Shown here one piece after another: positions 1 to 32,122 of a stretch of DNA of 32,122 bases; within the stretch, counting starts at the first letter, position 1; every line of letters starts with the position of its first letter. The notes under the pieces are model-generated. The model was not told the origin of the DNA, ran no database searches, and worked only from the letters and a program-made list of their open reading frames with translations. The DNA lies in assembly GCA_913058135.1 (NCBI GenBank), contig CAJXPR010000037.1, positions 1 to 32,122 on the forward strand, read 5' to 3'. The stretch is from an uncultured Gammaproteobacteria bacterium (GTDB taxonomy: Bacteria; Pseudomonadota; Gammaproteobacteria; Pseudomonadales; Pseudohongiellaceae). The translations under genes and the position numbers were made by a program.

Positions 1-49
1 ACGAGATTTCTGCCTGTCTCGTGGGCTCGGAGATGTGTATAAGAGACAG
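1..49. other. Untrimmed Nextera i7 sequencing adapter
   Basis: Reading 5'->3', the first 49 bases are the tail of the Illumina i7 index primer, an 8-base index (reads AGGCAGAA on the opposite strand, the N703 index), the Nextera read-2 adapter and the 19-base Tn5 mosaic end AGATGTGTATAAGAGACAG at 31-49. Genomic sequence starts at base 50. The same 49 bases occur reverse-complemented at the other end. This is library-preparation sequence, not part of the organism. Confidence 0.98.
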
Positions 50-1095
50 ATCAGGGCCTGAACGCTGCGGGCACCTGGAACCTGCAACGTATTTTCCGTG
101 ACGACCTGGCCGGCAACCTGGCGGTGGACACGGATGGCAACGGCAGTTTTGACAGCCTGGCCCTGATGGATGTGCTGCACACGCAAGTGCTTAACAAGTG
201 CGACGCGCTGGACGGCGTGCGGGATGGGCTGGTGAGCGACCCGCTGGCCTGTACCTTTGCGCCCGCAGCAGATCTCGCTGGTCTGATGTGCCCGCCCGAC
301 AGTGCCTCCGACCAGTGCTTCACCCAAGCCCAGTTGCAGACCATCAGCGACTTCTACAACGGCCCGCGTGATGATGCCGGGCGCCAGGTGTATCCAGGCA
401 AGATGCTGGGCTCCGAACCGCACTGGGCGGGTTACTATATCCCCTGGCAGGGTAATAACATGGCACCTGGCAAACTCACCGGCGTCGCCGGGGATCATAT
501 GAATTATCTGTTTTACGAAGTAGATCCCGGCATCGCCGTGCCCGACCTGAGCGACATTGACTATGAACCGGATACCGATGCCATGATCCCCGAATTCCAC
601 TGGTTTCACTGGGACATCAATGATTTCCATTCAGGCGCCGGCGATCTGATGAAGTCCATCACCGACGCCAATGATCCCGACCTGCACCGCTTTGTCCGGC
701 GCGGCGGTAAACTGATCCTCTACCATGGCCTGATGGATACGCTGATCGTCGCGACCGACACGATCGACTATTACCAGCAAATAGTTGACACCACGTTTGC
801 CGGCAGCCTGGCCGAGGCTCAGGCGCACGCGCGCCTTTACCTGGCACCGGGTATGGGCCACTGCGCCGGCGGCCCGGGCCCCAATAATTGGGACAAACTG
901 GCGCCATTGGTCGACTGGGTGGAGAACAGCCGTACGCCGGACAGCATTACCGCTACCCATGAAACGGACGGCCTGGTGGATAATGAGCGACCGCTGTGCA
1001 CGTATCCGCAACAGCCGCGTTATGTCGGCCCGGCAGGCGGCGCGGACGAACCTGCCAACTGGGTGGCGTCTAACTTTGAGTGCCGTCTTCCATGA
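50..1095 (+). CDS. Tannase/feruloyl esterase family protein, 5'-truncated
   Basis: Exported serine esterase family that hydrolyses ester bonds of plant phenolics (gallate or ferulate esters) or related aromatic esters. The frame is open from the first genomic base (codons in phase with 52), so the gene is cut by the fragment end and the real N-terminus, including signal peptide and nucleophile Ser motif, is missing. Seen: the family hallmark CDALDGVRDGLVSDPLAC, which in known members carries one Cys of the disulphide that links the active-site Ser and His regions; DTDGNGSFD just before it, a calcium-loop-like stretch; YHGLMDTLI with the probable catalytic Asp; and LAPGMGHCAGG with the catalytic His and partner Cys. 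A GTG at 124 is an internal codon, not a start. Substrate cannot be told. The MOSC gene follows after 25 bp on the same strand. Family call is firm; activity is inferred from the family. Confidence 0.9.
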
Positions 1096-1120
1096 AAAAT
1101 CCTGGCGCGGGCAATAGCCG

Positions 1121-1627
1121 ATGACAGAAAAATCTCCACTTCAGGTTCTGTTCGATACCCTGCCACAGACAGGCTGCGTTGAATGGATTGGATTGCGCCC
1201 GGCACGCGATGAAGCCATGGTCGCAGTAACCCGGGTACACGCAACGCCCGATAACGGTCTGGAAGGTGATCGCTACCAGAACCGCAGGGGAGGTAGCGGC
1301 AAGCGACAGGTCACGCTGATCCAGCAGGAGCACCTTGCGACGATCGCGGCGCTGGCCCACCAACCGACAGTAACGGCGGCCATGCTGCGGCGCAATGTAG
1401 TGGTATCCGGCATCAATCTGCTCGCGCTGAAAGGCAAGACATTCCGCATAGGCGAGACACTTCTGGAATACACGGGCCCCTGCGATCCCTGCAGCAAGAT
1501 GGAAGCCCTGCTGGGCCCGGGCGGGTATAACGCCATGCGCGGCCATGGCGGCATCACGGCCCGGGTGCTTAGAGAAGGCAGCATGGCGATCGGTGACGCT
1601 GTCAACAGTGTCGAGCGTGAAAAATGA
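1121..1627 (+). CDS. MOSC domain-containing protein
   Basis: 168 aa, a single MOSC domain (the C-terminal domain of molybdenum cofactor sulfurases, also found alone as in YiiM/YuaD-type proteins). Such stand-alone proteins are thought to bind sulfur or the molybdenum cofactor and some reduce N-hydroxylated compounds, but the function of this one is unknown. Seen: GLEGDRYQ near residue 48, an RQVTLIQQEHL segment, RRNVVVSGINLL, and the conserved cysteine motif CDPCSKME (residues about 136-143), followed by GHGGITARVL. No signal peptide, so cytoplasmic. The ATG at 1121 lies 25 bp after the tannase stop with no clear Shine-Dalgarno sequence, so it may be translated from the same transcript. It converges on the next gene with a 51-bp gap holding no obvious terminator. 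Confidence 0.88.
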   Translation: MTEKSPLQVLFDTLPQTGCVEWIGLRPARDEAMVAVTRVHATPDNGLEGDRYQNRRGGSGKRQVTLIQQEHLATIAALAHQPTVTAAMLRRNVVVSGINLLALKGKTFRIGETLLEYTGPCDPCSKMEALLGPGGYNAMRGHGGITARVLREGSMAIGDAVNSVEREK

Positions 1628-1678
1628 AGCCTCCCCTCGGCTATCTTTAATGTTGTCGGTAGGTGCCGTTGACCCTGC

Positions 1679-2872
1679 TCAACGCACTTCGACCACCTGG
1701 AAGCGCATCTGTCCTTCGCCCGGCAACAGCTGTAGTTCGATTACAAAAGTTTCTGTACGGTTGCCCCAGTCAACATCCAGTTTGGGCACAGTCACCCTGC
1801 CGGACTCGGAAACAAAACGGGCGGGCGTGTCTGTGCCCAGTGGTATCGCATCAGCGCGAGTGAGCTCAAAAATCAGCGCCGCACCGTCAACCAGTTTCAT
1901 GTCGACTTCCAGCACACCCATGCCGGGCACGATAACAAATGGCAGTCGTAATACACCGGTCGGATCCGCGTAGTTCGCGTCTATAGGATTGACCGGATAC
2001 CCGAGATCGGCAAGGACCGCCACATCCAGCGCGGTGATATGGGCGCGCCCAGCCGGGCTATAACATCCGCGCATCAGGGCCTGTTTAACGATCGCAGGAG
2101 ATTCGCAATCGCCCAGATGGTAAAAATTGGTGGGCCGCCAGGTGTCGTCGTCTTCACGGGCGTGGAACAGTGGCACCTGTTCGCCGAGCAGGGCGGCGGC
2201 GGTGGGACCGGTAAACCTGAGCGGGGTCGGATTGCCGGACGCGTCGGCAATCGCGCCGTTGCCTGCCAACTGACTGAAACTGTCAAAAATGCTCATGTCG
2301 TTATTAGTCAACTTGCCATAACCCACCGTATTGGGACCTCGGCTTCTGAAGCCGTCGAAGCCAAATGCATGGCCAAGCTCGTGCATGATGATCCACACCA
2401 GGTCGGTCTTGTTGGTAGGCGCTTCCAGCAATCGGGTCTCTGGTTCCGGGTCTATCCAGTAATTGGCCAGCAGAAACGCCACGTCAAAACCCACCCACAG
2501 CTCGTAATCCTTTGTGTTCGGGTTGGTCCCCGTGCGTATGCGTGACAGTGCACTATGCTCCCAGACTTTGTGCCCGTCCGGCCGTTGCTCGAGGAAATGA
2601 CCGAGCGGACCGCTGCCACCCGCGCGCAGGACCTGCGAGCTGTTGCTGGCCTCTACATTGACTCGCAGCACCACATCGGTGTTCAGGCGTGCGCCCCACA
2701 GGCGCAACGCTGCCTGCACATTGCGCTGGAACGCCGAGTCAGGTGTCATCCAGCCTTGTGCAGCAAACTCTCCTTTGTCATTATCTACAAATCGTACATC
2801 GAATTCCGTACCCCAGGTACTGGCGGAGAATAACAATCCTGCTACTAGAACGATCCAGCGGGGTTTTGGCAT
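1679..2872 (-). CDS. Secreted matrixin-like zinc metalloprotease
   Basis: 397 aa with an N-terminal signal peptide (hydrophobic residues 6-19, likely cleavage near WGTEF). The zinc-protease motif HELGHAFGFDG is at 164-174 with His164, Glu165 and His168; it resembles the metzincin HExxHxxGxxH pattern, but the third-ligand position (174) is Gly, with Asp at 173. Downstream LMRGCYSP and ITALDVAVLADLGYP match a widespread but poorly studied bacterial exported family in which a Cys-containing loop and a conserved DLGY end precede the C-terminus. The last 85 residues look like a beta-rich appendix. ATG at 2872 is preceded by AAGGAA at a good distance. Probably degrades extracellular protein; no substrate can be named. 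It reads in the same direction as mtfA and the esterase upstream, 98 bp after the mtfA stop. Confidence 0.82.
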   Translation of the reverse strand: MPKPRWIVLVAGLLFSASTWGTEFDVRFVDNDKGEFAAQGWMTPDSAFQRNVQAALRLWGARLNTDVVLRVNVEASNSSQVLRAGGSGPLGHFLEQRPDGHKVWEHSALSRIRTGTNPNTKDYELWVGFDVAFLLANYWIDPEPETRLLEAPTNKTDLVWIIMHELGHAFGFDGFRSRGPNTVGYGKLTNNDMSIFDSFSQLAGNGAIADASGNPTPLRFTGPTAAALLGEQVPLFHAREDDDTWRPTNFYHLGDCESPAIVKQALMRGCYSPAGRAHITALDVAVLADLGYPVNPIDANYADPTGVLRLPFVIVPGMGVLEVDMKLVDGAALIFELTRADAIPLGTDTPARFVSESGRVTVPKLDVDWGNRTETFVIELQLLPGEGQMRFQVVEVR

Positions 2873-2970
2873 GATCAGAAATTCCTTAGGGTGGCAGGCC
2901 GTGGATTGGCTGCTGCATTAGATCATCACATGCTCATGCTTGCCAGACAAATTGGCGGCCGAGAGCCCCT

Positions 2971-3816
2971 TCAGACCCAGTCCCGCGGATCCACGCCATA
3001 ATACTGGTACAGTTGCTCAAAAAGTTGCGGATGCCGCTGGACCAGTGGTCCGGGTTTTTCGAAGAAGGTTTCGGTGGCAACAGCAAAAAATTCTGCCGGG
3101 TCTGTGGCGCCGTAGATATCCAGCACTTCGTCATTCACCTGATGGAAATCAGGTGTCATTGCCAGCTTTTGCAGCCTGTCAAACTCCTCACTGAACACCG
3201 CCGACCACTGTTGGTAGGCACGGCGGCTGCCCAGCAACGGCGCGCCATTGGTGGCGCCGCTCTGGTGATCCAGCTGATGCGCGAATTCATGCAGCACGAC
3301 ATTGTGGCCATCGCTGAAATCGCTGGCACCGCGCTCGACGCTTTCCCAGGACAGCACAATACGCCCGTCATTCCAGGATTCACCGGCCAGAATGTGCTCA
3401 TCATCTGACACCACTCCGTGCTCGTCGACCCCGGCATGGCGGACCATAAACTCGGTGGGGTATACCAGTATAGCGCTCAGATCGGCATAGTAGTCACCGG
3501 GACGATTCAGCACCAGCAGGCTGGCCTGCGCCGCAATACTGACGCGCACATTGTCGTCTATGTGTTGCCCGGCACAGCCGTAAAAGCGCTTGTTGGCGAT
3601 AAAGTGGGTAATGCGGTTCTGCAGAGCGCGTTTAACCTCGTCAGGCATGCGCGGATAAAAGGGCAGGCGCTGTGCGATGATCGTTTCCCAGGTAGCGGGA
3701 AAGGGCTTGCTGTCCAGCCGTCTGCGGCGCCAGACCGGCACCGCAAACAGCCACAGCGCAACCGCTACCACGAGTAAAAACAACGATGCAATGATCAGTT
3801 TACTGGTCAGGTCCAT
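2971..3816 (-). CDS. mtfA: MtfA-type zinc peptidase, membrane-anchored
   Basis: 281 aa. In E. coli MtfA binds and inactivates the glucose repressor Mlc and has aminopeptidase activity; homologues are widespread in Proteobacteria. Seen: one N-terminal membrane segment (about residues 7-28) followed by basic RRRR, so the catalytic part is predicted to face the cytoplasm; FYPRMPDEVKRAL, the usual start of the family domain; the zinc site HEFAHQLD at 176-183 with His176, Glu177, His180; and EFFAVATETFFE at 242-253, which carries the conserved downstream acidic residues. No mlc/ptsG homologue is nearby, so a role in Mlc control cannot be claimed here. It ends 98 bp before the secreted metalloprotease and starts 47 bp downstream of the esterase stop; the three may share a transcript. 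Confidence 0.88.
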   Translation of the reverse strand: MDLTSKLIIASLFLLVVAVALWLFAVPVWRRRRLDSKPFPATWETIIAQRLPFYPRMPDEVKRALQNRITHFIANKRFYGCAGQHIDDNVRVSIAAQASLLVLNRPGDYYADLSAILVYPTEFMVRHAGVDEHGVVSDDEHILAGESWNDGRIVLSWESVERGASDFSDGHNVVLHEFAHQLDHQSGATNGAPLLGSRRAYQQWSAVFSEEFDRLQKLAMTPDFHQVNDEVLDIYGATDPAEFFAVATETFFEKPGPLVQRHPQLFEQLYQYYGVDPRDWV

Positions 3817-3863
3817 GGATTGCGCTGTCTGCTCCGCTCACCGGTCTTGCTCGAACACATCTG

Positions 3864-4916
3864 TCAGCGAGCGGCCGTCTGCAATTTGCCGCCTTTGGCG
3901 GCCGCCATCAACTCGATGATGCGCCGGGTTACCTCAGGCTCCAGACCTTCGGTATGCCCCTTGTCCAGCCGCACAACGTCAGCGACCACGCGGTCATCAG
4001 TGCACGCAGGGTACGCAAACACATCTGCGGTACCTGGCGCGGCTTCACGGCCCCAAACCGGATAACCGGCACGACCGGTGTCATAAATCCAGCCCGGCTG
4101 AGTATCAACGACCTGGCTGTGCTCCCGTGCTTCACACTGATAGCGTTCGGCCCAGGGCGAGGTATCCGGCAATGACTCGATCTCGTACTCGCCAATCGCG
4201 AAGATATGCGAGAAGTCACAACCCGGCAACGTCTCTTCAGTGTTACCACGGGGTCTTGGCGGCGGTGGGGAGCCATCGGCCAGGGGCGGCCCGAAACTGT
4301 CGACAAACGGTGCCTGGCCAATACGGCCACCGGACAGACTGAGCATGCCATCGACCTTGTCGGCGAAGAACTCGCTGCACACCAGGCGACGTGAAGTCAT
4401 GCCGCCCTGGCTATGGCCAGCCAGCCAGAACGACTTGATGTTCTCTGCCCCGAAAGCCGCAGTGACCTGATTGGTTATCGCCTGCAGGTAGGCGTCATCG
4501 GTTTGAGGTGTCCACACCCGCACGCCGCTGCCACTGCCCATGGACGCCGAACCGGCAGCACTGGGTGTAGCAACCACCAGGCGGTACTCGTCCTTGTAGT
4601 CCATGGCCGGGAAATAGTGCCGTTGCCAATTGGCAATAGAGCCGGCACCGTGAATATTGAGGATAAACATCACGTCCTCGCCCGGCTGCAGATCGCACGG
4701 GTAGTCCAGAAAATACTGCCGACCACTTTCCGGCTCGGTCACATTGCCGGGCGCTGCAGTCTTGGCAGCGCAATCACCGCCCGCGCAGTGCATCGGTGGC
4801 GGTGTTTCACATGCCACACCCAATACATCAGCCGCCAACGCAGTATGGCTGATCAATAACAAACACAGCGCCAGCGCACTGCTGCCTGATCGGCGCAATC
4901 CGACTATTCCGTTCAT
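3864..4916 (-). CDS. Exported alpha/beta-hydrolase (PHB depolymerase/feruloyl esterase-like)
   Basis: 350 aa from the chosen ATG at 4916, which has a G-rich Shine-Dalgarno sequence (GAGGGGGGA) just upstream; an in-frame upstream start at 4997 would add 27 residues without a signal peptide and is rejected. Signal peptide at about 1-29 ending TALAADV. Seen: LNIHGAGS (oxyanion loop, 87-94), nucleophile elbow AGHSQGG with Ser169, and DKGHTEGL with candidate catalytic His321; paired cysteines in CETPPPMHC and GGDCAAK suggest a disulphide-bonded exported enzyme. The fold is that of the LpqC/PHB-depolymerase-like esterases; substrate unknown, possibly another aromatic ester or a polyester. A proline-rich stretch at 216-222 (SPPPPRP) sits in a lid-like insertion. 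Confidence 0.8.
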   Translation of the reverse strand: MNGIVGLRRSGSSALALCLLLISHTALAADVLGVACETPPPMHCAGGDCAAKTAAPGNVTEPESGRQYFLDYPCDLQPGEDVMFILNIHGAGSIANWQRHYFPAMDYKDEYRLVVATPSAAGSASMGSGSGVRVWTPQTDDAYLQAITNQVTAAFGAENIKSFWLAGHSQGGMTSRRLVCSEFFADKVDGMLSLSGGRIGQAPFVDSFGPPLADGSPPPPRPRGNTEETLPGCDFSHIFAIGEYEIESLPDTSPWAERYQCEAREHSQVVDTQPGWIYDTGRAGYPVWGREAAPGTADVFAYPACTDDRVVADVVRLDKGHTEGLEPEVTRRIIELMAAAKGGKLQTAAR

Positions 4917-5071
4917 GGTTCCCCCCTCAGAATTAAAGTACAGCTGCTCTACTCTACAAAGTTGCACGCTGCAAACCAGTAGCCTACTCAGTTGCACTCT
5001 ACACAGCAGGGACCTGCCACGGTAGCAATAAATCGTCAGTCAGCTGTAATGTTGCGACCACTGACCACGCG

Positions 5072-5158
5072 CTAGAATATCAGCGCAAAAAATCCGATCA
5101 CGACAAGCAGGCCAATAATAAAAATAATGCCTACTGCACTACCCAGAAACTTCAACAT
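5072..5158 (-). CDS. 28-aa single-TM small membrane protein (candidate)
   Basis: Very short ORF: ATG at 5158-5156, 28 codons, TAG at 5074-5072. The product begins MLKFLGSAVG and then is almost entirely hydrophobic (Ile/Leu/Val/Phe/Gly) to the end, with one Lys near the N-terminus, the usual look of a bacterial one-helix microprotein. What makes it credible is a consensus Shine-Dalgarno sequence GGAGGTGG at 5168-5161, 5 nt from GGAGG to the ATG. It lies upstream of the exported esterase on the same strand (155 bp) and divergent from the PLDc_N gene. No family recognised and no function proposed. The main alternative is that it is a chance ORF. Confidence 0.6.
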   Translation of the reverse strand: MLKFLGSAVGIIFIIGLLVVIGFFALIF

Positions 5159-5255
5159 ATCCACCTCCAATTTGTGGTTTCCTCTCGCGGGTCCTGATCA
5201 GTATTACATAGCTGTCAGCCAGACCTCAACTGACCCGGACAGCATCGCGGCGATG

Positions 5256-5292
5256 GCGGGAAGTTGTCATCCCGCGAACAGTGCAGTACGCT
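5256..5292 (+). promoter_or_regulatory. Possible promoter with overlapping inverted repeat before the PLDc_N gene
   Basis: TTGTCA at 5264-5269 and TACGCT at 5287-5292 are separated by 17 bp and would be a weak sigma-70 promoter for the + strand genes beginning at 5400. A 6-bp inverted repeat, GCGGGA (5256-5261) and TCCCGC (5270-5275), brackets the -35 element and could be an operator. The match to the -10 consensus is only 3 of 6, so this is a suggestion. The rest of 5159-5399 shows nothing else recognisable. Confidence 0.3.
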
Positions 5293-5399
5293 AGTAACTG
5301 CGGCGAGCGTTACCGGCAGGGCACTTATCCCTCCGAGTGAGCGAGCCCGGATCGTAACCGCGCTTCATAAGGAGCGCGTATCATCAGGAGGATGTACCG

Positions 5400-5588
5400 A
5401 TGGATATTCAGGTAACCGGTATTTTGGGATTACTTTGGTTGCTGGTGGTCATTTGGGCGGTCATTCAGGTCGCGCAGAGTTCCGCCAGCGGGACCGCCAA
5501 GCTTGTGTGGATTCTGCTGATGCTGTTTTTGCCCGTACTGGGCGTGATCATCTGGTTCCTGCTGGGACCCAAATCAGCCAAGTCCTGA
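5400..5588 (+). CDS. PLDc_N domain small membrane protein
   Basis: 62 aa with two membrane helices (about 8-25 and 35-56), consisting only of the PLDc_N domain that elsewhere forms the N-terminal membrane part of cardiolipin synthases. Seen: the conserved second-helix pattern LVWILLMLFLPVLGVIIWFL followed by GPK. It has no HKD phospholipase motif, so it is not itself a synthase; stand-alone PLDc_N proteins are common in bacteria and of unknown role. The ATG at 5400 has a strong AGGAGGA at 5386-5392. The DUF4112 gene follows after 31 bp on the same strand, so the two are probably co-transcribed. Confidence 0.85.
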   Translation: MDIQVTGILGLLWLLVVIWAVIQVAQSSASGTAKLVWILLMLFLPVLGVIIWFLLGPKSAKS

Positions 5589-5619
5589 CAGTCTGACAAG
5601 CCACGGAGGGGGAATCAGA

Positions 5620-5979
5620 GTGCCACAGGAAAATCTTTCTTCCGCTGAAAATTTCAGCCGGCTGATGGATCAGGCTATCCGGCTACCGGGCGGTTTTCGC
5701 ATCGGTCTGGATGGCATAATCGGTCTGATCCCCGGCGTCGGGGACGCGGCCACAGGCCTTGCCTCGTTGTGGTTGCTCAATGAAGCTCATCGACAGGGAC
5801 TACCCAAAAGTGCGCTGATGCGCATGGGCGGCAATATCCTGATCGACACGACGCTGGGCGCCATCCCGGTGGTCGGCGATGTTTTCGATTTTTTCTGGAA
5901 ATCCAATACGCGTAATCTGCGGATCATTGAAAAGCACCGACTTAAACAGGCCAGGGCAGAATCTCGCACAGCCCGTTAA
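5620..5979 (+). CDS. DUF4112 domain-containing protein
   Basis: 119 aa, matching the DUF4112 family of small proteins of unknown function. Seen: LDQAIRLPGG-like opening with RIGLDGIIGLIPGVGD (about 27-42), a hydrophobic segment that runs to ASLWLL, then a second GAIPVVGDVFDFFWKSN (about 79-95) and a basic tail. The repeated IPGVGD/IPVVGD motifs are the family signature. It starts with GTG at 5620, supported by GGAGGGGGA at 5605-5613. It follows the PLDc_N gene and ends within the stop codon of the opposing gene: the four bases TTAA at 5976-5979 hold the two overlapping TAA stops, one per strand. Probably membrane-associated; function unknown. Confidence 0.88.
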   Translation: MPQENLSSAENFSRLMDQAIRLPGGFRIGLDGIIGLIPGVGDAATGLASLWLLNEAHRQGLPKSALMRMGGNILIDTTLGAIPVVGDVFDFFWKSNTRNLRIIEKHRLKQARAESRTAR

Positions 5980-6479
5980 GGCACCGGTAATTCCTCATCG
6001 GGTTCGTCGGTCGGCAGCGTCTGCGAGTAGTCCTCAATGATGCTATCCACCACGACGCGGAACGACGGCGAGTAGTTTTGTCGCGTGGCCACCCAAATGC
6101 TGCGTACCATCTCATTACGCATGGTGGCTCGCCAGCGAGTCAGTCGAGGCTCAAATTCATCACGATCAAACAGACCCTGCTGATATTGGTAATACGAGTT
6201 TTCCCATTCCCGCCAGACCCCGGCCAGAAAGTAAGCATGCATCATGCGCTCACCTGGCTCCAGCGGCAGGTTGGCATTGACCTTGGCAAGTGTGTTGCTG
6301 AGATCGGCTTCCGTAGCCACCCACTCCGAGAACATCATCTGTTTCTCCGAAATGGAATCGCGCGTCTGCGATTTCATCATTTCGGTGTTCTGGCGAATCT
6401 CCACGCCAAGAAACAATATGCCCATGATAACGGCAATGCTGGTCGCAAGATTCAGCCAGTTGGTCACGTGTTTACTCAT
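5976..6479 (-). CDS. Hypothetical single-TM protein
   Basis: 167 aa from ATG at 6479 (MSKHVTNW). A TTG 33 bp further upstream is in frame but less likely. One membrane segment at about residues 9-28 near the N-terminus, then EIRQNTEMMKSQTRDSISEK and a soluble, acidic helical domain ending DEPDEELPVP. The layout (short N-terminus, helix, GVEIRQNT start of the soluble part) matches a large group of proteobacterial hypothetical proteins of 150-200 aa usually without a name. No catalytic motif is visible. Its stop overlaps the stop of the DUF4112 gene. It lies downstream of ilvD on the same strand with a 56-bp gap, so it may be read through from ilvD. Confidence 0.75.
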   Translation of the reverse strand: MSKHVTNWLNLATSIAVIMGILFLGVEIRQNTEMMKSQTRDSISEKQMMFSEWVATEADLSNTLAKVNANLPLEPGERMMHAYFLAGVWREWENSYYQYQQGLFDRDEFEPRLTRWRATMRNEMVRSIWVATRQNYSPSFRVVVDSIIEDYSQTLPTDEPDEELPVP

Positions 6480-6535
6480 GCAAGGTTCCACTATCGGGTC
6501 GTTCAGGGCCAAACGCCATCAGCCGCACCAAGGTG

Positions 6536-8386
6536 TCAGTCAAGTTGGGTAATGTCCCGCACCGCACCTTTGTCGGCGCTGGTGGTCAGTGCCGCATAGG
6601 CCTTCAACGCGGCCGTTACTTTACGCGGACGATCTTCAACAGGCTTCCAGGCCATCTTGCCTTTTGCGCACATGCCGGTGCGCCGCTGCGCCAGCTCTTC
6701 ATCACTGACTGCCAGCTGAATGCTGCGACCGGGGATGTCGATTTCGATGATATCGCCTTCCTCAACCAACGCAATGGCACCGCCCTGCGCCGCCTCAGGC
6801 GAAGCATGGCCGATTGACAAACCGGACGTACCCCCGGAGAAGCGACCGTCTGTGAGCAAGGCGCAGGCCTTGCCCAAGCCTTTGGATTTCAGGTAACTGG
6901 TCGGGTACAGCATTTCCTGCATGCCAGGACCACCCTTCGGCCCCTCGTAGCGGATGATGACAACATCGCCGGCCTTGATCTGATCGCCCAGAATAGCCTT
7001 GACCGCGCTGTCCTGACTTTCAAACACGCGTGCTGGTCCGCTGAAGGTAAAAATGCTCTCGTCAACGCCGGCTGTTTTGACAATACAACCGTTCTCGGCG
7101 ATGTTGCCATACAGAACCGCGAGTCCACCTTCCTGGCTGTATGCCCACTCAATATCTCGAATGCAACCCTGCTGCCTGTCATCGTCCAGGGTGTCCCAGC
7201 GGGTGGACTGACTGAAAGCAGTCTGTGTAGGTATGCCGGCAGGACCAGCGCGGAAAAACTGTTTCACCGCTTCGCTGGCATTACGCTTGATGTCCCACTG
7301 CTCCAGTGCCGCCAGCATGCTGTCGCTATGGATGGTGGGCACGTCGCTGTGCAACAGGCCCGCTCTTTCCAGCGCACCCAGAATTGACATGATGCCTCCG
7401 GCACGGTGCACATCCTCCATATGATACTTTGGCGTGGAAGGTGCCACCTTGCACAGTTGCGGCACTTTGCGCGACAGACGGTCGATGTCTTTCAGCGTGA
7501 AATCGAGTTCAGCTTCCTGCGCTGCTGCCAGCAGGTGCAAAATGGTATTGGTGGAACCACCCATGGCGATATCGAGCGACATGGCATTTTCGAAAGCCTT
7601 GAAGCCGGCAATACTGCGCGGCAATACGCTGGCATCGTCCTGCTCATAGTAGCGCCGGGTAATATCGACGATGGTGCGACCTGCCTGCAGGAACAGCTCG
7701 CGGCGATCCGCGTGTGTCGCGAGTGTCGAACCGTTGCCTGGCAGGCCCAGGCCGAGCGCCTCCACCAGACAGTTCATGGAATTGGCGGTGAACATGCCGG
7801 AACACGAACCGCAGGTCGGACAGGCAGAGCGTTCATACTCGGCAGCCTGCTCGTCGCTGACACTGTCATCGGCAGCCGCGACCATGGCGTCCACCAGGTC
7901 CAGCTTGATGACCTGGTCGGCCAGCCTGGTCTTGCCTGCCTCCATCGGCCCGCCGGATACAAAGACCACCGGCACGTTCAGACGCAGCGCAGCCATCAGC
8001 ATGCCGGGAGTTATCTTGTCACAGTTGGAAATACACACCAGCGCGTCAGCGCAGTGCGCATTGACCATATACTCAACCGAATCAGCGATGATCTCGCGCG
8101 ACGGCAGACTGTACAGCATGCCGTCATGCCCCATTGCAATACCGTCATCGACGGCAATAGTGTTGAACTCTTTGGCCACGCCGCCGGCCTTTTCAATCTC
8201 GCGCGCGACCAGTTGCCCCATATCCTTGAGATGAACATGGCCCGGTACAAACTGGGTGAAGGAATTGGCAACGGCAATAATGGGCTTGCTGAAGTCTTCG
8301 GTTTTCATGCCCGTGGCCCGCCACAGTGCGCGCGCCCCACTCATATTGCGGCCCTGGGTCGAGGTATGGGAACGGTATACTGGCAT
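6536..8386 (-). CDS. ilvD: Dihydroxy-acid dehydratase IlvD
   Basis: Catalyses dehydration of 2,3-dihydroxy-3-methylbutanoate (and the isoleucine counterpart) to the 2-keto acid, the third common step of valine/isoleucine synthesis. 616 aa from ATG at 8386, the same length as E. coli IlvD; AGGAAGGA lies just upstream, which decides this start over an ATG 30 bp earlier. Seen: [12 protein letters not shown] with Cys122, [12 protein letters not shown] with Cys195, [16 protein letters not shown], and near the C-terminus [14 protein letters not shown]. Position 49, which is Cys in the [2Fe-2S] class, is Gly, so an oxygen-sensitive [4Fe-4S] enzyme of the E. coli type is expected. No other ilv gene is nearby. 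Its leader carries direct repeats (separate entry). Confidence 0.97.
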
Positions 8387-8417
8387 GTCGGCATCCTTCC
8401 TGTGGTATGCATTCAAG

Positions 8418-8480
8418 TGTGCGGAAACTGTTCACAATTGTGCGGAAAACCATGCCATGACGGAAGTGAAATATTGTCAA
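8418..8480 (-). promoter_or_regulatory. ilvD promoter region with 21-bp-spaced direct repeats and a palindrome
   Basis: On the - strand a perfect -35 TTGACA lies at 8480-8475, with TGGCAT (3 of 6 matches to the -10) 17 bp on at 8457-8452. Immediately downstream the 10-mer TTTCCGCACA occurs twice (8448-8439 and 8427-8418), exactly 21 bp apart or two helical turns, and the perfect palindrome CACAATTGTG (8433-8442) overlaps the first copy. Repeats in phase on one face of the helix look like an operator for a dimeric regulator. No leader peptide rich in Ile/Val/Leu and no attenuator was seen. Confidence 0.4.
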
Positions 8481-8530
8481 TCAAGTATTGCGATATTCGC
8501 AACGAAGGAGCCGAATCAAGCCAGCAATGA

Positions 8531-8545
8531 CGCCGGAGCCCGGCG
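8531..8545 (-). terminator. Weak hairpin between cysD and ilvD
   Basis: A perfect 6-bp stem CGCCGG/CCGGCG with a 3-base loop sits 27 bp after the cysD stop, with a smaller CCCT-GAA-AGGG hairpin (8551-8561) before it. No T-run follows on the - strand, so it would be at best a weak or Rho-assisted terminator. Confidence 0.3.
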
Positions 8546-8571
8546 CTCACCCTGAAAGGGACGGCGACCGG

Positions 8572-9492
8572 CTAAAAATAACCTTCGCGCTTCTTCTTCT
8601 CCATCGACGCTACCTGGTCTTTATCCAGTGTGCGGCCCTGGCGCTCGCTGGACTTGTCCAGCAGCAGTTCCTGGATAATATCCTGAACGGTCCGAGCATG
8701 GCTGAGCACGGCACCGGTCTGCGGATAACATCCCAGGGTACGAAACCGGATGTGACGAATGGCAACGGAGTCACGCTCGGCAGCATCAAGATAGGTCAAC
8801 ATGCGCTCATCATCGAGCGCAAATATCTGACCGCTGTCACTGGCCACCCAGCTCTTTCTTGGCGCAGAAAAATACAGGTCGACCAGATCGATCTTCTCCA
8901 ACATGATGTATTGCCAGACATCGAGCTCCGTCCAGTTGGACAATGGGAAAACGCGGACGCTCTCATCCCGGCCGATTCTGGTATTGTAGATGTTCCACAA
9001 CTCAGGGCGCTGATTTTTGGGATCCCAGACCTGATTTTTGCCCCTCACCGAAAACACGCGCTCCTTCGCCCTTGACTTCTCTTCGTCCCGGCGAGCGCCA
9101 CCGAGAGCGGCATCAAAACCATATCGGGCCAAGGCCTGTTTAAGAGCAACGGTTTTCATCTGATCGTTATAATGCACAGAGCCCGACTCGACGGGATGCA
9201 CACCGGCGGCCAGTGCCTCGGTGTTGGTATGTACGATCATCTTCAAACCATACCTGTCTGCCAGCGCATCCCGGAAGCGCGCCATTTCGGCAAATTCCCA
9301 GGTCGTGTCAATGTGCAGCAGCGACAGCGGTACAGAGCCCGGGTAAAGTGCCTTGCGAGCCAGATGCAACATCACCGTGGAGTCCTTGCCAATTGAATAA
9401 AACATGCAAGGATTGTCAAAGCTGGCTACAACTTCGCGAATGATATGGATGGATTCGGCTTCCAGCGTGCGCAGATGGGTAAGATTGAACAT
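8572..9492 (-). CDS. cysD: Sulfate adenylyltransferase subunit 2 CysD
   Basis: Catalytic subunit of ATP sulfurylase: with the GTPase CysN it makes adenosine 5'-phosphosulfate from sulfate and ATP, the first step of sulfate assimilation. 306 aa from ATG at 9492 (AGGAGA upstream), close to the 302 aa of E. coli; an upstream in-frame start adding 25 residues is rejected. Seen: the PP-loop [17 protein letters not shown] near residue 33, [39 protein letters not shown], and [15 protein letters not shown], all as in typical CysD; the C-terminus ends in KKKREGYF as usual. The frame is intact. Odd: cysN, nearly always directly downstream, is absent; the next gene on this strand is ilvD, 185 bp away. 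Confidence 0.96.
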
Positions 9493-9846
9493 GCCTGTCT
9501 CCTGTGATGAGTTCCTGCGGTTGGCCACGGCGCCTGACCACACACCAGACCAGCCACGGACCAGCACCTGCTCAGCGAGGAGCGGTGGCCAGCACCCGGC
9601 AATCTTCAGTCACAAATCATCTTCTGTAAAATAGATATTAGCGCCCTATTCGTTCTATTTTTAAGCACAACCATCGTGCACGAGCCAAGCCTCTGCCTGC
9701 CTGGTCTCGACCGACCAACGACTTAAGCTTGACCTTTCGTTTATATGTATCAGATTATACCAACTGATCTGCTGGTCTGGCGTTACGGCGGCGCACACTC
9801 TTTAACCAATCCTCTGGTTCTGCCCCAGGCAGCGAGACTGACACTC
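9493..9846. promoter_or_regulatory. 354-bp divergent intergenic region (cysD / trypsin)
   Basis: No gene seen. Two things stand out. First, an inverted repeat AAAATAGA (9628-9635) and TCTATTTT (9654-9661), 18 bp apart, about 140 bp upstream of cysD and a possible regulator site. Second, a candidate + strand promoter: TTGACC at 9729-9734 and GATTAT at 9753-9758 (18-bp spacing), which would give a leader of about 80 nt before the protease start. This promoter lies across an in-frame upstream start codon at 9745 and argues against using it. Confidence 0.4.
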
Positions 9847-11010
9847 ATGAAAAACGTTTATCTGGCCACTGGCTTGTTTTGCGCAACTTTGCTTTCGCTC
9901 CCTGCATATTCACAACAACAGACTCGCATCATCAATGGCAAGCCCGCATCCACGGCAACCTACCCCTGGATGGCCAGTATTTTCATTCTGGGTGGCAAGG
10001 ACAGTGACAACGGCGGCGGTTGCGGTGGCAGCCTGATCGCTCCAAATTGGGTACTGACCGCGGCACACTGTTTCCTCAACGAGGCAGGTGATGCGATCGC
10101 CGACGACCCGGCCTCTCTGACCACGGTCACACTGAATACCGACAATATCGTTGACCTGGCATCCGGTGCAATCGAGCGCAGCGCCAGCCGGGTGCTGATT
10201 CACCCCAGCTATCAGCCCGATCCTGAGACCAGTGCCAACTCCAATGACTACGACATTGCGCTGGTTGAACTGTCATCAGCGGTCAGCGTAGCGCCGATCA
10301 GACTCTATAACGGCGCGTTGCCTGCTCACCTGCCGACACTGGTTGCCGGCTGGGGTGCAACTGTCGGAGATGGCACACAGGCGTCCGACGCCTTGCTTCA
10401 GACTCAGCTGCTGAGCACAACAACTGAGATATGCGCTGCGGCTCATGAAGGCCTGATTACATCGAACATGTTCTGCGCCGGCAGTTATACCGAGTCCGAT
10501 ACGTCGGACACTTGCCAGGGCGACAGCGGTGGCCCATTGTTCGTCAACCTTGAGCAGGGCGCCATGCAGATCGGTATTACCAGTTTCGGCGGCAGCGAGA
10601 CCGCCAATTGTGGCACACCAGGGTCACCGGGCGTCTATGCCAGCATCGCCGAGCTCTACAGCTTCATCAGCGATAACGCCTCCGGCATCACAACCGTAAA
10701 CTCTCTTTCTGATATCCGCGCATTACGCAATGCGTTTGATGGTGCAACCGATATCGTCACCATACCCAAGGTGTATGTCGACAGCCAGAATTACTCCGTC
10801 ACCCTTAAGCACACCGGCGACCTGAATTTTTTCCTGGCTACCGCCGAAGAGAATGCTACTGATGACCCGGATGCCATCCCTTCATTCTTTGATGGCGCCA
10901 ATAACAAATTGATATTGCCGCAGGTAAAGGTAGGGCTGGAAACCTTCAACGTCACCCTGCGACATCTGGGCGACTTCAAATTTACGGTGGAGACTGCGAA
11001 CCCGATCTGA
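9847..11010 (+). CDS. Secreted trypsin-like serine protease (S1) with duplicated C-terminal module
   Basis: 387 aa from ATG at 9847 (MKNVYLATG), chosen because it opens directly into a signal peptide (cleavage near AYSQQ). An S1 peptidase: zymogen-type junction R27-IING; catalytic His74 (LTAAHC), Asp136 (NDYDIALVEL) and Ser227 (CQGDSGGPL). Asp221, six residues before the Ser, corresponds to trypsin Asp189, so cleavage after Lys/Arg is predicted. Cysteines pair as in trypsins (CGG...AAHC, ICA...MFC, DTC...ANC). After the protease domain (to about 275) there are two copies of a beta-rich motif, at 307-334 and 357-384, each with a V.V....Y/F.VTL.H.GD..F pattern. Similar tails occur on other exported gammaproteobacterial proteins as I recall, but I cannot name a domain. 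It stands alone between cysD and the oxidase operon. Confidence 0.9.
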   Translation: MKNVYLATGLFCATLLSLPAYSQQQTRIINGKPASTATYPWMASIFILGGKDSDNGGGCGGSLIAPNWVLTAAHCFLNEAGDAIADDPASLTTVTLNTDNIVDLASGAIERSASRVLIHPSYQPDPETSANSNDYDIALVELSSAVSVAPIRLYNGALPAHLPTLVAGWGATVGDGTQASDALLQTQLLSTTTEICAAAHEGLITSNMFCAGSYTESDTSDTCQGDSGGPLFVNLEQGAMQIGITSFGGSETANCGTPGSPGVYASIAELYSFISDNASGITTVNSLSDIRALRNAFDGATDIVTIPKVYVDSQNYSVTLKHTGDLNFFLATAEENATDDPDAIPSFFDGANNKLILPQVKVGLETFNVTLRHLGDFKFTVETANPI

Positions 11011-11100
11011 CTCAGTTCTTACAGCCCGCCGACCCACGCATTAGACATTCGTAAATACAGACGGTATCTTGTTAGCGTAGACATACACCGGACAGCCACC

Positions 11101-11121
11101 GGCAATCAATAGTCGATTGCC
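11101..11121 (+). promoter_or_regulatory. Hairpin just upstream of the oxidase operon
   Basis: A perfect 7-bp inverted repeat GGCAATC (11101-11107) and GATTGCC (11115-11121) with a 7-base loop ends 12 bp before the first start codon of the oxidase operon; the presumed ribosome site (GGCAGGG, 11124-11130) follows immediately. It could be an operator, or an mRNA hairpin affecting translation of subunit II. The remainder of 11011-11133 shows no convincing promoter to my eye. Confidence 0.35.
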
Positions 11122-11133
11122 ACGGCAGGGATA

Positions 11134-12195
11134 GTGCCAGTGATGCGACAGAAAAACCGGAATTCGGCCTCTTTCATTTCCACAGCCCGCCGGGCCTGGC
11201 CCGATGGCTGCGCGCTGACAGCGTGCTGCCTGTGGTCGGGCGTCACGGAAGCCCAGCGGAGTGCCAGCCAGTCCGCCCTGCAACCGGCAAGCACCCAGGC
11301 ACAAGGCATTGAGCTGCTGTGGTGGATCATGCTGTGGAGCGGCGTGGTCATTTTCCTGGCTGTCATGGCCCTGCTGATCTGGGCGCTGTGGAGCGGTCGA
11401 CAACGAGAATCCCCGCTTAGCCTGACCGCCAGCAAAAACCTTGTCCTCACTGCGGGCGTGGCCATTCCGGCCCTGACCCTGGTCATCCTCGTGGGCGGCA
11501 GCCTGTTTTTGGGTCGCAGCGTTGCGTCGGCTCCGCCTCCCGATGCCATGCAGGTTCGAATTACCGGCTGGATGTGGTGGTGGGAAATCGAATATCTCGA
11601 CAGCGCCGGCAACATCACTGCCACCACCGCCAATGAAATGCATGTGCCCGTGGGCAGACCGGTGGCGGTAGAGCTGGCCTCCGGCGATGTCATTCACAGT
11701 TTTTGGGTACCACAACTGCAGGGCAAAACCGACATGGTGCCCGGCAAGGTCAACAGCAGCTGGTTTGTAGCCACCGAAGCGGGCGAATACCGGGGGCAGT
11801 GCGCAGAATTTTGCGGTCTGCAGCACGCCCTGATGGCGTTTGTCGTGGTCGCGCGACCCGAAGCCGAATTCGATGCATGGCTGGCACACCAGGCTGAGCC
11901 TGCCGCTGCCCCGGTAACTGCCGCCACGCAGCAAGGCCGTGATGTTTTTGAGCAATCCTGTGGGCATTGTCACCGCGTGCGTGGCACCGATGCCACTGGC
12001 AATATTGGCCCGGACTTAACGCATATAGCGTCGCGACGCACACTTGCGGCGGCTACGTTGGTCAACAACCGGGGGCATCTGGCGGGCTGGATCGGTGATC
12101 CTCAGCGTATCAAACCCGGCAATGCCATGCCCCGCTCGCTGCTCACCCCACAGGAATTGCATAATTTGCTGACATACCTCGAAACACTGGAGTAA
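11134..12195 (+). CDS. ctaC: Cytochrome c oxidase subunit II with fused cytochrome c (caa3 type)
   Basis: Receives electrons and passes them through the CuA centre to subunit I. 353 aa from GTG 11134; GTG 11140 or ATG 11143 are equally possible starts. Seen: two membrane helices (about 62-86 and 103-127), the aromatic electron-entry patch GWMWWWEIEY, and the CuA ligands His188 (IHSFWVP), Cys223, Glu225, Cys227, His231, Met234 in GQCAEFCGLQHALM. A cytochrome c domain is fused at about 265-353, with haem site CGHCH (276-280) and axial Met332 (GNAMPR). The fused domain means electrons can be accepted without a soluble cytochrome c, as in caa3 oxidases and CoxM-type subunits. First gene of the operon, 59 bp before subunit I. 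Its c domain resembles those encoded at the operon end. Confidence 0.94.
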   Translation: MPVMRQKNRNSASFISTARRAWPDGCALTACCLWSGVTEAQRSASQSALQPASTQAQGIELLWWIMLWSGVVIFLAVMALLIWALWSGRQRESPLSLTASKNLVLTAGVAIPALTLVILVGGSLFLGRSVASAPPPDAMQVRITGWMWWWEIEYLDSAGNITATTANEMHVPVGRPVAVELASGDVIHSFWVPQLQGKTDMVPGKVNSSWFVATEAGEYRGQCAEFCGLQHALMAFVVVARPEAEFDAWLAHQAEPAAAPVTAATQQGRDVFEQSCGHCHRVRGTDATGNIGPDLTHIASRRTLAAATLVNNRGHLAGWIGDPQRIKPGNAMPRSLLTPQELHNLLTYLETLE

Positions 12196-12254
12196 GTAGC
12201 ACACCGGCAAGAGACGCGCTGGAAAGATACGACCGTTAACAGGGAGAGTTCGCG

Positions 12255-14159
12255 TTGAAGACGCAAGCAATATATGACCAGAACCCCGAGGCAACGGATC
12301 TGCTTTCGCGGACCTGGCGCTCCCCGCCGGGGTTCTTCGGCTGGTTCACCCATGTGAATCAATCCCGGATCGGTTACCGCTTTATTGTCACCTCAGTCAT
12401 ATTTTTTGCGCTCGCCGGTGTACTGGCGCTCGTCATGCGCCTGCAACTGATAAGCCCGGAGAATACGCTCCTGGGTGCGGACTTTTACAATCAGCTGTTT
12501 ACCATGCACGGCACAACAATGATGTTCTTCTTTGCCGTGCCTGCGATGGAAGGGCTGGGCATTTATCTGGTGCCGCTCATGATAGGCACACGAGACATGA
12601 GCTTTCCCCGGCTGAATGCGTTTGGCTATTACGTCTACCTGATAGCCGGCATCTCTCTTTACGTTGCGCTGTTTATGGGCATGGCCCCCGCAGCGGGCTG
12701 GTTCAGCTATGTGCCGCTGGCGAATATCGCCTTTTCCCCCGGCAAAGGCATGGACCTGTGGACCACCATGATCACCTTCATCGAGATCTCCGCGCTGGCA
12801 GCTGCCGTGGAGCTGATCGTGACCATACTCAAACAGCGGGCACCCGGCATGACGCTGAACCGCATGCCGCTGTTTGTCTGGTCCATTCTGGTCATGTCGT
12901 TCATGATCCTGTTTGCCATGCCCACGGTGATGGCTGGCAGCGTGCTGCTCGCCCTCGATCGGGCATTCGACATGCAATTTTTTGTCGCGGCGGGCGGCGG
13001 CGACGCGCTGCTTTGGCAACACCTGTTCTGGTTCTTCGGTCACCCTGAGGTCTATATCATCATGGTACCGGCACTGGGCATCGTGTCGACGGTCATCACC
13101 ACGTTCACGCAAAAGCCGGTGTTTGGTTATACCGCACTGGTACTGTCACTGGTCGCCACCGGCTTTGTTTCGTTTGGTCTGTGGGTGCATCACATGTTCA
13201 CAACCGGACTGCCGCACCTGGGGCTGAGCTTTTTCACGGCCGCCAGCGCCATGATCGCTATCCCAAGCGGCATTCAGATCTTCTGCTGGATTGCCTCCCT
13301 GTGGGGGGCCCGCATCCGTTTTGCTACGCCCATGCTGTTTGTTCTGGGATTTTTTGCCATCTTTGTTATAGGCGGGCTCACCGGTGTCATGGTCGCCTCC
13401 ATTCCATTCGACAGCCAGGTGCACGACAGCTATTTTGTGGTCGCGCATTTCCATTATGTACTGATCGGCGGTGCGGTTTTCCCTTTCTTTGCCGGGCTGT
13501 ACTACTGGTATCCCAAAATGACCGGCCGCCTCATGTCCGAGCGTCTGGGAAGATGGAGCTTCGCCCTGATCTTTGCAGGGACAAACCTGACTTTCTTCCC
13601 CATGCATCAATTGGGTCTGCAAGGCATGCCCCGGCGAGTCTACACCTACCTGAGCGACATGGGATGGGGAGAACTGAATTTCGCGATTACCATTGCTGCC
13701 TTCATCCTTGCCATCGGATTTCTGTTGACGCTGATTAACGCAGTAGTCAGTCGTACGCGCGGCGTGGCGGCTGGCAATAACCCGTGGCAGGCAGAAACAC
13801 TGGAGTGGGCAACCACGTCCCCACCGCAAAACTATAATTTCCGCCACCTGCCCATCGTCCACAGCAGAACACCGCTTTGGGACGAGCCAGACAGCTCACA
13901 TCGGCAGGTTGTAGCCGGTTTGCGCGCCGATCGCCGGGAATTGCTGATCACTACATTGCTGGAAGCCAAGCCGCAGAGCGTGCTGATCATGCCCCACCCC
14001 AGCGTCTGGCCGTTTTTACTGGCGCTGGCGGTGGGCTTCGGCTTCCTGGGATTCATGTTCCAGCCGCTACTGTTTGTCGCTGGTTTCGCGTTGAGTTTTT
14101 TCATGATCGTCGGCTGGTTGTGGCCCCGGAAGCCATGGCTGGACACCGGCGAGACATAA
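12255..14159 (+). CDS. ctaD: Haem-copper oxidase subunit I, A1-like with altered proton channels
   Basis: Catalytic subunit that reduces O2 to water at the haem a3-CuB site. 634 aa. Starts at TTG 12255, supported by AGGGAGAG at 12241-12248. All metal ligands are present: His85 (FTMHGTTMMF), His263 with cross-link partner Tyr267 (GHPEVYI), His312/His313 (VHHMF), and VHDSYFVVAHFHYVL. Glu265 defines the A1-type D channel. Aligning with Paracoccus subunit I (constant offset of 13 from His276 to Lys354): Lys354 is Gln341 (IPSGIQIFCW) and Thr351 is Ser338, while Ser291 is kept (Ser278). In the D channel Asp124 and Asn131 are kept (Asp114, Asn121), but Asn113 is Ile103 and Asn199 is Glu186. The C-terminal 100 residues add an HLPIVHSRTPLW linker and two extra helices, as in several caa3/CoxN-type subunits. 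Paracoccus residues are quoted from memory. Confidence 0.95.
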   Translation: MKTQAIYDQNPEATDLLSRTWRSPPGFFGWFTHVNQSRIGYRFIVTSVIFFALAGVLALVMRLQLISPENTLLGADFYNQLFTMHGTTMMFFFAVPAMEGLGIYLVPLMIGTRDMSFPRLNAFGYYVYLIAGISLYVALFMGMAPAAGWFSYVPLANIAFSPGKGMDLWTTMITFIEISALAAAVELIVTILKQRAPGMTLNRMPLFVWSILVMSFMILFAMPTVMAGSVLLALDRAFDMQFFVAAGGGDALLWQHLFWFFGHPEVYIIMVPALGIVSTVITTFTQKPVFGYTALVLSLVATGFVSFGLWVHHMFTTGLPHLGLSFFTAASAMIAIPSGIQIFCWIASLWGARIRFATPMLFVLGFFAIFVIGGLTGVMVASIPFDSQVHDSYFVVAHFHYVLIGGAVFPFFAGLYYWYPKMTGRLMSERLGRWSFALIFAGTNLTFFPMHQLGLQGMPRRVYTYLSDMGWGELNFAITIAAFILAIGFLLTLINAVVSRTRGVAAGNNPWQAETLEWATTSPPQNYNFRHLPIVHSRTPLWDEPDSSHRQVVAGLRADRRELLITTLLEAKPQSVLIMPHPSVWPFLLALAVGFGFLGFMFQPLLFVAGFALSFFMIVGWLWPRKPWLDTGET

Positions 14160-14170
14160 TGGAGGCGATG

Positions 14171-14794
14171 ATGTGCCCAGCTGAAACGACCCGTCTGAAC
14201 TTCGCTGTTGACGCGACCCATTTCAGTCGCTTTCACAGTGGCAGTGATGCGCCAATATGGTGGGGCATCATCGGCCTGATACTGATTGAAATGAGTGTTG
14301 TGGCAGCATTTGTCATCAGCTATTTTTACCTGGTAATGATCAATCCGTCCTGGCCACCCATCGGGCACCCTGCGTCTGAGCTGCTGTGGCCAACGGCCTC
14401 TGTCGTTATTCTGCTGATGAGCTGCGTCACCATGTACCTGGCGAGCAAGGCCATCAATCGCGATCGCATCACCGCCTTTGTTACCCACACATCTATCTCT
14501 GTGGTGCTGGCCTGCGCAGTGCTGGTCATTCGCTGGCAGCAGTTCCAGACCTTCGATTTCCGCTGGGATGAACACGTTTACGGATCTCTGGTGTGGACCA
14601 TCTCCGGTTTTCATTTTCTGCATGTGGTGTCGGCAGCGATCGGCACAGCCGTGGTGGCCACTCTTGGCGCCCTGAAATTTTTTAACAGCAAACAGCGCAT
14701 CGCGATCGTGGTAGATACGATGTACTGGAATTTTGTTGGCCTGGCATGGATCCCGTTTTACCTGGTTCTTTACATAGTGCCACGTCTAACGTGA
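14171..14794 (+). CDS. ctaE: Cytochrome c oxidase subunit III
   Basis: 207 aa membrane subunit that binds no metal but stabilises subunit I and its proton uptake. Chosen start ATG 14171 (MCPAETTRLNF), because GGAGG at 14161-14165 is spaced correctly for it; ATGs at 14159 and 14168 are in frame but poorly placed. Five probable helices; seen: GIIGLILIEMSVVAAFVISY for the first helix, FHFLHVVSAAIGT with the HxxH-type helix typical of subunit III, and YWNFVGLAWIPFYLVLYI at the end, the usual WxFV...W closing helix. The short form without the first two helices of the mitochondrial protein is normal here because subunit I carries two additional C-terminal helices. Starts 11 bp after subunit I. Confidence 0.9.
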   Translation: MCPAETTRLNFAVDATHFSRFHSGSDAPIWWGIIGLILIEMSVVAAFVISYFYLVMINPSWPPIGHPASELLWPTASVVILLMSCVTMYLASKAINRDRITAFVTHTSISVVLACAVLVIRWQQFQTFDFRWDEHVYGSLVWTISGFHFLHVVSAAIGTAVVATLGALKFFNSKQRIAIVVDTMYWNFVGLAWIPFYLVLYIVPRLT

Positions 14795-14811
14795 TAGAGG
14801 AGGGTAGGCAC

Positions 14812-15177
14812 ATGCAAAAGCACTCCCGGCAGATCAGCGACCGGCGCCTTTGGCTGAGCGCGTTTGCGCCCGCGCTCGCCTGGGCATTGCACGTGTCTGG
14901 CAGCTACGCCTTTGTGGAACTGTACTGCGGGCAACTTGCATTCATGGGGAGCGCCGCAGCGCTGTGGATCCTGTTTTCGTTCACAGCGCTGATGTTGCTG
15001 CTCGCCATTGTCGGTTGCGTGCAGTGTTACCGTAACCGTGATGTCATCAGTCATGACCAAACCGGGCACCGACGCGGTCTGTTTGTTGCCACCTCCGGTT
15101 TGCTACTGGGGATATTCATGGTGGCCTCTATACTGATGCAGACCTTCCCGCTCATGGTGTTGCCGCCATGTATATAG
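14812..15177 (+). CDS. Small membrane protein of the caa3 oxidase operon
   Basis: 121 aa from ATG 14812 (GAGGAGGG at 14797-14804). Three predicted helices at about 15-33, 44-64 and 85-108. No recognised domain; features are a polar first half containing ALHVSGSYAFVELYCGQ and a charged loop YRNRDVISHDQTGHRR. Its place between subunit III and CtaG, with a 10-bp overlap into ctaG, suggests a structural fourth subunit or an assembly helper. Comparable small hydrophobic proteins occur next to ctaG in other proteobacterial oxidase operons of the coxMNOP kind, but I am not sure of homology. Not a haem or copper protein on what can be seen (only three Cys, no His-rich motif). Confidence 0.75.
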   Translation: MQKHSRQISDRRLWLSAFAPALAWALHVSGSYAFVELYCGQLAFMGSAAALWILFSFTALMLLLAIVGCVQCYRNRDVISHDQTGHRRGLFVATSGLLLGIFMVASILMQTFPLMVLPPCI

Positions 15178-16103
15178 CAGCGTGGCTCAGGGCAGGCGCA
15201 GCGTCAGGTGTGCTGTTCACGGCAACCCGGGCTTCTGCCCATACGGTCGGTGACAGGGCGGATTTTAATCCCTGGATCCCCGACGTGCTGACAACGCTAC
15301 TGCTACTGGCAACAGCACTGATCTACTGGCGTGGTCAGCGCGCTGGTAGAGCGCGGACCAGCCAGAAGACCAGACAGCAATACTGGTTCTGGTGTGGCTG
15401 GATGCTGCTGACAGTGGCCCTGGCACCGCCGATCGACCCCATGGGCAATGCGCTGTTCTCGGTACATATGATTCAGCATGAACTGATGATGCTCGGTGCA
15501 GCCCCTCTGCTGGTGGCAAGCCGACCCTCAGCCAGACTGTTACGCGGTTTGCCGCGCGCGGCCGCGCGTGCCGTCGGCGCCCTGCTAAGAGTGACTGGCG
15601 GTTCACACTGGCTCGCCTGGCTGAGCATGCCCCTTAATGCCTGGTTCATTCACGCCGCCGGCCTTTGGGCCTGGCATATCCCCTGGCTGTTCAATGCCGG
15701 ACTGCGCAATGACCTGGTGCACACCGCGCAACACATCAGCTTTCTGTTTATCGCGCTGGTATTCTGGTTCGCGCTGCTGAAACCCAGTCCCACCAGTCCG
15801 GTGGCCAATGTCATCTATCTGTTTACCACAGCATTGCACGCGTCCATGCTCGGCGCATTGCTGACATTCTCCCCGCAGCCCTGGTACTCACCTTACGAAG
15901 CGACCGCACCGCAATGGGGATTCACCGCACTGGAAGACCAGCAACTGGGAGGGTTGATCATGTGGATGCCTGCCGGTACCGTCTTTTTGGTCGCGGCCCT
16001 GGTGTGCCTGGCAAAAGTCCTGAGCACAGTCGACCCCGACCCAGCCGCCAGCTTGCAGACAGTGGACAGCCGAAACGCCCACGGGGAGCGCACACACTCA
16101 TGA
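15168..16103 (+). CDS. ctaG: Caa3-type oxidase assembly factor CtaG
   Basis: 311 aa polytopic membrane protein of the Caa3_CtaG family (unrelated to the Cox11 protein also called CtaG), needed in Bacillus for formation of active caa3 oxidase and thought to deliver copper. Seen: a signal-like N-terminus ending ASAHTVGD; about seven helices; conserved FSVHMIQHELMMLGAAPLLV, with the His-rich HMIQHELMM core; WLAWLSMPLNAWFIHAAGLWAWH; HTAQHISFLFIALVFW; and a final DQQLGGLIMWMPAG. The His pairs are the likely metal ligands. It overlaps the previous gene by 10 bp and its stop overlaps the ATG of the cytochrome c lipoprotein (ATGA), so all are translationally coupled. No ctaB, ctaA or cox11 gene is present in the window. 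Confidence 0.92.
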   Translation: MYIAAWLRAGAASGVLFTATRASAHTVGDRADFNPWIPDVLTTLLLLATALIYWRGQRAGRARTSQKTRQQYWFWCGWMLLTVALAPPIDPMGNALFSVHMIQHELMMLGAAPLLVASRPSARLLRGLPRAAARAVGALLRVTGGSHWLAWLSMPLNAWFIHAAGLWAWHIPWLFNAGLRNDLVHTAQHISFLFIALVFWFALLKPSPTSPVANVIYLFTTALHASMLGALLTFSPQPWYSPYEATAPQWGFTALEDQQLGGLIMWMPAGTVFLVAALVCLAKVLSTVDPDPAASLQTVDSRNAHGERTHS

Positions 16104-16477
16104 CAAGGCGCGTGACCCGGATGACCATGATTTTTTTCTTGCTGACAGGGCTGACGGCCGGCTGCGGGCCCGAGTCTGCCACCCATACACCTGCAGGCGA
16201 TATCGCTCGCGGCGAGCGCGCAATTGAGATCGCCGGCTGCGGCAGCTGCCATGCCATTCCGGGTATCGACAGCGCCAACGGTCGCGTCGGCCCGCCTCTG
16301 CATAATCTTGCGCGCCGCGCTTATCTTGCCGGTGTGCTACCCAATAATTTCACCAACCTGGTGCGTTGGATACAGCACCCGCGCGACATTTCGCCCGGCA
16401 CCGCGATGCCGGATACCGGGCTGGATCAACGGACCGCTGAGGACATAGCGGCGTATCTGTACCATATGGAACCGTGA
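16100..16477 (+). CDS. Monohaem cytochrome c lipoprotein
   Basis: 125 aa. N-terminal lipoprotein signal with lipobox LTAGC (Cys at about 26), so anchored on the outside of a membrane in the periplasm. One c-type haem site GCGSCH and a probable axial Met in GTAMPDTG. Start ATG 16100 overlaps the ctaG stop; GGGGAG is upstream. The domain is clearly related to the second domain of the next gene (CHAIPGI / CHVIPGI, VGPPL, RR.Y.AGVL, NLVRWI, MPD.G) and more distantly to the c domain of subunit II. Probably an electron donor to the oxidase. It is not a known named cytochrome. Confidence 0.88.
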   Translation: MTRRVTRMTMIFFLLTGLTAGCGPESATHTPAGDIARGERAIEIAGCGSCHAIPGIDSANGRVGPPLHNLARRAYLAGVLPNNFTNLVRWIQHPRDISPGTAMPDTGLDQRTAEDIAAYLYHMEP

Positions 16478-17370
16478 TGAAAGTCGAAAACCGATACATT
16501 TATATTGTTCTCGCCTCATTGGCACTGGCAGGGTCTGTTGCTGCCGGTGTTTTTGTTTACGCAGGCGGTTACGACACTTCTGCCCTGAAACAGCACACTG
16601 CTCTTGTTTATCAGATCATGACCACGGTGCGCTCCCGCTCGGTGGCAGTGCGGAGCGATTTCAGCACCCCGGATCTTGACGAGGTGGACTGGCAGAATGC
16701 CGGCATTCTGCAGTACGAAAACAATTGCCGCCAGTGTCATGGCGCGCCTGGCCGTCCACCGGACAGTTTCTCGCTGGGCATGAAACCGGCCCCTACCGCC
16801 ATTGTTGAACTGGCCCGCAGACGGACGCCGCAGGAGATATACCATGTTATCGAACACGGCATAAAGATGACCGGTATGCCCGCATGGGCGTATCGCATGA
16901 GCGCAGCGGAAATGTGGCAGGTGGTCGCCGTGATCAAACAGGTTGCCAATATGACCCATGACGATTATGACCGCCTTTTGCGTCAGGCCCGCGCACAGAC
17001 AACTGACGTAGCGACTGCACAAACGCAAAATCTGTTGCAACGGGCCACGGCGGAAGAATCAGCCTTTCCCCAGGCTGATGAAACCGGATCACAGGTGAGT
17101 ATCGGGAAAGTGGCGTTTCAGCAATACAACTGCGTCAGCTGTCACGTTATTCCCGGCATTACCGCGGCGCGGACGAACGTGGGTCCGCCACTTGAAGACG
17201 TTACCCGACGCAGCTACATCGCAGGTGTTCTGGCCTACAGCGATGACAACCTGGTGCGGTGGATCCGCTCACCAACAGCAATAGACCCCGACACCCTGAT
17301 GCCGGATCTGGGCGTTAGCGAAGCGCATGCGCGGGCCATGCTCGCCTACCTCAAATCGGTGGCGCAGTGA
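16477..17370 (+). CDS. Membrane-anchored dihaem cytochrome c
   Basis: 297 aa. One N-terminal helix (about 8-30) anchors two periplasmic cytochrome c domains. Domain 1 has NNCRQCH (Cys84, Cys87, His88) and axial Met134 in MTGMPAW; domain 2 has NCVSCH (Cys219, Cys222, His223) and axial Met275 in LMPDLG. The linker (about 165-205) is rich in Gln/Ala/Glu. ATG 16477 shares bases with the previous stop (TGATG), so translation is coupled. Domain 1 resembles the GxPAW-type c domains found in alcohol-dehydrogenase and bc-type electron carriers; domain 2 is a paralogue of the preceding lipoprotein. Likely role: collecting electrons from bc1 or a dehydrogenase for the caa3 oxidase. Last gene of the operon; a strong hairpin follows. 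Confidence 0.88.
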   Translation: MKVENRYIYIVLASLALAGSVAAGVFVYAGGYDTSALKQHTALVYQIMTTVRSRSVAVRSDFSTPDLDEVDWQNAGILQYENNCRQCHGAPGRPPDSFSLGMKPAPTAIVELARRRTPQEIYHVIEHGIKMTGMPAWAYRMSAAEMWQVVAVIKQVANMTHDDYDRLLRQARAQTTDVATAQTQNLLQRATAEESAFPQADETGSQVSIGKVAFQQYNCVSCHVIPGITAARTNVGPPLEDVTRRSYIAGVLAYSDDNLVRWIRSPTAIDPDTLMPDLGVSEAHARAMLAYLKSVAQ

Positions 17371-17377
17371 CAAAAAA

Positions 17378-17409
17378 AATGGCGGCACTGCATTTACAGT
17401 ACCGCCATT
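17378..17409 (-). terminator. Intrinsic terminator between the oxidase operon and katG
   Basis: AATGGCGG (17378-17385) pairs with CCGCCATT (17402-17409), and ACTG/CAGT extends the stem past one mismatch, leaving a 6-base loop. On the - strand it is followed by eight T (17379-17372), a textbook terminator for katG; on the + strand the trailing sequence is only moderately T-rich, so it may act in both directions. A second hairpin, GCCGGG (17427-17432) / CCCGGC (17440-17445), lies between it and the katG stop. Confidence 0.85.
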
Positions 17410-17453
17410 CGTTTGGTTTTCGTCAAGCCGGGGTCATAACCCGGCACTCACCG

Positions 17454-19753
<2,300 letters not shown>

Positions 19754-19808
19754 CGAAAAACCTATGATATTGATTCGGAAAACGAATGCATGCGCCAAAG
19801 CAGCCAGA

Positions 19809-19829
19809 GTGCGCGCTGTCAGCACGCAC
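19809..19829 (-). terminator. Hairpin downstream of efp
   Basis: A 9-bp stem (GTGCG.GCT / AGC.CGCAC, one G.T wobble in the RNA) with a 3-base loop lies 23 bp after the efp stop on the - strand. No T-run follows, so termination there is plausible but not assured. Confidence 0.4.
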
Positions 19830-19851
19830 CGGCTGGTTTGCCGACGCCCAA

Positions 19852-20418
19852 TCAGCGCTTGACGCGCGACTTGTATTCGCCGGTGCGGGTGTCGATTTCG
19901 ACAGAATCACCGATTTCGCAGAACGAAGATACTGACAGCTCGTAGCCACTGTTGAGGCGCGCTGTTTTCATCACCTTGCCAGAGGTATCGCCGCGGGCGG
20001 ATGGTTCGGTGTAGGCGATTTCGCGGACGATCGAGTTGGGCAGGTCAATGGAGATGACTTTGCCGTTGTAGAACACCGCCTGGCAGATATCTTCCATGCC
20101 GTCTTCGATGTAGTCGATGACATTGTCCAGATCGTCTTTTTCAATCTCGATCTGTTCGTAGTCGGTGTCAACAAACACGTACATGGGGTCAGCAAAATAG
20201 GAATAAGTCACTTCCTTTTGCTCCAGCACCACGTTTTCCAGCTTGTCGTCTGCCTTGAAAACAGTTTCGGTTGCAACGCCGTTGAGCAGGTTCTTGAGTT
20301 TCATCTTGCAGACCGCAGAGTTGCGGCCTGATTTGTTGAACTCGGTCTTCTGCACTTTCCAGGGCGACCCGCCGACCATGATGACCTGACCGGCACGGAT
20401 TTCTTGTGCGATTTTCAT
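19852..20418 (-). CDS. efp: Elongation factor P, arginine-32 type
   Basis: 188 aa translation factor that binds between the P and E sites and relieves stalling at polyproline. Three-domain EF-P of normal length; the domain III end [16 protein letters not shown] is typical. The tip of the domain I loop reads NKSGRNSAV with Arg at residue 32, the form modified by O-linked dTDP-rhamnose in Pseudomonas and Neisseria, rather than the Lys34 of E. coli that is beta-lysylated. The modifying enzyme EarP is encoded 29 bp upstream in the same direction, which agrees. No epmA/epmB homologue is seen. ATG at 20418. Confidence 0.97.
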
Positions 20419-20447
20419 GAATGCGTACTCAAATAATGGGGTAACGG

Positions 20448-21737
20448 CTAGGGCCGGTTACGGTAGAACTGCATCAGACTGCTTGCCAGATCGGGCAAAG
20501 CAGCCAGTTTCTGCTGCCAGTTCCGGGCCCTGTGGGTCAGGTCCGGGAGTTGCGGGCGCAGATCATGCCATAATTTTCGACAGTCTGCATCAAGATTCCA
20601 GAACCGTGTGAATCTTGCCAGTTTGTCGGCGCTGGCGGGCGACCACCGGTCTTCGCCATAACGCGCCAGAAACGCCTCGAGTTTGATCTGATGTGCATCA
20701 TCCTGCTGCGGATAGATATGCCAGATCAGCGGCTTGGCCGCCCACTGGGCGCGAACAAAAGAGTCTTCTCCACGCACCAGGTTCAGATCACAAACACTGA
20801 GCAGACAATCGTAGTCGTCCAGCGACAGAAAAGGAATGATCGCCACGCTGAGCGAACCTTGGGTAAACACTTCGCCCGCGACCGGGATCTGAGCCAGATC
20901 CAGAGCATCGGCAACGTCGGCCACCAGACTGCCGGCCGGCACCAGACACAGCACCGGCCCTGCACCTTCTGCCATGGCCGCAAACCAGCTTCTGAGTGCA
21001 ACATTGCCCGGCGGCTTGGGATAGGCAAACAGCGATATCCACAGCGCACTCCCTGGCGCTGATATACTCAGCCTGTCTGCCGCACAACCCATCACCGGTA
21101 TCAATGCCGCCCGCGTCCGCGCCTGTTCCGCCTGCCAGGACTGATGCGTCTGCAGCAAATCACGCTCACGCAACAAACCACCTGTGCCTTTGGTAAACCC
21201 TGGAAAAAAGAAGGTTTTGCTTAGTACTGCGGACGATGTTGAACCCTGGCCTCCGGTCACAGACTGCAATGATCGTTGACCATGGTAGTCCTCCACCCAT
21301 GTTTCAGCGCTGAGGTATTCCAGATTGATCCAGCATAGGGGCCTACGGCCTGCGCTGAATTGCGCCATGGCAGCGATCAGGGCATCCGGCAGCCTGCAGC
21401 CGAAGGCTTCGAGCACAAGCGTGGCAGACGCCAGGATGTCGGGCCAGTCAATGCCGTCCTGCCAACGGCGAAGTTCAACGCCCTGTTCCTCGATTTGTGT
21501 CTGCGCATGGGCATCCTGACGCTGCAGAAAGTCCAGAGCCCTGTCCCAGTCATCGACATAGAGCACAATCGGTTGGCCGTGTTCACGCACCAGTTGCCGG
21601 GCCAGACGCCAGCACACCCCGATATCACCAAAGTTGTCGATGACGGCGCAAAAAATCAGCCAGGTGTCGCGATTGTCGGACGTGGCTGGGGTGGCATCGG
21701 GAGATGATTGTTCTGACACGGACATAAGCAGCGCCAT
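20448..21737 (-). CDS. earP: EF-P arginine rhamnosyltransferase EarP
   Basis: Transfers rhamnose from dTDP-L-rhamnose to Arg32 of EF-P; a GT-B glycosyltransferase. 429 aa as given (start ATG 21737; ATG 21725 is also possible, neither with a good ribosome site, and the first 20 residues look disordered). Seen: [18 protein letters not shown] with Asp34 and Asp38 matching the catalytic/substrate Asp pair of known Ear[39 protein letters not shown]; and [20 protein letters not shown] carrying the conserved nucleotide-sugar-binding Glu; [17 protein letters not shown]. Forms an operon with efp. Genes for dTDP-rhamnose synthesis (rml) are not in the window. Divergent from the histidine kinase gene. 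Confidence 0.95.
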
Positions 21738-21896
21738 GGGGACGCGATAAAGCCGACGGGACTACAGCATAACGCAGTCCTTGTGACATCGCCACGACAG
21801 CAAAGGCCAGGCCAGATAGCCAATCAGCTACTGTCGTCCGGTGGCAAATTGTGGGACGATGGCTTGAGGCAAAACAATAAGGCTACGACAAGCACC

Positions 21897-23903
21897 ATGC
21901 GACGCTCTGCAACGCCCTTGACCCATTTTCCTGACAAACGCAGACCCCGGCGGACCCGTCTGCAATCACGGGCCTGGCGTATTGCCGGTGTTTATGCCGT
22001 CGTCGCCGTGATATGGATTGTGTTCTCCGATCAGGTGCTGGCGTTTTTTGTCTCCGACCCCGCTGTATTGGTCCGCTGGAGTGTCTATAAAGGTATTGGT
22101 TTTGTCGCCTTCACCTCGCTATTGCTGCTGATCATGATGCAGCGTGCCTATGGTGCCATCGAAGACGGCTATGCCAGCCTGAAAGCACACAAGCACGAGA
22201 TAGAACACGGCAACCGCCTGTACGAGGCACTAAGCCAGATCAATCAGTCAATTGTCACCGCCGCCGACCGCGACGAGCTGTTCCGGCACGTTACCCAGGC
22301 GCTGGTAAACCACGGCGGCTTTCGCATGGCCTGGATTGGCTGGCACCTGCCTGAACAAGCGACGCTGGAACCGCTGGCAGCATTTGGCCATGGCACAGAC
22401 CACATAGACCATATTATCCAGCAGACTGAAGGTGAGGCCCGGGGACATGGTATCTGGGACAGCGTGATCAACGACTGTGTGTCCTATGTTTGCAATGATG
22501 TGCTGTTCGATCCGGTATCGCAGGGCTGGCGCCACGAGGCCATCAAACAGAATCTGCAATCGTTTGCAGCGCTGCCGCTGCGGATTGCCGGTGAGGTGCA
22601 AGGGGTATTGAGCGTCTACGCTGGCGAACCCGACTTTTTTGGCGACAAGGACATCAATCTGCTCGAGGAAGCGGCCCGGGATGTGTCGTTTGCACTGGAC
22701 AACTTTGTCCTGGCGGAGGAGCGGCGGGAAGCCGAAGCCATCGCTCACGGGGAGAGCCAGTTTTCACAAGCGATGATCGAGAGCATGCCCGGCATTGTAT
22801 ATTTTTATGATGAACAGGGGAGATTTCTGCGCTGGAACAGGAACTTTGAAACCGTGTCCGGCTACAGCGGAGAAGAAGTAGCACAGATGCACCCTCTGCA
22901 GTTTTTTGACGTTGACGACCAACCCGCGCTTGAAGCCAGTATTGCCCGGGTCTTCAGCCATGGCGAAGCGTCAGTGGAAGCCTCGTTCCGGTCCCGGAGT
23001 GGAGCTAAAAGGCCCTACTTCTTTACCGGCCGCAGCCTCATCTTTGAAGGCGAGCGCTGCCTGGTCGGTGTTGGCATCGACATCTCTGATCGCCGCAAGG
23101 CTGAGGATGCATTGCGCGAGCTTAACGAAAATCTGGAACACCTGGTTACCGAGCGCACGACTGAGCTGAGAGCCGCAGTGATCCGTGCTGAGGCCGCCGA
23201 TCGTATAAAGTCAGCGTTCCTGGCGACCATGTCACATGAACTTCGGACGCCGCTGAATTCGATTATCGGTTTTACCGGCATTGTGCTGCAGGAACTGGCG
23301 GGACCGCTGACCGGCGAACAGAAAAAGCAACTGGGGATGGTCCAGGGCAGCGCCCGCCACCTGCTGGAACTGATCAACGATGTGCTCGACCTGTCCAAGA
23401 TAGAGGCCGGTCAGCTGGAGGTTCGCTGCGAACCGTTTGATATCAGGGCATCGGTAGCGCAAGTAATGGAGTCCATGAAACCCATGGCCGAGCGCAAGCG
23501 AATAGACCTGCACTGCACACTGGACGCTGGGGTGCCTGATACGATGCGCGGCGACCGGCGCCGCACGGAGCAGGTACTGCTGAATCTGATCAATAATGCC
23601 ATAAAGTTCACTGATACCGGTAGCGTGACGCTGGAAGTGTCCGTGACCCCGGATGCCATGCTCAGTATCAGTGTGGCTGACACGGGCATCGGTATCAAAG
23701 CGGACGATCTGGCCAATCTGTTCCAGCCCTTTCAGCAGGTCGACTCTGGCCTGACCCGACAGCACGATGGCACGGGGCTGGGCCTGGCCATTTGCCGGCG
23801 ACTGACCGACCTCATGGGCGGTTGCATCACCGCAACCAGCGAATGGCAGGTCGGCAGTCGCTTCACGGCCCTTTTGCCGATGAATGTGGCGGAGGCATCA
23901 TGA
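21897..23903 (+). CDS. Membrane sensor histidine kinase (2 TM, GAF, PAS, HisKA, HATPase_c)
   Basis: 668 aa from ATG 21897; a GTG at 21783 would add 38 low-complexity residues and cannot be excluded. Two helices (about 28-50 and 64-82) of the WIVFSD...YKGIGFVAFTSLLLL kind that is found at the N-terminus of many proteobacterial GGDEF and kinase proteins. Then a GAF domain (about 105-270), a PAS domain (about 290-400, SMPGIVYFYDEQGRFLRWN), a short coiled coil (ENLEHLVTERTTELRAA), the dimerisation domain with phosphorylatable His in SHELRTPLNSIIGF, and the ATPase with LLNLINNAIKFTD, ADTGIGI and GTGLGLAICRRL. No receiver domain is fused; the receiver is a separate gene overlapping the stop codon by 4 bp. 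Signal not known. Confidence 0.92.
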   Translation: MRRSATPLTHFPDKRRPRRTRLQSRAWRIAGVYAVVAVIWIVFSDQVLAFFVSDPAVLVRWSVYKGIGFVAFTSLLLLIMMQRAYGAIEDGYASLKAHKHEIEHGNRLYEALSQINQSIVTAADRDELFRHVTQALVNHGGFRMAWIGWHLPEQATLEPLAAFGHGTDHIDHIIQQTEGEARGHGIWDSVINDCVSYVCNDVLFDPVSQGWRHEAIKQNLQSFAALPLRIAGEVQGVLSVYAGEPDFFGDKDINLLEEAARDVSFALDNFVLAEERREAEAIAHGESQFSQAMIESMPGIVYFYDEQGRFLRWNRNFETVSGYSGEEVAQMHPLQFFDVDDQPALEASIARVFSHGEASVEASFRSRSGAKRPYFFTGRSLIFEGERCLVGVGIDISDRRKAEDALRELNENLEHLVTERTTELRAAVIRAEAADRIKSAFLATMSHELRTPLNSIIGFTGIVLQELAGPLTGEQKKQLGMVQGSARHLLELINDVLDLSKIEAGQLEVRCEPFDIRASVAQVMESMKPMAERKRIDLHCTLDAGVPDTMRGDRRRTEQVLLNLINNAIKFTDTGSVTLEVSVTPDAMLSISVADTGIGIKADDLANLFQPFQQVDSGLTRQHDGTGLGLAICRRLTDLMGGCITATSEWQVGSRFTALLPMNVAEAS

Positions 23904-24292
23904 ACAAGACCGTCCTGTTGATCGAAGACAACGAACAGAATCGCTACCTGACTACCTTCCTGCTGGAGAGGCACGGATACACCGTGATCTCTGCGCGTGA
24001 CGGTATGAGTGGTATTCAACTGGCCAATAGCAGTGTTCCGGATATCATTCTACTGGACATCCAGTTACCAACCATGGACGGTTATGAGGTGGCACAGGCG
24101 CTGCGTCAGTGCGGACAGCTGAGTCAGGTGCCGATTGTCGCTGTTACGTCCTACGCCATGGTCGGCGACCGCGAGAAAACCCTGACTGCCGGCTGCAATG
24201 GTTATATCGAAAAACCCATAAACCCCGACACTTTTATCAGCGAGATCGAGCAGTTCCTGCCCGACCAGCGCGCAGCAAACGAGGTTTCATAA
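23900..24292 (+). CDS. Single-domain response regulator (CheY-like)
   Basis: 130 aa receiver domain alone, with no DNA-binding output. Seen: acidic pocket Glu9/Asp10, phospho-acceptor Asp53 (LLDIQLP), Thr83 and Lys105 (IEKP), all the residues needed for phosphorylation. The ATG at 23900 overlaps the kinase stop (ATGA), with GGAGG at 23891-23895, and the next gene begins 7 bp after its stop. It resembles the DivK/PleD-receiver subclass (IEDNEQNRYL). Probably phosphorylated by the preceding kinase and passing the signal to the next protein or another kinase. Confidence 0.92.
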   Translation: MNKTVLLIEDNEQNRYLTTFLLERHGYTVISARDGMSGIQLANSSVPDIILLDIQLPTMDGYEVAQALRQCGQLSQVPIVAVTSYAMVGDREKTLTAGCNGYIEKPINPDTFISEIEQFLPDQRAANEVS

Positions 24293-24299
24293 GTACGCC

Positions 24300-26144
24300 A
24301 TGAAACTCATACTGCTTGTTGACGATAATGAAGACAATCTCTATTACCTGGAGGCTCTGCTGGGCGGGTATGGCTATCAGACCGTCACTGCGCGTCATGG
24401 CGCCGAGGCACTGGTCAAGGCTCGCAAACGCCCACCCGATGTGCTGATCTCGGATCTACTGATGCCGGTCATGGATGGGTATACCCTGCTGCGTCACTGG
24501 AAGCACGATCCGACTTTGCAGGGAATACCCTTTATCGTCTATACCGCCACCTACACGGAACCGGAAGACGAAGAGCTGGCCATGAATCTGGGCGCCGATG
24601 CCTTTATCCTGAAACCGGCAGAACCGGATACCTTCATGGACAAACTGCGTGCCGTAGAACAGCGCGTTGTCGATAACAGTCTGAATACCCCGGCGCAGCC
24701 GTCTGGTAACCAGCAGGAACTGCTCAAGGTTTACAGCGAGACCCTGATTCGCAAGCTGGAAGAAAAAATGTTGCAGCTGGAAGAAGCCAATCGCAAGTTG
24801 CAGCTGGATATCACCCGGCGCAAGGAAGCCGAGGACAAGATCGAGCAACTGGCGTTCTACGATCCTCTGACCGGTCTACCCAACCGGCGCTTGATGCAGG
24901 ACCGGCTGCAACACAGCATCGCGGCCAGTTCACGCCTGCAACGCTACGGCGCGCTACTGTTCATTGACCTGGACAATTTCAAGACGCTAAATGATACGAA
25001 GGGCCATAACGTCGGCGACAAATTGCTGATGATGGCCGCACAGCGCCTGGACAGCTGTGTACGCGAAGGAGATACCGTTGCGCGCTTTGGTGGTGACGAA
25101 TTCGTGGTAATTCTGGAAGCACTTAGTGATAACGCTGACCAGGCAGCCGCGAGGGCTGAAGTCGCTGGCGAAAAGATCCTGCGCGCGATGAGTGATGCCT
25201 ACCAGCTTCAAGGTGAGGACTATCACGGCAGCGCCAGTGTCGGCGTCAGCCTCTTTCGCGACCGCAATATCAATGCCGATGAGTTGATACGCCGCGCCGA
25301 TACCGCCATGTACCAGGCAAAACGCAGTGGCCGCAATACGCTGTATTTTTACGATCCCGCCATGCAGGCCGCGCTTGAGGCGCGCCTGCAAATGGAAACC
25401 GACCTGCGCACAGCGTTAGAGGAGAAGCAGTTCTGCCTGTACCTCCAGCCACAGGTCGACAAGGAAGGCAATGTGGTCGGCGCCGAGGCACTGATTCGTT
25501 GGTTATCGCCACAAAAAGGCATGATTTCGCCCTGTCAGTTTATTCCTCTGGCAGAAGAAACCGGGTTGATTGTGCCCATCGGCAACTGGGTACTCAACGC
25601 CGCGTGCAGAAAGCTCAAGATTTGGGAAAACAACGCAACGACCGCGCATCTGCAGCTGGCAATCAATGTCAGCGCGCGGCAGTTTCACCAGGATGATTTT
25701 GTTGACCAGGTGCTGCTCGCCATTAAAAACAACCGGGTTCGCCCTGGCAGCCTGAAACTGGAATTGACCGAAAGCCTGATTCTGGACAATGTTGACTCCG
25801 CTGTCGGTAAAATGAACGCCCTGAAGGACGCTGGTGTGCGGTTTTCCATGGATGATTTTGGCACCGGCTATTCGTCGCTGTCATACCTGACGCAACTGCC
25901 GCTGCATCAATTGAAGATTGACCAGTCCTTTGTTCACAAAATGCATGACAAACCGGTCAACGCAGTCATTGTACAAACCATCATCGGCATGGCCGACAAC
26001 CTGGACATCGAAGTGATTGCCGAGGGCGTGGAAACGGCCGCACAATTCCAGTTTTTAAAAGACCACGGCTGCCCTCTCTTTCAGGGTTACTACTTCGGCA
26101 AACCGGTTGACGAAAAAGAGTTCGAGCAGGCACTGACCAGGTAA
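24300..26144 (+). CDS. Receiver-GGDEF-EAL protein for cyclic di-GMP turnover
   Basis: 614 aa, cytoplasmic. Receiver domain 1-120 with phospho-acceptor Asp52 and Lys105; a coiled-coil linker 140-185 (EEKMLQLEEANRKLQ); GGDEF domain about 185-350 with the intact signature RFGGDEF (264-268) and an RxxD inhibitory site REGD (255-258) exactly five residues before it; EAL domain about 365-614 with intact EAL (396-398), NVSARQF, ELTES, DDFGTGYSSLSYL (518-530), KIDQSFV and EGVET. Both synthesis and breakdown of c-di-GMP are therefore possible, presumably switched by phosphorylation from the upstream kinase. No ribosome site directly ahead apart from GAGG within the preceding gene, so coupled translation is likely. 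Confidence 0.95.
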   Translation: MKLILLVDDNEDNLYYLEALLGGYGYQTVTARHGAEALVKARKRPPDVLISDLLMPVMDGYTLLRHWKHDPTLQGIPFIVYTATYTEPEDEELAMNLGADAFILKPAEPDTFMDKLRAVEQRVVDNSLNTPAQPSGNQQELLKVYSETLIRKLEEKMLQLEEANRKLQLDITRRKEAEDKIEQLAFYDPLTGLPNRRLMQDRLQHSIAASSRLQRYGALLFIDLDNFKTLNDTKGHNVGDKLLMMAAQRLDSCVREGDTVARFGGDEFVVILEALSDNADQAAARAEVAGEKILRAMSDAYQLQGEDYHGSASVGVSLFRDRNINADELIRRADTAMYQAKRSGRNTLYFYDPAMQAALEARLQMETDLRTALEEKQFCLYLQPQVDKEGNVVGAEALIRWLSPQKGMISPCQFIPLAEETGLIVPIGNWVLNAACRKLKIWENNATTAHLQLAINVSARQFHQDDFVDQVLLAIKNNRVRPGSLKLELTESLILDNVDSAVGKMNALKDAGVRFSMDDFGTGYSSLSYLTQLPLHQLKIDQSFVHKMHDKPVNAVIVQTIIGMADNLDIEVIAEGVETAAQFQFLKDHGCPLFQGYYFGKPVDEKEFEQALTR

Positions 26145-26167
26145 TTGCGTCAGCGCCTGTTCTTGTG

Positions 26168-28843
26168 TCAGTTGGATGCACCGCTGTCGATGGTATGCCC
26201 AAAAAATACAGCATTCATAAACAGGCGCGTGGTGCCAAACCAGAACGCCCGAAAGTTGGGGTTGTCTGTCATGGCAATGACCCGGCCTGACCCGTGGGCC
26301 GTGACCACAATTGCAGCCGTGCCGGCCATCCGGTCAATGTTTTCCTGTGACACGTAACCACTGGCCAGCGGCGCATCGGTATATTGCAGCGGGGTTGCGT
26401 AGGGGTTTTCTGCCCGTTCCATGAACAGGGTGCTGTCACGGAACACGCGTAGCAACGATGAGTTGTAGCCGTAACCCAGCGGATGGCTCAGATCCAGTGT
26501 GGTATTGAATATGCTGCCACCAATCAATTGCTCGCCACGGTCGCGCGTCATGTCCGCATAGGGTCTGGTGGTTTCACTGGCCTGTTCACTGTCATCGATC
26601 AGGGTGATATTGGCCAGCTCGTTCTCGGCTGCCCAATTCAAGGCAGTTTTGTAGACTATCAGCGTGCCGCCCGCCTCGACCCACTGCTTGACGCGATCGG
26701 TCTGCACCTGGGAATAGCTGCCGCTGGCCATGATCAGTACATTGTAGCGGCTCAGGTCAGCCTGACGCATGCGTGACTGGGTCAGCAGAGTAATGGGTAT
26801 CTGGAACTTATGGTCAAACGTATGCCACGCCTCACCCACTTCCGAGGACCGGGTTCCTTCGCCTGCAATCAACGCAATGCTGGGGCGACGCAGATCACTG
26901 AAACTCGGGCTGCCCAGGTCTATGCCGGCAGAGGACAGGCCGGTTCCCATGGCATACACAGTCACGCCGTCTTCTTCACTGGCCTGACGCATCAGCGCAC
27001 GAATCTCATCCGCCGACACTTCCTGGGGCCCGACCGGCACCATGATGGTGCCATAGTCGAATACCCGTGGCCCGTCAGCAGTCGGCGCAGTAAACGGTTC
27101 AGTGGCGACCTTGGCCCGGATACCCGCATCCAACAGCCGATACATCGCACGCGAAGCATAAAACTCGTCCCACTCGAACAGGTAGGCATAGGCGTTGTTG
27201 CCGCCGACAAATTCGCCGGCCGGGAACTCACCGACCCCTACGAGATCTCCGAGCAGACCATCACTAAACTGGCGGCTGCCCAATTCGGCGAACGGTGTAT
27301 TAAACGCATAGGGAAACGTCCATGTGGACACATCGTAAAACAGAGTATCGGGAAAACTTGTGCGCCGCTCAAAGATGGACTCGATCAGGCGGTGCTGGCC
27401 CTGGCTGGTGGGCACAACGTAGGCCTGCCCTCGCTGGAAGGTCTGTTCGTCCGCTGTCACATCTTCATCAAGCAGGTGCACGGCAATCTGATGCTGACGC
27501 AGAATTTCCGCCATGCGGTAAGCACTGCCACTGTCGTCAGCATCACCAAACACATAGGCTTTGGTATCGGCAGCATCCGCCATATCCAGCGCTTCCTGAT
27601 AGAACTCGCGCTGATACTCCAGCAGTTCTGTTCGCAACGCCAGGGCGCCTTCCAGGGTCGACAGCGAACTCAGAAACTGATTCTGGATGGTGAATGGGAA
27701 GCGCAGCACACCGTGGGCCGTGTCACGGGCATGGCCACGCGAACTGGCCTGTTCGAACAGAATACCAACCGCGCCATTGATGTCCGGGTAGGTCGACCCC
27801 TTGCCATAGTAAAAATCATCAAAACTCTCGCGAGCGTAATACAGCCGCTGATCAGCATCCAGTATCTGCGCATGGTATTGCGAGATAGCCTCGGTCAGCT
27901 CCTGGTTACGCGCGGGCGTCATCGGGTGGGTACGCGAGGGGATGCCAGGCTGGAAGAAAAATGTGTTATCCGACCCCATCTCATGATGATCAGTCAGCAC
28001 ATTGGGGCGCCAGCGATAAAAATTGGACAATCGGGCCCGGCTTTCGGGGTGACGCAAAGGCAACCAGTCACGGTTCAGGTCAAACCAGTAATGATTGGTG
28101 CGTCCGCCCGGCCATGGCTCATTGTGTTCCATGTTGTTGGGGTCTGATGTCAAAGTCATGGCACGACGGCTGTTGGCCCATTGTGCAAAACGATCGAGCC
28201 CATCCGGGTTGAAGGAGGGATCCACCAGAATCACGGCGTTAGCCAGGGCCTGTTCCATTTCCGGCCCCTGGGCAGCGGCCAGGTGATACACGTATAACAG
28301 CGCGGCATTGGCGCCGCTGGGTTCGTTGCCATGCACGCTATAACCCTGGTACAGCACTACCGGCATATCAGCTGTGCTCAGGTCTTCCCCACGGGCCGGA
28401 TCGCTCAGTGCCAGGTGCTGTTGCCGGATCTGCTCGAGTCGACCGTGGTTTTGTGGTGAGGTGATAGTCAGCACCAGCAATGGACGGTCTTCGTAGGAAC
28501 TGCCGAACCGTTCTATGCTGACCCGATCGGACGCCTCAGCGACCGCGTGCATGTAGTTGACCAGTTGATCATGGCGCACATGCCACTCGCCTGGCACCAT
28601 GCCCAGCACCTGTTCTGGTGTCGGGATGGCCGGGTCATACTGCACACCCTGCGGCAGGTAGTACGCCATGGTGGCTTCGGCATCGGCAGGATTCTGCGCG
28701 CTGGCCAGTGGTGCATATACACCCATCAATATGAGCAGCGCAGCGCAAAAGCCGGGTATGCTCGTGCGCAGGCAATTACCAGGCAACTGCCTGTCGCCAG
28801 TGCCTGGGTTCCGGAAACGGGGTAATTGAACGGTATTCATCAT
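26168..28843 (-). CDS. Large exported M14-family zinc carboxypeptidase-like protein
   Basis: 891 aa. Signal peptide with a long charged front and a hydrophobic core at about 31-48 (cleavage near ASAQN). The peptidase M14 domain covers about 75-420: zinc ligands His171 and Glu174 (SVHGNEPSG), third ligand His286/287 (TDHHEMG), substrate-binding NRD at 257-259 (DLNRDW), and catalytic Glu364 (GILFEQASSRGH). The remaining 450 residues look like a glutamine-amidotransferase-like Rossmann domain (for example QADLSRYNVLIMASGSYS and VKQWVEAGGTLIVYKTALNW) that follows M14 domains in related long bacterial proteins. Likely digests peptides or peptidoglycan fragments outside the cell. Start ATG 28843 (or 28840) with AAGG upstream. 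It converges with the REC-GGDEF-EAL gene. Confidence 0.9.
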   Translation of the reverse strand: MMNTVQLPRFRNPGTGDRQLPGNCLRTSIPGFCAALLILMGVYAPLASAQNPADAEATMAYYLPQGVQYDPAIPTPEQVLGMVPGEWHVRHDQLVNYMHAVAEASDRVSIERFGSSYEDRPLLVLTITSPQNHGRLEQIRQQHLALSDPARGEDLSTADMPVVLYQGYSVHGNEPSGANAALLYVYHLAAAQGPEMEQALANAVILVDPSFNPDGLDRFAQWANSRRAMTLTSDPNNMEHNEPWPGGRTNHYWFDLNRDWLPLRHPESRARLSNFYRWRPNVLTDHHEMGSDNTFFFQPGIPSRTHPMTPARNQELTEAISQYHAQILDADQRLYYARESFDDFYYGKGSTYPDINGAVGILFEQASSRGHARDTAHGVLRFPFTIQNQFLSSLSTLEGALALRTELLEYQREFYQEALDMADAADTKAYVFGDADDSGSAYRMAEILRQHQIAVHLLDEDVTADEQTFQRGQAYVVPTSQGQHRLIESIFERRTSFPDTLFYDVSTWTFPYAFNTPFAELGSRQFSDGLLGDLVGVGEFPAGEFVGGNNAYAYLFEWDEFYASRAMYRLLDAGIRAKVATEPFTAPTADGPRVFDYGTIMVPVGPQEVSADEIRALMRQASEEDGVTVYAMGTGLSSAGIDLGSPSFSDLRRPSIALIAGEGTRSSEVGEAWHTFDHKFQIPITLLTQSRMRQADLSRYNVLIMASGSYSQVQTDRVKQWVEAGGTLIVYKTALNWAAENELANITLIDDSEQASETTRPYADMTRDRGEQLIGGSIFNTTLDLSHPLGYGYNSSLLRVFRDSTLFMERAENPYATPLQYTDAPLASGYVSQENIDRMAGTAAIVVTAHGSGRVIAMTDNPNFRAFWFGTTRLFMNAVFFGHTIDSGASN

Positions 28844-28960
28844 GGATCAACGCCTTGTCTTGTTGTTGGACGGAAGATCAGGCAAGCAGACTCTTTTCAG
28901 ACTGAGCGTGCCAGGCTTCGAGCTGTTATGGGTCAGAATATCGTCTTGCGCCCGCAATGG

Positions 28961-29740
28961 CTATACGGAATTTGTCCCCTGCTGGCGCCGGGCATCACGA
29001 ATCAGATCATAGGCGCTGGCGATATCCCGGGTCTTGCGCTCAGCCATTTCTCGCATGCTGTCTGGTAGCCCCTGGCTGGCCAGCTTGTCCGGGTGATTCT
29101 CATTCATCAGTTTGCGGTATGTGCGTTTGAGTTCGGCATCGCTGATGCTGGCGGGCACACCCAGCACCTGATAGGCATCGGCCAGTTGCTGGTCGGGTGA
29201 CCGGGCATTGGCGCCACCTCGCCCGCCGCGCAACATGGCTTCCAGTTGTGCCACCTGCGACTCCGGCAAACCAAGCCCGCGCGCGATATGCAACAACATC
29301 TTGTGCTCTTCAGGGTGCACCTGCCCATCGGCGGCCACAGCGCTGATCTGAATCTGCAGGAACATGCGCAGGATGGCCGGGTGGCCACGACTTACCTGTC
29401 GAAAACGCAACAGTTCAGCGTCCAGATCGAAACCCGGCGCCTTGCCGCGATTGAAGGCAGCAATAGCATTCTCGCGCTGCTGAGCCGACAGTCGCAGCTG
29501 CGCAAACACGGTCTCTGCCGCTTGTACCTCATTCTTGGTGACGACACCGTCAGCCTTGCACAAGGCACCCATCACCGCGAACATCGAGTCCAGAAAACCG
29601 GATTGCACACGTGCCAAACCGGCGCCGGCCTGTTTCCTCAGATAGGTCGACAAAAACCAGCCCGCCAGCGCGCCCAGCACAAAACCCAGCGGCCCACCCA
29701 TCAGTGATCCGACAAACCCACCCAGCAATACTGCAAACAA
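28961..29740 (-). CDS. djlA: Co-chaperone DjlA
   Basis: Membrane-anchored J-domain protein that stimulates DnaK at the inner membrane. 259 aa from an unusual TTG start at 29740, fixed by AGGAGA at 29752-29747 (7-nt spacing); the ATG lying between them is out of frame. Seen: a glycine-rich N-terminal helix (1-30: LLGG...GSLMGGPLGFVLGALAG), a TerB-like helical domain (about 48-170) with IQISAVAADGQVHPEE, and a C-terminal J domain with HPD at 216-218 (LMNENHPDKL) and EMAERKTRDIASAYDLI. E. coli DjlA is 271 aa with the same order. It starts 43 bp downstream of the nuclease gene stop and is in the same direction. Confidence 0.95.
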   Translation of the reverse strand: MFAVLLGGFVGSLMGGPLGFVLGALAGWFLSTYLRKQAGAGLARVQSGFLDSMFAVMGALCKADGVVTKNEVQAAETVFAQLRLSAQQRENAIAAFNRGKAPGFDLDAELLRFRQVSRGHPAILRMFLQIQISAVAADGQVHPEEHKMLLHIARGLGLPESQVAQLEAMLRGGRGGANARSPDQQLADAYQVLGVPASISDAELKRTYRKLMNENHPDKLASQGLPDSMREMAERKTRDIASAYDLIRDARRQQGTNSV

Positions 29741-29783
29741 AATGCATCTCCTGTGACCAGGCTGGCCACGACAATAGTTAGAA

Positions 29784-31160
29784 TCAGACTTTTTCCAGAC
29801 GGCGCTGCCGCTCATCAAACCACAACCGCCCGACCGGCGCTGCTGACTTGTGCACACGATTATTGACGATATCAAAGACGTCGCCGTTTTTCCCCTGTAA
29901 ACATACTGGCACCCCGGAGTTTCTCGCGATGTCCGCATTGCAATGCATATGTCGGGCCTCGCCGTGCACGGGGATGGCGATGCGCGGTTTGACCCACCGG
30001 TACATCTGCGCCAGCTCATCCGCATAGGGATGTCCGGAGGCATGCAGGGCGCGGTCGCTGTGATCGGCATGGGTGACCTTGATATTGCGCGCCTCGAAAC
30101 CGGCGATCAGACGTGCAACATCGGCTTCATTGCCGGGAATGGTCTTGGCACTGAAAATGATGTGATCGCCGGCGGACAGATTAACATCAGGATGGTTGTC
30201 CATGGCCAGACGATGCAGGGCCGCGCCCATCTCACCCTGACTGCCGGTTGCCAGCAACAGCATTTCCTGTGGTTGCAGAAATCCCAGATCGGCGTTATCC
30301 ACGACGGAGAAGTTTTCCTGCAGATAGCCCGCGGCGCGGGCACAGGCAGTCATGTTGTGCAGTGAGCGGCCAATCACACCCAGGTAGCGTTTGGCCAGCC
30401 AGGCCACATTACCCAGCGTCTGCAGACGGGCGATGTTACTGGCAAAACAGGCCACCACGACCCGCCCTTCACTTTCCCGCACCGTTTTCAGCAAATCCTC
30501 GAACAGTTCCGACTCCGATACCGAACTGCCGGCGTGGGTGGCGTTGGTCGAGTCGCACACAATGGCATCGATGCGCGAACGCCCGGCTGCCTGAAACAAC
30601 GCCGGATCAATAGCCTCCCCAACGACCGGCGCTGAATCGATCTTCCAGTCAGCGGTATGCAGGACCTGCCCTACCGGCGTGCTGATCAGCAGAGCATTGG
30701 TTTCCGGTGTCGAGTGAGTGATTGGCAACCAGCGAACCCGGAACGGACCCAGCTCCAGCGTTTCGCCGGGCTGCACGGTGACCAGCGGCGCATCAACGCC
30801 GGCCTGACGCAACTTGCGCTGCAGTACCTGACGAGTGAACGGCGTTGTGTAGATAGGACAGCGAAACTGCTGCCACAGGTGTGGAATGGCGCCGATATGA
30901 TCCTCATGGGCATGCGTGGCGATGATGCCTACCAGGGTCTCGCTGCGGTTGGCGATGTATACCGGGTCAGGCATTTCCACACGGTTGCCGGACAGGGGCT
31001 GGTCATCGATTTTTTCGAAGGTCACCCCGCAGTCCACCATCAGCCACTGGCCGGCATGGCCATACAGGTTCAGGTTCATGCCGATTTCGCCGCACCCACC
31101 CAACGGCAGAAACCATAAATCCTTTTGCCCCGGACTGCTAGTAATACGGGTAACTGACAC
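29784..31160 (-). CDS. RNase J-type metallo-beta-lactamase nuclease (short form)
   Basis: 458 aa, metallo-beta-lactamase/beta-CASP fold. Seen: GGCGEIGMNLNLYG (21-34), the metal site THAHEDHIGAIPHL with His83, His85, Asp87, His88, PITHSTPETNALL with a later ligand His, HTADWKID with the bridging Asp, CDSTNATHAGSS and the beta-CASP motifs IFSAKTIPGNEADV and IPVHGEARHM. This is the RNase J layout but lacks the roughly 90-residue C-terminal domain of the Bacillus enzyme (about 555 aa). Expected to be a cytoplasmic RNA exo/endonuclease; the actual role in a Gammaproteobacterium, which uses RNase E, is unclear. GTG start at 31160 with AAGGG upstream (6-nt spacing). The stop of the VanX-like gene lies 17 bp upstream. 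Confidence 0.88.
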   Translation of the reverse strand: MSVTRITSSPGQKDLWFLPLGGCGEIGMNLNLYGHAGQWLMVDCGVTFEKIDDQPLSGNRVEMPDPVYIANRSETLVGIIATHAHEDHIGAIPHLWQQFRCPIYTTPFTRQVLQRKLRQAGVDAPLVTVQPGETLELGPFRVRWLPITHSTPETNALLISTPVGQVLHTADWKIDSAPVVGEAIDPALFQAAGRSRIDAIVCDSTNATHAGSSVSESELFEDLLKTVRESEGRVVVACFASNIARLQTLGNVAWLAKRYLGVIGRSLHNMTACARAAGYLQENFSVVDNADLGFLQPQEMLLLATGSQGEMGAALHRLAMDNHPDVNLSAGDHIIFSAKTIPGNEADVARLIAGFEARNIKVTHADHSDRALHASGHPYADELAQMYRWVKPRIAIPVHGEARHMHCNADIARNSGVPVCLQGKNGDVFDIVNNRVHKSAAPVGRLWFDERQRRLEKV

Positions 31161-31177
31161 AACTGACCCTTGGGAAA

Positions 31178-31933
31178 TTATTGAATCGGAAAATCAAAAT
31201 ACTGGTCCGGAAATGGCTCGTTACGTAACGTATAGTGCCACCACTCCTGGTCATAGTTCACGAAGCCGGCGGCCTCCATCAGCTCACGCAGCAGATGGCG
31301 GTTGGCCAGCACTTCCTCCCCGACCTCGGGGTTGTCAGTGTGTGAGAGGGCATCGAAGCAATCGTAACTGGTGCCCATGTCGATACTGTTGTCGGGAAAG
31401 CGTTGTGCTTCGCCAGCCCTGCAGTCGTAACCTGCCATCGGATCCGCCTCTGGCTGGAGCGTGCCCAGCCGTACCAGGGTCAGATCCACTGTACTGCCGC
31501 GGCTGTGACCGGAACGCTCGGCAATATAACCGCGGGAGAACAATTCGTCCTTGGGTACATCAGGATAAAACGCCGCTTTCATTTTCTCGTCATTGGCGTC
31601 TGCCGCCCAGGCCACAAAATGGTCCACTGCCCGCTGCGGTCGAAAACAGTCGTAGACTTTGAGAGAATACCCCTGAAGATTGGCCTGGGTTTGCACTTGC
31701 GCCAGTGCGTTTGCCGCCGGTGTACTCAGGATGCAGGCAGGCGCCAGGTAGCCGTTAATGGGACGACCGACAAAATTGTTGTTGCCCACATATCGCATGT
31801 CCAGCTCGATTGAATCATCAACCCGCGTCAAGGTGCTGAAGCCGGCGGGCATTGCCGGAGCGTCAATCGACCCGGCGCAATGCGTCAGTAGCAGAGCCGC
31901 GCCGGTGCCGATAAGTGTCGCCCGCATCCTCAT
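31178..31933 (-). CDS. VanX-like D-alanyl-D-alanine dipeptidase (M15D), exported
   Basis: Hydrolyses D-Ala-D-Ala in the family. 251 aa from ATG 31933, decided by AAAGGAGA just upstream; a start at 32059 would add 42 basic residues translated from a short repeat and is rejected. N-terminal signal sequence ending LLLTHCAGS; a lipobox with His before Cys is unusual, so lipoprotein status is uncertain. Seen: YDCFRPQRAVDHF with active-site Arg98; SGHSRGSTVDLTL with zinc ligands His143 and Asp150; EWWHY with catalytic Glu230 and zinc ligand His233; Cys171 and Cys192 may pair. As an exported enzyme without vanA/vanH it more likely recycles or trims peptidoglycan peptides than gives glycopeptide resistance. 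Confidence 0.92.
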   Translation of the reverse strand: MRMRATLIGTGAALLLTHCAGSIDAPAMPAGFSTLTRVDDSIELDMRYVGNNNFVGRPINGYLAPACILSTPAANALAQVQTQANLQGYSLKVYDCFRPQRAVDHFVAWAADANDEKMKAAFYPDVPKDELFSRGYIAERSGHSRGSTVDLTLVRLGTLQPEADPMAGYDCRAGEAQRFPDNSIDMGTSYDCFDALSHTDNPEVGEEVLANRHLLRELMEAAGFVNYDQEWWHYTLRNEPFPDQYFDFPIQ

Positions 31934-31954
31934 GACACGTCTCCTTTCTTCGCC

Positions 31955-31989
31955 ACCTCTGGTTTTAACACCCCTGGTTTTAACACCTC
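31955..31989 (-). repeat. 15-bp tandem repeat upstream of the VanX-like gene
   Basis: ACCTCTGGTTTTAAC (31955-31969) is followed directly by ACCCCTGGTTTTAAC (31970-31984), one mismatch apart, and by the first bases of a third copy. It lies 22 bp upstream of the gene's start, in the untranslated leader. Possibly slippage-prone; no regulatory meaning is evident. Confidence 0.7.
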
Positions 31990-32073
31990 TGGCTCGCTCT
32001 GATGTCGACATCTTAACTGTATTGCTTTCAGGAAGTTCCGCAAAAGCTGGTCCTTGCACTCCCGGTAGTGTTT

Positions 32074-32122
32074 CTGTCTCTTATACACATCTCCGAGCCC
32101 ACGAGACAGGCAGAAATCTCGT
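32074..32122. other. Untrimmed Nextera i7 sequencing adapter
   Basis: Begins with the reverse complement of the Tn5 mosaic end (CTGTCTCTTATACACATCT, 32074-32092), then the rest of the Nextera read-2 adapter, the index AGGCAGAA (N703) at 32108-32115 and the start of the flow-cell primer (ATCTCGT). Exact reverse complement of bases 1-49. Genomic sequence ends at 32073. Confidence 0.98.

Follow-up and report, generated by a model that had tools for sequence, protein, structure and literature searches.

The K-channel lysine of A-family haem-copper oxidases (Lys354 in Paracoccus, Lys362 in R. sphaeroides) and its glutamate partner in subunit II are held to be necessary for normal turnover. A cytochrome c oxidase operon in DNA of an uncultured gammaproteobacterium of the Pseudohongiellaceae (assembly GCA_913058135.1, contig CAJXPR010000037.1; the 32,122-nucleotide stretch analysed is referred to as the window) encodes a subunit I with glutamine in place of this lysine. 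This raises the question of how such an oxidase obtains its protons.

A caa3-type operon with an altered subunit I

The oxidase genes lie together on the + strand. coxB (11134-12195, start codon unproven) encodes a subunit II in which a CuA domain (PF00116) is fused to a C-terminal cytochrome c domain (PF00034), the caa3 arrangement. It is followed by coxA (12255-14159) and by coxC for subunit III (14171-14794, identified from a PF00510 match in the longer ORF 13877-14794 and from homologues beside coxA in relatives). Then come a small gene whose product reads as hydrophobic (14812-15177), ctaG for a caa3-type copper assembly factor (15168-16103; PF09678, E 2.1e-52), and genes for a single-haem cytochrome c (16100-16477, read from an ATG; weak PF00034/PF13442 matches in the longer ORF 15914-16477) and a di-haem cytochrome c (16477-17370; PF13442 and two PF00034 stretches in ORF 16474-17370), after which katG is found on the opposite strand. 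The ORF of the small gene (14746-15177) gave 0 matches in Pfam and NCBIfam; homologues occupy the same place in two congeneric genomes (G003 and G007) and, weakly (30% identity), in Catenovulum. The operon is kept in the congeners and in Catenovulum, and the coxB-coxA-coxC-ctaG order, which the preliminary description had linked to a possible subclade, does recur, in the window's own subgroup.

The operon is flanked upstream by a trypsin-like protease gene (9745-11010) and downstream by katG (17454-19679). G003 and G007 have both genes beside the operon as well; the Catenovulum stretch showed neither. A general functional link with katG was rejected, the neighbourhood being kept in three congeneric loci and not in Catenovulum.

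The coxA (ctaD) ORF starts with TTG, encodes 634 residues and has no internal stops. Its product is assigned to A-family subunit I (COX1) by PF00115 (E 4.9e-151), by TIGR02891 (above cut-off) and by our trees. An AlphaFold2 model (mean pLDDT 92.5) matches solved COX1 chains, among them the R. sphaeroides K362M mutant (3om3_A, TM to target 0.89). The metal ligands of haem and copper are intact, and in a 50-row alignment the His ligands and Tyr267 are invariant, with Glu265 present in at least 90% of rows. The COX1 fold, the His ligands and the Tyr in GHPEVY are those of type A1, and Glu265 of this motif corresponds to the A1 glutamate (Glu278) rather than to the A2 Tyr-Ser motif. The channels depart from this type: the A1 K-channel set Lys354/Thr351/Ser291/Tyr280 reads Gln/Ser/Ser/Tyr, and only Asp124 and Asn131 are kept of the seven D-channel residues.

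Residues were mapped by chaining the window COX1 through the canonical COX1 of the same genome (L001) to Paracoccus 1ar1_A. Those kept are Asp114 (codon 12594-12596; the D-channel entrance Asp124, lost in a number of relatives), Asn121 (Asn131), Glu265 (Glu278), Tyr267 (Tyr280) and Ser278 (Ser291). In the K channel, Ser338 (13266-13268) takes the place of Thr351 and Gln341 (13275-13277) that of Lys354; in the D channel, Ile103 (12561-12563) replaces Asn113 and Glu186 (12810-12812) replaces Asn199, all codons being on the + strand. Both the chained and the PDB alignments, and the codon CAG read directly for Gln341, confirm every residue named in the preliminary description. Further differences are Phe43 for Tyr35, Ala180 for Ser193 (with the neighbouring Ser192 kept), Gly for Ser134 and two additional acids, Glu99 (12549-12551, +) at Gly109, four residues before Asn113, and Glu177 (12783-12785, +) at Gly190. 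In each of five PDB alignments, with mycobacterial aa3 and Bacillus aa3-600 among them, the (V/I)PTG(I/V)K motif places its Lys against Gln341. No gap comes closer than ~20 residues upstream, and that one is missing from the aa3-600 alignments. In none of these alignments does a Lys of the window's COX1 fall at the channel position.

A clade of lysine-less oxidases

Relatives were taken from 80 named loci (the best 80 of at least 594) and from loci of further genomes, and ORFs not spanning ~110 to 345 of the query were dropped before counting. The resulting alignment of 152 distinct COX1 stretches and the window copy (153 rows) has Gln at the channel position in 86 rows, Lys in 60, Ala in 4, Met in 2 and Thr in 1; these are counts from a set gathered by similarity to the window gene, which is in it twice, and not population frequencies. 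Since Gln occupies this place in 86 of the 153 rows, Gln341 is not a chance occurrence. One of the dropped rows (L075, Xaviernesmea oryzae) has a COX1 of the Lys-less kind split over two ORFs (262 and 390 codons).

Trees were built without the channel columns and without a B- or C-family outgroup, and no root was inferred. In the first, from rows thinned at 80%, the Lys-less clade comprises 56 of 93 rows (SH-aLRT 100) and lies inside the Lys-bearing A family. A second tree with further A-family types, including A2-type (YSHPAVY) rows and some rows that are presumably bo3-type, places 25 of 55 rows in the clade (bootstrap 100, SH-aLRT 100), the window COX1 being nested among Lys-bearing A-family rows. 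In these trees Gln341 is the mark of a clade and not a peculiarity of the window gene. The subclade proposed in the preliminary description is borne out in the trees and the 153 rows, where Gln341 co-occurs with some residue other than Asn, usually a hydrophobic one, in the Asn113 place and mostly with Glu186; its broader proposal of a natural oxidase with a reworked proton supply is supported as well.

Three Lys-less rows fall outside the main clade, and on the 55-row tree the presence or absence of Lys has to change three times. Two of these rows (L110 and L113, from G024 and G027 of the same order) are natural Lys-to-Met COX1 proteins with Ser291Gly and Thr351Val; Asp124, Asn113, Asn131, Asn199 and Glu278 are kept, and the subunit II entry Glu is absent. 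Judged from the tree, their loss of Lys is separate from that in the window's clade. The third (L203, G249) is an A2-type COX1 (YSHPAVY) on a long branch, in which Lys has become Thr, while Phe and Val stand in for Ser and Thr of the K channel.

Two other Lys-less types were seen. A sister branch with the motif GHPWVY (L032, L037:8176-10092, L124, L129, L145, L146 and L150) has Trp for Glu278 and Ala, Thr or Gln for Lys354, and keeps Asp124, Asn113 and Asn199; oxidases of this kind would lack the Glu of the D channel as well as the Lys of the K channel. A longer type (L003, L027, L034, L120 and others), with ORFs of ~860 or more codons, has Ser, Gly or Ala for Asn131 and keeps Glu99, Glu177 and Glu186. 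Pfam found nothing in the ~300 or more residues that follow its COX1 domain, and the label COX1-COX3 fusion was withdrawn, a COX3 domain being found by Pfam in 0 of 4 tested.

Draws of 274 genomes from the class and 299 from the phylum, which overlap in some genomes, the window's own included, contained at least 11 and at least 24, respectively, with a Lys-less COX1 gene (match E 1e-135 or better, residues read); Lys-less genes below the E threshold would go undetected. Four more genomes past the threshold, two per draw, turned out to be Lys-type. The preliminary description's statement that the K-channel Lys is near-invariant in the A family therefore needs qualifying, both by these frequencies and by the three changes in the 55-row tree.

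The named members of the clade are Pseudomonadota isolates and bins, together with metagenome bins from Gemmatimonadota, Rokuibacteriota, Acidobacteriota, Bdellovibrionota and Actinomycetota; the bins are possibly contaminated. Among 15 genomes of the genus, two of them less than 90% complete, the window's own and two others have the orthologue. On plasmids, 902 records match the window gene at E 1e-60, probably including Lys-type genes, and the best 40 of these 902 are 57-78% identical to it. The three plasmid copies that we read (Catenovulum adriaticum, R. etli CFN42 p42b and M. japonicum pMLb) share Gln and Glu177 and lack the subunit II Glu; the copy on pMLb, a plasmid typed as conjugative, has His at the Asp124 place. 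On two different Hyphomicrobiales plasmids (L207 and L208) the oxidase cluster has a gene for an FdhF/YdeP family oxidoreductase nearby. Plasmid records annotate Lys-less genes as plain cytochrome c oxidase subunit I, and they are thus easily mistaken for ordinary proton-pumping oxidases.

Lys-less genes are found beside canonical ones. The window's genome has two Lys-type COX1 genes (L001 and L004), a second Lys-less gene of the longer type (L003), a haem A synthase gene and a COX1-like fragment that we take to be a cbb3 subunit. A match to canonical COX1 of at least 55% identity is present in 34 of 35 genomes with a Lys-less gene, and the channel residues, read in 30 of the 34, include Lys in all 30; in the remaining genome (G064) the best match is only 41%, with the channel residues unread. 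On these matches the Lys-less enzyme is an extra oxidase accompanying canonical ones. Comparison of the window coxA with its congeneric orthologues gives dN 0.076 and dS 1.09 (~0.07) in one case and dN 0.092 and dS 1.67 (~0.055) in the other, the dS values above 1 being near saturation; it appears to be under purifying selection and looks like a working gene.

The preliminary description also called the oxidase CoxN-like, for which we find no support. CoxMNOP of R. etli, P. pseudoalcaligenes KF707 and Cupriavidus necator is, like the window's enzyme, an extra A-type oxidase. A coxMNOP mutant of R. etli is reported to be without a distinct growth defect (PMC4274787), and coxMNOPQ of C. necator, there called bb3, to have no fitness effect (PMC11540253). 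The R. etli CFN42 relative of the window gene lies on p42b, and we infer that it is the RHE_PB00063-66 cluster because this is the only matching place on p42b among the plasmid matches. In the R. etli paper that cluster is listed apart from coxMNOP and is not studied (PMC4274787), a comparison made by description only. The coxMNOP layout is also recorded in the KF707 paper for Sinorhizobium and Mesorhizobium (PMC5492768); both also hold Lys-less genes, and overlap with CoxMNOP is possible.

K-channel variants of family A have been mapped on an archaeal COX1 tree (Degli Esposti 2021, PMC8239418); under the assumption of an archaeal ancestor, which the authors disfavour, that paper counts seven losses of K. 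Its tree is archaeal, whereas the window's clade is bacterial. In an earlier survey, only 4 of 1216 sequences, assigned to type B, are reported to be without the channel residues of their family (Sousa 2011, PMC3084760), a pattern into which the Lys-less genes do not seem to fit. No description of a bacterial Lys-less clade was found in open-access titles and abstract openings, which leave subscription papers mostly uncovered, and an earlier description elsewhere is possible.

The two ends of the K channel and the D side

The entry Glu of the K channel belongs to an LExxWTxxP-like motif in subunit II, and we take it to be the equivalent of bovine Glu62 and R. sphaeroides Glu101. In loci L001-L115, 50 of the 51 subunits II encoded next to Lys-type COX1 have it (the sole exception, L083, has Gln), against 0 of 59 next to Lys-less (Gln-, Ala- or Met-type) COX1, with the same result in the three plasmid loci; the helix concerned is poorly conserved, so that the alignment is less sure in the Lys-less rows and an acid a few residues off could be overlooked. 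Leu105 (codon 11446-11448, +) takes this place in the window's coxB. Two further subunits II outside the count, beside the split COX1 and the second copy of the window gene, are likewise non-Glu. A search of the Lys-less subunits II for the motif itself found none, except for a non-aligning stretch in L038. Judged by the aligned residues, neither end of the K channel survives in any Lys-less row for which both subunits were examined.

On the D side, the 48 tree rows of the window's branch have Glu177 without exception, against Gly in 94% of 35 Lys-type rows; Glu186 is present in 81% of the branch, against Asn in 100% of the Lys-type rows, and Glu99 in 83%. Counted over the full alignment, Glu177 occurs in 83 of the 86 Gln rows, and Glu99 and Glu186 each in 71, with none of the three acids in any of the 60 Lys rows, which all have Asn at both the Asn113 and the Asn199 places. 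The Gln rows without Glu177 (L032, L047 and L124) all belong to the sister branch, which keeps Asn113. As mapped, the new carboxylates sit in helices II and IV, the helices that flank the D channel; by our own helical-wheel reckoning Glu177 may lie on the flank of helix IV, perhaps not facing the channel. With the loss of the subunit II Glu, the new Glu177 and Glu99 are, in these alignments, changes beyond those of the preliminary description. A test for co-change of Glu99 and Glu186 on rows thinned at 90% gave 4 usable independent pairs (sign test, median p 1), too few changes. The Asp124 place itself varies among the 86 Gln rows (Asp 52, Asn 19, Ser 8, Glu 7), and 27 of them are without both Lys354 and an acid at 124. 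In one metagenome row (L047) Lys is lost, yet Asn113, Asp124, Asn199 and Glu278 are kept, an indication that the loss of K preceded the changes on the D side.

The window's oxidase can be compared closely with the A1-type aa3 and caa3 enzymes (Paracoccus 1ar1, R. sphaeroides 1m56, caa3 2yev). Shared with these are the fold, the metal ligands, the GHPEVY Glu, the Tyr, a CuA subunit II with a cytochrome c domain and a caa3-type CtaG. In contrast, it has neither the K-channel Lys nor the subunit II entry Glu, its Asn113 and Asn199 are replaced, and Glu99, Glu177 and Glu186 are new. The same channels are altered in R. sphaeroides K362M and D132A and Paracoccus Asn131Asp (3om3, 3omi and 3ehb). Those are laboratory mutants, whereas the window's changes are natural, combined and conserved.

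A proposed proton supply without a conventional K channel

We lean, with modest confidence, towards a caa3 CuA oxidase that takes up protons without a conventional K channel, by a rebuilt, Glu-containing route on the D side, and that probably pumps less. O2 would still be reduced at a normal haem-copper-Tyr centre. The protons of the reductive half-cycle, which use the K channel in canonical enzymes, would arrive together with the rest by a single D-side route that passes through or beside Glu177 and ends at Glu265. With a carboxylate in place of part of the Asn gate, fewer protons would probably be pumped per electron, and the enzyme would serve as an accessory oxidase beside canonical ones. 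A Paracoccus mutant chain titled as decoupled by D-pathway mutation (3ehb) has Asp at Asn131, indicating that a carboxylate in the Asn gate can uncouple. By analogy with it, reduced pumping by the window's oxidase is likely, and the altered pumping efficiency foreseen in the preliminary description is plausible.

More tentatively, a single new proton route on the invariant Glu177 of helix IV may replace both textbook entrances throughout the clade, a possibility to which we give rather less than even weight. Glu177 persists in relatives that have lost Asp124 and, in some cases, Glu186 and Glu99 as well. The D-channel entrance thus cannot serve every relative as the route, and where Asp124, Glu186 and Glu99 are all missing the entrance may be altogether new. 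In relatives such as those from Caballeronia, Paraburkholderia and Massilia (L017, L018, L023 and L055), Asp124, Asn113, Asn199, Lys354 and the subunit II Glu are all absent; if this reading is true, these are A-family oxidases that work with neither a D nor a K entrance.

The degeneration of the proton entrances in a number of relatives could instead mean that the enzyme is non-pumping, that it takes up protons from the periplasmic side, or that it serves mainly to remove NO or peroxide rather than to conserve energy. Its status as an extra oxidase beside canonical ones, its occurrence on plasmids and the catalase-peroxidase gene adjoining the cluster in the three congeneric loci would suit such a role. 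We nevertheless consider it unlikely. NO reductases are without the cross-linked Tyr (PMC3084760), but Tyr267 is present here; Glu265 is kept as well, katG does not adjoin the cluster in Catenovulum, and the conserved new Glu residues suggest a proton route.

Less probable still is a K channel that works without its lysine, in which protons would move along Gln341, Ser338, Ser278, Tyr267 and water, just as B- and C-type enzymes rely on hydroxyl and tyrosine residues. An alternative K channel without Lys is indeed used by the B and C types (Sousa 2011, PMC3084760). In the 153-row alignment the Tyr280 equivalent is kept in all Lys-less rows and Ser291 in most, and Thr302, which replaces the Ile of Lys-type rows in 60% of the window's branch, could be a new polar member. 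The rest of the channel does not follow this pattern. The subunit II entry Glu is kept in none of the 59, the Thr351 position varies between Ser, Thr, Ala and Asn, and, in a residue comparison of the tree branches, the Asn three residues after the Lys is Cys or Ala in 90%. Gln341 aside, none of the new polar residues in helices VI-VIII reaches 80% conservation, and in the sister branch the Lys place is Ala, Thr or Gln.

An alignment artefact, a sequencing error or a decaying gene has a negligible probability and was rejected, for nothing at the window gene speaks for it and only one relative (L075) has a split COX1, whereas the orthologue and structure alignments agree, the operon is kept in congeners and Catenovulum, coxA dN/dS is ~0.06, Gln is found in 86 rows, and the same residue in the congeneric orthologues (G003, 88% identical; G007, 86%) and the Catenovulum plasmid copy (77%) excludes a sequencing error.

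The clade also has a wider use. Found in several phyla, under selection and equipped with new carboxylates, its members are ready-made natural variants, which let one ask which route feeds the binuclear centre and whether pumping needs two channels.
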